45,821 bases of DNA from an uncultured Paracoccus sp. (GTDB lineage: Bacteria; Pseudomonadota; Alphaproteobacteria; Rhodobacterales; Rhodobacteraceae): contig CAKTBJ010000025.1 of assembly GCA_934533075.1 (NCBI GenBank), forward strand, positions 1 through 45,821. The letters run 5' to 3'. Below, piece by piece: positions 1 to 45,821 of the stretch (the stretch's first letter is position 1; each line of letters opens with the position of its first letter). The notes beneath the pieces are model-generated. The model saw only the letters and a list, made by a program, of their open reading frames with translations, did no database searches and was not told the origin of the DNA. The position numbers were made by a program, and so were the translations under genes.

Positions 1-275
1 ACCAGCGGGCCGGTTTCCTGGATGCCGGCCTCGGCCATCGGCCAGGCCCAGGCCAGTTGCAGGTCGCCCACGGTCTCGGCGTTGATCTTGTCCAGCGGGC
101 TGTAGGCCTGGTTGTCCAGCGTGCGCCGCCACATCAGCCATTCGCCGGGCGGCGGGTCGAGGATCATGTCGTTGGTGACGGGGGTGTAATTCTCGCGCAC
201 GCCCTGGGCGGCGGCGGGCAGCGCCATCAGCGAGGCCAGCGACAGGGCGAGAACGGAAGACGCGGTGCGGAACAT
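1..275 (-). CDS. PQQ-dependent alcohol dehydrogenase, N-terminal part
   Basis: Only the first 91 residues lie in the window; the gene runs off the left edge. It starts with a signal peptide (MFRTASSVLALSLASLMALPAAAQ), pointing to the periplasm. The mature start, with WMMWR-like and YSPLDKIN-type segments followed by LQLAWAWPM, matches the first propeller blade of methanol/ethanol-type quinoproteins, which oxidise alcohols using PQQ plus Ca2+ or a lanthanide and pass electrons to cytochrome c. The residue that would separate calcium from lanthanide enzymes is outside the window. AAAGGATCC just upstream supplies the ribosome site. It lies 62 bp after a c-type cytochrome gene on the same strand, its likely electron acceptor. 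Family assignment is firm; XoxF versus ExaF/PedH-type subclass cannot be decided. Confidence 0.85.
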   Translation of the reverse strand, partial: MFRTASSVLALSLASLMALPAAAQGVRENYTPVTNDMILDPPPGEWLMWRRTLDNQAYSPLDKINAETVGDLQLAWAWPMAEAGIQETGPL

Positions 276-337
276 GGTGGGATCCTTTCGGCAAAGATTG
301 GGGTGGCGAAGGGCGCCCGCCTGGGCGCCGCCCGGCG

Positions 338-913
338 TCAATCGGCTTTCGGCAGGTCCATGCCGAAGGTATAGGCCTGCGGCACGCTGGCGGCCGCGGC
401 GGCGGCGGCCGGCGGCGGTGCCCCGCCCGGCAATTCCTTGCCCCAGGTAAAGGCCTGCGGGACGTTGCGGCCCATGCCCGGCGCATCCGGGTCGGCAACC
501 GAGGCCGAGGCCAGATGCACCCCGAGGCCAGCCAGCGACACCGCTTCCAGCGCGTCGGGATCGGCGGTCAGCGCGTCGCCATCCGCCTCGGCCCCGTTCA
601 GGACCAGGATGCGGGCAAGGATGTTCAGATAGGTCTCGTCGCCCATCATGCCGGGCGCCTGCGGCGGCATCGAATAGGCGAAGAAATCGAAAAGACCGGC
701 GCCGGTGGCGAAGTTGCCCATCACGTCCACGCCCGAGAGCGCGGGCGCCTCACCGCCCTCGGCGCGAAAGCCGTGGCAGGCGGCGCAATGGGCCTCATAT
801 GCGGATTTGCCGGCATCGGCCTGTTCCTGAGTGAAGGCGGAGGCTGCGGCAGGGATGAGGGCGAGGCTGGTCAGGCTTGCGAGACTGGCGCGGCCAAACT
901 GGCGGATTCGCAT
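338..913 (-). CDS. Periplasmic c-type cytochrome with a duplicated C-terminal motif
   Basis: A 191-residue protein with a signal peptide (cleavage near AAASA, residue 26) and one heme motif CAACH at 43-47; the probable axial Met is in YSMPPQAPG near 82. It probably accepts electrons from the neighbouring PQQ dehydrogenase and passes them to the respiratory chain. After the heme domain the tail carries two near-identical short motifs, VPQAFTWGKELP (151-162) and VPQAYTFGMDLP (177-188), joined by a Pro/Ala-rich linker of APPPAAAAAAAA type. This arrangement looks like two docking peptides on a flexible arm. It lies between a binding-protein gene (111 bp upstream) and the dehydrogenase (62 bp downstream). 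Class I cytochrome assignment is sure; the tail function is inference. Confidence 0.88.
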   Translation of the reverse strand: MRIRQFGRASLASLTSLALIPAAASAFTQEQADAGKSAYEAHCAACHGFRAEGGEAPALSGVDVMGNFATGAGLFDFFAYSMPPQAPGMMGDETYLNILARILVLNGAEADGDALTADPDALEAVSLAGLGVHLASASVADPDAPGMGRNVPQAFTWGKELPGGAPPPAAAAAAASVPQAYTFGMDLPKAD

Positions 914-1024
914 CGGAATCTCCTCTCTCAGGGTGGGTGCGGGCGGCGATCACGAAAGGTTGACACGGGATGCCGGCCTGCGTCGAGTCGTCGCACTGCA
1001 TACCAGATATGCGCTTTTTGCAAT

Positions 1025-1738
1025 CTATTTGTCAAACACCGTCATGACGTTACGCAGGCGCCGCGCAAGCGTGGCATCGCCCTTCCACAGACCGAATCCC
1101 AGCCGGGCCGGCTCCGCGCCGGGCATGTCAAGACGCTGCGGCGCAGAATCCGGGGATGTGTGCCGCATCAGGTCGGGCAGGGATGCGACGACGCAAATCC
1201 CTTGCCCCGACTGGGCTTCGGCCATCGCGGCGGGCAGGTCCGGCGCCAGCCGCGCGGGCACATTCTGCGCGCGCAGAAAGCCGCTCAGCGCCACGCGGCC
1301 GAGACCGGAGGCGCCGGGCCAGACCAGGGCCTGCCGGCATGCCGCCAGCGGGCCGGGCCAGACCGCCCAGCCGGTTTCCACCCCGATCGGCACCACGGTC
1401 AGGAACGATCGCGTCGCCGGCGTATCCGCCAGCCCGCCGGCGATCATGTCGCATTGCGCGCGGGTGATGCGCCAGTTGCGGGGATTCGCGTCGGCGCCGA
1501 TGCTGGCCAGCGGCGCCAGCAACAGCCGCGCCGGGATGGCGGCGGCAAAGGCCGCCAGGCGGGCCGCCTCGGCCTCGCCCACGCCCTGGACCGGGGTGCA
1601 GACCCGCAGCACGCCCCGCTCGCGGATCGCCGCCAGCGAGCCGTCCGGCGGCACCAGCGAGGCCAGCCCCAGCAGCCCGAGGATGAAGGCCAGGTTCACC
1701 GCCACCGCGTGACGGCGCAGGAGGCCGCGCCTGCTCAT
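1025..1738 (-). CDS. Quinoprotein-associated solute-binding protein (SBP family 3-like)
   Basis: A 237-residue protein with an Arg-rich N-terminus (MSRRGLLRRH) and one hydrophobic segment (residues about 14-30), then IRERGVLRVCTPVQ, the usual entry of family-3 periplasmic binding proteins. It resembles the MxaJ/XoxJ/LutA-like proteins found beside PQQ dehydrogenases. Some of these activate the dehydrogenase and some belong to lanthanide-uptake ABC systems. The ATG overlaps the TGA of the upstream ABC-2 permease (ATGA at 1735-1738), so the two are probably translationally coupled. It is shorter than typical MxaJ proteins (about 270-300 residues). Ligand is unknown; the link to metal or cofactor supply is inferred from context. 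Confidence 0.72.
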   Translation of the reverse strand: MSRRGLLRRHAVAVNLAFILGLLGLASLVPPDGSLAAIRERGVLRVCTPVQGVGEAEAARLAAFAAAIPARLLLAPLASIGADANPRNWRITRAQCDMIAGGLADTPATRSFLTVVPIGVETGWAVWPGPLAACRQALVWPGASGLGRVALSGFLRAQNVPARLAPDLPAAMAEAQSGQGICVVASLPDLMRHTSPDSAPQRLDMPGAEPARLGFGLWKGDATLARRLRNVMTVFDK

Positions 1739-2547
1739 CTGCGCCGGAAATCCCACAGGCAGATGGCGAAGAACACCACGCCCATGCCGCCGATCACCGC
1801 CGGCCCGACCCAGGGCGCGAACTGGTAATAGCCGATCAGCCCCCCGCGCAGCGCATCCACCGCATAGGTGATCGGGTTGGCCCGCACCATCGCCACCAGC
1901 CATTCGGGATAGGTCACCGCCGCCTGCTGCCGGGTCAGCGACGGGTCCAGCGGGAACACCGAGGACGAGGTGAAATAGAGCGGCAGGATGATGGTGTTGG
2001 AAAACACCCCGAAGCCCTCGAAGCTGTTGACCCGCGCGGCAAGGATGATCCCGAACGAGGTCAGCGCAAAGGACAGCGCAAAGATCAGCGCGGCGGCGTG
2101 CAGGACCGCGCCGGGGGTCAGCGTCACATCGGCGAACCGCGCCAGCACCAGCACCAGCATGCCGTGCAGCGTCGCCACCGTGCAGCCGCCGAGGATCTTA
2201 CCCAGCAGGATCAGCCAGCGCGGCATGGGCGAGACCAGCACCTCGCGCAGGAATCCGAACTCCCTGTCCCAGATCACCGAGACCGCGAACAGGATCGAGC
2301 TATACATCACGTTCAGCACGATCACGGCGGGGAACAGGAATTGCAGATAGGTGAAGGGCACGACCAGCCGCACCTCGCCATAGACCTCGCCGCGGAAATA
2401 GGGGTTGAGGCCGACGCCGAGGATCAGCAGCCAGATCAGCGGGCGCGACACGCCGCCGACCAGCTGGCCGCGCGCGCGCAGCGCCCGCAGCACCTCGCGC
2501 AGCCAGATGCCATAGACCCCGCGCAGCAATGCCATCAGCCTCACCAT
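1735..2547 (-). CDS. ABC-2 type transporter permease of the PQQ locus
   Basis: A 270-residue inner-membrane protein with about six hydrophobic segments. The family signature region WDREFGFLREVLVSPMPR lies near 92-109, and the C-terminal half holds the usual NPITYAVDALRGG segment, both typical of ABC-2 permeases. Such permeases recur next to PQQ-dependent alcohol dehydrogenases, including the Lut lanthanide-transport loci of methylotrophs. The start ATG at 2547 overlaps the ATPase stop (ATGGTGA); a GTG at 2544 is an alternative. With the ATPase before it and the binding protein after it, both overlapping, it forms one transport unit. Transport direction and substrate cannot be read from sequence. 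Confidence 0.87.
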   Translation of the reverse strand: MVRLMALLRGVYGIWLREVLRALRARGQLVGGVSRPLIWLLILGVGLNPYFRGEVYGEVRLVVPFTYLQFLFPAVIVLNVMYSSILFAVSVIWDREFGFLREVLVSPMPRWLILLGKILGGCTVATLHGMLVLVLARFADVTLTPGAVLHAAALIFALSFALTSFGIILAARVNSFEGFGVFSNTIILPLYFTSSSVFPLDPSLTRQQAAVTYPEWLVAMVRANPITYAVDALRGGLIGYYQFAPWVGPAVIGGMGVVFFAICLWDFRRR

Positions 2548-3464
2548 GCCCGATGCCCCCGCTCGCGCCGCGCGCCGGTCTCGTCGCGCAGGCTGCGGCC
2601 CGTGAGAGCCAGGAACACCGATTCCAGATCGGGATCGGCGCGGTGAAAGCCGGCCAGGGCGGCGCCCTCGCGGGCAAGGAAGGCGTCGGCCTCGGCCGGC
2701 GGCATCGGCAGGGTCAGCACCGGGCCGGTCCCGCCATAGGCGGCGCGCAGCCGGGGGGCCTCGGCCTCCTTGGGCGTGGCGTGGATGACCGTCTGGCCGT
2801 GGCGGGCGATCAGCTCCGCCGGCGGGCCGTCGGCGAGGATGCGGCCGTGGTCGATGATACAGATGCGGTCGTAATCCTCGACCTCGCCGATGTAATGGGT
2901 GGTGGTCAGCACCGTGACCCCCTGCCCGGCCAGCCCGCGCAGATGGTCGTTGATGGTGGCGCGGGTCTGCGGGTCGAGGCCCACGGTCGGCTCGTCCAGA
3001 AACAGGATCGCCGGGTCGTGCATCAAGGCCCGCCCGATCTCCAGCCGCCGCCGCATGCCGCCGGAGAGGCTGCGAACCCCGTCCTCGCGCCGTCCCTCCA
3101 GCCCGACAAGGACCAGAACGCGGTCGATGGCGGACCTGCGGGCACGTTTCGGCATTCCATAGACAAGGCCATGAAATTCAAGGTTTTCCCAGACGGTCAG
3201 CCGGTCGTCGAGGCTGGCGCCCTGAAACACCACGCCCAGCCGGCGGCGCGCGGCGGTGGCGCGGCGGATGTCCACGCCGGCCAGCCGCGCCATCCCCTTC
3301 TGCGGACGCAGCAGCGTGGCGAGGATGGACAGCAGCGTGGACTTCCCCGCGCCATTCGGTCCCAGCAGCGCGAAGCGGCTGCCGGAGGGCACGGAAAAGC
3401 CGATGTCGAACAGCACCTTGTGGTCGCCATAGGCATAGTCCAGACCCTCGACCTCGATACTCAC
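2541..3464 (-). CDS. ABC transporter ATPase, PQQ-alcohol-dehydrogenase-associated type
   Basis: A 307-residue nucleotide-binding subunit that energises the adjacent ABC-2 permease. Walker A is GPNGAGKS (35-42), the signature LSGGM (133-137), Walker B ILFLDEP (153-159), and the switch His is in TTTHYIGEVED. The C-terminal 80 residues hold the substrate-independent extension common to ABC-2 ATPases (VFLALTGRSLRDE). The start is GTG, because a GTGA overlap (3461-3464) joins it to the stop of the upstream membrane gene; an upstream reading in this frame has no family match. An early VEGLDYAYGDHKVL is the expected strand beta-1. Family assignment is secure; the Lut-like role is inferred from the neighbouring quinoprotein genes. 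Confidence 0.88.
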   Translation of the reverse strand: MSIEVEGLDYAYGDHKVLFDIGFSVPSGSRFALLGPNGAGKSTLLSILATLLRPQKGMARLAGVDIRRATAARRRLGVVFQGASLDDRLTVWENLEFHGLVYGMPKRARRSAIDRVLVLVGLEGRREDGVRSLSGGMRRRLEIGRALMHDPAILFLDEPTVGLDPQTRATINDHLRGLAGQGVTVLTTTHYIGEVEDYDRICIIDHGRILADGPPAELIARHGQTVIHATPKEAEAPRLRAAYGGTGPVLTLPMPPAEADAFLAREGAALAGFHRADPDLESVFLALTGRSLRDETGARRERGHRAW

Positions 3465-4057
3465 AACCAGCCTCCCAGCCACAGCATCCGGGGCAGCGCC
3501 CAGCCGCCCAGCGCCGGAATCCAGCCCGCGACCAGCGCGATCACCAGAAGGGCGGCGAAGGCGTCGGACCAGCGTGCCAGCCTTGCGTAAACCTGCGGCG
3601 CGGCGGCGGCCAGCAGATAACTCCCGGCCAGAGGCGGCAGCGGGATAAGGGAAAATATCCAGATTCCCGCCGCAATCATCTGGAATTCCTCTGTGAAACC
3701 GATTCCGAACCGCGCCCACGGTCCCAGCCCCCAGTCGGCGATCAGGGGCCGCAGTTGCCGGGTGGCCATGACCAGAACCACCGGCACCACCATCGCGGCA
3801 CCCCATGCCGCCAGCGCACCCCTGCGCCCCGGCATCGGCGCCAGCAGGCGCAGCCAGCCCTGCCGGAACAGCACCGCCATGACCAGCCCCGGCATCGAGA
3901 CATGCGCGAACACGTCCCCGGCCCGGCGCCAGTCCCGCCGGCGCTCGGCCAGGGCAGCGGCCAGGGCGATGGCACCGCCGAGGATCGCGGCCAGCAGCAG
4001 GCAGGCCGCGCCACGGGCGACGATCTGCTGAATGGTCAGGTCGTTGAGGAATTTCAT
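3461..4057 (-). CDS. Small membrane protein resembling an inactive site-2 protease (M50-like)
   Basis: A 198-residue protein with about five hydrophobic segments. The C-terminal part WIFSLIPLPPLAGSYLL (133-149) closely resembles the NLLPIPPLDG segment of M50B proteases, and RRAGDVFAHVSMPG followed by FRQGW (44-68) resembles the RRAGRLTLNPLxHIDP...GWAKP stretch of the same family. The catalytic features are absent: no HExxH at the position before residue 40 (GGAIALAAALAERR instead), and the Asp of PPLDG is Ala144. It is joined by ATGA and GTGA overlaps to two different ABC ATPase genes, one on each side, so it is made with both transporters. A structural or chaperone role at the membrane is possible. 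Homology by eye only; function unknown. Confidence 0.6.
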   Translation of the reverse strand: MKFLNDLTIQQIVARGAACLLLAAILGGAIALAAALAERRRDWRRAGDVFAHVSMPGLVMAVLFRQGWLRLLAPMPGRRGALAAWGAAMVVPVVLVMATRQLRPLIADWGLGPWARFGIGFTEEFQMIAAGIWIFSLIPLPPLAGSYLLAAAAPQVYARLARWSDAFAALLVIALVAGWIPALGGWALPRMLWLGGWL

Positions 4058-4644
4058 GGTGTTGCCAGCCCCGCCGGCCGGCCGGCCAGCAGCAGGGGCC
4101 GCGCATCCAGGGCCTCGGCCTCGGCGGGGTCGTGGGTGACGAGGACCAGCCCGGCGCCGGTCTCGGCCAGCATCTCGCGCGTCAGGGCGATCATCCGCGC
4201 CGCCGTGTCGGCGTCCAGCGAGGCGAAAGGCTCGTCCATCATCAGGATATCGGGGCGGGTGGCGAAGGCGCGGGCCAGGCTCAGCCGGCGCTGCTGGCCC
4301 AGCGAGAGCTGGCGCGGATAGCGGTCGCCCAGCCCCTCCAGCCCGGTGCGCGACAGCCAGCGCAGGGCCTCGGCGCGGGGGATGCCGGTGGCGATGGTCA
4401 GGTTCTGCAAGGCGGTCCGCCAGGGCAGCAGCATCGGCTCCTGAAACACCGGGGCGCGGGTTTCCGTGGCCTCAAGAACCCCGTCGAACACCGTGTCCAA
4501 CCCCAGCAAAATCCGCAGAAGGGTGGTTTTTCCGATGCCGGATGGTCCCAGCAGCGCAATGCGTTCGCCGCGCCCGACCGCCAGCGTCAGCGCGCCCAGC
4601 ACGGCGGTCTCGCCGAAGCGGCGGGCGGTCAGGTCAAGCCGCAT
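4054..4644 (-). CDS. ABC importer ATPase, NitT/TauT type
   Basis: A compact 196-residue ATPase, shorter than the usual 240-260 residues of SsuB/TauB/NrtD proteins because the C-terminal region is lacking. It keeps Walker A GPSGIGKT (33-40), Q-loop FQEPMLLPWR (67-76), signature LSLGQ (113-117), Walker B ILMMDEP (133-139), D-loop SLDADT and switch His171. The LPWRTALQN segment is typical of the nitrate/sulfonate/taurine class. It overlaps the permease stop upstream by 11 bp and the M50-like gene downstream by ATGA. With the permease and the binding protein it forms an importer for an unidentified small molecule, here embedded in a PQQ alcohol oxidation locus. Confidence 0.87.
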   Translation of the reverse strand: MRLDLTARRFGETAVLGALTLAVGRGERIALLGPSGIGKTTLLRILLGLDTVFDGVLEATETRAPVFQEPMLLPWRTALQNLTIATGIPRAEALRWLSRTGLEGLGDRYPRQLSLGQQRRLSLARAFATRPDILMMDEPFASLDADTAARMIALTREMLAETGAGLVLVTHDPAEAEALDARPLLLAGRPAGLATP

Positions 4645-5443
4645 CGTCGCGCCTCCAGCGGTTCGCGCGGGCCTCCCACGGGCGCAGGATCAGCGCATCC
4701 ACGGCCAGCATCACCAGCACGAAGGCCAAAGCCCAGGCCAGAACGGCCTTTACGTCGAAAAGCTGGAAACTCATATGCAGGCGAAAGCCCACGCCGTCGC
4801 TGCGGCCCAGAAACTCGACCACCAGCACGATCTTCCAGATCAGCGCCATGCCGGTGCGCGCGGCCGAGGCCAGATGCGGCGCCAGCTGCGGCAGCACCAC
4901 ATGGCGCCAGCGCGCCAGCGGCGACAGGCGAAAGGCCCGCGCCATGTCGTCCAGCGGCGGCGACAGCGCGCGGGCGCCGTCGCGCAGCATCACCGCCACC
5001 ATCGGGATCTTGTTGGCGGCGACGGCGGTGATGGCGGCGGCCTCGTTCAGGCCGATCCAGATATAGCACAGCACGATCACCACCAGCGCCGGCAGGTTCA
5101 GCGCCACGATCAGCAGCGTGTTCAGCCAGGCATCCGCCGCGCGCGAGCGCCCCATCCAGACGCCCAGAGCCGCGCCCAGCGCCAGCGCGATCACGAAGCT
5201 GGCCGCCACCCGGCCCAGCGTCACGCCCAGATGGTGCCACAGCACGCCGCTGCGGATCAGGTCGGCCAGCACGCCGGCAACCGCCAGCGGCGAGGGCAAT
5301 ATCTGCGCCCGCGTCACCAGTTGCGAGACCACGGCCCAGACCGCCACGACCAGCGCCACGGCGACTAGCCCCGGCGGGATGCGGGCCAGCCACGCCCGCA
5401 TGCCGGCAGGCCCCTGCCCGGCCAGGAGGCGCGGCCTAGTCAC
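4634..5443 (-). CDS. ABC importer permease, NitT/TauT type
   Basis: A 269-residue inner-membrane subunit with six predicted hydrophobic helices. The cytoplasmic coupling loop ARAFRLSPLARWRHVVLPQ (about 192-210) is the EAA motif, which contacts the ATPase, and the following APHLASAARTGMALIWK is standard for SsuC/TauC-like permeases. The start ATG lies inside the end of the binding-protein gene (8-bp overlap) and the stop runs 11 bp into the ATPase gene, so the three subunits should be made in fixed ratio. Substrate is unknown. In PQQ loci of other proteobacteria a similar importer accompanies alcohol oxidation genes, which suggests a cofactor, metal complex or organic anion. Confidence 0.86.
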   Translation of the reverse strand: MTRPRLLAGQGPAGMRAWLARIPPGLVAVALVVAVWAVVSQLVTRAQILPSPLAVAGVLADLIRSGVLWHHLGVTLGRVAASFVIALALGAALGVWMGRSRAADAWLNTLLIVALNLPALVVIVLCYIWIGLNEAAAITAVAANKIPMVAVMLRDGARALSPPLDDMARAFRLSPLARWRHVVLPQLAPHLASAARTGMALIWKIVLVVEFLGRSDGVGFRLHMSFQLFDVKAVLAWALAFVLVMLAVDALILRPWEARANRWRRDDAA

Positions 5444-6401
5444 CCCGATGGAACAGGCCCTCGGGCACCGCGGTCAGCCCGCCCGTCACCTCCTCGCCGC
5501 CGAACTCGGCCAGCACCGCGAAGAATTCCGAGGCCGCCGCCTCGTCCACGGGTCCCTCGGCCGGGATGCCCGCCCGCCAGCCGTCGCGCAGGGCGGCGAA
5601 TTCGGCATCGTCGGCGGCGTTCATCAACGGGCGGATGGATTCCCAGGCCGCATCGTCCGAGGCCAGCAGCCGCTTGGCCGCCAGCGAGGCCGCCGCCAGC
5701 GCCGGGGCCACGCCCGCATCGGCCCGGTCGCGCTGGATCGCATAGACCAGCAGCGGCGCCCTGGGGTCGAGGTCCAGCGCCGCCAGCGCATCGGCGACCG
5801 AGACCAGTTCGCGCGCGCCGCCGGCCAGCGCCTTGGCGTTGAAGTTCCAGTTGTTCACCATCGCCTGCACCTCGCCCGAGGCCAGGGCCTGCGAGACCAG
5901 CGGCGGCGCGGCAAAGACCTGCCGGGTCTCGGCGGCCAGGTCCCAGCCCTCGGCGGCGGCCCAGGCACGCAGGATCAGCCAGCTCTTGTCGATGGGGCTG
6001 CCGGAGACGGCGATCTTGCCGCCCGCCAGATCGGCCAGCCCCTGCGCCGGGCTGCCCTCGGGTACCAGCACCGCCCCCACGGCGGTCGAGAACGGGATCA
6101 GCCGCAGGTCCAGCCCGCCATCCTGCGCCCGCGCCGCCCAGATCCAGTCGGTGACGATGGCATCCACCTCGCGCCCTTGCAGGGCGATCTGGGTGGCGGG
6201 GTTGCCGGCCAGTTCCTCGACGACCAGCTCGAACCCGTTGGCGGTATCGAATCCGTGGTCCTTGATGGTCTGCAATTCCCACAGGACCGTTCCGCCGGCG
6301 ATGGTGCCGACATGGACCTCGCCCAGCGGCGCCTCGGCCCGCGCGGCCCCCGCCAGCGCCAGCGCCGAAACGGCGGCGACCCTCAACCATGAAACGAACA
6401 T
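5436..6401 (-). CDS. ABC importer substrate-binding protein, NMT1/SsuA-like
   Basis: A 321-residue periplasmic protein with a signal peptide (cleavage after AGAARA, residue 22). The order HVGTIAGGTVLWELQTIKDHG, then LQGREVDAIVTDW and DLAGGKIAVSGSP, follows the NMT1/THI5-like fold used for sulfonates, nitrate, pyrimidine precursors and similar ligands. The ligand cannot be predicted. GGGAGGTTGCGCC just upstream gives a strong ribosome site. It is the first gene of the tightly overlapped run that ends in the PQQ dehydrogenase, 64 bp after a short-chain-dehydrogenase-like gene on the same strand, with a possible promoter in that gap. Confidence 0.84.
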   Translation of the reverse strand: MFVSWLRVAAVSALALAGAARAEAPLGEVHVGTIAGGTVLWELQTIKDHGFDTANGFELVVEELAGNPATQIALQGREVDAIVTDWIWAARAQDGGLDLRLIPFSTAVGAVLVPEGSPAQGLADLAGGKIAVSGSPIDKSWLILRAWAAAEGWDLAAETRQVFAAPPLVSQALASGEVQAMVNNWNFNAKALAGGARELVSVADALAALDLDPRAPLLVYAIQRDRADAGVAPALAAASLAAKRLLASDDAAWESIRPLMNAADDAEFAALRDGWRAGIPAEGPVDEAAASEFFAVLAEFGGEEVTGGLTAVPEGLFHRGD

Positions 6402-6427
6402 GGCGCAACCTCCCGTGATGATGCGGC

Positions 6428-6456
6428 AATCATCGCCCGCGCCGCCGCCGTGTCAA
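6428..6456 (-). promoter_or_regulatory. Candidate promoter for the ABC/PQQ operon
   Basis: Reading the minus strand, a perfect TTGACA (6456-6451) is followed after 17 bases by ATGATT (6433-6428), 27 bases before the ATG. The -35 is strong; the -10 is weak. A similar CCTTGACA stands at 7987-7980 before the racemase-like gene, so the operon could instead start there. Confidence 0.3.
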
Positions 6457-6465
6457 GGCGCAGGG

Positions 6466-7200
6466 CTACAGCATCAGCCCGCCATCGCAGCGGATGCTTT
6501 GCCCGGTGACATAGCCGGCCTGCGCCGACAGCAGGAAGCCGATCAGTGCCGCCACGTCCTCGGGCGCGCCGAAGCGGCGCATGGGGACCGAATCGCGCAA
6601 GCTGTCCCATTCCGCCGGGGTCAGCGAGGATTTCGCGCCCGGCGGCTTGGCGATCAGGCCGGGCACCACGGCGTTGCAGGTGATGCCGCGCGGCGCGAGG
6701 TCATGGGCCAGCAGCCGCACCTGCGCCTCCATCGCCGCCTTGGCGGGGCCGGTGGCGGCGAAGGCCATCGGCCGGGGGCGGTGGGCGCCGAAGGCGGTGA
6801 TGGTGACGATGCGCCCGCGCCCGTCGCGCAGATGCGGCACCACCGCCTGCGTGCAGCGCAGGAAGGCCGTGGGCATGGCGGCGAAGGCGTCGCGCAGGGC
6901 CTCCGGCGCGGCCTCGGCCATCGTGCCGCGCCGGGCATAGCCGGCGGCGAAGACCATGCCCGAGACCGGGCCGAGGCCGGGCAGCAGCGCCGCCAGCGCC
7001 TGCGCCGTGGCCGCCTCGGCCAGATCGCCCGTCCAGCACCGGACCTGCGCGCCGGCGGCACGGCAGCGATCCGCCACCGCCTCCAGCCCGGCGGCGTTAC
7101 GCCCGGTATGCAGCGCCAGCCGCACCCCCTGCCCCGCAAGCTGCCCGGCCAGCATGGCGCCGATGCCGGAGCCGGCGCCGAGAATCACATAGCCGTCCAT
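6466..7200 (-). CDS. Divergent short-chain dehydrogenase/reductase-like protein
   Basis: A 244-residue Rossmann protein with the nucleotide motif GAGSGIG (8-14) and the C-terminal GYVTGQSIRCDGGLML ending typical of FabG-like SDRs. The active site is altered: where YxxxK is expected the sequence is TGPAK (150-154), so the catalytic Tyr is Thr150 while Lys154 is kept, and the Ser 13 residues earlier is Phe137 (TAFGAHRPRP). It may therefore not work as a standard reductase. Its ATG shares one base with the stop of the racemase-like gene (TGATG), so the two are co-translated. Substrate unknown. The classical-SDR fold is secure; activity is doubtful. Confidence 0.78.
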   Translation of the reverse strand: MDGYVILGAGSGIGAMLAGQLAGQGVRLALHTGRNAAGLEAVADRCRAAGAQVRCWTGDLAEAATAQALAALLPGLGPVSGMVFAAGYARRGTMAEAAPEALRDAFAAMPTAFLRCTQAVVPHLRDGRGRIVTITAFGAHRPRPMAFAATGPAKAAMEAQVRLLAHDLAPRGITCNAVVPGLIAKPPGAKSSLTPAEWDSLRDSVPMRRFGAPEDVAALIGFLLSAQAGYVTGQSIRCDGGLML

Positions 7201-7928
7201 CAGAACACCCGCGGGCGCAGCCCGGCATGGAACCAGCAGATCATCGAATAGATGTCATGGACAGGCAGGCCGGTCGCCGCCGCGACATCCGCCGCATAGG
7301 GCGGCATGTTGGTGCATTCCAGCACGATGGCGCCGACTTCCGGGTGGTCGCGGGTCAGGGCCAGCGCGGCGTCCACCACGTCCTTGCAGGCCAGTTCCGG
7401 GTCCAGGTCGTCCTTTTCCGCCAGGATCAGCGTGCGGAAGAACTCGGCGCCGTTCTCCGTGCCGCGCACGGGCACGTCATGGGGCAGGCCGATCCCGTCC
7501 AGATGCCGCGCGGTGATGCCGGCGCCGTTCACCGTGACGATGCCGGCGCGCTTGCCCGGCGGCAGCGTCGCCTCGACCCAGGGCAGTTGCATCATCGAGG
7601 AGGTGGCCACCGGCACGCCCAGCGCCGCCGCCAGCTCCTTCTGGTAGATCGACAGGAAGCCGCAATTGGTGGTGATCGCCTCGGCGCCCTGGGCGATCAG
7701 GTCGCGCCCGGCCTCGATGAAATCGTCCAGCAGGCCGGAGGCCGCGTTCATCACCACCCTTTCCGGGCTGGCCCCGCGCACGACGCGATAGAGCACCGGG
7801 AACGGCCATGTCGTGCCGTTGCCCATGTCGCCGTGGATGCGGGCGAATCGGGCTTCCAGCATCAGGATGCCCAGGGGGGCGCCGTAAAGCGCGCGGCCTC
7901 CCTTGGCGACGGGACGGGGACGGATCAT
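7200..7928 (-). CDS. Asp/Glu racemase superfamily protein
   Basis: A 242-residue cytosolic protein with the paired cysteines of the family: Cys89 in AITTNCGF and Cys205 in VLECTNMPP. These act as the two acid/base residues in aspartate/glutamate and hydantoin racemases. The mid segment GIVTVNGAGITARHL is also typical. The chosen ATG (MIRPRPVAKGG) follows a GAGAGG ribosome site; an upstream ATG in frame would add 19 residues without a ribosome site or family match. It overlaps the SDR-like gene by one base and lies 60 bp from an Lrp-type regulator on the same strand, which may control it. Substrate uncertain; an amino acid, hydantoin or malonate derivative fits. Confidence 0.78.
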   Translation of the reverse strand: MIRPRPVAKGGRALYGAPLGILMLEARFARIHGDMGNGTTWPFPVLYRVVRGASPERVVMNAASGLLDDFIEAGRDLIAQGAEAITTNCGFLSIYQKELAAALGVPVATSSMMQLPWVEATLPPGKRAGIVTVNGAGITARHLDGIGLPHDVPVRGTENGAEFFRTLILAEKDDLDPELACKDVVDAALALTRDHPEVGAIVLECTNMPPYAADVAAATGLPVHDIYSMICWFHAGLRPRVF

Positions 7929-7988
7929 GGCGCACCTCTCAGGCTCGTGTCGCCCGATCCGTTCACCGCGCGCCGGCGCTGTCAAGGC

Positions 7989-8441
7989 TCAGCGGCGGAA
8001 GCGGGTCGAGAGGATCACCGAGGAATGCGTGCGCTCGACCCCGTCCAGCATGCCGATGGCGTCCAGCAGCCGGTCCAGCTCGCCGATGGAGGGGGCGGCG
8101 ACCTCGACCACCAGGTCGAACTCGCCGCTGACGGAATGCACCGATTGCACCTCGGGCACGGCGCGCAGGGCGGCCACCACGCGCTCCAGCGTCTTGGGGC
8201 GGATGGCGATCATCGCATGCGCGCGCACCTGCTCGCGCAGGAAGTCCTCGGCCAGCCGCACGCCATAGCCGGCGATGACGCCGCCCTGTTCCAGCCGCTC
8301 CAGCCGGGTCTGGGCGGTGGTGCGGGCGACGCCCAGCCGGCGGGCGATTTCCGCGATGGGCATGCGCGCGTCGTCCATCAGCAGCGCCAGCAGCGCGCGG
8401 TCGCGGTCGGAAATCTGCATATCGCCGGAAACCTCCGTCAC
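7989..8441 (-). CDS. Lrp/AsnC family transcriptional regulator
   Basis: A 150-residue regulator with an N-terminal winged helix (ISDRDRALLALLMDDARMP through RLGVARTTAQTRLERLE, residues 10-53) and a C-terminal RAM ligand domain (about 70-147; VHSVSGEFDLVVEV is the expected ligand-contact strand). Lrp proteins bind amino acids and form octamers. It is divergent from a saccharopine/lysine-dehydrogenase-like gene, with 103 bp between, so regulation of that gene by lysine or a related amino acid is the simplest reading. Two starts are possible, MTEVSGDMQ or the inner MQISDRD; the first is given. Confidence 0.88.
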   Translation of the reverse strand: MTEVSGDMQISDRDRALLALLMDDARMPIAEIARRLGVARTTAQTRLERLEQGGVIAGYGVRLAEDFLREQVRAHAMIAIRPKTLERVVAALRAVPEVQSVHSVSGEFDLVVEVAAPSIGELDRLLDAIGMLDGVERTHSSVILSTRFRR

Positions 8442-8457
8442 TTCGCTGAAATTACGC

Positions 8458-8480
8458 CGTGGAATCTAGCGGAAACCACG
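8458..8480. promoter_or_regulatory. Small inverted repeat between lrp-like and dehydrogenase genes
   Basis: The divergent gap holds CGTGG (8458-8462) and CCACG (8476-8480) separated by 13 bases, two of several short arms around GGAATCTAGCGGAAA. Lrp-type proteins bind loose, AT-richer palindromes of about this size. This is only a position match; no promoter elements could be fixed. Confidence 0.22.
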
Positions 8481-8544
8481 CTGCACATCAACGGGTTTGC
8501 CGCCTATCCTTCTGGAAATGCAGGCCAAACAAGGGAGAGCCGCC

Positions 8545-9621
8545 ATGAAAGAGATCGTCGTCGTCGGTGCGGGCAAGATCGGCGCCACCATCGCGCATCT
8601 GCTGGTGCATTCGGGGGATTACCGCGTCACGGTGGTCGACCGCAGCGACGCCCAGCTTGCCGGGATCGAGACCGGCCCGGCGCTGGAGACCCGCGCGCTG
8701 GACATCGGCGACGAATCGGCGCTGGTCGCGCTGCTGAAGGGCAAGTTCGCCGTCCTCAGCGCCGCGCCCTTCCAGCTGACGGTGGCCATCGCAACGGCGG
8801 CGGCCAAGGCAGGGGTGCATTACCTGGACCTGACCGAGGACGTGGCCTCGACCCGCAAGGTCAAGGAGATCGCCGCGCAGGCCGACACCGCCTTCATCCC
8901 GCAAAGCGGGCTGGCGCCGGGCTTCATCTCCATCGTCGCCAACGACCTGGCGCGGCGCTTCGACAGCGTGGACACGATCCGCATGCGGGTGGGCGCGCTG
9001 CCGGAATACCCGTCCAACAGCCTGAACTACAACCTCACCTGGTCCACGGACGGGGTGATCAACGAATATATCCAGCCCTGCGAGGCCGTGGTGAACGGCA
9101 GGCTGATCGAGGTCCCCGCGATGGAGGGGCTGGAGCATCTGGCCATCGACGGCGTGGATTACGAGGCCTTCAACACCTCGGGCGGGCTTGGCACGCTGGC
9201 CGAGACCTATGAGGGCAAGGTGCGCAACATGGATTACCGCACCATGCGCTATCCGGGTCACCAGGCGATCATGAAGACGCTGCTTCAGGACCTGGGCCTG
9301 ATGTATCGCCGCGAGGTGCTGAAGGACATCCTGGAACACGCGCTGCCGCTGACCATGCAGGACGTGGTGGTGATCTTCGTCACCGTCACCGGCCAGCGCC
9401 ACGGCCGCCTGATGCAGGAAACCTATGCCAACAAGATCTATGCCGGCGAGGTGGCCGGCCGGCTGATGAGCGCGATCCAGATCACCACCGCGACCAGCAT
9501 CTGCGTGGTGCTGGACCTGCTGGCCACCGGCGCGCTGCCGGCGAAGGGCTTCGTGCGGCAGGAGGACATCGCGCTGGACAACTTCCTCGCGAACCGTTTC
9601 GGCGCGCATTACCGGCAATAG
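8545..9621 (+). CDS. Saccharopine dehydrogenase family protein (lysine dehydrogenase-like)
   Basis: A 358-residue protein starting MKEIVVVGAGKIGATIA, with the Rossmann motif GAGKIG at 8-13 and DLTEDVASTRKVK plus PQSGLAPGF downstream, the usual layout of the saccharopine dehydrogenase/lysine 6-dehydrogenase family. The length fits lysine 6-dehydrogenase-like enzymes, which deaminate L-lysine to a semialdehyde with NAD+. The ATG is chosen for its GGGAGAGCCGCC ribosome site; upstream in-frame starts lack one. The gene is alone in its unit, with a strong terminator 24 bp after the stop and a divergent Lrp-type regulator before it, pointing to amino-acid-responsive catabolism. Exact substrate not proven. 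Confidence 0.82.
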   Translation: MKEIVVVGAGKIGATIAHLLVHSGDYRVTVVDRSDAQLAGIETGPALETRALDIGDESALVALLKGKFAVLSAAPFQLTVAIATAAAKAGVHYLDLTEDVASTRKVKEIAAQADTAFIPQSGLAPGFISIVANDLARRFDSVDTIRMRVGALPEYPSNSLNYNLTWSTDGVINEYIQPCEAVVNGRLIEVPAMEGLEHLAIDGVDYEAFNTSGGLGTLAETYEGKVRNMDYRTMRYPGHQAIMKTLLQDLGLMYRREVLKDILEHALPLTMQDVVVIFVTVTGQRHGRLMQETYANKIYAGEVAGRLMSAIQITTATSICVVLDLLATGALPAKGFVRQEDIALDNFLANRFGAHYRQ

Positions 9622-9645
9622 AACCACCCTGGATTGACGCAACGT

Positions 9646-9671
9646 AAGGCGCGGGCGGCAGCCCGCGCCTT
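9646..9671 (+). terminator. Hairpin terminator after the lysine-dehydrogenase-like gene
   Basis: AAGGCGCGGGC (9646-9656) pairs perfectly with GCCCGCGCCTT (9661-9671) around a GGCA loop, 24 bp after the stop codon. The 11-bp GC-rich stem ends in A/T pairs, as intrinsic terminators do, although only two T follow. Confidence 0.75.
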
Positions 9672-9802
9672 CGTCATGTTGAAATCGCTGGACGAATCAC
9701 GCGGGGCCATGACGGCCATATATTAACGCCGGACTATGCATCTCAACCTGAAATTGTGCGAATCGCTCCGACACAACTCGATGCGGACTCAACTTTGAGT
9801 TG

Positions 9803-9834
9803 TGGTTAATATGTAAAATTCAATCATTAACCAT
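9803..9834. promoter_or_regulatory. Inverted CtrA-like half-sites
   Basis: TGGTTAAT (9803-9810) and ATTAACCA (9826-9833) form a perfect inverted repeat with a 15-base spacer; the right arm is part of TTAACCAT (9827-9834), which is the half-site used by CtrA in Rhodobacterales. CtrA controls motility, gene-transfer agents and surface proteins in this group. The site lies 177 bp upstream of the VWA-Hint gene, so action on that gene is plausible but unproven. Confidence 0.42.
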
Positions 9835-9949
9835 TTCATGCGATAAATATCAAAGACTTGCGAACTGACACCTGTCTTTTTCTCACCCCATCATTTTGCC
9901 CCTGATCGCTGGGCAAACAGTGGGTTGGCGATATAGGATGCGTAAAACA

Positions 9950-9977
9950 TTCCGACGGAAACGTTCCGGCGGAAACG
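9950..9977. repeat. Tandem 14-bp direct repeat upstream of the VWA-Hint gene
   Basis: TTCCGACGGAAACG (9950-9963) is followed at once by TTCCGGCGGAAACG (9964-9977). The copies differ in one base, at the centre of an internal TTCCG-N-CGGAA palindrome. Two adjacent palindromes 33 bp before the start codon could be a cooperative operator or a leader element. Confidence 0.45.
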
Positions 9978-10010
9978 TCACGCAAAGCGCGCCGGGGGAG
10001 ACAGATCGGA

Positions 10011-11675
10011 ATGGCCGACCAGACCATCACCGCAAGCGGCACCGTTCCCGGTCCTTATGGCGATGTCGCCATCAGCACGACCAGCCACGTCCCGGAATAT
10101 TCCACCGACGGCGACAAGGTGACTTACGATCACGAGGTCAGTATCGGCGGCCAGGGATCGGCAAAGATCAACCTTGCCCTGGTCATCGACCGCTCCGGCT
10201 CGACCACCGGCAATTCCGGCAGCAACATCGACGGCAACACCGGGACCGGCTCCTTTTCCGGCGGGCGCGAGAGCTTTCTGGAGGCCGAGCAATATGCGGC
10301 CAAGCAGCTGTTCCAGAAGTATATCGACCTCGGCTATCGGCCCGAGGACGTGACGATCACGCTGGTCGGCTATGGCAGCAGCGCCATCAACTACGGCACC
10401 TACACGCTGGACCAGCAGGCGGCGTTCAACACCGCGGTCAACAGTATTAGCAATACCGGATCGGGCACCACCGCCACCAACTTCACCGCCGGGCTGAACA
10501 TGGTGAACACGGCCTGGAACGCCGCCGGCATCGACCCGAACGGCACCAACACCGTGGTGTTCCTGTCGGATGGCGAGGCGAACTCGAACAACAGCGGCAT
10601 TGCCGGCGCCCGCAACACGCTGGTCAACAACTGGGGCGCCAAGATCAACGCCATCGGCATCGGCTCTCAGTCCAATGTCGGCAATGTCAACAACCCGAAC
10701 GACAGCCATCTCGACACGGTGGACAATACCGCGGGCGCCGAAAAGATCACCAATCTGGACGGGCTGATGGATCTGATCTCGGCCCCGCCGCCGCTGACCG
10801 ACATGACCGATATCGTGGTCAAGATCGAGTATGAGGATGTCAACGGCGTCATGCAGACGGTGACCAAGACCTACCCCAAGGGCGACCCGGCCATCCAGCC
10901 GACCCCGACCGGCTACAAGCTGGTGCCGCAGGAGCTTGATCTGGACCCCAACGCCAAGCTGGGCACCGACATCAAGATGCAGTTCACCACCAACTTCAAC
11001 AACGGCGCGGATTCCATCGTCTCCGCCCTGGTGATCGTGCCGTCCTATGTCTGCTTCGCCGGCACCGCCATGATCCTGACCGACCGGGGCGAGGTCCGCG
11101 CCAGCGAGCTGCATGCCGGCGACATGGTGCTGACCCGCGACCACGGCTTCCAGCCCATCCGCTGGATCGGCAAGCGCAGGGTGCCCGCCGCCATGCTGGG
11201 GCCGAACTCCAAGGTCCGTCCGGTGCGCATCAAGGCCGGGGCGCTGGGACCGCACAACCCGCAGCGCGACCTTCTGGTCTCGCCCCAGCACCGGCTGGTG
11301 ATCGCGTCGGAGATCGCCCAGCGCATGTTCGGCGCCTCGGAGGTTCTGGTCGCCGCCAAGCATCTGGTCGGCTATCCCGGCATCGCCATCGCCGATGACC
11401 TGGACAGCGTGGACTATGTGCATTTCGCCTTCGACCAGCACCAGCTGGTCTTCGCCGATGGCGCGCTGAGCGAGAGCCTCTTTGCCGGCCCGCAGGCGCT
11501 GGCCATGATGACGCCCGACCAGCGCGAGGAGTTGCTGACCATCTTCCCGGAATGGGCCGACCCGCTGTTGCAGATCACCGCCGCGCGGCCGATCCCGAAA
11601 GGTGCGCAGGCGCGCACGCTGGTCGCCCGCCACAGCGCCAACCGCAAGGTGCTGGTCTCGGCCAGGCTGCACTGA
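10011..11675 (+). CDS. VWA domain plus C-terminal Hint domain protein
   Basis: A 554-residue two-domain protein. The N-terminal half is a von Willebrand A domain with an intact metal site: DRSGS at 60-64 and the later TNFTAG and VVFLSDGEA segments. The C-terminal half is a Hint_2 (Hedgehog/intein-type) domain starting at Cys348 (CFAGTAMILT) with the B-block His427 in SPQHRLV. Hint domains catalyse N-S shift at that Cys and can cleave or transfer the upstream part. No C-extein Asn-Cys junction is visible; the protein ends about 127 residues after His427. No Sec signal peptide is seen, as often found in proteins exported by type I systems, but no RTX repeats are visible either. Single-gene unit with its own terminator. 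Biological role unknown. Confidence 0.85.
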   Translation: MADQTITASGTVPGPYGDVAISTTSHVPEYSTDGDKVTYDHEVSIGGQGSAKINLALVIDRSGSTTGNSGSNIDGNTGTGSFSGGRESFLEAEQYAAKQLFQKYIDLGYRPEDVTITLVGYGSSAINYGTYTLDQQAAFNTAVNSISNTGSGTTATNFTAGLNMVNTAWNAAGIDPNGTNTVVFLSDGEANSNNSGIAGARNTLVNNWGAKINAIGIGSQSNVGNVNNPNDSHLDTVDNTAGAEKITNLDGLMDLISAPPPLTDMTDIVVKIEYEDVNGVMQTVTKTYPKGDPAIQPTPTGYKLVPQELDLDPNAKLGTDIKMQFTTNFNNGADSIVSALVIVPSYVCFAGTAMILTDRGEVRASELHAGDMVLTRDHGFQPIRWIGKRRVPAAMLGPNSKVRPVRIKAGALGPHNPQRDLLVSPQHRLVIASEIAQRMFGASEVLVAAKHLVGYPGIAIADDLDSVDYVHFAFDQHQLVFADGALSESLFAGPQALAMMTPDQREELLTIFPEWADPLLQITAARPIPKGAQARTLVARHSANRKVLVSARLH

Positions 11676-11692
11676 GCAATCGAGGATGACCG

Positions 11693-11723
11693 AAAGGGGG
11701 GACCGGTTTCCGGTCCCCCCTTT
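11693..11723. terminator. Strong bidirectional terminator
   Basis: AAAGGGGGGACCGG (11693-11706) pairs perfectly over 14 bp with CCGGTCCCCCCTTT (11710-11723) around a TTT loop, followed by another T on the plus strand. It sits between two convergent genes and has A-runs and T-runs on both sides, so it should work in both directions. Confidence 0.88.
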
Positions 11724-11738
11724 TCGTCGCGCAAGACC

Positions 11739-12902
11739 CTAGCCCGCCTTGCGGCGCGGCTTTCGGGCGGGACCGGCCAGGATCGGGCCATAGACGGCCA
11801 CGAACAGCGCGAAGGCCCCCGTCCAGCAGATGGCCGAGGCCAGCATCAGCGCCTGCGACCCTGCCAGCGACGCCGCCACCCGCGCCAGCGCGGCAAGGTT
11901 CACCAGCGCATAGATGGCCAGGGTGGGCGGATCGGCCTGACGCGCGCGCCCGGTATGGCTGCGGGCGGTGCGGGTCATCATCGCCAGCGTCATCACCCCG
12001 ATGGCCCCGGCGGTCAGCGCATGCAGGGCCGCCGTCTGCGGCACCGGCCACAGCACCGAGGCCCCCAGGGCCGCCACGCCCAGCGCGCACCACGCATAAC
12101 CCAGATGCAGGATCGCCACCATGCCCTCGCGCGCCGCCGCCCGGCCGCGCCATCGTGCCAGCCGCAGCGCCAGCCCCGTGCCCCCGGCCACCAGCAGCAC
12201 CCCGGCCGCCCGCGACTCGGGCGCCGCCACCCAGGCCGCCAGCCCCGCCCCGGCCAGCGCCAGCGCCGCGCGGTCAAGCGCCGATTGCGGTGCCGGCTCG
12301 GGCGTGATGCGGTGGCGGGCCAGCCAGTTGCGGGTAAAGCTGGGCACCAGCCGCCCGCCCATCAGCGCGATCAGGAAGGCGACCAGCGCGATTCCGGCGC
12401 GCAGGGCCGCCTCGCCCAGCCCCGGCCGGACCCCGCGCAGGTGAAAGCCCAGATCGGCCAGCGCCAGCGCCGAGACCACCAGGCAGGGCGCCAAGCTGCG
12501 CCAGTTCGCGGCGGCCAGCTGCTCGCGCCACAGCAATGCCGCGAACAGCGGCAGGAAGGCCGCGTCCACCGCCTCGGCCCAGCCGCCCAGCGGCATCGCC
12601 GCACGCCCGGCCAGCCACAACGCGGCCAGCGCCGCCACCGGCCAGCCGGCGACCGGGTAATGCCCGGTCCAGTTCGCCCCGGCCACGATCATATAGCCCG
12701 CGATCACCGCGCCGGCATAGCCGAACAGCATCTCGTGCCCGTGCCAGTCGGACGACAATGCCGCGCCCGTCCACCAAGCCCACAGCCAGACCGGCACCGC
12801 CAGCGCCGCCAGCAGCCCGGCCAGCAGGAAGAAGGGCCGGAAGCCGAAGCTGAACAGCGCCGGGCCGCGATAGTCGCGCAGAATCTGGGCGGTGGTGCGC
12901 AT
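11739..12902 (-). CDS. nnrS: NnrS family heme-copper membrane protein
   Basis: A 387-residue integral membrane protein with about twelve hydrophobic segments. FSFGFRPFFLLAGL (17-30) and WHGHEMLFGYAGAVIAGY (53-70) are the N-terminal signatures of NnrS, a heme- and copper-containing protein tied to denitrification and to resistance against nitric-oxide stress. The ATG at 12902 follows AAGGGGGCC; readings further upstream have no NnrS similarity. No nitrite or NO reductase gene is nearby, and no convincing FNR/NnrR box was found in the 127-bp divergent gap. Terminator 16 bp after the stop. The family is clear; how it acts is not settled even in well-studied relatives. Confidence 0.88.
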   Translation of the reverse strand: MRTTAQILRDYRGPALFSFGFRPFFLLAGLLAALAVPVWLWAWWTGAALSSDWHGHEMLFGYAGAVIAGYMIVAGANWTGHYPVAGWPVAALAALWLAGRAAMPLGGWAEAVDAAFLPLFAALLWREQLAAANWRSLAPCLVVSALALADLGFHLRGVRPGLGEAALRAGIALVAFLIALMGGRLVPSFTRNWLARHRITPEPAPQSALDRAALALAGAGLAAWVAAPESRAAGVLLVAGGTGLALRLARWRGRAAAREGMVAILHLGYAWCALGVAALGASVLWPVPQTAALHALTAGAIGVMTLAMMTRTARSHTGRARQADPPTLAIYALVNLAALARVAASLAGSQALMLASAICWTGAFALFVAVYGPILAGPARKPRRKAG

Positions 12903-13029
12903 CAGGCCCCCTTTTCCGCGCCAGCATAACCCTGCAAGACCCCGGTTGGACGGGTAAAAACGCCGCACGTGCCGCTTGACGCCTCGGGGCGCCGGGCGCC
13001 AGATACGGGCGCACAACCCGGAGGCGATC

Positions 13030-13242
13030 ATGCCCAACCCGACCCGCAAGGACCTTCGCGCGCGCCTGAACGCGCTGAAGGAGGAAATCGCCCATCTCAC
13101 CGGCCGTCTCGCCGCGCTGAAGGACGAACGCCGCAACCTCGCCGCGACCCTGCGCGGGAACGGGGGCGAGGCGGCGGAAAAGCCGAAGGCCGGTGGCAAG
13201 GGCAAGGCGGCGAAGCCCGCCAGGGCCAAGGCCGACGCCTAG
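13030..13242 (+). CDS. Small coiled-coil protein with basic tail
   Basis: A predicted 70-residue protein. Residues 7-46 carry leucines and alanines in heptad spacing (LRARLNALKEEIAHLTGRLAALKDERRNLAATL split over several turns), so it should form an alpha-helical coiled coil. The last 20 residues are rich in Lys, Ala and Gly (KGKAAKPARAKADA), like nucleic-acid-binding tails of small histone-like proteins. GGAGGCGATC gives the ribosome site. It is divergent from nnrS with 127 bp between. No family recognised; a DNA- or RNA-associated role is a guess from composition. Sequence statistics and the clear ribosome site support a real gene. Confidence 0.6.
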   Translation: MPNPTRKDLRARLNALKEEIAHLTGRLAALKDERRNLAATLRGNGGEAAEKPKAGGKGKAAKPARAKADA

Positions 13243-13285
13243 GCCAACACGGCGGCCGCGCCCTCACCGCATCACCCCCCGGCCT

Positions 13286-13775
13286 CCCCGAGGCAAAGAC
13301 CGGGCCGATGCCCCCACCCCAGCGCAAAACCGGTGCAATGGGCCGGGGGGCCGACGCGCAGACCATGCCACTTTCCCGAAGGTCGGGAAGCCGCTCGGAA
13401 GCATGAACCTCGGGCGCGTCGTGCGCATTATCCGTTCGCCGTCGCAGTCCCCGAGGCAAAGGCCGGGCCGATGCCGCCGCCCCGACGCGAAGCCGGCGCA
13501 GCGGGATGGGGTGGCGCCGACGCGCAGGCCATGCCGTTTCCCCAAGGATTGGGAAGCCGCTCGGAAGCGTAAACCTCGGGCGCAGCACCCGCATTATCCG
13601 CTCGCCGCCGCAGTCCCCGAGGCAAAGGCCGGGCCGATGCCGCCGCCCCAGCGCAAAACCGGTGCAGCGGGATGGGGTGGCGCCGGCGCGCAGGCCATAC
13701 CCTTCCCCGAGGGTCGGGGAACCGCCCAGAGGCATGAACCTCGGGCGCGTCGCGCGCATTGCCGTTCGCCGCCGG
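13286..13775. repeat. Three tandem copies of a ~165-bp repeat with conserved hairpins
   Basis: Most of the 622-bp gap between the coiled-coil gene and the acylase gene is a tandem repeat: copies start at 13286, 13449 and 13615 (periods 163 and 166), each opening with CCCCGAGGCAAAG. Each copy contains a hairpin: TTCCCGA/TCGGGAA (13373-13389), TTCCCCAA/TTGGGAA (13538-13555) and TTCCCCGA/TCGGGGAA (13703-13721). The arms changed together between copies, so pairing seems conserved. Long readings cross it on the minus strand but lack any family resemblance. No gene is supported here; 13243-13285 and 13776-13864 hold nothing further recognisable. Confidence 0.8.
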
Positions 13776-13864
13776 AATCCCGGCTGTGAAGGCGGGCGCG
13801 CCGCCCGATCGGGACGGCGCGGCGGCACCCGGTCCAAGGCCGGCCCCCGACAGGGCGCAGCCGC

Positions 13865-16144
13865 TCAGCCCAGCGGCTCCAGGTCCCAGATCTCGGCCGT
13901 CGCCGCGTCCACCGCCGTGCGGGAGAACAGCAGCGGCACGTAATCCCCCGCCGCCCACAGCGCCGCGAGGTCGGCGCCATGCGCTGCGCCCGCATCGCCC
14001 GCCTGCCCCGGCGTGTTGATCCAGCGGCTGTCGTCCCAGGCGCCCACATCCACCACCATGCGCAGGCTGGCCCCGAAGACCGGCAGGAACGAGGGCGGCG
14101 CATAGGCGGTCATCATCACCGTGGCGCAGCCGCCGCCCACCGGCAAAGGCCCCACGCCTGCCCCGCCCGCCGCCGGCTGGAAGCGGGCGCGATGGGCGTT
14201 GCCCCAGGCCCAGCCTGTCCTGTCGCGGCCGTGATCGGCGATGACCTCCTCGACCGCCGCGAACAGGGTCCGGCGCAGCAGGGCCGCGCGCGCATCGGCC
14301 TCCGCCAGCCCCAGCAATCCGGCGAGGCGCGGGCGGGCGCCCTCGAACAGCTCGACCACGGCGGTTTCCTCGACCTCCTCGATCAGCGCCCGCGCCGCCT
14401 CCGGCAGCCGGGCGACCAGCGCGGGGTAAAGATGGCGGGCGGTCCAGACGGCATAGACCAGTGCTTCGGCACTGTCCGCGCCCATCCCGCCGTCCCAGTC
14501 GCGCAGGGCAGCGGCGGCCCCGGCCTGCGCGCCGTCCGGGGCGAAGCCGCCCGGCGGCAGGCAGGCGATCAGGCGCAGGGCGATGGTGTTCAGCACATCG
14601 GTCTGCAAGGCGCAGGAGGCCGCCACATCGGTGGGCGAGGCTGCCAGGACCTCGGCCACGCGGGCGGCGCGGTGGTCGCGGAACCACTCGAACCCCACCG
14701 GGCGGGCGGCATGGTCCCAGCCTGCCGGCAGGTTCATCTCGTTGGAGCTGTTCACGAAACCGCAAGCCGGGTCCGTGATGCCGGGCAGGTCGGCCATGAA
14801 GCCGTCCCAATCCGCGGCCCCCGGCACCAGCCCATGCCCCGCGCGCCGCTGCGGCACCCTGGCCGCGACCTGCCACAGCACGGTGCCGTCCATATCCGCA
14901 TAGACCTGGTTCGACGGCGGCGCCCCCCAGCCCCGCAAGGCCGCCCGGAACTCGGCCCCCGACCGCGCCCGCATCGAGGCCAAGCAGGCCATGTAGGGCG
15001 CGGTTCCGGGTTCCGTGAAGGTGGTGCGCAGCGCCAGCACATGGCCGTCGCCCTGCCACAGAGCCGGCGCCTTGCCGGCAAAGCGCAGCACCGCCGGCTG
15101 GTCGGGCGCGCCGCGCACCGGGATCGTCTCCGCCACCTCGGTCAACGGGGGATCGGCCAGCACCAGCAGATCCTCCTGATCGGCCGGGAAAAAGGTCATG
15201 GAAAACGCCGCGAAGCCGTTATGGCCGGCCATCACGCCGGGCGAATGCGGCTCGCCGCCGCCGATGACGCTCAGGCCGGGCGCCTCCAGATGCACGCCGT
15301 AGCGGATCGAGGGCGCGGTATAGGCCCGGTGCGGGTCCGAGGCCATCAGCGGCCGCCCGGTGGCGGTATGGCTGCCCGCCACCGCCCAGTTGTTCGAGCC
15401 GGAGAATTTCCGCGCCATCCGCACCACCTGCCCGTCGCGCGTGGCGGCCCAGTCCCCGGCCTCGTCCAGCGTGGCACGCAGCCGGGCAGGGTCGAAGCTG
15501 ACCGGCGCCACGGCGAGGCGATAGACATCCAGCGCATCCTCGGGCAGGGCCACGGGCGGCAGCGGTCCCCAGTCCTCGGGCGCGACCTCGGGATAAAGGG
15601 GCGCGCGCAACTGGTCGGCGACGGCGCCCTCGGCCCCCATGACCTGCAACAGCCGCAGGCGCAGGAATTCGGAAATCGCATTGCCGGCCAGCGAATGGAT
15701 GCGGATGCGCACGACATCCTCGGGTGCCCAGCGCGCGGGGCTGGTGCCGAAGCGCGCGAACGCGGCCGGCAGGGGCAGCGCGCCGGCCTCGACCGCCTCC
15801 ACGGCGGCGTTGATGCCGGCGGCGAAGGCGGTGCAGATCGCCTCCGCATCCGGCCCGTAGGCCGCCCATTCCGCCGCCATGTCGCCGCGATACAGAAACA
15901 GCCGCGAGGCGCGATCCTGCGCCAGATAGCCCGGCCCGAAATCCGCCGCCAGCAGCCCGAGGCCGCGCTTGCGCCACAGGTCGATCTGCCAAAGCCGGTC
16001 ACGGGCGGCGTTGAAGCCTTGCAGGAAGAAGGCATCGTGCTGCGAGGCCGCGCGGATATGCGGCAGGCCCCAGCGATCCACGCGGATCTCGGCCGGGGCG
16101 CGCAGGCCGGGCAGGTTCAGGGCGATGGTCCGGGGCGTGGTCAT
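13865..16144 (-). CDS. Penicillin acylase family Ntn-hydrolase
   Basis: A 759-residue enzyme of the penicillin amidase (S45) family. The nucleophile should be Ser250 in KFSGSNNWAV, exposed when the precursor is cut into alpha (1-249) and beta (250-759) chains; the preceding Gly249 and following Asn-Asn-Trp fit the family. Further landmarks are DPHR (after the nucleophile), NEMN-type FVNSSNEMNLP and WGNAHRARF near the end. Such enzymes hydrolyse penicillin G, acyl-homoserine lactones or other N-acyl compounds. No signal peptide is seen although most relatives are periplasmic; the ATG at 16144 is the only good start. Divergent from two M20 peptidase genes, which argues for a shared amide substrate class. 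Confidence 0.87.
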   Translation of the reverse strand: MTTPRTIALNLPGLRAPAEIRVDRWGLPHIRAASQHDAFFLQGFNAARDRLWQIDLWRKRGLGLLAADFGPGYLAQDRASRLFLYRGDMAAEWAAYGPDAEAICTAFAAGINAAVEAVEAGALPLPAAFARFGTSPARWAPEDVVRIRIHSLAGNAISEFLRLRLLQVMGAEGAVADQLRAPLYPEVAPEDWGPLPPVALPEDALDVYRLAVAPVSFDPARLRATLDEAGDWAATRDGQVVRMARKFSGSNNWAVAGSHTATGRPLMASDPHRAYTAPSIRYGVHLEAPGLSVIGGGEPHSPGVMAGHNGFAAFSMTFFPADQEDLLVLADPPLTEVAETIPVRGAPDQPAVLRFAGKAPALWQGDGHVLALRTTFTEPGTAPYMACLASMRARSGAEFRAALRGWGAPPSNQVYADMDGTVLWQVAARVPQRRAGHGLVPGAADWDGFMADLPGITDPACGFVNSSNEMNLPAGWDHAARPVGFEWFRDHRAARVAEVLAASPTDVAASCALQTDVLNTIALRLIACLPPGGFAPDGAQAGAAAALRDWDGGMGADSAEALVYAVWTARHLYPALVARLPEAARALIEEVEETAVVELFEGARPRLAGLLGLAEADARAALLRRTLFAAVEEVIADHGRDRTGWAWGNAHRARFQPAAGGAGVGPLPVGGGCATVMMTAYAPPSFLPVFGASLRMVVDVGAWDDSRWINTPGQAGDAGAAHGADLAALWAAGDYVPLLFSRTAVDAATAEIWDLEPLG

Positions 16145-16172
16145 GGCATCCTCCGCAAGCTGGCCCGGCCAC

Positions 16173-16184
16173 CCTTGCGCAAGG
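16173..16184. promoter_or_regulatory. 12-bp palindrome in the acylase/M20 divergent gap
   Basis: CCTTGCGCAAGG is a perfect palindrome in the 125-bp gap between the divergently transcribed acylase and M20 genes. Its placement suits an operator controlling both directions. No dedicated regulator gene is adjacent. Confidence 0.35.
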
Positions 16185-16269
16185 TGACGGGGATGTGAAG
16201 CGCCGCCTTGCGGGGCGCGCCGCGACGGGGCACCATGCCGCCGAACGCCCCAGCCCGAAAGGAACCGTC

Positions 16270-17445
16270 ATGGCCGTCCTGCCCGAAATCGAGGCCCGCG
16301 CCGCGCGGCTGCGCGCCGTGTTCGAGGACCTGCACGCCCATCCCGAACTGGGCTTTCAGGAGGTCCGCACCGCGGGCATCGTGGCCGAGGCCCTGCGCGC
16401 GGCCGGCGTGGACGAGGTGCATGAGGGCATCGGCGGCACCGGAATCGTCGGCGTGATCCGCGGCAAGGGCCAGGGCAACCGCCGCATCGGGCTGCGCGCC
16501 GACATGGACGCGCTGCCCATCCACGAGGAAAGCGGGCTGGCCTATGCCTCGGCCGTGCCGGGGGTGATGCATGCCTGCGGCCATGACGGGCACACCACCA
16601 TGCTGCTGGGCGCCGCCGAATACCTGGCGCAGACGCGCGACTTCGACGGCACCGCCATCGTGATCTTCCAGCCCGCCGAGGAGGGGCTGGGCGGCGCAAG
16701 GCGGATGATCGAGGAAGGGCTGTTCCAGCGTTTCCCCGTCGATGAGGTCTATGGCATGCACAACAGCCCCAACGGCCGCCCGGACGAGGTGACGCTGTGC
16801 CGGGGCGCGGCGATGGCAGGGGCGGCCTTCTTCGACATCACCGTGCGCGGCAAGGGCAGCCATGCCGCCACGCCGCAGCAGTCGCGCGACGCGCTGGTGA
16901 TCGCCTCGGCGCTGGTGGGCCAGTTGCAGACCATCGTGGCCCGCAACGTGCCGCCGCTGGAGACCTGCGTGCTGTCGGTGACCCAGATCCATGCCGGCGC
17001 CGCCTATAACGTGGTGCCGGAAACCGCCACGCTGGCCGGCACGATCCGCTATTTCAGCAAGGACGTGATCGCGCTGGCCGAGACCCGCATGCGCGAGATA
17101 TGCGCCGGTTTCGGCGCCGCCTTCGGGGCCGACATCGAACTGGACCTGCGCCATGCCTTCGACGTGCTGGTCAATGACGACGCGGCGGGCGACGTGGCGC
17201 TGGCGGCGGCGGCCGACATCGTGGGCAAGGCGCAGGTCACCGACGACACCCGGCCCGCCACCGGCTCGGAGGATTTCGCCGACATGTTGCAGCAGGTGCC
17301 CGGCGCCTATTTCCGGCTGGGCCATGCCGGCACCGTGGGCCTGCACAATCCCGGATATGTCCTCGACCCCGCCATGCTGACCACCGGCGCCTCGATCTAT
17401 GCCCGCATCGTCGAGCGCCGCCTGCCGCTGAAGGAAACCGCATGA
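16270..17445 (+). CDS. M20D amidohydrolase (hippurate hydrolase/IAA-amino-acid hydrolase type)
   Basis: A 391-residue cytosolic metallo-amidohydrolase. It starts with the family opening LHAHPELGFQE (21-31); metal ligands are seen in RADMDALPIHEESG (76-89), HACGHDGH (101-108, Cys103 bridging) and PAEEGLGG (135-142). This subgroup cleaves N-acylated amino acids such as hippurate. The ATG follows AAAGGA. The stop overlaps the next gene as ATGA (17442-17445), so this is the first gene of a tightly coupled operon of amide-cleaving enzymes and a TRAP transporter. Substrate not predictable beyond N-acyl amino acids. Confidence 0.88.
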   Translation: MAVLPEIEARAARLRAVFEDLHAHPELGFQEVRTAGIVAEALRAAGVDEVHEGIGGTGIVGVIRGKGQGNRRIGLRADMDALPIHEESGLAYASAVPGVMHACGHDGHTTMLLGAAEYLAQTRDFDGTAIVIFQPAEEGLGGARRMIEEGLFQRFPVDEVYGMHNSPNGRPDEVTLCRGAAMAGAAFFDITVRGKGSHAATPQQSRDALVIASALVGQLQTIVARNVPPLETCVLSVTQIHAGAAYNVVPETATLAGTIRYFSKDVIALAETRMREICAGFGAAFGADIELDLRHAFDVLVNDDAAGDVALAAAADIVGKAQVTDDTRPATGSEDFADMLQQVPGAYFRLGHAGTVGLHNPGYVLDPAMLTTGASIYARIVERRLPLKETA

Positions 17446-18587
17446 CCGACCGCGACGCCACCACCCTGCCCTTCGACACGGATGCCATGCTGGCCCGGCT
17501 GCGGCCGTGGATCGAATGCGAATCGCCCACCTACGACCCGGAGGCGGTGAACCGCATGCTGGCGCTGGCCGCCCGCGATGCCGAGGCGATGGGCGCCACG
17601 GCCGAGGTGATCGCCAATCCCGGCCGCTTCGGCGACTCGCTGCGGGTGCGCTTTCCGCATCCCGACCACGACAAGGTGCCGGGCATCCTGGTCTCGGGCC
17701 ATTTCGACACCGTGCATCCCGTCGGCACGCTGGCGAAGAACCCGTGGCGGATCGAGGGCGGGCGGCTTTACGGCCCCGGCACGCAGGACATGAAGGGCGG
17801 CAACCTCGCCCTGCTGGAAGCCGCCGCCATGCTGCACCGCCAGGGCTGGCGGACGCCCCTGCCCGTCACCTTCCTGTTCACCCCCGACGAGGAGGTGGGC
17901 ACCCCCGAGACCCGCGACCTGATCGAGGCCGAGGCGCGGCGCAGCGCCGCCGTGCTGCTGGCCGAGCCGGCCGAGGAAGGCGGCGGCGTCTGCACCGGCC
18001 GCTATGCCATCGCCCGCTTCGATCTGGAGACGCGCGGCATCCCCTCGCATGCCGGCTGGGCACTGAAGGACGGGCGGTCGGCCATCGCCGAAATGGCGCG
18101 CCGCATCCTCGAGATCGAGGCCATGACCACCGAGGACTGCACCTTTTCCGTGGGCGTGATCCATGCCGGGCAATGGGTGAACTGCGTCGCCTCAAGCTGC
18201 CGGGCCGAAGTGCTGTCGATGGCCAAGCGGCAGGAGGATCTGGACGGCGGCGTCGCGGCCCTGCTGGCCCTGTCCGGCACCCGCAACGGCGTGGAATTCA
18301 CCGTCACCCGGACCGTGACCCGCCCGGTCTGGCCGCCGGAACTGCCCGGCACCATGCGGCTTTATCAGGTCGCGCGCGGCATCGCCGCCCGGCTGGGATT
18401 CGAGCTGACGCATTGCAATTCCGGCGGCGGCTCGGACGGGAACTTCACCGGCGCGCTGGGGATCGCCACGCTTGACGGGCTGGGCCTGCGGGGCGCAGGC
18501 TTGCACACGCTGGACGAGCATATCGAGATCGACAGCCTCACCGAGCGCGCGAAGCTGGCCGCCGCCCTGTTCATGGAAATCCGATGA
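17442..18587 (+). CDS. M20A peptidase, glutamate carboxypeptidase-like
   Basis: A 381-residue zinc peptidase related to Pseudomonas carboxypeptidase G2. The ligands lie in SGHFDTVHP (85-93), GPGTQDMKGG (111-120, bridging Asp116) and TPDEEVGTP (147-155, catalytic Glu150). The dimerisation domain is in the middle (about 190-300) and DEHIEI gives the last His near the end. This group removes C-terminal or side-chain-linked Glu-like residues from amides. It differs from the preceding M20D gene in class, so the two cover different amide bonds. It overlaps that gene by ATGA and the following mini-ORF by ATGA. Confidence 0.87.
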   Translation: MTDRDATTLPFDTDAMLARLRPWIECESPTYDPEAVNRMLALAARDAEAMGATAEVIANPGRFGDSLRVRFPHPDHDKVPGILVSGHFDTVHPVGTLAKNPWRIEGGRLYGPGTQDMKGGNLALLEAAAMLHRQGWRTPLPVTFLFTPDEEVGTPETRDLIEAEARRSAAVLLAEPAEEGGGVCTGRYAIARFDLETRGIPSHAGWALKDGRSAIAEMARRILEIEAMTTEDCTFSVGVIHAGQWVNCVASSCRAEVLSMAKRQEDLDGGVAALLALSGTRNGVEFTVTRTVTRPVWPPELPGTMRLYQVARGIAARLGFELTHCNSGGGSDGNFTGALGIATLDGLGLRGAGLHTLDEHIEIDSLTERAKLAAALFMEIR

Positions 18588-18691
18588 CCGATCCCGCCTT
18601 TCTTCCCGCCACCGAGGCGCTGGCCGCCATGCAGGCCATCAGCCTGAACGGACGCGCCTGCCGCGCCGCCTTGCCCAGGGAAACCCGATGA
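18584..18691 (+). CDS. 35-residue mini-ORF made by tandem duplication of a gene junction
   Basis: The ORF starts MTDPAFLPATEALAAMQAISL, nearly the same as the amidase start MTDPALLSAHEALAAMRAGSL, and ends AALPRETR, like the M20 peptidase end AALFMEIR. A unit of about 104 bp spanning the M20 stop and the amidase start was therefore duplicated, leaving a fused scrap between them. Remarkably, both edges kept ATGA overlaps, so ribosomes can pass from the peptidase through the mini-ORF to the amidase. A protein function is unlikely; a translation bridge is more probable. The two copies share about 84% of the first 67 bases. Confidence 0.65.
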   Translation: MTDPAFLPATEALAAMQAISLNGRACRAALPRETR

Positions 18692-20124
18692 CCGATCCCG
18701 CCCTTCTGTCCGCCCATGAGGCGCTGGCCGCGATGCGGGCCGGCAGCCTGACCGCCGAGGCGCTGGTCGCCGCCTGCTATGCCCGCATCGAGGCGCTGAA
18801 CCCGACCCTGAACGCCGTGGTCGCCCTGCGCCCGCGCGAGGCGGCGCTGGCCGAGGCCCGTGCCGCCGATGCCGCGCGCGCCGCCGGAACGGCGCAGGGA
18901 CCGCTGGCCGGCCTGCCGATGGCCATCAAGGACCTGGCGGCCGCCAAGGGCATCGTGACCACCTGGGGATCGACGATCTACCGCGATTTCGTGCCCGAGG
19001 CCGACGAGTTGCTGGCCGCCCGCATCCGCGGCGCCGGCGCGATCATCATCGGCAAGACCAACAGCCCGGAATTCGGCCTCGGCTCGCATACGTTCAACGA
19101 GGTTTACGGCGTGACGCGCAACCCCTGGGACACGGCGCGCAGCGCCGGCGGCTCCTCGGGCGGGGCGGCGGTGGCGCTGGCGGCGCGGATGCTGCCGCTG
19201 GCCGACGGTTCCGACATGATGGGCAGCCTGCGCAACCCGGCGGGCTGGAATGCGGTCTACGGGTTCAGGCCCAGCTTCGGGCTGGTCCCCGACGACGGGC
19301 CGGGCGATCATTTCATGGCGACGCTGGCCACCGACGGGCCGATGGCGCGCACCGTGCGCGACGTGGCGCTGCTGCTGTCGGTGCTGGCGGGACCGGAGCC
19401 TGCGACCCCCTTCCCCGTCCAGCCCGACGACTATCTGGCCGCGCTGGACGCGCCCGCGCGCCCGGTCCGCATCGGCTGGCTGGGCGACTGGGGCGGCGCC
19501 TATGGCTGCGAGCCGGGGATCCTGGACCTGTGCCGCGCCGCTTTGGGCCGCATGCAGGACGAGCTGGGCGCCGAGATCGTGGACCTCGCCCCGCCCATGC
19601 CCGCCGAACGCCTGTGGCAAAGCTGGCTGCGCCTGCGGGCCTTCCTGAATGCCGGCGGCAAGAAGGCGCTGGCCGACAACCCCGCGCATTGGGCGCAGCT
19701 GAAGCCCGAAATGCAGTGGGAAATCTCGCAGGGGCGCGAGTTGACGCTGCCGGCGCTCTATGAGGCCACCACCATCCGCAGCCACTGGTTCCAGCGCGCG
19801 GCGGGACTGTTTCGGCAGTTCGACCTGCTGGCCCTGCCGACCGCGCAGGTCTGGCCCTTCCCCGCCGAATGGCGCTGGCCCGAAAGCATCGAGGGCCGGC
19901 CGATGGACACCTATCACCGCTGGATGGAGGTGGTGATCCCCGCCTCGCTGGCCGGGCTGCCGGCGCTGTCGGTGCCGGTGGGCTTCGGCGGGCCGGGCGG
20001 CGGGCTGCCGATGGGGATGCAACTGATCGGCCCGGCGGCGGGCGATGCCGGCGTGCTGGCCTTCGGCCATCGCTGGAACGGCATCGAGGACTATTCCACC
20101 CGCCTGCCCCGCGATGCCGCCTGA
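18688..20124 (+). CDS. Amidase signature family amidase
   Basis: A 478-residue enzyme with the Ser-cisSer-Lys triad of the family: Lys81 (AIKD), Ser156 (RSAGGSSGGA) and nucleophile Ser180 (GSDMMGSLRNPAG). GPLAGLPMAIKD and the Gly/Ser-rich core are standard. Length is usual. It would hydrolyse an aliphatic or aryl amide, or act on a nitrile-derived or peptide amide. It begins with ATGA overlapping the mini-ORF stop and is followed after 10 bp by an FAD oxidase. In this operon it probably completes hydrolysis of amides brought in by the TRAP transporter. GatA is excluded by the missing GatB/C partners and by context. Confidence 0.9.
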   Translation: MTDPALLSAHEALAAMRAGSLTAEALVAACYARIEALNPTLNAVVALRPREAALAEARAADAARAAGTAQGPLAGLPMAIKDLAAAKGIVTTWGSTIYRDFVPEADELLAARIRGAGAIIIGKTNSPEFGLGSHTFNEVYGVTRNPWDTARSAGGSSGGAAVALAARMLPLADGSDMMGSLRNPAGWNAVYGFRPSFGLVPDDGPGDHFMATLATDGPMARTVRDVALLLSVLAGPEPATPFPVQPDDYLAALDAPARPVRIGWLGDWGGAYGCEPGILDLCRAALGRMQDELGAEIVDLAPPMPAERLWQSWLRLRAFLNAGGKKALADNPAHWAQLKPEMQWEISQGRELTLPALYEATTIRSHWFQRAAGLFRQFDLLALPTAQVWPFPAEWRWPESIEGRPMDTYHRWMEVVIPASLAGLPALSVPVGFGGPGGGLPMGMQLIGPAAGDAGVLAFGHRWNGIEDYSTRLPRDAA

Positions 20125-20134
20125 TGGCCGCGCG

Positions 20135-21397
20135 ATGACGCCGGGCGTCCCGCAATCCGCGCTGGTCGTCGGGGCCGGCATCATCGGCCTCGCCACCGCG
20201 CTGCACCTGCAACGGCGCGGCGTAGCGGTCACGGTGATCGACCGCGAGGGACCGGCGGCGGGGGCGTCCTTCGGCAATGGCGGCATCCTGACCTCGCAGG
20301 GGTTCACGCCGGTCTCCGGGCCGGGGCTGATGCGCGCGGCGCCGCGGATGTGGCTGGACCGCAAGGGGCCGCTGTTCATCCGCAAGCGCGACCTGCCGGG
20401 CATGGCGGGCTTCTTTGCCCGCTACCGCCACGAATGCAACGCCGAGGCCGCGCATCGGACCTCGGCGGCGCTGGCCACGTTGACCGCCGGCACGCTGGCC
20501 GATCACCACGCGCTGGCCGACGGCACCGAGGCCGCGCACCATATCCACCCCACGCCCTACATCTTCGTCTGGCCGAAACGCGCGGATTTCGAGGCCGACA
20601 GCTTCGCCTGGCCCCTGCGCCGCGAGATGGGCTTCACCTGGGACGAGCTGGACGGCGGGGCGCTGCGCGAACTGGTGCCCGCGCTGGCGCCGGGCATGGA
20701 ATTCGGCATCTCGACGCCCGGCAGCGGGCGCATCGACGACCCCGGCGCCTATTGCGAGGCGCTGGCGCGGGTGATGCAGGCGCGCGGCGGCCGGCTGCTG
20801 AAGGCCGAGGTCACGGACTTCATCCGCGCCCCGGACGGAAGCGTGCTGGGCCTGCGCGCCGGCGGCGAGGCGCTGCATGCCGATGCCACCGTGATCGCCT
20901 GCGGGGTCTGGTCGCGCAAGCTGGTGGCCATGCTGGGGCTGGATGTCCCGATCATCGCCGAACGCGGCTACCACCTGGAGTTGCTGGAGCCGTCGCACGA
21001 ATTCCGGGCCTCGCTGATGGTGACCTCGGGCAAGTTCGTGCTGACCCAGATGGCGGGACGCATCCGGCTGGCCGGGCTGGTCGAGATCGCCGCCCCGGAC
21101 GCGCCGATGCGGCAGGCGCCGCTGCGGCTGCTGGAGGAACTGGCCCGCGCCTGCTTCCCCGGCCTGTCGTGGAAGGGCACGCGCGGCTGGGTCGGGCCGC
21201 GCCCGGCGCCGGTGGATTCCGTGCCCCTGATCGGCGCCGTGCCGGGGGCGGCCGGTGCATTTTGCGGTTTCGGACACCACCACATCGGCTTGACCACCGG
21301 CCCGCGCACGGGTGAGATACTTTCGGGACTGATTTGCGGCGACAAGGCGAATGCGAACCTTGCGCCCTTCGACCCGGCGCGCTTTGCACGCCGCTGA
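20135..21397 (+). CDS. DadA-like FAD-dependent D-amino-acid dehydrogenase/oxidase
   Basis: A 420-residue flavoprotein with the FAD-binding dinucleotide motif VVGAGIIGLATALHLQRRG (11-29) and the ASFGNGGILT segment shared with D-amino-acid dehydrogenase DadA. The C-terminal RGWVGPRPAPVDSVPLIG and GFGHHHIGLTTGP motifs are also typical. It should oxidise an amine or D-amino acid and pass electrons on. The ATG at 20135 is chosen because the upstream in-frame ATG (20114) lies inside the amidase; no ribosome site decides clearly. The operon neighbours suggest its substrate is an amino acid released from an amide. Glycine oxidase-like or opine-type relatives are alternatives. Confidence 0.82.
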   Translation: MTPGVPQSALVVGAGIIGLATALHLQRRGVAVTVIDREGPAAGASFGNGGILTSQGFTPVSGPGLMRAAPRMWLDRKGPLFIRKRDLPGMAGFFARYRHECNAEAAHRTSAALATLTAGTLADHHALADGTEAAHHIHPTPYIFVWPKRADFEADSFAWPLRREMGFTWDELDGGALRELVPALAPGMEFGISTPGSGRIDDPGAYCEALARVMQARGGRLLKAEVTDFIRAPDGSVLGLRAGGEALHADATVIACGVWSRKLVAMLGLDVPIIAERGYHLELLEPSHEFRASLMVTSGKFVLTQMAGRIRLAGLVEIAAPDAPMRQAPLRLLEELARACFPGLSWKGTRGWVGPRPAPVDSVPLIGAVPGAAGAFCGFGHHHIGLTTGPRTGEILSGLICGDKANANLAPFDPARFARR

Positions 21398-21438
21398 CTT
21401 GCCGGGACACCGGCGCCACATCAGGGAGAACAAGACGA

Positions 21439-22410
21439 ATGATCCGCACCCTTACCGCCAGCGCCCTTGCCCTCGCGGTCGCCACGCCCGCCCTGGCCGA
21501 AAGCTGGGACATGCCGGTCGCCTATCCGGCCACCAACTACCTGACATTGATCGCACAGGACTTCGCCAGCTGCGTCAGCGACAAGACCGGCGGGGCGCTG
21601 ACGATCACCGTCCATCCGAACGGCTCGCTGTTCAACGGCGCCGACATCAAGCGCGCCGTGCAGACCGGCCAGGCCCAGATCGGCGAGCGCCTGCTGTCCG
21701 CCCATGAGAACGAGAACGCGCTGTTCGGCTATGATTCGGTGCCCTTCATCGCCAGCAGCTTCGACGCCTCGAACGCGCTGGCGGAGGCCGTGAAGCCCTC
21801 GCTGACCAGCCTGCTGGAGTCGCAGAACCTCGTGCTGATCTATAGCGCGCAATGGGCGCCGCAGGGCCTTTACACCAAGATCGACGTGAATTCGGCCGCC
21901 GATCTCAGGGGCATCAAGTTCCGCGCCTACAATGCCGCGACCGCCCGCATCGCCGCGATGGCCGGCATGGAGCCGGTGCAGATCGAGGCCGCCGAACTGG
22001 CCCAGGCGCTGGCCACCGGCGTCGTGGAAAGCTTCCTCTCCTCCGGTTCGACCGGCGTGGACAGCAAGGTCTGGGAAAGCCTGACGCATTGGTATGACCT
22101 GAAGGCCTGGCTGCCGCGCAACACCGTCTTCGCCAACAAGGACGCCTTCGAGGGCCTGCCCGAGGACCAGCAGGCCGCCATCGTGGCCTGCGGCGAGGCG
22201 GCGTCCGTGCAGGGCGAGGCCACGGTGCGCGAGGTCGCGGGCCAACTGGTCGACGAGCTGCGCGCGAACGGGATGACGGTGGAGGAGCCGAGCGACCAGC
22301 TCCGGGCCGATTTCGAGGGCTATGGCGAGGTCATGCTGGAGGAGTGGCTGGCCAAGGTCGACGACGCCACCCGGACGGCGGTCGAAGGCTATATCGCCAG
22401 CCAGCAATAA
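21439..22410 (+). CDS. dctP: TRAP transporter substrate-binding protein, DctP family
   Basis: A 323-residue periplasmic binding protein. The signal peptide (MIRTLTASALALAVATPALA) is cut near residue 20. DLRGIKFRAYNAATA carries the conserved carboxylate-binding Arg of DctP proteins, and EAAELAQALATGVVES matches the usual hinge segment. AGGGAGAACAAGACGA gives the ribosome site, 41 bp after the FAD oxidase stop. It pairs with the DctQ and DctM genes that follow. Because nearly all DctP ligands bear a carboxylate, the substrate here is probably an acidic amide or N-acyl amino acid. Ligand unknown. Confidence 0.88.
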   Translation: MIRTLTASALALAVATPALAESWDMPVAYPATNYLTLIAQDFASCVSDKTGGALTITVHPNGSLFNGADIKRAVQTGQAQIGERLLSAHENENALFGYDSVPFIASSFDASNALAEAVKPSLTSLLESQNLVLIYSAQWAPQGLYTKIDVNSAADLRGIKFRAYNAATARIAAMAGMEPVQIEAAELAQALATGVVESFLSSGSTGVDSKVWESLTHWYDLKAWLPRNTVFANKDAFEGLPEDQQAAIVACGEAASVQGEATVREVAGQLVDELRANGMTVEEPSDQLRADFEGYGEVMLEEWLAKVDDATRTAVEGYIASQQ

Positions 22411-22419
22411 TCGCAGGAG

Positions 22420-22444
22420 CGCCGCGCCCCATCAGGGCGCGGCG
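22420..22444 (+). terminator. Intercistronic hairpin after dctP
   Basis: CGCCGCGCCC (22420-22429) pairs with GGGCGCGGCG (22435-22444) around CATCA, 9 bp after the dctP stop; no T-run follows. A second arm pair, GGCGGGC (22462-22468) and GCCCGCC (22482-22488), lies downstream. Hairpins at this site commonly keep binding-protein mRNA in excess over the membrane subunits, acting as partial terminator or RNA stabiliser. Confidence 0.55.
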
Positions 22445-22580
22445 TATCGAATCGGGGACGGGGCGGGCGATCGCCGGTCCCGCCCGCCTGCGAACCGGCT
22501 GCTGCCCACAGGCAGGGACCGGCCGACCCTTCGGCAAGGCGGCGATACCGCCCGGCCCCCATCCATGAGCAGAGGTTCCC

Positions 22581-23120
22581 ATGACGGATCATTCCTCTCC
22601 CGACGAAGGCCCGCTGCGCCGCGCGCTCGACGGCCTTTATAAACTCGGCGCCTATATCTCCTGCATCTGCCTGGCGGCGATGCTGATCGTGATCACCGCG
22701 CAGATGGTCGCCCGCTGGACGCATGTCATGTTCCCCGGCGGTGCCGAATATGCCGGCTACCTGATGGCGGCGGCGTCCTTCTTCTCGTTCGCCTATGCGC
22801 TGAACCAGGGCAGCCATATCCGCGTCGGCCTGGTGCTGAACCTGCTGGGCGAGAACCGGAAATACATGGAATACGTCTGTATCGCCGTGGGCACGCTGCT
22901 GACGGTCCTGCTGGCGCGCTATTCGATCAAGATGGTGATGACCTCGCATCGCTTCGGCGATGTCAGCCAGGGCCAGGACATGATGCCGCTGTGGATCGTG
23001 CAGACGCCGATGGCGGTCGGCGCGGTCCTGCTGGCTTTGTGCTTCATCGACAATTTCGTCACCCTCGTCCTTACCGGCAACAGCCCCGTCGCCTCGAGCG
23101 AGCTGGACAACAGCGAATAG
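22581..23120 (+). CDS. dctQ: TRAP transporter small membrane subunit, DctQ
   Basis: A 179-residue protein with four predicted membrane helices, starting at about residue 20, and the motif EYAGYLMAAASFFSFAYAL with GSHIRVGLVL (around 53-82), which is the conserved core of DctQ small subunits. It joins the DctM subunit and helps dock the loaded binding protein. AGAGGTTCCC before the ATG is the ribosome site. The gene is 170 bp after dctP, with an intercistronic hairpin, and 16 bp before dctM. Confidence 0.88.
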   Translation: MTDHSSPDEGPLRRALDGLYKLGAYISCICLAAMLIVITAQMVARWTHVMFPGGAEYAGYLMAAASFFSFAYALNQGSHIRVGLVLNLLGENRKYMEYVCIAVGTLLTVLLARYSIKMVMTSHRFGDVSQGQDMMPLWIVQTPMAVGAVLLALCFIDNFVTLVLTGNSPVASSELDNSE

Positions 23121-23136
23121 CACAGGAAGCAGGCAT

Positions 23137-24447
23137 ATGAGTGGAGAACTTCTACCGATTCTGATCTTCCTCGGGGTGCTGTTCACCCTGCTGGGCGCCG
23201 GCGTCTGGGTCGGCATCGCCCTGATGGGCGTGGCCTGGGTGGGGATGGAGCTGTTCACCTCGCGCCCGGTGGGCGACGCGATGGTGACGGTGATGTGGCG
23301 CTCGTCCTCGTCCTGGACGCTGACGGCGCTGCCGCTGTTCATCTGGATGGGCGAGATCCTTTACCGGACACGACTGTCCGAGGACATGTTCAAGGGCCTT
23401 GCGCCCTGGATGGCGCGGCTGCCCGGCGGGCTGCTGCATACGAACGTGGTGGGCTGCACGGTGTTCGCGGCCGTGTCCGGCAGCTCGGCGGCGACGCTGG
23501 TCACCGTGGGCAAGATGTCCATACCGGAGCTGCGCAAGCGCAACTTCCCCGACAAGCAGATCCTCGGCACCCTGGCCGGGGCGGCGACGCTGGGGCTGAT
23601 GATTCCGCCCAGCCTGACGCTGATCGTCTATGGCGTGACCGTCAACGAATCCATCACCAAGCTGTTCATCGCCGGGATCGTTCCGGGCCTGGTTCTGGCC
23701 GCCTTGTTCATGGGCTGGATTGCCCTGCAACCGCTGGTCAACAAGAACTGGAACCCCAACCCCGAACCGGAGATGACCTTCGCGCAGAAATTCGCGGCAT
23801 CGCGCTATCTGATTCCGCTGTTCATCCTGATCGCGGCGGTGATCGGCTCGATGTATACGGGTCTGGCGACGGCGACCGAGGCCGCGGCCATCGGCGTTCT
23901 GGGCGCGCTGACGCTGGCGCTGTTCCAGGGGTCGCTGAACTTCCGCAGCCTGACGGAAAGCCTGATGGGCGCGGTGCTGACCTCGGCGATGATCGCGCTG
24001 ATCCTGGCCGGCGCGGCCTTCCTGTCGCTGGCGATGGGCTTCACCGGCCTGCCGCGCATGCTGGCCGAGACGATCACCGGCTGGGGGCTGACCAAGGTCC
24101 AGCTGATCCTGGCGCTGATGATGTTCTTTATCGTCCTGGGCTGCTTCCTCGACGGGATTTCCATCGTGGTGCTGACGATGGCGGTGATCGAGCCGCTGAT
24201 CCGTCAGGCCGGCATCGACATCATCTGGTTCGGCATCTTCATCGTCGTGGTGATCGAGATGGCGCAGATCACGCCGCCGGTGGGCTTCAACCTGTTCGTG
24301 TTGCAGGGGATGACCAGGCGGCCGCTGGGCTATATCGCCTGGGCGGCGCTGCCGATGTTCCTGATCATGATGCTGATGGTGGTCATCCTGATGGCCTTCC
24401 CGGAACTGGCCACCTGGCTGCCCGCCCAGATCCGCGGCCCCGCGTGA
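23137..24447 (+). CDS. dctM: TRAP transporter large membrane subunit, DctM
   Basis: A 436-residue sodium-coupled permease with about eleven helices. The LPGGLLHTNVVGCTVFAAVSGSSAATLVTVG stretch (split near residues 90-120), the IPPSLTLIVYGV segment and the late ITPPVGFNLFVLQG are conserved DctM landmarks that form the substrate and sodium path. It is the transport-catalysing subunit of the dctPQM set. Usual family length and 16-bp spacing from dctQ indicate a normal operon. It is followed after 7 bp by a BASS-like permease gene. Confidence 0.9.
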   Translation: MSGELLPILIFLGVLFTLLGAGVWVGIALMGVAWVGMELFTSRPVGDAMVTVMWRSSSSWTLTALPLFIWMGEILYRTRLSEDMFKGLAPWMARLPGGLLHTNVVGCTVFAAVSGSSAATLVTVGKMSIPELRKRNFPDKQILGTLAGAATLGLMIPPSLTLIVYGVTVNESITKLFIAGIVPGLVLAALFMGWIALQPLVNKNWNPNPEPEMTFAQKFAASRYLIPLFILIAAVIGSMYTGLATATEAAAIGVLGALTLALFQGSLNFRSLTESLMGAVLTSAMIALILAGAAFLSLAMGFTGLPRMLAETITGWGLTKVQLILALMMFFIVLGCFLDGISIVVLTMAVIEPLIRQAGIDIIWFGIFIVVVIEMAQITPPVGFNLFVLQGMTRRPLGYIAWAALPMFLIMMLMVVILMAFPELATWLPAQIRGPA

Positions 24448-24454
24448 GGCCGTG

Positions 24455-25420
24455 ATGGTGCAGGCGCTTCTCGTCCTCGCGGCGAGGCATGCCAAGCCCC
24501 TGTTGATCGCCGGCCTCGCGGCCGGCGTTCTTCTGCCCGGCCTGGCCGGCGCCATCGCCGCGCAGCTGCCGCTGGCGGCGGCGGGGCTGCTGGCGCTGGC
24601 GGCGCTGCGCATCGGCCCGCGCAGCGCGCTGGGACTGGGCGGCGGCCTGCGCTTCTCGCTGGGCGCGGTGGCGGTGTTGCAGATGGCGCTGCCGCTGGTC
24701 GTGGCGGGCGTGCTGCTGGGTTTCGGCTGGACCGGGCCGCTGGCCACGGCGCTGGTGTTGATGGCCGCCGGGGCGCCGATTTCCAGCACGCCGAACCTGA
24801 CCATCATGTCGGACGGCGACCCGGCGCCGGCGCTGCGCATGGTGATCCTGGGCACGGCGGCGCTGCCGCTGACCCTGGTGCCGGCCCTGTGGCTGTGGCC
24901 GGCCTTCGGCGATTTCACGGCGGTGATGGCCGCGGCCGGACGCACCATCGGCGTGCTGGCGGTTTCGGTGGGCTTCGGCTTTGGCCTCAGAGCCTGGCTG
25001 TTCCCCGACCCGACGCCCCGGCAACTGGCGGCCATCGACGGGTTTTCGGCGCTGGCGATGGCGCTGGCCGTCACCGGGCTGATGACCGCGCTGCGGCCGG
25101 CGCTGATGGAAACGCCGATGCTGGCGCTGTGGGTGATGGTCGCGGCCTTCGCCTCGAATTTCGGGCTTCAGATCGCCACCGCCTTCGCCCTGCGCGGGCG
25201 CAGCGACGCCACGGGCCTCGCCATCGGCGCCGGCAATCGCAGCCTGCTGCTGTTCCTGGCGGTGCTGCCGGCCTCGTTCACCGCGCCACTGCTGCTGTTC
25301 GTCGCCTGCTATCAGGTGCCAATGTATCTGACCCCGATCCTGCTGGGGCGGTTCTATCGCTACCGGATCAGCCTCCCGCGCCGGCCGGCGGCACCCGGCG
25401 GCGGCGGCGGCGGCGGTTGA
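24455..25420 (+). CDS. BASS-like (bile acid:sodium symporter-related) membrane protein
   Basis: A 321-residue membrane protein with nine to ten hydrophobic segments. GAGNRSLLLFLAVLP and CYQVPMYLTPILL near the C-terminus resemble the GNRNLALLLA and YQLPIYLTP segments of BASS-related transporters common in alphaproteobacteria. The ATG at 24455 sits 7 bp after dctM with GAGG before it; a GTG directly upstream is possible. The protein ends in seven Gly encoded by a GGC run (25397-25417), a likely slippage-prone site. Being last in the operon, it may export or import a product of the pathway. Substrate unknown. Confidence 0.62.
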   Translation: MVQALLVLAARHAKPLLIAGLAAGVLLPGLAGAIAAQLPLAAAGLLALAALRIGPRSALGLGGGLRFSLGAVAVLQMALPLVVAGVLLGFGWTGPLATALVLMAAGAPISSTPNLTIMSDGDPAPALRMVILGTAALPLTLVPALWLWPAFGDFTAVMAAAGRTIGVLAVSVGFGFGLRAWLFPDPTPRQLAAIDGFSALAMALAVTGLMTALRPALMETPMLALWVMVAAFASNFGLQIATAFALRGRSDATGLAIGAGNRSLLLFLAVLPASFTAPLLLFVACYQVPMYLTPILLGRFYRYRISLPRRPAAPGGGGGGG

Positions 25421-25428
25421 GGGACAGG

Positions 25429-26307
25429 TCAGCCGGCCTTGGCCAGCACCTCCTGGATGCGGGCATGGGCGGCCTCGCCGCCGATGCCCTCGGCCCACAG
25501 CCGGTCCGTGACCGCGCGGTGGCTGGCCACGGCCTCGGGCGCCGGCGTCACCGTGCCCACGCCCAGCGTGATATTGGGCCGCAGCCCCAGCGCGAAGGGG
25601 CTGACGACCAGCCAGGCCGCATCGGGGCGGTCCACGATCTCGAAGCTGGTGGCGGCGCCGGGCGCCTCGACCAGCCGCAGCTCGGCCCGCCCGCCCGGCG
25701 GCGCCAGCGCCAGCCGCGCCACCCCCTCGACCTCGGCGCGGGCATGGCGGCGGCGGGCCTCCGCGATCGAGGGCGGCAGGCTGTCCTGCCCGGTCAGCCC
25801 GTGCTCCAGGAAGCGGGTCAGGTCGGCGGTGGTGACGATGCTGTGCAGCCGCATCCGGCCGGTGGCAAAGCCGCGCCGGCGCCGGCGCAGCGCCTCCATC
25901 ATCCGGGTGATCTGGTCGGGCGTGGCCTGTCCCTGCTCGAACAGCGCATCCTTCAGCACCCGGTCATAGGCCGGGGTCGTCAGCAGATAGCTGACCGGGC
26001 TGAACACGCCGGTGATGCAGTCGGCCCCGGTCTCCAGATCGGTCATCCGCGACAGCAGCGCCGCCGCATCGTCGAGGTATTCGCTGCCGATGCCCAGCAA
26101 CTGGTCGAGGCTGGCGCCCAGCTCTGCCGCGATGCGGCCCAGCACCTCCAGCTTGGCGATCTCGCCCTTTTCGGCGCGGTAGAGGGCCGCGCGCGAGATG
26201 CCCAGCCGCTGGGCGAGGTCGTCCGGGCCGATCCCCTGCCGGTCGCGATGCGCGCGCAGCCGCGCGCCGATCCTGCGGGTCGCATCCGGTTCGACTGCCA
26301 GACTCAT
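25429..26307 (-). CDS. XRE-family regulator with C-terminal sensor-like domain
   Basis: A 292-residue regulator. An N-terminal helix-turn-helix (IGARLRAHRDRQGIGPDDLAQRLGISRAALYRAEKG, split across residues 13-48) is of Cro/CI/XRE type; the remaining 220 residues resemble no domain I know, and could bind a ligand. The ATG at 26307 follows GCGAGG; longer readings have no support. It is divergent from a TRAP-PyrK-PyrD operon 151 bp away, with an inverted repeat straddling the operon's -35/-10 region, so it is the best candidate regulator of that operon. It is convergent with the BASS-like gene, 8 bp apart. Confidence 0.78.
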   Translation of the reverse strand: MSLAVEPDATRRIGARLRAHRDRQGIGPDDLAQRLGISRAALYRAEKGEIAKLEVLGRIAAELGASLDQLLGIGSEYLDDAAALLSRMTDLETGADCITGVFSPVSYLLTTPAYDRVLKDALFEQGQATPDQITRMMEALRRRRRGFATGRMRLHSIVTTADLTRFLEHGLTGQDSLPPSIAEARRRHARAEVEGVARLALAPPGGRAELRLVEAPGAATSFEIVDRPDAAWLVVSPFALGLRPNITLGVGTVTPAPEAVASHRAVTDRLWAEGIGGEAAHARIQEVLAKAG

Positions 26308-26378
26308 CAACGCACCTCGCCTGCCCTTTTTTCCAAGGCTGCAAGCCGCCATCGCAAAAGGCAAGTGTCTAACTTTTG

Positions 26379-26417
26379 AGATTTGCGCTTGACGCCTGCT
26401 TGCCCGGCGGCAAATCT
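26379..26417 (+). promoter_or_regulatory. Promoter with flanking inverted repeat for the PyrK/PyrD TRAP operon
   Basis: TTGACG (26389-26394) and AAATCT (26412-26417) with a 17-base spacer form a good sigma-70-type promoter, 42 bp before the dctP start. AGATTTGC (26379-26386) and GCAAATCT (26410-26417) form a perfect inverted repeat whose left arm abuts the -35 and whose right arm covers the -10, arms 31 bp apart centre to centre. A repressor such as the adjacent XRE protein could block the promoter there. Confidence 0.55.
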
Positions 26418-26458
26418 GGTGGCAAAGCGCGTCCGACGCCAACATGGGAGATCAACGA

Positions 26459-27475
26459 ATGCTGACCCGCCGCCTGTTCACGGCCGCCGCCTCGACGGCT
26501 GTGGCCGCCCTTCTGGCCCTTCCGGCCAGTGCCGCCGACTATGTGGCCAAGATCGGCCATCTGGAATCGAACCTGCAATCGCGCCATGTCGCGCTGGAGG
26601 GTGTCGCCGCCGCCGTGGCCGAGCGCACGAATGGCGCGGTGGAGTTCCAGCTTTTCCCGCAGGGCCAGCTGGGCCAGCAGCGCGAGATGACCGAGGGCGT
26701 GCAGATGGGCGCGCTGGAGGCCACGGTGGCGCCGGCGGCCTTCCTGGGCGGCTTCAACCCCGTCGTGTCGATCATGGACATCCCGTTCCTGCTGCCCGAG
26801 GACGAGGACAAGGCCCGCGAATTGCTGGACGGCCCCTTCGGCCAGCAGCTTTGCCAGAGCTTTGACGCGCGCGGCGTCACCTGCCTCGGCCTGTGGCCGA
26901 ACGGGCGCAAGAGCCTGACCTCGAACCGGCCCCTCGCCTCGGTCGAGGATTTCGCCGGCCAGCGGTTCCGGGTGATGGACAGCAAGATCCTGATCGAGCA
27001 GTTCGCCGCGCTGGGCGCCTCGGCCGTCGCCATCGACTTTTCCGAGCTGTATACCTCGTTGCAGACCGGGGTGATCGAGGGGCAGGAGAACCCGCTCGAT
27101 ACCATCCAGCGCATGAAATACAACGAGGTGCAGAAGCATCTGGTCGTGTCGAACCACGGCGCGATGGAGGATGTGATCCTGTTCAACACCGCCTGGTGGG
27201 AAAGCCTGCCGGAGGAATACCAGACCATCATCGTCGAGGAGTTCACCAATGCCGTGCCCGACCTGATCGCCCACAAGGCGGCGGCGGTGGATGCGGCGCT
27301 GGCCGCGCTGACCGATGCCGGCATGGAGGTGCGCGAGCTGACCGAGGAGGAGCGCGCGGCCCTCATCGAGCGCATGGAAGGCCCGACCCGCGAGGCCTAT
27401 CTGGCGCTGGCCGGCGACGAGGGCAAGGCCCTGCTGGACACCTACGAGGCCGAGATCGCCAAGCTGGGCGACTGA
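26459..27475 (+). CDS. dctP: TRAP transporter substrate-binding protein, second DctP
   Basis: A 338-residue DctP protein with a twin-Arg-like start MLTRRLFTAAASTAVAALLA and a signal cleavage after ASA (residue 25). FAGQRFRVMDSKI holds the conserved ligand Arg, and GVIEGQENPLDTI is the usual hinge region. The ATG at 26459 follows GGGAGATCAACG; the preceding in-frame ATG is part of that ribosome site. It should capture a carboxylated small molecule; because PyrK, PyrD1B and a carbamoylase follow in the same operon, orotate or a related pyrimidine acid is a fair guess. A strong terminator follows the stop. Confidence 0.88.
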   Translation: MLTRRLFTAAASTAVAALLALPASAADYVAKIGHLESNLQSRHVALEGVAAAVAERTNGAVEFQLFPQGQLGQQREMTEGVQMGALEATVAPAAFLGGFNPVVSIMDIPFLLPEDEDKARELLDGPFGQQLCQSFDARGVTCLGLWPNGRKSLTSNRPLASVEDFAGQRFRVMDSKILIEQFAALGASAVAIDFSELYTSLQTGVIEGQENPLDTIQRMKYNEVQKHLVVSNHGAMEDVILFNTAWWESLPEEYQTIIVEEFTNAVPDLIAHKAAAVDAALAALTDAGMEVRELTEEERAALIERMEGPTREAYLALAGDEGKALLDTYEAEIAKLGD

Positions 27476-27482
27476 CGGAACC

Positions 27483-27505
27483 GGCGCCCGCATCATGCGG
27501 GCGCC
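27483..27505 (+). terminator. Terminator-like hairpin after the second dctP
   Basis: GGCGCCCGCA (27483-27492) pairs perfectly with TGCGGGCGCC (27496-27505) around TCA, followed by CTTTT, 7 bp after the dctP stop. It should stop most transcripts there and keep dctP mRNA in excess over the downstream genes. Confidence 0.8.
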
Positions 27506-27896
27506 CTTTTCGCTCCGCCGGTTCGGCAGCGGATCACGGCCCGGCGGCCCGCACCGCCCACCGTCACGGCCGCCGATCCGGCCAATGCCGAGGCCACAGG
27601 CTTTCGATACGACCCCGCACCCGACCGCCGACCCGCCATTCGGCACCGACCCGCCAGCCCGGCCCGTCACCACGACCCAGGCCCCGCATCGGAGACCGAC
27701 AACCGGGACCAGCATCACAGGCAGCATCGCGCCATCCGGCGCCAACCTGCCGAACCCGACGACGACCCGACCACCTGCCCCGCCATCGGAGACCGACCAC
27801 GGGGCAGCAGCGCAACCATCCCGCGATGCGGTCCCCGGACCCCCGCCCGTCAACCGCCACCGCCGCCCCGGCAGCCCCAGCCCATCGGAGGCCCCC
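27506..27896. repeat. Degenerate C-rich tandem repeat between dctP and dctQ
   Basis: This 391-bp gap is C-rich and G-poor on the plus strand and holds no convincing gene. CATCGGAG recurs at 27687, 27784 and 27883 (periods 97 and 99), the first two followed by ACCGAC; the third copy is the true ribosome-site context of dctQ. The gap thus looks like decayed tandem duplications of the dctQ start region. The C-over-G bias would also suit Rho loading on an untranslated leader. Confidence 0.55.
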
Positions 27897-28403
27897 TTGT
27901 CCCGTATCCTTCACCATCTGGCCCGCCTGGAGGGGCTGGCGGTGGCGCTGACCTTCCTGACGATGGTGGCGCTGTTCACCGCCAACGTCGCCGCGCGCAG
28001 CTTTCTGCCCACCGTCGCGCCCCGGCTGTTCTGGATCGACGAGGCGGTGCGGCTGATGATGCTGTATCTGGTGTTCCTGTCCTGCGGGCTGGCCTTGCAG
28101 CAGGGCCGCCATGTCGGCGTCTATGCCTGGCGCGAGCGCATCACGCGGCGCACCGGCCTGCCGCTGCGGCCGCTGATCGACGCGGTGGGCACGCTGATGT
28201 GCCTCTATTTCGCGTGGATCAGCCTGAAATCGGTGCTGTTCGTGGCCAAAAGCGGCCAGATCATGACCTCGGTCGGGATCTCGGCGAAATGGATCTACGT
28301 GGCGCCGATGCTGGGCTTCCTGCTGATGTCGCTGCGCTTCGCGGCCTCGCTGGCCGGTGTCATCGACCGCTTTTCCCCGCAGATGCAGGAGGCCGGCGAA
28401 TGA
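27897..28403 (+). CDS. dctQ: TRAP transporter small membrane subunit, second DctQ (TTG start)
   Basis: A 168-residue protein with four membrane helices and the DctQ core WIDEAVRLMMLYLVFLSCG with GRHVGVYAW. The start is TTG at 27897: GGAGG stands 5 bp before it, the next residues SRILHHLARLEG fit the family, and no ATG exists at this position. The rare start codon would lower output of this subunit. It belongs to the second dctPQM set, separated from dctP by a terminator-like hairpin and a repeat-rich gap. The stop overlaps a small ORF as ATGA. Confidence 0.85.
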   Translation: MSRILHHLARLEGLAVALTFLTMVALFTANVAARSFLPTVAPRLFWIDEAVRLMMLYLVFLSCGLALQQGRHVGVYAWRERITRRTGLPLRPLIDAVGTLMCLYFAWISLKSVLFVAKSGQIMTSVGISAKWIYVAPMLGFLLMSLRFAASLAGVIDRFSPQMQEAGE

Positions 28404-28639
28404 CCCGTTCCGCCGCATCGCCCGACCGCACCGCCCCCGGCGACCGGCCCATCAGCCACGGGCGCGGCCACCCCGTCGCCCGCACCCGGCAGTCTCATCA
28501 GGGAAACCGGCGAGTGATCCGCATTGCCGCATCGCCTGATTGCCGCGCCACCCCCGGCCCATCGACCACGGAAACGGCCCTGATGGTCACGCCGTCAGCC
28601 GCGCCCCGCAGCCGTTTCATCCGGGAGGTCCGCGCATGA
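28400..28639 (+). CDS. 79-residue linker ORF between dctQ and dctM, built of junction repeats
   Basis: An ORF beginning with ATGA overlap on dctQ and ending with ATGA overlap on dctM. Its start MTRSAASPDRTAP and its middle RVIRIAASPDCRATP match each other, and the middle also matches the dctM start MIRIALVAG. Thus three copies of the junction stand at 28400, 28514 and 28636 (periods 114 and 122), all in frame. The product is Pro/Arg-rich with no fold expected. It probably arose by tandem duplication and now carries ribosomes from dctQ to dctM. Whether it is translated is untested. Confidence 0.5.
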   Translation: MTRSAASPDRTAPGDRPISHGRGHPVARTRQSHQGNRRVIRIAASPDCRATPGPSTTETALMVTPSAAPRSRFIREVRA

Positions 28640-29919
28640 TCCGCATCGCCCTCGTCGCCGGTCTCGCCGCGGCCCTGCTGGTCGGCGGATTCGAGATGTT
28701 CCTCGTGCTCGGCGCCGCCGGGCTGGGGGCGAAACTGGCCTTCTTTCCCAATATCGTCGATACGGCGCTGGTGCAGAAGATGGTGGGCGCGGTCAACCAT
28801 TCGACCCTGCTGGCCATCCCCTTCTTCATCTTCGCGGCCGAGCTGATGGGCGACGGCCAGATCGCCCGGCGCCTGACCGCCGCGATGCGGGCCTTCCTCG
28901 GGCACCTGCCCGGCGGCATGGGCTATACCGCCATCGGCGGGGCGATGGCCTTCGGCTCGGTCTCCGGCTCGGCGCCGGCCACCGTCGCCGCCCTCGGTAA
29001 TCTGGTCTATCCCGAGATGCGCAAGGAAGGGTTCTCCGAGAAGTTCTCGCTGGGGCTGATCGCCTCGGCGGCGGAAACCGCGCTGCTGATCCCGCCCTCG
29101 ATCACCATCATCATCTATGCCTGGATGACCGGCACCTCGGTCGTGGACCTGTTCATGGCCGGGCTGGCCATCGGCATCGTGCTGGGGCTGGCCTTCGCGA
29201 TCTACACCTGGTGGGAGGCGCGGCGCGGCGGCATCGCCGGGGCCGAGCGCATGGGCTGGCCGGCCCGGCTGCGGGCGCTGCGGGAAGCCGTCTGGGCGCT
29301 GGGCATGCCGGTCATCATCATGGGCGGTATCTATTCGGGCTATCTGACGCCCACCGACGCGGCGGCGGTCAGCGTGGTCTATGCGATCCTGGTCGAGATG
29401 CTGGTCTATCGCTCGATGGGGCTTTCGCGGCTGATGGCGGTGACGCAGCGGGCCGCGGTCTCGACCGCGATCATCTTCATCCTGCTGGCGGTGGGCGGCA
29501 TCCTGGCCTATATCATCACGCTGGCGCGGCTGCCGGACATGCTGCTGATGCTCCTCAACGACATCGGCGCGAACTGGGTGCTGTTCCTGATGATGATGAA
29601 CGTGGTCTTCCTGATCGCGGGCATGTTCATCGACCCCAACAGCGCGCTGATCATCCTGGTGCCGACGCTGTTCCCCGTGGCGATGTCGCTGGGCATCGAC
29701 CCGGTGCATTTCGGCATGATCGTGACGCTGAACATCACCATCGGCATGATCACCCCGCCCTTCGGGCTGGACCTGTTCGTGGCCTCCTCGACCCTGCGCA
29801 AGCCCGTGCTGACGATCATTCAAGGCGTCTGGCCCTTCGTGGGCGTGAATATCGTGGTGCTGCTGCTGGTCAGCTATATCCCCGGCCTGTCCACCTTCCT
29901 GCCCGCGTTGCTGAAATGA
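28636..29919 (+). CDS. dctM: TRAP transporter large membrane subunit, second DctM
   Basis: A 427-residue DctM permease with about eleven helices. LPGGMGYTAIGGAMAFGSVSGSAPAT (split near 85-112), LIPPSITIIIYAW and ITPPFGLDLFVASS are the conserved transport-path segments. Only about one third identical by eye with the first DctM of this window, so the two sets are old paralogues, not recent copies. CGGGAGGTCCGCGC gives a ribosome site. The stop overlaps the PyrK-like gene as ATGA, which strongly links transport to the dehydrogenase that follows. Confidence 0.9.
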   Translation: MIRIALVAGLAAALLVGGFEMFLVLGAAGLGAKLAFFPNIVDTALVQKMVGAVNHSTLLAIPFFIFAAELMGDGQIARRLTAAMRAFLGHLPGGMGYTAIGGAMAFGSVSGSAPATVAALGNLVYPEMRKEGFSEKFSLGLIASAAETALLIPPSITIIIYAWMTGTSVVDLFMAGLAIGIVLGLAFAIYTWWEARRGGIAGAERMGWPARLRALREAVWALGMPVIIMGGIYSGYLTPTDAAAVSVVYAILVEMLVYRSMGLSRLMAVTQRAAVSTAIIFILLAVGGILAYIITLARLPDMLLMLLNDIGANWVLFLMMMNVVFLIAGMFIDPNSALIILVPTLFPVAMSLGIDPVHFGMIVTLNITIGMITPPFGLDLFVASSTLRKPVLTIIQGVWPFVGVNIVVLLLVSYIPGLSTFLPALLK

Positions 29920-30731
29920 GCGTCGACCTGCTGACCCGCGATGCGACGATCCGCGTGCAGGCGCTGCCGGTGCGCTCGAACCTGCCGGTGAACGCGGATT
30001 ACCGCCTGATGCTGCTGGACGCGCCCGAGGCGCTGCTGGACGCTTGCCGTCCGGGGCAGTTCTTTCACCTGCTTTGCCCCTCCGCGGGGCGCGACGGCCC
30101 GGTGCTGCGCCGCCCGATGAGCATCTACGGCACATCGGACGGCACGCTGCGCTTCCTCTACAAGGTCGCCGGCAAGGGCACCGCGACGCTGGCCGGGCTG
30201 GCGCCGGGCGACCGGCTTTCGGTGGTCGGACCCTTGGGACGCGGCTTTCATCTGGACCCGGACTGGCGCCATATCCTGCTGCTGGCGCGGGGGGTGGGGC
30301 TGGCGACGCTGGCGCCTCTGGCCCGCGCGGCGCGGCTGAGGGGGATCGCGGTGACGGCCCTGTGCTCGGCCCGCGCGCCGGAATTCCTGATGTCGCTGGA
30401 CCTGTTCCGGGCCGAGGGCGCGCAGGTCGTCCCCCTGCTGGACAGCGACGGCACCGCCGCCGTCGAGCATGTCGAGCCGCTGGTCGCCACCCATCTGGCC
30501 GCCGGCGTCGATGCGGTCTTCACCTGCGGCAGCGCCCGCCTGCTGCGCCTGCTGCAACGCCAATGCGCCGCGCATGGCGTGCCCGGACAGGTCGCGCTGG
30601 AGCAGCAGATGGCCTGCGGCATCGGCATGTGCCAATGCTGCGTGCGGCCCTTCCGCCGGGGCGAGGCGATGCTGTCGCTGCGCGTCTGCCGCGACGGCCC
30701 GGTCTTCGACCTGATGGAGGCCGTGGCATGA
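29916..30731 (+). CDS. pyrK: PyrK-like dihydroorotate dehydrogenase electron-transfer subunit
   Basis: A 271-residue ferredoxin-NADP reductase-type flavoprotein. RRPMSIYG (65-72) binds FAD, the middle region binds NAD(H), and the C-terminal cysteines Cys234, Cys239, Cys242 and Cys258 (CGIGMCQCC and later VC) are the [2Fe-2S] ligands of PyrK. In class 1B dihydroorotate dehydrogenases PyrK links NAD(H) to the PyrD flavin, so the pair can run in the reducing direction. It overlaps dctM and the pyrD gene as ATGA. Alphaproteobacteria normally make UMP with a class 2 PyrD without PyrK, so a PyrK here suggests a catabolic task. Confidence 0.87.
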   Translation: MSVDLLTRDATIRVQALPVRSNLPVNADYRLMLLDAPEALLDACRPGQFFHLLCPSAGRDGPVLRRPMSIYGTSDGTLRFLYKVAGKGTATLAGLAPGDRLSVVGPLGRGFHLDPDWRHILLLARGVGLATLAPLARAARLRGIAVTALCSARAPEFLMSLDLFRAEGAQVVPLLDSDGTAAVEHVEPLVATHLAAGVDAVFTCGSARLLRLLQRQCAAHGVPGQVALEQQMACGIGMCQCCVRPFRRGEAMLSLRVCRDGPVFDLMEAVA

Positions 30732-31672
30732 TCGACATGACGGTCCAGATCGGCGACCTGCGGCTGAAGAACCCGGTGATGCCCGCCTCGGGCACGTTCT
30801 CGGAGGAAATGGCCGAGGTGTTCGACCTGAATTGCCTCGGCGCGCATGTGCTCAAGACCATCACGCGCGAGCGGCGCAGCGGCAACCCCACGCCGCGCGT
30901 CTGCGAGGTGCAGGGCGGCATGCTGAACGCCATCGGCATTCCGTCGAAGGGGCTGGAAGCCTTTATTTCCAAGACCATCCCCTTCTATGGCCGCTATGAC
31001 GTGCCGCTGGTGGTGTCGATCTCGGCCCCAACGGTGCGGGATTTCGCGGAACTGGCGGCGGCGGTCAGCCTGCCCGGCGTGGCGGCGATCGAGGCCAATA
31101 TCTCCTGCCCGAATATCGAGGAGGACGGCAAGGCCTTCGCCATCCGCCCCGCCTCGACCTACGAGGTCGTGGCCCGGCTGCGCGAGGCGACCGCCCTGCC
31201 GCTCTGGGTCAAGCTGACCCCGAACACCGGCGAGACGCCCGAGGTCGCCCGCGCGGTCGAGACCGCCGGCGGCGATGCGCTGGTGGTGGCCAACACCATT
31301 CTGGCGATGGCCGTGGATACCCGCACCCGCCGCGCGCGGCTGGGCAACCTGATGGGCGGGCTGTCCGGCCCCGCGCTGAAACCCATCGCGCTGCGCATGG
31401 CCTATCAATGCGCCCGCGCCACCAGCCTGCCGGTGATCGGCTGCGGCGGCATCTCCACCGCCGAGGACGCGCTGGAATACATGATCGCCGGCGCCTCGGC
31501 GGTGCAGGTCGGCACCGAGACCTTCCTCGATCCGCTGGCCCTGCCGCGCGTGATCGAGGGCCTTGCCGCCCGCGCCGCCGAGGACGGCATCCCCGCCATC
31601 CGCGACTATATCGGCAGCCTCGACGATGCCGCCCAGCCGGAGGAAACCGTGTTCATGCAGGCCGCACCATGA
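30728..31672 (+). CDS. pyrD: Dihydroorotate dehydrogenase, class 1B catalytic subunit
   Basis: A 314-residue TIM-barrel flavoprotein. Class 1 is shown by the catalytic Cys127 in NISCPN (124-129). The residues that hold orotate in relatives appear kept: Lys43 (VLKTIT), Asn67 and Gly70 (NAIGIPSKG), Asn124, Asn129 and the Asn189-Thr190 pair (VVANTILAM). GCGGIST and AGASAVQVGT give the FMN phosphate site. With PyrK it interconverts orotate and dihydroorotate using NAD(H). It sits inside a TRAP operon and is ATGA-coupled to PyrK and to a carbamoylase, so breakdown of orotate rather than UMP synthesis is likely. A related dihydropyrimidine substrate cannot be excluded. Confidence 0.87.
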   Translation: MIDMTVQIGDLRLKNPVMPASGTFSEEMAEVFDLNCLGAHVLKTITRERRSGNPTPRVCEVQGGMLNAIGIPSKGLEAFISKTIPFYGRYDVPLVVSISAPTVRDFAELAAAVSLPGVAAIEANISCPNIEEDGKAFAIRPASTYEVVARLREATALPLWVKLTPNTGETPEVARAVETAGGDALVVANTILAMAVDTRTRRARLGNLMGGLSGPALKPIALRMAYQCARATSLPVIGCGGISTAEDALEYMIAGASAVQVGTETFLDPLALPRVIEGLAARAAEDGIPAIRDYIGSLDDAAQPEETVFMQAAP

Positions 31673-33285
31673 GAAACGAACCCGTCCCCGCGCTGGCCGC
31701 GCGCCTGTTTCACGAGATCGCGGCGCTGTCGCCGGACATCCGCGGCGTCTCGCGTCCCGCCTATTCCGCCGTGGAAACCGCCGTGCTGGCGCATCTGGCC
31801 GAGGCCGCCCGTGCCGAGGGGCTGGAGGTCTGGCAGGACGCGGCGCTGAACCTCTATGCCGGCCTGCCGGGAACGCGCGATGCCGGGGGGGTGATGCTGG
31901 TCGGCAGCCATGCCGACTCCGTGCCGCAGGGCGGGAATTTCGACGGGCTGGCCGGGGTGATCGCCGGGCTGTGCGTGCTGGTGCGCGCCGCGCGCGAAGG
32001 GGTGACGCCACCCCGCCCCATCCACCTGATCGCCATGCGCGGCGAGGAAAGCCCGTGGTTCGGCCTGCCCTATCTCGGCTCGCGCATCGTTACCGGGCAG
32101 ATGACGGCGGACGACCTCGCCCGTCCGCATCGCGACGACGGGCGGCCGCTGTCGGCGCATCTGGCCGATCTGGGCATCCCGGTGGAGGAGATTCGCGCCG
32201 GGCGGCCCATGATCGACCTCGCACGCCTCGCCGGCTATGTGGAACTGCATATCGAGCAAGGCCCGGTGCTGATCGACCTGAACGCCCCGGTGGCCGCGGT
32301 CTCGGGCATTCGCGGCAACCTGCGCCACAACCGCATCCTTTGCGAGGGCGTGGCCGGCCATTCCGGCGCCGTGCCGCAGGACATGCGCCACGACGCGGTG
32401 CTGGCGGTGGCGGAGCTGCTGGCGCTGATGGAGGCGCATGCGCTGGATTGGGTCGAGGGTGGCGACGATCTGGTCTTTACCTGCGGCATGATCGGCACCG
32501 ACCCGGCACGCCACGCCCTGACCCGCATTCCCGACGAGGTGGGATTCTCCACCGACATGCGCAGCCTCGACGAATCGGTGCTGACCCGCTTCCACGCGCT
32601 GATGGAAACCGAGATGGCGGCCATCGCCGCCCGCCGCGGCGTGCGCTTCGCCCCCGACGCGATCCAGCGCGCCCACCCCGCCACCTGCGCCCCGGAACTG
32701 GTCGAGGCAGCGACGCTGGCCATGCTGCGCCGGCGCATCCGCCCGGTGACGATGGCCTCGGGCGCCGGGCACGATGCGGCCATGTTCGCGCAGGCCGGGG
32801 TGCCGGCGGTGATGATGTTCGTCAGGAACGCCAACGGCTCGCACAATCCCGACGAGGCGATGGATGCGGGGGACTTTGAAATTGCCTGCGAAACGCTTTA
32901 TGACCTGCTGTGCCGTGACCCGATGGAGGACACCTTGGACGCCGCCCCGCCCCCCGTTTTCGCCGACCTCGCCCAGACCGTGCGCCAGCATGGCGGCGGC
33001 ACCTATGCCTTCGAGGCCGCCGCCCGCGCCGCGCGCGAACTGGCCATCGACCATCCCGGCCATGCGCTGGCGCTGAATCTCGCGGCGATGGCCGCGACCC
33101 AGGTGGCGCGGCGCTTCGACGACCAGGCGGTGACCGCCAGCCAGGCCGCCGAGCAACTGGCCGGGTTCGAGCGCGGCCTGGCCCGCCTCGACGCCGCCGC
33201 CGCCGAGGCGGACGCCACGCGCCGGCTTCAGATGCTGAACGACCTCGCCGCGCAATTGCTGGATGTGGAGCGCAACGAGGGCTAG
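31669..33285 (+). CDS. M20 Zn-dependent N-carbamoyl-amino-acid/ureido hydrolase with C-terminal extension
   Basis: A 538-residue protein. Residues 1-415 form an M20 amidohydrolase of the N-carbamoyl-amino-acid hydrolase/allantoate amidohydrolase group: GSHADSVPQGGNFDG (79-93; His81, Asp92), RGEESPWF (124-131; Glu126-Glu127), the hallmark ELHIEQGPVL and SGAGHDA near the end. It should split a ureido acid; N-carbamoyl-aspartate would fit the adjacent orotate enzymes. The last 120 residues are helical and Ala-rich and are not present in typical members of about 410-420 residues; their role is unknown. ATGA overlap with pyrD puts it in the same operon. No dihydroorotase gene is seen here. Confidence 0.82.
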   Translation: MRNEPVPALAARLFHEIAALSPDIRGVSRPAYSAVETAVLAHLAEAARAEGLEVWQDAALNLYAGLPGTRDAGGVMLVGSHADSVPQGGNFDGLAGVIAGLCVLVRAAREGVTPPRPIHLIAMRGEESPWFGLPYLGSRIVTGQMTADDLARPHRDDGRPLSAHLADLGIPVEEIRAGRPMIDLARLAGYVELHIEQGPVLIDLNAPVAAVSGIRGNLRHNRILCEGVAGHSGAVPQDMRHDAVLAVAELLALMEAHALDWVEGGDDLVFTCGMIGTDPARHALTRIPDEVGFSTDMRSLDESVLTRFHALMETEMAAIAARRGVRFAPDAIQRAHPATCAPELVEAATLAMLRRRIRPVTMASGAGHDAAMFAQAGVPAVMMFVRNANGSHNPDEAMDAGDFEIACETLYDLLCRDPMEDTLDAAPPPVFADLAQTVRQHGGGTYAFEAAARAARELAIDHPGHALALNLAAMAATQVARRFDDQAVTASQAAEQLAGFERGLARLDAAAAEADATRRLQMLNDLAAQLLDVERNEG

Positions 33286-33365
33286 GGCGGCGAAAACCCG
33301 CCCAGGGCCGGCCCCGCACCGGCGGGCTTGCGTTGCCCATGCGCATCATCTGCCGCCCGACGGCG

Positions 33366-33416
33366 GGAAATTTCCGGCCCGCGTTATGGAAATATAAAGA
33401 ATCGGGTGCATAATCC
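33366..33416 (+). promoter_or_regulatory. AT-rich promoter region of the capsule export gene
   Basis: GGAAATTTCC (33366-33375) is a perfect 10-bp palindrome, followed by an AT-rich stretch with TATAAA (33392-33397) and TGCATAAT (33408-33415), about 30-50 bp before the GTG start. A -10 is likely here, but the -35 could not be fixed. Confidence 0.33.
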
Positions 33417-33442
33417 CCCGAAAATTCGACAGGAGCGCGACA

Positions 33443-34591
33443 GTGACCGCAACCACCAAGACGCCGCGTGGCGCCGTTTCCGCCGGCCGGCTGGGCCGCC
33501 TGGCCATCCTCGCCTCGGTTCTGGTGCTGGCGGCCTGCGGATTGCCCCGCTCCGGCCCGTCGAAGTCCGAGATCATGGCCGGCGCCGTGGAAAAGGGCGG
33601 CGACACCCATATCGTGACCGTGACCACCGCCGTCGCCCGCGCCGCCAGCTATCAACCCAGCTGGGGCTTCTCGCAAAGCTTCCTCTCCGCCGGCTCCATC
33701 GGCGCGGACACGATCCGGCCCGGCGACGTGCTGGGCCTGTCGATCTGGGAGAATGTCGATAGCGGGCTGATGACCCGCGACCAGGCCGCCACGCAGCTGA
33801 CGCAGGTGCAGGTGGATGGCGACGGCTTCATCTTCGTGCCCTATGCGGGCCGGGTGCGCGCGGCCGGCAACTCGCCCGACGCGCTGCGCCGGATCATCAC
33901 CGAAAGGCTGGCCGACCAGACCCCGGACCCGCAGGTGATGGTGACGCGGCTGGCCGGCGACGGCGCCACGGTCTCGCTGATGGGCAAGGTCGGCGGGCAA
34001 GGCGTCTATCCGATCGAGCGGCCGACCCGCACGCTGTCGGCCATGCTGGCCAAGGCCGGTGGCGTGGTCGTGGATGCCGACGTGGCGGTGGTCACCGTCA
34101 AGCGCGGCGGCCAGAGCGGCAAGATCTGGCTGCGCGACCTCTATTCCAATTCGCGCAACGACATCGCGCTGCGCCCCGGCGACGTGATCCTGGTCGAGGA
34201 GGATACCCGCAACTTCACCGCGCTGGGCGCCCTGGGCGGGCAGACGCTGGTGCCGCTGGGTTCCGAAAGCGTCAACGCCATCGAGGCCATCGCCCTGGTG
34301 GGCGGGCTGTCGACCAACACCGCCGACCCGACCGGCGTCTTCGTGCTGCGCGACGAGCCGGAGAATGTCGCCAGCCGGGTGCTGGGCCGGCAGGTCTACG
34401 GCTCGCAGCGCATCGCCTATGTGCTGGACCTGACCCAGCCCTCGGGCCTGTTCATCGCGCGCGAATTCCTGATCCGCGACGGCGACAGCGTCTATGTGAC
34501 CGAGGCCCCCTTCGTGCGCTGGCAGAAGACGCTGGGCGCGATCACCGGCACCGCCTCCTCCGCCGCGCAGATCGACCGGCTAGCCAACTGA
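33443..34591 (+). CDS. Wza/KpsD-like polysaccharide export outer-membrane lipoprotein
   Basis: A 382-residue lipoprotein. The lipobox LAAC gives lipid-modified Cys32. Residues about 80-190 form the polysaccharide biosynthesis/export domain (DTIRPGDVLGLSIWENV, VDGDGFIFVPYAGRV), followed by SLBB-like repeats (VSLMGKVGGQGVYPI and LGALGGQTLVPL). Such proteins form the outer-membrane channel for capsule or exopolysaccharide. The GTG start follows GACAGGAG. It is directly before a KpsC-like Kdo transferase with overlapping stop/start, so it exports a Kdo-linked group 2-type capsule. The ABC exporter subunits are not in this window. Confidence 0.88.
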   Translation: MTATTKTPRGAVSAGRLGRLAILASVLVLAACGLPRSGPSKSEIMAGAVEKGGDTHIVTVTTAVARAASYQPSWGFSQSFLSAGSIGADTIRPGDVLGLSIWENVDSGLMTRDQAATQLTQVQVDGDGFIFVPYAGRVRAAGNSPDALRRIITERLADQTPDPQVMVTRLAGDGATVSLMGKVGGQGVYPIERPTRTLSAMLAKAGGVVVDADVAVVTVKRGGQSGKIWLRDLYSNSRNDIALRPGDVILVEEDTRNFTALGALGGQTLVPLGSESVNAIEAIALVGGLSTNTADPTGVFVLRDEPENVASRVLGRQVYGSQRIAYVLDLTQPSGLFIAREFLIRDGDSVYVTEAPFVRWQKTLGAITGTASSAAQIDRLAN

Positions 34592-36555
34592 GCGGCCGGC
34601 TTTACGTCTATAGTGGCGGGCTGCTGACCGGGGCGGCCCGCCATATTCTTGCGCTGGCGGGGTGGAAGGCCGGCATCGGCTGGCCGCGCGGCGGCGGCAT
34701 GGTCGGCGTCTGGGGCGCCTCGCCCACCGCATGGCGCGGGCTGGCGGTGGCGCGGCGCGCGGGCGCCGGGGTGCTGCGGGTGGAGGATGCCTTCCTGCGC
34801 TCGGTCCTGCCGGGGCGGATGGCGCGGGACGCCGCGGCGCCGCGCGGCTGGCGAAGGCTGGCGCGGCGGGCGCCGGTGGGGTTGGTCGCGGACCCGCTGG
34901 GCCTGCATTTCGACCCCGCACGGCCCTGCCTGTTCGAGCATCTGATCCAGACCGAACCCGCGCAGCCCGAGCGCGCGCGGGCCGGCATCGCCCTGCTGCG
35001 TGCGGGGGGACTCAGCAAATACAACAACCACCTGCCGGATGCGGCGCTGCCGCCGGAGGGCTGCGTGCTGGTCGTGGACCAGACGCGCGGCGATGCCTCG
35101 CTGATGGGCGCGGGGCGCGATATGTTCCTGCGCATGCTGGATGCCGCGCGGGCGGAGAATCCGGGCCGCCCCATCGTCATCCGCAGCCACCCGGAGACCG
35201 CCGCCGGTCTGCGCCCCGGCCACCTGGCGCAGGCCGACCTGCGCCCCGGCGAGGCCCTGCACGACGCCCCCGCCGATCCCTGGGCGCTGCTGGCGCGCGC
35301 GGCGCGGGTCTATGCGGTATCCAGCCAACTGGGCTATGAGGCCATGCTGGCCGGCCACCGCCCGCGCCTGTTCGGCCTGCCCTTTTATGCCGGCTGGGAC
35401 CTGTCGGATGACGAACAGCCCCTGCCCCGCCGCGGCAAGGCCGGCATCGAGGCGCTGTTCACCGCCTCGCACCTGACCGGCCCGCTCTGGTATGATCCCT
35501 GCCGCGACCGGCTTTGCGATTTCGAGACTGCCGCCCGGCAGCTGGAGGCCGAGGCCCGCGCCTGGCGGCAGGACCATGACGGCCATGTCGCCCACGGCAT
35601 GCGGCTGTGGAAGCGCGCCGGCATCGCCCGGACCTTCGGCAACGGCAAGGGCGTGCGTTTCGACGACAAGGCGGCGCCGACGCTGGCCTGGGCGGGAAGC
35701 CGGCAGGGTGCGCCGGGTCCGGCCCTGGTCGAGGACGGCTTCATCCGCTCGCGCGGCCTGGGCGCGGCGCTGACCCCGGCGCTGTCGCTGGTCGCGGATG
35801 GGCGGGGCATCTATTACGATCCCACCCGCCCCTCGCAGCTTGAGGACCTGATCGCCGCGCCGCTGCCGCCCGGCGGGCGGGCGCGGGCCGAGGCGCTGAT
35901 CGGGCGCCTGCGCGCCGGCGGGGTCGGGAAATACAACCTTGGCGGCCAATGCCCTGAAATCGCGGCGAAACCGGGGCAGCAGGTCATTCTGGTGCCGGGA
36001 CAGGTGGCGGACGATGCCTCGATCCGGCTGGGCGCCACCGGCCCGATCCGCGACAATGCCGGGCTGCTGGCCTCGGCGCGGGCGGCGCATCCCGGCGCCT
36101 TCCTGATCTACAAGCCGCATCCCGATGTCGAGGCCGGGCTGCGCCCCGGCGCGATCCCGGCGGCGGAGGCCGACCTGATCGCCCGCAACGCCGACCCTAT
36201 GGCGCTGATCGAAAAGGCCGATCTGGTGTGGACCCTGACCTCGACGCTGGGCTTCGAGGCGCTGATCCGGGGCGTGCCGGTCGCCTGCCTCGGCGCGCCC
36301 TTCTATGCCGGCTGGGGGCTGACCGAGGACCGCGCGCCCGTGCCCGCGCGCCGGCAGGCCCGCCCCGACCTGGCCATGCTGGTCCATGCCGCGCTGATCG
36401 CCTATCCGCGCTATACCGATCCGGTGACGGGCCGCCCCTGCACGGTGGAGCTGGCGCTGGATCGGATCGAGACCGGCGCCCCGCAACCGCCTTCCCTGCG
36501 CATCCTGTCGAAATTGCAGGGAGTTCTCGCCTCGCAAAGCTGGCTGTGGCGCTAG
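34588..36555 (+). CDS. kpsC: KpsC capsule polysaccharide beta-Kdo transferase (probable CTG start)
   Basis: A 655-residue protein of KpsC type with two similar glycosyltransferase modules: first RVEDAFLRS through KYNNH and HPET, second VEDGFIRSRGLG through KYNLGG and KPHPDVEAGL, both ending FYAGWDLS/FYAGWGLT. KpsC builds the poly-Kdo linker between lipid and capsule. The first ATG (34699) would remove RLYVYSGGLLTGAARHILALAG, which matches the conserved KpsC start. The only start codon in frame for this part is CTG at 34588, overlapping the preceding TGA. A CTG start, or ATT at 34645, is therefore likely. The stop overlaps the convergent YitT-like gene at CTAG. Confidence 0.8.
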   Translation: MSGRLYVYSGGLLTGAARHILALAGWKAGIGWPRGGGMVGVWGASPTAWRGLAVARRAGAGVLRVEDAFLRSVLPGRMARDAAAPRGWRRLARRAPVGLVADPLGLHFDPARPCLFEHLIQTEPAQPERARAGIALLRAGGLSKYNNHLPDAALPPEGCVLVVDQTRGDASLMGAGRDMFLRMLDAARAENPGRPIVIRSHPETAAGLRPGHLAQADLRPGEALHDAPADPWALLARAARVYAVSSQLGYEAMLAGHRPRLFGLPFYAGWDLSDDEQPLPRRGKAGIEALFTASHLTGPLWYDPCRDRLCDFETAARQLEAEARAWRQDHDGHVAHGMRLWKRAGIARTFGNGKGVRFDDKAAPTLAWAGSRQGAPGPALVEDGFIRSRGLGAALTPALSLVADGRGIYYDPTRPSQLEDLIAAPLPPGGRARAEALIGRLRAGGVGKYNLGGQCPEIAAKPGQQVILVPGQVADDASIRLGATGPIRDNAGLLASARAAHPGAFLIYKPHPDVEAGLRPGAIPAAEADLIARNADPMALIEKADLVWTLTSTLGFEALIRGVPVACLGAPFYAGWGLTEDRAPVPARRQARPDLAMLVHAALIAYPRYTDPVTGRPCTVELALDRIETGAPQPPSLRILSKLQGVLASQSWLWR

Positions 36556-37157
36556 GCCAGATAGCGGTCGCGGCGGTGGTTGATGGCGATGACCAGATTC
36601 GTCACCAGGGCGGCCAGCCCCGACCACAGCACCAGCCGCCACGGCATCAGCAGGAAGGCAGCGGCGAACAGCGCCGCATCGAACCCCATCTGCACCCAGC
36701 CGGCGCGGATACCGAAACGGTCCTGCATATCCAGCGCCACCGCCCCGATCCCGCCCAGCGAGGCGCGATGCCGGAACAGCGCCATCAGCCCGGCGCCCGA
36801 AGCCATGCCGGCCAGCACCGCCGCCGCGCCCGGCGCCAGATGCGAGAACCCGATCAGGCGCGGCAGCGCCAGCGTCACCGCGACCAGCAGCGCCACCGCG
36901 ACCGCCGTGCGGATGACGAAGCCCGCCCCCAGCCGGCGATAGCCGAAGCCGTAGAAGGGCAGGCTCAGCACCGCATAGACCGGACCGAAGGGCCAGCCCG
37001 TCGCCTGCGCGACCAGCAGCGCCAGCCCGGCCAGTTGCCCGGTGATCAGCCCCGCCGCGCCCAGCAGCACGGCGCCGAACCCGGCCATCACCGCGCCGAA
37101 GACCAGGCCCTGCGCATCCTCGGCCGGGCTGTGGGGGTAGATTTCGGGCAGGCTCAT
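36552..37157 (-). CDS. YitT family membrane protein
   Basis: A 201-residue integral membrane protein with five hydrophobic segments; GLVFGAVMAGFGAVLLGAAGLITGQLAGLALL and FGPVYAVLSLPFYGFGYRRLG are typical of the YitT/DUF161 family, whose function is unknown. It has the short form without the C-terminal DUF2179 ligand domain of Gram-positive relatives. Its ATG overlaps the ribD stop (ATGA), so it is co-translated with RibD, and it shares the CTAG stop sequence with convergent kpsC. A link to flavin metabolism is possible from context but the family gives no support. Confidence 0.78.
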   Translation of the reverse strand: MSLPEIYPHSPAEDAQGLVFGAVMAGFGAVLLGAAGLITGQLAGLALLVAQATGWPFGPVYAVLSLPFYGFGYRRLGAGFVIRTAVAVALLVAVTLALPRLIGFSHLAPGAAAVLAGMASGAGLMALFRHRASLGGIGAVALDMQDRFGIRAGWVQMGFDAALFAAAFLLMPWRLVLWSGLAALVTNLVIAINHRRDRYLA

Positions 37158-38176
37158 GGCGCGGCGGCGCGGCGCCAGCGATGCAGCACGTCGCGGCCGA
37201 TGCTGCGGGTGGACACCAGATCGAAGCGCGGCGCATCCGCCAGCGCCGCCAGCCGCATCGGCCCCACGGCGGCGCGCGCATCGCCGCCAAGGGCCAGCCC
37301 GGCGGTGCAGCCGACCAGCTCGTCCACCAGCCCGGCGCGCAGCAGCGAGGCCGCCAGCCGCCCGCCGCCCTCGCAGAACACCCGCGTCACGCCAAGCCCG
37401 GCGAGGTGACGCAGCACCGCCGCGACATCCAGCCCGTCCGGCCCGCGCGGGACCGTCGACAGGTCCACGACCGGCCCGCCCTCCGGCAAGGCGGGCGGAT
37501 CGGCCGAGACCACCACCCGCAGGGGCTGGCGCACCGGGCCGTAGCCGCGCACGGTCAGGCGCGGCGCGTCCGCCCGCGCGGTGCCGCCGCCGACCATGAT
37601 CGCGTCATGGGTCAGGCGCAGGAAATGCACGTAATGGCGCTCGGCCTCGCCGGTAATCCACTGGCTTTCGCCGCTGGCGGTGGCGATGCGGCCGTCGAAG
37701 CTGGTCGCCAGCTTCAGCGTGACCAGAGGCCGGCCCTCGCCCAGCCGCAGCAGGAAGCCGCGATTGACCTCGGCGGCCTCCCCGGCGCACAGCCCGACCT
37801 CGACCGCGACGCCGTGGGCGCGCAGATGGGCATGGCCCTGCCCCAGCGTGCGCGGGTCCGGGTCGGTCATCGCGCTGACCACCCGCACCACCCCCGCATG
37901 CGCCAGCGCCGCCGAGCACGGCCCGGCGCGGCCGACATGGGCGCAAGGCTCCAGCGTGACATAGGCGGTCGCCCCCCGCGCGGCCTCGCCCGCCTGCGCC
38001 AGCGCCATCGCCTCGGCATGGGGGCGCCCGCCGGGCTGGGTCCAGCCGCGCCCGACGATGCGCCCCTCGCGCAGCAGCACGCAGCCCACGGCGGGGTTGG
38101 GCCAGACCTGCCCCAGCCCCCGCCGCGCCAGCCGCAGCGCGTGGCGCATCATGGCGAGGTCGAGCGGATCGGCCAT
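37154..38176 (-). CDS. ribD: Bifunctional riboflavin deaminase/reductase RibD
   Basis: A 340-residue enzyme for steps two and three of riboflavin synthesis. The N-terminal deaminase has HAE (53-55) and Cys78/Cys87 (TLEPCAHVGRAGPC), which bind zinc; the C-terminal reductase (about 150-340) has TSFDGRIAT and SQWITGEAERHYVHFLR, its NADPH- and substrate-binding sequences. Slightly shorter than E. coli RibD. The ATG lies two bases past the nrdR stop with one base between, an nrdR-ribD order found in many alphaproteobacteria. RibE, RibBA and RibH genes do not follow here. Confidence 0.93.
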   Translation of the reverse strand: MADPLDLAMMRHALRLARRGLGQVWPNPAVGCVLLREGRIVGRGWTQPGGRPHAEAMALAQAGEAARGATAYVTLEPCAHVGRAGPCSAALAHAGVVRVVSAMTDPDPRTLGQGHAHLRAHGVAVEVGLCAGEAAEVNRGFLLRLGEGRPLVTLKLATSFDGRIATASGESQWITGEAERHYVHFLRLTHDAIMVGGGTARADAPRLTVRGYGPVRQPLRVVVSADPPALPEGGPVVDLSTVPRGPDGLDVAAVLRHLAGLGVTRVFCEGGGRLAASLLRAGLVDELVGCTAGLALGGDARAAVGPMRLAALADAPRFDLVSTRSIGRDVLHRWRRAAAP

Positions 38177-38177
38177 G

Positions 38178-38633
38178 TCAGGTCCGGGGGCGCAGTTCGG
38201 CCACGAAGCGGTCGAAATCGTCCGCCTGCTGGAAATTCCTGTAGACGCTGGCGAAACGCACATAGGCCACGGTGTCGATGCGGGCCAGCGTCTCCATCAC
38301 GATCTCGCCGATCTGCTTGGACGGGATGTCGGTATCGCCCAGGCTCTCCAGCCGGCGCACGATGCCGGAGATCATCTGCTCGATCCGGTCCGGCTCGATC
38401 GGGCGCTTCTGCATGGCGATGCGGATCGAGCGCGCCAGCTTGTCGCGGTCGAAATCCTCGCGCCGGCCGCTGGACTTGACCACCACCAGATCGCGAAGCT
38501 GCACGCGCTCGTAGGTGGTGAAACGGCCCTGGCAGGCGGGACAGAAGCGGCGGCGGCGAATGGCGGCGCCATCCTCGGCCGGGCGTGAATCCTTAACCTG
38601 GGTGTCGTTGTTGCCGCAGAACGGGCAGCGCAT
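38178..38633 (-). CDS. nrdR: Transcriptional repressor NrdR
   Basis: A 151-residue regulator with a zinc ribbon (Cys3, Cys6, Cys31, Cys34: [10 protein letters not shown] and CPAC) and a C-terminal ATP-cone (about 45-135). NrdR binds ATP/dATP and represses ribonucleotide reductase genes. The start MRCPFCG matches the family exactly; longer readings add unrelated residues. GGGGGACAGGG is before the ATG. First gene of a nrdR-ribD-yitT unit, divergent from ispDF. No clear NrdR boxes were found in the adjacent gap. Confidence 0.95.
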
Positions 38634-38673
38634 CCCTGTCCCCCATCGCCATATCTGGGGCGGGCGCGCCCCC

Positions 38674-38698
38674 TTGCCCCCGTGGTTATAGGGGGCAA
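38674..38698. promoter_or_regulatory. Inverted repeat between nrdR and ispDF
   Basis: TTGCCCCC (38674-38681) and GGGGGCAA (38691-38698) form a perfect 8-bp inverted repeat with a 9-base spacer GTGGTTATA. It lies 41 bp upstream of nrdR and 118 bp upstream of ispDF. It could be a protein site or the stem of a leader hairpin; it does not match the known NrdR box. Confidence 0.4.
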
Positions 38699-38815
38699 AC
38701 CACGCTTTGGGTAGTGCGGGATTCGCCCCACCAGATGAAGGGTGCGCGGGCTGTGGCACGGATGTCGCGGGCGCGGGCCGCTTGTGGCAGGATCACGGGC
38801 GGGTTATGGGGCGGC

Positions 38816-39967
38816 ATGCGCTTTCAGCTTGCCATCATCATCACCGCCGCGGGACGCGGCACGCGGGCCGGGGGCGACCTGCCCAAGCAATGGCAGGCCC
38901 TGGCCGGGCAGCCGGTGCTGGCCCATACCGTCGCCGCGCTGGCGCCGCACGGCCCGGTCACGCTGGTCGTGCATCCCGACGACATGCCCCGCGCCGTGGC
39001 CGATTTCGGCGGCCGCGTGGTGCTGGTCGCCGGGGCCGGGACGCGGGCGGGTTCGGTCCGCGCCGGGCTGGAGGCGGTGGCGGGCACCGGCGCCACGCAT
39101 GTGCTGATCCATGACGGCGCCCGGCCGCTGGTCACGCCGGCGGTGATCGAGGGCGTGGTCGCCGCCCTGCGCGAGGGCGCCGACGGCGCCGCGCCGGGGC
39201 TAGCGGTGACGGATGCGCTGTGGCGGGCCGCGGCCGGGCGGGTAACGCGGCTGGCCAGCCGCGACGGGCTGTTTCGCGCCCAGACCCCGCAGGGTTTCCG
39301 GCTGGCGCCGATCCTGGCGGCGCATCGCGCGCCGGGGGCGGAAACGGCCGCCGACGACGTGGCGCTGGGGCTGGCGGCGGGGCTGGATATTCTGGTCACG
39401 CCGGGCGACGACAATAACATCAAGCTGACCTGGCCCGGCGATTTCGCGCGGGCCGAGCGGATCATCCGCCAGCGCGACGCCACGGAGGGCGGAATGCGGA
39501 TCGGAAACGGCTTCGACGTGCATGCGTTCGCACCCGGCGACCATGTGGTGCTGTGCGGCGTGAAAATCCCGTTCGGCCAAGGGCTTGCCGGGCATTCCGA
39601 TGCCGATGTCGGCATGCATGCCCTGACCGATGCCATCTATGGCGCGCTGGCCGAGGGCGATATCGGCCGGCATTTCCCGCCCTCGGACCCGCAATGGAAG
39701 GGCGCCGACAGCCGCATCTTCCTGGCGCATGCGGCCGCGCGCATCCGGGCGCGCGGGCTGCGGCTGGGCAATGCCGACGTGACCCTGATCTGCGAGGCGC
39801 CGAAGATCGGTCCCCATGCCGAGGCGATGGCCGCCGCGCTGGCCGAAGTGCTGGGGGTGGAGGCCGGGCGCGTCTCGGTCAAGGCCACCACGTCCGAGCG
39901 GCTGGGCTTTACCGGCCGGGGCGAGGGCATCGCGGCACTGGCCAGCGTGCTGCTGCTGGAGGCGTGA
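38816..39967 (+). CDS. ispDF: Bifunctional IspD/IspF isoprenoid enzyme
   Basis: A 383-residue fusion for two steps of the MEP isoprenoid pathway. Residues 1-225 are IspD ([15 protein letters not shown] at 11-25 binds CTP; HDGARPL). Residues 227-383 are IspF ([12 protein letters not shown], with Asp234 and His236 as metal ligands; [13 protein letters not shown]). The MGR start 38816 is chosen because the IspD fold begins there; upstream ATGs add up to 34 unmatched residues. It starts a ispDF-pgpA-cinA unit divergent from nrdR, with pgpA 7 bp downstream. Confidence 0.93.
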
Positions 39968-39974
39968 GGGAAAC

Positions 39975-40484
39975 ATGAACAGGCAACTGGCTGAAATCCT
40001 GACGACTTTCTTCTATGTCGGCAAGCTGAACCCGGCGCCGGGAACCTGGGGATCGCTGGCGGCGGTGGTGCTGGCGGTGGCACTGTATCAGGCCGGCGGC
40101 GCCATGCTGCTGCCGCTGGCGGTGGTCGCGATCACGGCCCTCGGCTTCTGGGCGGTGCCGGCGGCGCTGGCGCATTCCGACGACCCCGACCCGTCCGAGA
40201 TCGTCATCGACGAGGTGGCCGGGCAATGGCTGGCGCTGTGCTTCACCTTCATCCCGCTGGCCCGGCACGGGGTTTCGGTCCTTGCGGCATGGCCGGCCTT
40301 CGTGGTGCCCTTCCTGCTGTTTCGGCTGTTCGACATCTGGAAGCCCTGGCTGGTGGGTCGCGCCGACCGCAGGGGCGACGCGGCGGGGGTGATGCTGGAC
40401 GACCTGATTGCCGGGCTGTTCGCCGGGCTGGTCTCGGTCGCGCTGGCCGGCCTCTATCATGCCGTGCTGGAGCCGCGCCTGTGA
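39975..40484 (+). CDS. pgpA: Phosphatidylglycerophosphatase A
   Basis: A 169-residue inner-membrane phosphatase of phosphatidylglycerol synthesis. GKLNPAPGTWGSLAA (17-31), IVIDEVAGQWLAL and DDLIAGLFAG are the conserved PgpA motifs with the catalytic acidic residues. Three to four helices are expected. The ATG follows GAGGGAAAC. The stop overlaps the next gene as GTGA (40481-40484). The ispDF-pgpA-cinA order is common in related genomes. Confidence 0.92.
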   Translation: MNRQLAEILTTFFYVGKLNPAPGTWGSLAAVVLAVALYQAGGAMLLPLAVVAITALGFWAVPAALAHSDDPDPSEIVIDEVAGQWLALCFTFIPLARHGVSVLAAWPAFVVPFLLFRLFDIWKPWLVGRADRRGDAAGVMLDDLIAGLFAGLVSVALAGLYHAVLEPRL

Positions 40485-40948
40485 GCCTCGCCGCGCGGGT
40501 GCTGGAGGCGGCCCGCGCGCGCGGCGTGATGATCGCCACGGCCGAAAGCTGCACCGGCGGCATGGTGGCGGCGGCGCTGACCGATATTGCCGGCTCCTCG
40601 GATGTGGTCGAGCGCGGCTTCGTCACCTATTCCAACGCCGCCAAGGTCGAGATTCTGGACGTATCCCCCCGTGATCTGGCGGATTTCGGCGCCGTCAGCG
40701 AGGCGGTGGCGCGCGGCATGGCCCAAGGCGCGCTGGCGCATAGCCGGGCGCAGATGGCGGTGGCCACGACCGGCATCGCCGGTCCCGGCGGGTCGGAGCG
40801 CAAGCCCGAGGGCCGGGTCTGCTTCGGCCTCGCCACGCCCGAGGGCGTGAGGGCCGAGACGGTGGAGTTCGGCGCCCTGGGCCGCGCGCAGGTGCGGCAG
40901 GCGGCGGTGGATCACGCGCTGCGGATGCTGCTGGCGGCGCTGCTCTAG
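40481..40948 (+). CDS. pncC: CinA C-terminal domain protein (nicotinamide-nucleotide amidase, PncC)
   Basis: A 155-residue stand-alone PncC/CinA-C domain that deamidates nicotinamide mononucleotide to nicotinate mononucleotide in NAD recycling. ATAESCTGGMVAAALTDIAGSS carries the nucleophile region (Ser in ESCTGG), and TTGIAGPGG and KPEGRVCFG are the other family motifs. The start is GTG, set by the GTGA overlap with pgpA. The stop overlaps the convergent ppx stop at CTAG (40945-40948). Confidence 0.92.
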   Translation: MSLAARVLEAARARGVMIATAESCTGGMVAAALTDIAGSSDVVERGFVTYSNAAKVEILDVSPRDLADFGAVSEAVARGMAQGALAHSRAQMAVATTGIAGPGGSERKPEGRVCFGLATPEGVRAETVEFGALGRAQVRQAAVDHALRMLLAALL

Positions 40949-42474
40949 CGGACCTCGACCTCGGCGCCCAATGCCTGCGCCAGCGCGCGCAGCCGGGCTT
41001 CGGCCACCTCGCCGAACAGGTCGCGGCCCACATGCTCCAGGTCCAGCCGCAGCTTGCGGCCCTCGCGGTCATAGGTCAGCCGCCCGGCATCGTTCGGGTC
41101 GTGGATCGAGAACATCGCCCCGAAGCGCATCGCCCGGCCCAGCACCTCGGCCTCGCGCAGTTCCTGCGCCGACAGCAGGCCGAACAGCGGTGCAAAGCCG
41201 GAATTGGCGCGGCTGGACTTGTAGCGGTGCAGCAGCGCCACGCCCAGGAAGACGCGCTCGGGATGGGTCAGCGCCGACAGGTTGGCGCGGGTGATGGTGT
41301 CGAAACAGGCATCGGCGCGGTAATCGGGATGGGTGCGCCAGGTGATGTCATGCATCAGGCAGGCGGCGCGGATCAGCCGGTCGCGGGCCGGGTCGGCATC
41401 GTCGAACAGCGGGTGCAGGAACTGGTAAAGCCGCTTGCCGAAGCCGGGCAGGCGCGCGGAGTGCCGCTCGGCCCAGCGGGCGGCCTCGATCAACGGGTCG
41501 CGGGCGCGCAGTTCCTCGGGCATCAATTCGTAAAGCAGCCCCTCGCGGATGCCATAGGCGGACAGGTAGAACGCCTCCGGCGCGAAGGTCTCCGCCAGTT
41601 GCGCCAGCACGCGCGAGGCCAGCGGCACCAGCTCGATCCGCGAGGCGCTGAGACCCGTGCCGGCGCGCAGCCTGGCCAGCCCTTCGGGGTTCTGGACGCG
41701 GGCGACGGTGGCGGCCACGGAATCGCGGTCCATGTGGTATTCGTGCAGCACGGTCATCGGATAGGCGCGCCGCTGCATGTCCAGCCGCCCGATGGCCCGC
41801 CACGAGCCGCCGACGAGGTAGATCACCGGATAGGTGCCGCCAAGCTGCGCCTTCAGCCCCTCGACGGTCTCGCGGATCACCGCGTCCAGCCGCTCGGGCG
41901 GCAGTTGTTGCAGGCGGAACGGTCCCAGCGGCGAGGTGGCGCGCCGGCCGATGCGGCCGCCCTCGATCTCGGCCAGTTCCATCGAGTTGCCGCCGATGTC
42001 GCAGACCAGCCCGCGCGCCGTGGGCCAGCCCAGCAGCACGCCCTGCGCCGACAGCCGCGCCTCCTCGGCGCCGTCCACGACCAGCAGGCGCAGGCCGGTC
42101 TCGACCTCGACCTGGGCGCAGAACTCCGGGCCGTCCTCGGCCTCGCGCATGGCGGCGGTGCCGACGCAGGTCAGCGGGCCGATGCGCATGCCCTCGGCCA
42201 CGGCGGCAAAGCGGCGCAGGGCGGCCAGCGCGCGGCGGCGCCCCTCGGGGTTCAGGCGGCCGGTGGCGGCGAGACCGGCGCCGAGGCCGGCCATCACCTT
42301 CTCGTTGTAGTAATAGGCCGGGCTGCGCGCCGCGCCGTCGAAGACCACCAGCCGGACCGAGTTCGAACCGACATCGACCACGCCGACGCGGCTGAGGGCG
42401 CGGGTGGCGGCATCGAGGCGGAACTGGGCGAAAGGGTCGATCCGGTCGCCGGTGCTGGTGGTCACAGCGGGCAT
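40945..42474 (-). CDS. ppx: Exopolyphosphatase, Ppx/GppA family
   Basis: A 509-residue phosphatase of the actin-like ATPase fold. VGVVDVGSNSVRLVVFDG (31-48) and VCDIGGNSMELAE are the two phosphate-binding loops; the C-terminal half holds an HD-like domain (LMHDITWRTHPDYR). It degrades polyphosphate or the pppGpp phosphate, thus linking phosphate storage with the stringent response. Usual length for the long form. It lies 106 bp after hdaA on the same strand. Its stop shares CTAG with the convergent pncC gene. Confidence 0.92.
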   Translation of the reverse strand: MPAVTTSTGDRIDPFAQFRLDAATRALSRVGVVDVGSNSVRLVVFDGAARSPAYYYNEKVMAGLGAGLAATGRLNPEGRRRALAALRRFAAVAEGMRIGPLTCVGTAAMREAEDGPEFCAQVEVETGLRLLVVDGAEEARLSAQGVLLGWPTARGLVCDIGGNSMELAEIEGGRIGRRATSPLGPFRLQQLPPERLDAVIRETVEGLKAQLGGTYPVIYLVGGSWRAIGRLDMQRRAYPMTVLHEYHMDRDSVAATVARVQNPEGLARLRAGTGLSASRIELVPLASRVLAQLAETFAPEAFYLSAYGIREGLLYELMPEELRARDPLIEAARWAERHSARLPGFGKRLYQFLHPLFDDADPARDRLIRAACLMHDITWRTHPDYRADACFDTITRANLSALTHPERVFLGVALLHRYKSSRANSGFAPLFGLLSAQELREAEVLGRAMRFGAMFSIHDPNDAGRLTYDREGRKLRLDLEHVGRDLFGEVAEARLRALAQALGAEVEVR

Positions 42475-42580
42475 CGCGCGTCTCCGGGTCTGGTTGCGTC
42501 GAGGGGGTTTTGACCCCGAAAGCAGGCGCGGGTCAAGCCGGATGCCGCGGCGTCAGTGCCTGGGGGTCATGGCGGCCCGG

Positions 42581-43282
42581 TCAGCCGGCCGAAAGCCGCG
42601 CCAGCGTCGCCAGCGCCAGCGGCCGGGTGACGGCGCGGCCCGAGGCCAGCGCCTCGGCGTCGATGGCCGCCGCCAGACGGCGCGCCAGCCCCAGGTCGCG
42701 GTCCATGCGCCGCACAAGCGCCGCGATCGCCCCCGGCGCCGGGGTCAACTGCCTGTCGGCGAACAGTTTCACCAGCACGGCCTCCAGCAGCGCCTCGTCG
42801 GGGCGGCCGAGGGCGACGGCGGTGACGGCCGCCATGCGCGAGCGCAGATCGGGCAGGACCAGCCCCCAGTCGCGCACCGGCACCCGCGCGGTCAGCAGCA
42901 GCCGCACCCCGCGCGCGGCGGCCAGGTTGGCCAGGTGGAACAGGGCGGTCTCGGCCTCGGCGATGCCGGCGGCGCAATCGGCATCCTCGATCACCAGCGC
43001 GCCGCCCTCGGGCACCAGCGCGTCGATTTCCGCCACGCGCAGGCTGGCGGCCTGATGGATGGCGGCGCCGGCCTCATGCGTCCAGATCGCGGCCAGGTGG
43101 CTTTTGCCGGCGCCCTCCGGCCCGACAAGCAGCAGCCTGCCCTGCGGCCAGCGGTCGCTGTGGCCCAGCATGGCCAGCGCATCGGCATTGGCGGGCGCGG
43201 GCAGGAAATCGTCCCGCCCCAGCGCCGGCGGCAAGGCGAGGTCGAAGACAAGCTGGCGATGGGGGGGCGCGGCCTCGGTCAT
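42581..43282 (-). CDS. hdaA: HdaA, DnaA-related regulator of replication
   Basis: A 233-residue AAA+ protein related to DnaA domain III. It begins with RQLVFDLAL (9-17), a sliding-clamp-binding peptide of Q-L-x-F-D-L type, then Walker A GPEGAGKSH (54-62) and Walker B ALVIEDAD. Hda binds the DNA clamp and makes DnaA hydrolyse ATP after initiation. It lacks the DnaA DNA-binding domain. It lies between a PerM-type permease and ppx, a known Rhodobacterales order, but ppk, as I recall often found here, is absent. Confidence 0.87.
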   Translation of the reverse strand: MTEAAPPHRQLVFDLALPPALGRDDFLPAPANADALAMLGHSDRWPQGRLLLVGPEGAGKSHLAAIWTHEAGAAIHQAASLRVAEIDALVPEGGALVIEDADCAAGIAEAETALFHLANLAAARGVRLLLTARVPVRDWGLVLPDLRSRMAAVTAVALGRPDEALLEAVLVKLFADRQLTPAPGAIAALVRRMDRDLGLARRLAAAIDAEALASGRAVTRPLALATLARLSAG

Positions 43283-43724
43283 GGGCGGGAGTTATGGCCG
43301 CGCCGCGCGGCAGGGGCAAGTGGCCGTGCCACGCGGACGGGCCGTCATGCGCGGGGGGCGGAGCGAATGAAAATCCGGCTGACGCCGACGATCAGGCTCG
43401 GGGCTTGGCGGTTCACACTGGCAATCACCGTATCAGGAGCGGGACCAGGCGCAAGCCCGGCTCCCATCAGAACGAAAGCCGCCTCACCCCCCAACGAAAG
43501 GAATATACATATATTTCAATTGACTGAACGCAAGGACAGGCCTTTGCGCGCGGGGTGGTGCACGCTGATCCGGCGGCGGTCATCACCATTGGGAAGACAG
43601 GCCCTTGCGCGCGGGGCGCGGTGCACCTTTCCGGCGCGGGGGGCTGCGCCTGCGCCGGCAGGCCCTTGCGCGCAGAGCGGTGCCCAGGCCATGCAACCGC
43701 GCCCCTCTGCATCCCGGCAGACCG
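43283..43724. repeat. 442-bp gap with a 61-bp-period degenerate repeat
   Basis: CAGGCCYTTGCGCGC occurs three times, at 43537, 43598 and 43659, exactly 61 bp apart. Each is followed by G/C-rich GGGG or GAG and GGTGCAC or GGTGCCC, and the next parts of the first two share TCCGGCG. An AT-rich stretch lies to the left (43500-43530, ATATACATATATTT). A plus-strand ORF from 43367 (MKIRLTPTIRLGAWR) has a good GGAG ribosome site, but nothing beyond its first 50 residues looks coding. The rest of the gap shows no gene. Confidence 0.6.
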
Positions 43725-45086
43725 TCACGCGGGGGGGGCGGTGCTGCCTTCCGGCGGATCGCCCTCCTCGGCGCCCAGCTTGCGCGCCGTGCGCTCGGCG
43801 GCCAGTTCGGCGGCGGTCTCGGCGATCCTGCGCACCGCCTTGCCGATGGTGTTGCCGGCGGATTCGGCGTTTTCCTGCGCGGCGGCTTCCTCGCGCACGG
43901 CCTCCTTCTCGGCCTCCTCCTCGCGCATCCGGGCCACCACGTCGTTCTTCTCGACCGAGGCCAGCGCGCGCTGCTTGGCGATGGTGCCGCGCGGCACCAG
44001 TTCGACCATCATCGGCGCCGACGGCTCGGGCGGGATCACGCGGCCGGTGTAAAGCCCGCTGGCCCGGTATTGCGCCACGGCAAAGCGGGCCAGCACCCCG
44101 ACGGCGGCGGCCAGCGGCACCGCGACGATCAGCCCGACGAAACCGAAGACCGCGCCGAAGACCGACAAGGCCAGCAGCAGCCAGACCGGATGCAGCCCGA
44201 CGCTGCCGCCGACGATCTTGGGTTGCAGCACGTTGCCCTCGACCATCTGACCGAAGGCGAAGATCGCGGCCACCGCGCCGATCCAGATCGGTTGATCCCA
44301 GAAGGTCATCGCGGCCACGCCGATGGCGGTCAGCCCGCCCACGAACACGCCCAGATAGGGGATGATCGACAGCACCGCCGCCATCAGCCCGATCACCAGC
44401 CCATAGGGCAGCCCGACCGAGACCAGCGCCACCGCGTAGAAGGTGCCCAGGATCAGCGTCACCAGCCCCTGCCCGCGCAGGAAACCCGCAAGCGTCGCGT
44501 CGATCTCGGCGGCGAGCTGGCGGATGGTCCTGGCGTGGTCGCGCGGCAGCAGGCTGTCCAGATGCGCGATCATCGCGTGCCAGTCCAGCAGCAGATAGAA
44601 GGTCACCACCGGCACGATCAGCAGCGTGACGATCACCCCCAGCACCGAGGACATCGAGCCGAGCAGCGCCGGCAGCGCGGTGCCGGCCAGTTCGGACACC
44701 CTGTCCGCGACCTCGCTGCCCCAGGTGGCGAAGCTGCCGCCCTCGGGCCAGATGCCGGGGAAGCGGGCGGTGATGAAGGTCTGGAAGGTGTTGAAATATT
44801 CCGGCGCCGCCTGCACCAGTTGCACCCCCTGCCGCACCAGCGCCGGCACCAGCAGCAGCACCCCGGCCACGAACAGCAGCGCGGCAACCAGCGTCATCAG
44901 CACCACCGCCAGCGTGCGCGAGCAGCCCAGCCGTTGCAGCCGCGTCACCACCGGGTCGAGGATATAGGCGATGCCCGCCCCCATCAGGAAGGGCATGATC
45001 GTGTTGCCCAGCCCCCACAGCACCAGCACCAGAACCAGCGCCGCGCCGCCCCACCAGGCCACTTGCTTGCGCACCGTCAGCCGCAT
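43725..45086 (-). CDS. AI-2E family (PerM-type) membrane transporter
   Basis: A 453-residue protein with seven to eight hydrophobic segments over residues 5-350. [28 protein letters not shown] and [11 protein letters not shown] are typical of the AI-2E/PerM permease family; substrates are mostly unknown and the autoinducer link applies only to one member. The last 100 residues form a charged coiled coil ([19 protein letters not shown]), unusual for the family. GGGGAGATTGGCGG precedes the ATG; longer readings have no match. Divergent from proS; the next gene on the strand after the repeat gap is hdaA. Confidence 0.83.
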
Positions 45087-45210
45087 ACCGCCAATCTCCC
45101 CACCGACCTGCGCCACCGCGCAACGCACGGGGCCTGTTTCCGGTTCATCACGGGCGCGCGCCCCGCGCAAGCGTGATATGGCCGGCGCGGGGTTGGGGGC
45201 GGCGGATGCC

Positions 45211-45249
45211 GCGCGGGCGGGCGGGCCTCGACGGCCCGCCCGCCCGCGC
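45211..45249. promoter_or_regulatory. 17-bp perfect hairpin in the proS leader
   Basis: GCGCGGGCGGGCGGGCC (45211-45227) pairs with GGCCCGCCCGCCCGCGC (45233-45249) around TCGAC, 88 bp before the proS start. It lies between divergent genes, so it is not a simple end-of-gene terminator; no T-run follows. It could be an attenuator or RNA structure in the leader of proS, or a terminator of transcripts from outside. Confidence 0.5.
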
Positions 45250-45336
45250 CCGCCCCGCCTGCGCCCAAGATCGTTGCACGCGCATCGCCGATCAGATACG
45301 CCCTTGCGCCATAGACCGCCACGAAAGGCCAGCCCC

Positions 45337-45821
45337 ATGCGTCTGTCGCGCTATTTCCTGCCCGTGCTCAAGGAAGACCCCAAGGAGGCGCAGATCGCCA
45401 GCCACCGCCTCATGCTGCGCGCCGGCATGATCAAGCAGCAGGCGGCCGGCATCTATTCCTGGCTGCCGCTGGGCTACAAGGTCCTGAAGCGCATCGAGCA
45501 GATCGTGGACGAGGAGCAGCAGCGCGCCGGCCATATCCCGCTCTTGATGCCCACGCTGCAATCGGCGGACCTGTGGCGCGAATCCGGCCGCTATGACGAT
45601 TATGGCGAGGAGATGCTGCGCATCCGCGACCGGCACAAGCGCGATCTTCTGTATGGTCCCACCAACGAGGAGATGATCACCGACATCTTCCGCGCCCATG
45701 TCAGCAGCTACAAGGACCTGCCGCTGACGCTGTATCATATCCAATGGAAGTTCCGCGACGAGATCCGCCCCCGCTTCGGCGTCATGCGCGGGCGCGAGTT
45801 CCTGATGAAGGACGGCTACAA
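45337..45821 (+). CDS. proS: Prolyl-tRNA synthetase, N-terminal part
   Basis: The first 161 residues of ProS; the gene leaves the window at the right edge. [18 protein letters not shown] starts as in alphaproteobacterial ProS, and TQ-type PTNEEMITD plus [24 protein letters not shown] give class II motifs 1-2 of the catalytic domain. It loads proline on tRNA. ACGAAAGGCC is the ribosome site. Which form (with or without editing insert) it is cannot be judged from this part. Confidence 0.95.

Follow-up and report, generated by a model that had tools for sequence, protein, structure and literature searches.

Background

Orotate, a pyrimidine acid, is contained in ruminant milk. It is also an intermediate made and excreted by cells, and the chemistry of its breakdown is old knowledge: Clostridium (Zymobacterium) oroticum ferments it by way of dihydroorotate and carbamoyl-aspartate. 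The dihydroorotate dehydrogenases of class 1B, of which the two-subunit enzyme PyrDB-PyrK (1ep1) is an example, are biosynthetic in Gram-positive bacteria. As to uptake, some lactococcal plasmids carry OroP, a single orotate transporter which is used as a selection tool. A binding protein of the TRAP type, Desal_2161 of Maridesulfovibrio salexigens, has been crystallised with orotic acid (structure 4NN3; reviewed in PMC5812351).

We analysed a stretch of 45,821 nucleotides from an uncultured Paracoccus sp., hereafter the window, which contains an operon whose closest known counterparts are these systems. We consider it very probable (roughly 0.85) that this is an accessory operon by which orotate is taken up and used as a source of nitrogen and carbon. 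With the fermentation of C. oroticum it would have in common the conversion of orotate to dihydroorotate and then to carbamoyl-aspartate, but it differs by its uptake systems (TRAP, MFS or ABC, depending on the relative), its own regulator, its M20 hydrolase and an extra domain, and its hosts, unlike C. oroticum, are probably respiring. Orotate uptake is plasmid-borne in the case of OroP and would be so in some relatives of the operon, but OroP is not a TRAP transporter.

Results and discussion

Layout of the operon

The genes dctP, dctQ, dctM, pyrK, class 1B pyrD and an M20 carbamoylase-family gene follow one another in this order from 26459 to 33285 (Table 1). A first-pass annotation had placed these six genes on one strand, with ATGA overlaps from dctM to the hydrolase, and both statements hold: all six were found on the + strand, and direct reading of the sequence gives overlaps at dctM/pyrK (29916), pyrK/pyrD (30728) and pyrD/M20 (31669). 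The spacing between dctQ and dctM is 232 bases. The start of dctQ is probably the TTG at 27897, with a GGAGG ahead of it. The divergent XRE gene facing dctP is very likely part of the unit. The pyrC, pyrE and aspA copies of related operons have no match anywhere in the window.

Table 1. Features of the operon and of its upstream region (positions in the window).
Feature	Position	Strand	Remarks
XRE-type regulator, 292 aa	25429..26307	-	HTH_31 and HTH_3 over cut-off; predicted operon repressor
Operator-like site TCTAACTTTTGAGA	26368..26381	.	one mismatch to TCTCA-N4-TGAGA; -35-like TTGACG 7 bases on
dctP, TRAP solute-binding protein, predicted orotate-specific	26459..27475	+	
dctQ, TRAP small permease	27897..28403	+	resembles dctQ of related loci; start uncertain
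dctM, TRAP large permease	28636..29919	+	TIGR00786 over cut-off
pyrK-like electron-transfer subunit (FAD, 2Fe-2S, NADH)	29916..30731	+	PF10418 over cut-off; 1ep1_B E 1e-24
pyrD, class 1B dihydroorotate dehydrogenase catalytic subunit	30728..31672	+	NF005574, TIGR01037 over cut-off
M20 carbamoylase-family hydrolase with extra domain, predicted N-carbamoyl-L-aspartate amidohydrolase	31669..33285	+	TIGR01879 over cut-off
C-terminal helical domain, about 110 aa	32941..33282	+	own HMM; mostly a separate operon gene elsewhere

The transporter and its ligand

The P, Q and M subunits of a TRAP transporter are all present. DctP and DctM pass their NCBIfam cut-offs, while DctQ has no NCBIfam match and is assigned by its similarity to the dctQ of related loci alone. 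DctP is 60% identical to 4NN3, and the two proteins have in common the fold, an unusual lysine replacing arginine and the carboxylate arginine. By this close homology and these common binding residues DctP belongs with the orotate-binding TRAP proteins of the 4NN3 type, and we predict it to be orotate-specific. The likeness concerns fold, sequence and binding residues; Desal_2161 itself was compared by structure and ligand alone. The first-pass annotation knew of no described TRAP system for orotate; that none is known is wrong, as 4NN3 holds orotic acid.

PyrD and PyrK

PyrD of the window passes the cut-off of the NCBIfam equivalog NF005574 (344.2 bits against 269) as well as that of TIGR01037, and its closest PDB chains are of class 1B, 1ep1 type; its nearest named relative is that of Paracoccus sp. 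S-4012 (83%). The residues K43, N67, N124, C127, K162 and N189, which we take to have catalytic and substrate-site roles, are kept, as had been claimed for Cys127 and for the Asn and Lys residues holding orotate, and are invariant in 18/18 aligned sequences. PyrK, which adjoins pyrD, has the DHODB iron-sulfur domain PF10418 (44.4 against a cut-off of 23.9), in which the four expected iron-sulfur cysteines were recovered as C-x4-C-x2-C...C. It is under all four NCBIfam PyrK equivalog cut-offs listed (best 117.1 against 270), and for this reason we call it PyrK-like. Two-subunit make-up, catalytic cysteine, iron-sulfur cysteines and substrate-site residues are as in 1ep1. The differences are a loop that reads IPSKG in place of LQNPG, the transporter and the carbamoylase-family gene standing alongside, and the class 2 enzyme which relatives possess in addition.

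A reduction followed by ring opening and by hydrolysis of a carbamoyl compound is also the order of reaction types in the reductive uracil/thymine pathway of the dihydropyrimidine dehydrogenase type, and PyrD does match the PreA model weakly (117.9 bits). This score, however, misses the PreA cut-off of 335, whereas the dihydroorotate dehydrogenase cut-off is passed; the partner enzyme examined in a related TRAP-type locus (L002) passes the dihydroorotase cut-off, and uracil lacks the carboxylate that a TRAP binding protein would hold. We give this explanation almost no credence.

The M20 hydrolase and its extra domain

The M20 reading frame encodes 538 aa, of which the M20 models reach about residue 417, so that some 110 aa are left over. 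The enzyme passes the hydantoinase/carbamoylase amidase model TIGR01879 (248.7 against a cut-off of 204) and stays under the allantoate amidohydrolase and Zn-dependent hydrolase cut-offs (NF009527, 360.3 against 461; NF006771, 342.1 against 399). The name of the family model is uninformative on the substrate. The nearest solved relative is 3n5f, an N-carbamoyl-L-amino acid hydrolase. We aligned 61 operon sequences, one from the window and the others from 60 of 65 loci (the five loci below 38% identity were left out): H81, D92, E127, H194 and H392, presumably with roles in zinc binding, are kept in at least 95% of them. R215, in the motif GIRGN, is also conserved among these 61 sequences, while four PDB alignments have A, V, V and A at this place. 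We suggest that R215 might hold the second carboxylate of carbamoyl-aspartate, and N-carbamoyl-L-aspartate is the substrate which we infer for this enzyme.

The C-terminal domain, of which the first-pass annotation makes no mention, is mostly a separate gene in related operons. An HMM built from these small proteins and from the end of the window's M20 protein matches in 42 of the best 80 related loci (described below) besides the window. Fusions to M20 were seen in the window, in locus L016, in Agrobacterium pAt1 and in five further database proteins, the latter with 77-92% identity over the domain. The domain matches 247 database proteins of similar length (E <= 1e-5); none of the 120 listed among them has a precomputed Pfam domain, and where listed matches are named, the name is "hypothetical" or "uncharacterized" protein. 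The AlphaFold model of one member (L005) is an all-helical, confident fold (pLDDT 93.8) for which no clear relative was found. By these comparisons the domain is without a named family and is new here. Its fusion to M20 and its co-occurrence with it suggest that the two work together; that its role is regulatory or one of coupling would be a guess.

Gene content of related loci

To find related loci we used 18 aligned PyrD sequences as the query of a scan covering one genome per species. This confirmed at least 567 relatives, of which we retained the best 80, the choice being made by PyrD similarity alone. A gene was counted if it lay no more than 8 kb from pyrD and scored at least 60 bits (for the small protein, E 1e-4), and as some of the 80 loci end at contig ends, their counts are lower bounds. 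All of these best 80 loci of at least 567 have pyrK, and 66 have M20. An XRE-like regulator is present in 51. The gene pyrE occurs in 48 loci, pyrC in 31, aspA in 10 and a gene resembling class I dihydroorotases/allantoinases in 5; the small protein is encoded in 39. Either pyrC or pyrE occurs in 52 of the 66 loci with M20. One representative each of PyrE, dimeric PyrC and AspA passes its own cut-off. By a strict count, 21 of the best 80 loci have dctM (at least 50% identity), 25 an MFS transporter (at least 40%) and 9 an ABC transporter with its binding protein. Together these three close types occupy 53 loci, all 53 of which have M20, and all three are missing from 13 of the 66 M20 loci. TRAP, MFS and ABC transporters thus stand in for one another across related loci, as judged by gene neighbourhood. 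The MFS representative is nearest to the aromatic acid/H+ symport subfamily, under its cut-off. As a control we took 20-kb stretches around 20 class 2 pyrD genes of genomes carrying related loci: at the same threshold these flanks contain ABC ATPases in 3 cases and nothing else; a single MFS match, of 45 bits, was too weak to count.

In 14 of the best 80 loci, some of them cut by contig ends, no M20 match was found within 8 kb. Some of the loci without M20 adjoin hydantoinase A/B or molybdenum hydroxylase genes, and because of these neighbours PyrKD of the window type may not be a sign of orotate breakdown in every case. One may then ask whether the operon of the window handles a related compound (dihydroorotate, carbamoyl-aspartate, another carboxylated pyrimidine or a hydantoin), orotate not being the main substrate. 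A cyclic amidohydrolase from a Bacillota locus (L073) that passes both the allantoinase and the dihydroorotase cut-offs would agree with this, as would the many substrates of M20 carbamoylases. We hold it to be unlikely all the same: DctP has the identity and the unusual lysine of a protein seen with orotate bound, and the enzyme encoded by pyrE, so frequent in these loci, has orotate as its substrate.

Class 2 PyrD and dihydroorotases of carrier genomes

We searched 25 genomes holding 26 of the 80 loci (the locus of one of them, G025, is without M20). A class 2 PyrD over cut-off is present in 24 of the 25. The exception, G023 (Pullulanibacillus, locus L073), has a further class 1B pyrD distant from the operon copy, with pyrC and pyrE matches near it. 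Of 100 genomes sampled from the family of G011 (Celeribacter, locus L028), all 100 have a class 2 PyrD, and 4, G011 included, have a PyrD of the window type. Dimeric PyrC is over cut-off in 21 of the 25 genomes and the other type of dihydroorotase in 23, inside or outside the operon; five genomes (G017, G018, G020, G021 and G022) have two dimeric PyrC over cut-off each, one of them within the operon. In three others (G001, G007 and G008) the operon pyrE is the sole PyrE and the operon pyrC the sole dimeric PyrC over cut-off, a dihydroorotase of the other type being over cut-off too in each of them. The operon copies of these three genomes may be biosynthetic there and are therefore lighter evidence of catabolism.

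These counts bear on the idea that PyrK-PyrD is an alternative dihydroorotate dehydrogenase for UMP synthesis, for example without a respiratory chain, the transporter and the hydrolase being coincidental or serving salvage. The biosynthetic role of class 1B enzymes in Gram-positive bacteria speaks for it, and so do the pyrC and pyrE genes which often adjoin, with the three genomes just mentioned. Nevertheless we find it very improbable, since the class 2 enzyme is nearly always present in the genomes searched, the lone genome without it over cut-off has another class 1B copy besides that of the operon, the window-type PyrD is infrequent in the family of G011 and present on plasmids, and an enzyme destroying carbamoyl-aspartate would counteract UMP synthesis. 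For the organism of the window itself, we infer a class 2 PyrD and a PyrC from relatives. The earlier suggestion that a housekeeping PyrC takes the missing step is plausible, given the dihydroorotases over cut-off in most of the 25 genomes. In many relatives the PyrC gene lies inside the operon.

Regulation

TCTCA-N4-TGAGA, or variants of it in T/A, stands ahead of a TTGAC box upstream of many related operons. We derived the pattern from nine loci and found 35 such sites in 25 of the best 80 loci of at least 567 (1,438,378 bases searched), 17 of these 25 loci being outside the nine. Of the 35 sites, 32 are at most 500 bases from a mapped gene and on the correct side of it, and they precede operons led by TRAP, MFS, ABC and pyrK genes; in the other 55 of the best 80 loci no site was found. 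The box of the window lies at 26389-26394, and the spacing in relatives is 6-8 bases. A search of the window with three mismatches allowed gives 2 matches where 0.18 are expected, a number reached by 2 of 100 shuffles, which is weak evidence alone. The site is the putative target of the XRE protein, and orotate or a product its putative inducer.

Proposed function

The first-pass annotation had proposed that orotate or a similar acid is imported and converted through dihydroorotate and carbamoyl-aspartate to aspartate. The homology with 4NN3, the pyrC, pyrE and aspA genes of relatives and their class 2 PyrD support this scheme. DctPQM would import orotate, and PyrK-PyrD would reduce it to dihydroorotate with NADH, this direction being our proposal. 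The ring would be opened to N-carbamoyl-L-aspartate by a dihydroorotase, PyrC, whose gene presumably lies in another part of the genome. M20 would split this product into aspartate, CO2 and ammonia, and this cleavage would pull the reversible upstream steps forward. The divergent XRE protein would sit on the inverted repeat next to the -35 box and keep the operon repressed as long as neither orotate nor a product is present.

The chemistry of orotate breakdown and the ligand of the binding protein are already known. Among the open-access papers listed by our searches on orotate breakdown or transport we found no description of the operon, the site, the exchange of transporters or the extra domain. 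We would propose tentatively, at slightly less than even odds, a widespread, mobile and separately regulated orotate catabolism. It would combine a single enzyme core with any of three interchangeable transporter types, would have an XRE repressor of its own acting at the operator TCTCA-N4-TGAGA, and would include a previously unnamed helical protein that works with the hydrolase (fused to it in the lineage of the window) and perhaps protects the UMP intermediates of the cell from being drained. The operon offers a testable gene set for bacterial orotate consumption, and annotations filing such PyrD copies under UMP synthesis would need correcting. It also raises the puzzle of how carbamoyl-aspartate can be broken down while UMP synthesis uses the same compound, and the unnamed domain attached to the hydrolase may provide the answer.

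Occurrence on plasmids

A tblastn search (E <= 1e-60) found a PyrD of the window type in 83 of 72,556 plasmid records, of which 53 are from Klebsiella. A plasmid of Paracoccus albus carries an operon with xre, dctPQM, pyrK, pyrD, M20, pyrE and the small gene. The five products compared with those of the window are 63% (dctP), 58% (pyrK), 64% (pyrD), 54% (M20) and 42% (xre, over 268 residues) identical.

Relatives of the operon and neighbouring genes

In the class 1B dihydroorotate dehydrogenase PyrD, the loop formed by residues 71-75 (window 30938-30952) reads IPSKG and is invariant in 18 of the 18 close relatives aligned, whereas all three PDB class 1B chains aligned have LQNPG at this place. 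IPSKG may be the mark of the catabolic PyrD branch. The window-type pair of PyrK and PyrD also occurs without the M20 carbamoylase-family gene nearby, at L062, L066 and L080, where the neighbouring genes encode hydantoinase A, hydantoinase B or a molybdenum hydroxylase, and where the pair possibly serves other cyclic imide pathways. In the operon variants of Serratia (L019) and Symbiopectobacterium (L022), the M20 protein is more distant, with 31-32% identity to that of the window, and the MFS gene lies on the opposite strand.

Read by eye, a NitT-type ABC cluster stands beside the operon in 4 of the 80 loci (the best 80 of at least 567 relatives). Operator-like sites (TCTCA-N4-TGAGA) are found close to the nucleoside-phosphorylase-like genes or ABC clusters of L004 and L105, and the product of such a gene perhaps releases orotate from a nucleoside, e.g. 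orotidine. As far as we have seen, the two features upstream of the operon in the window are outside the operon unit; searches of the 322-aa protein with Pfam and NCBIfam models gave no match.

Features adjoining the operon, and its plasmid version
Feature	Location	Remarks
Nucleoside-phosphorylase-like gene	L004 16911-17780	inside NitT-type ABC cluster adjoining operon
Nucleoside-phosphorylase-like gene	L105 2359-3126	inside NitT-type ABC cluster adjoining operon; matches PF01048
Second TRAP system	window 21439-24447	upstream of operon
322-aa protein	window 24452-25420	upstream of operon
Plasmid operon version	L104, L106, L107	pyrK, pyrD, M20, pyrC, xre, small gene; preceded by divergent MFS gene

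Plasmid copies of the operon

In the Klebsiella plasmids L104, L106 and L107, lacY-lacZ adjoin the operon. A megablast of E. coli genomes with this operon gave no match. The stretch from pyrK to the small gene (at least 80% of its length at at least 99% identity) is present in 53 plasmid records, copies which are related by descent, and an 11.3-kb stretch extended to include lacY and lacZ is present over at least 80% of its length in 49 plasmid records. A term search of the main text of PMC12724306, on lac plasmids of mastitis Klebsiella, found neither 'orot' nor 'pyrD'. Orotate is present in milk according to PMC12191573, where the unit of its values, mg/mL, is apparently erroneous. The source field names milk or mastitis milk in 9 of the 53 plasmid records, a raw count with no background rate for comparison, and human samples in many others.
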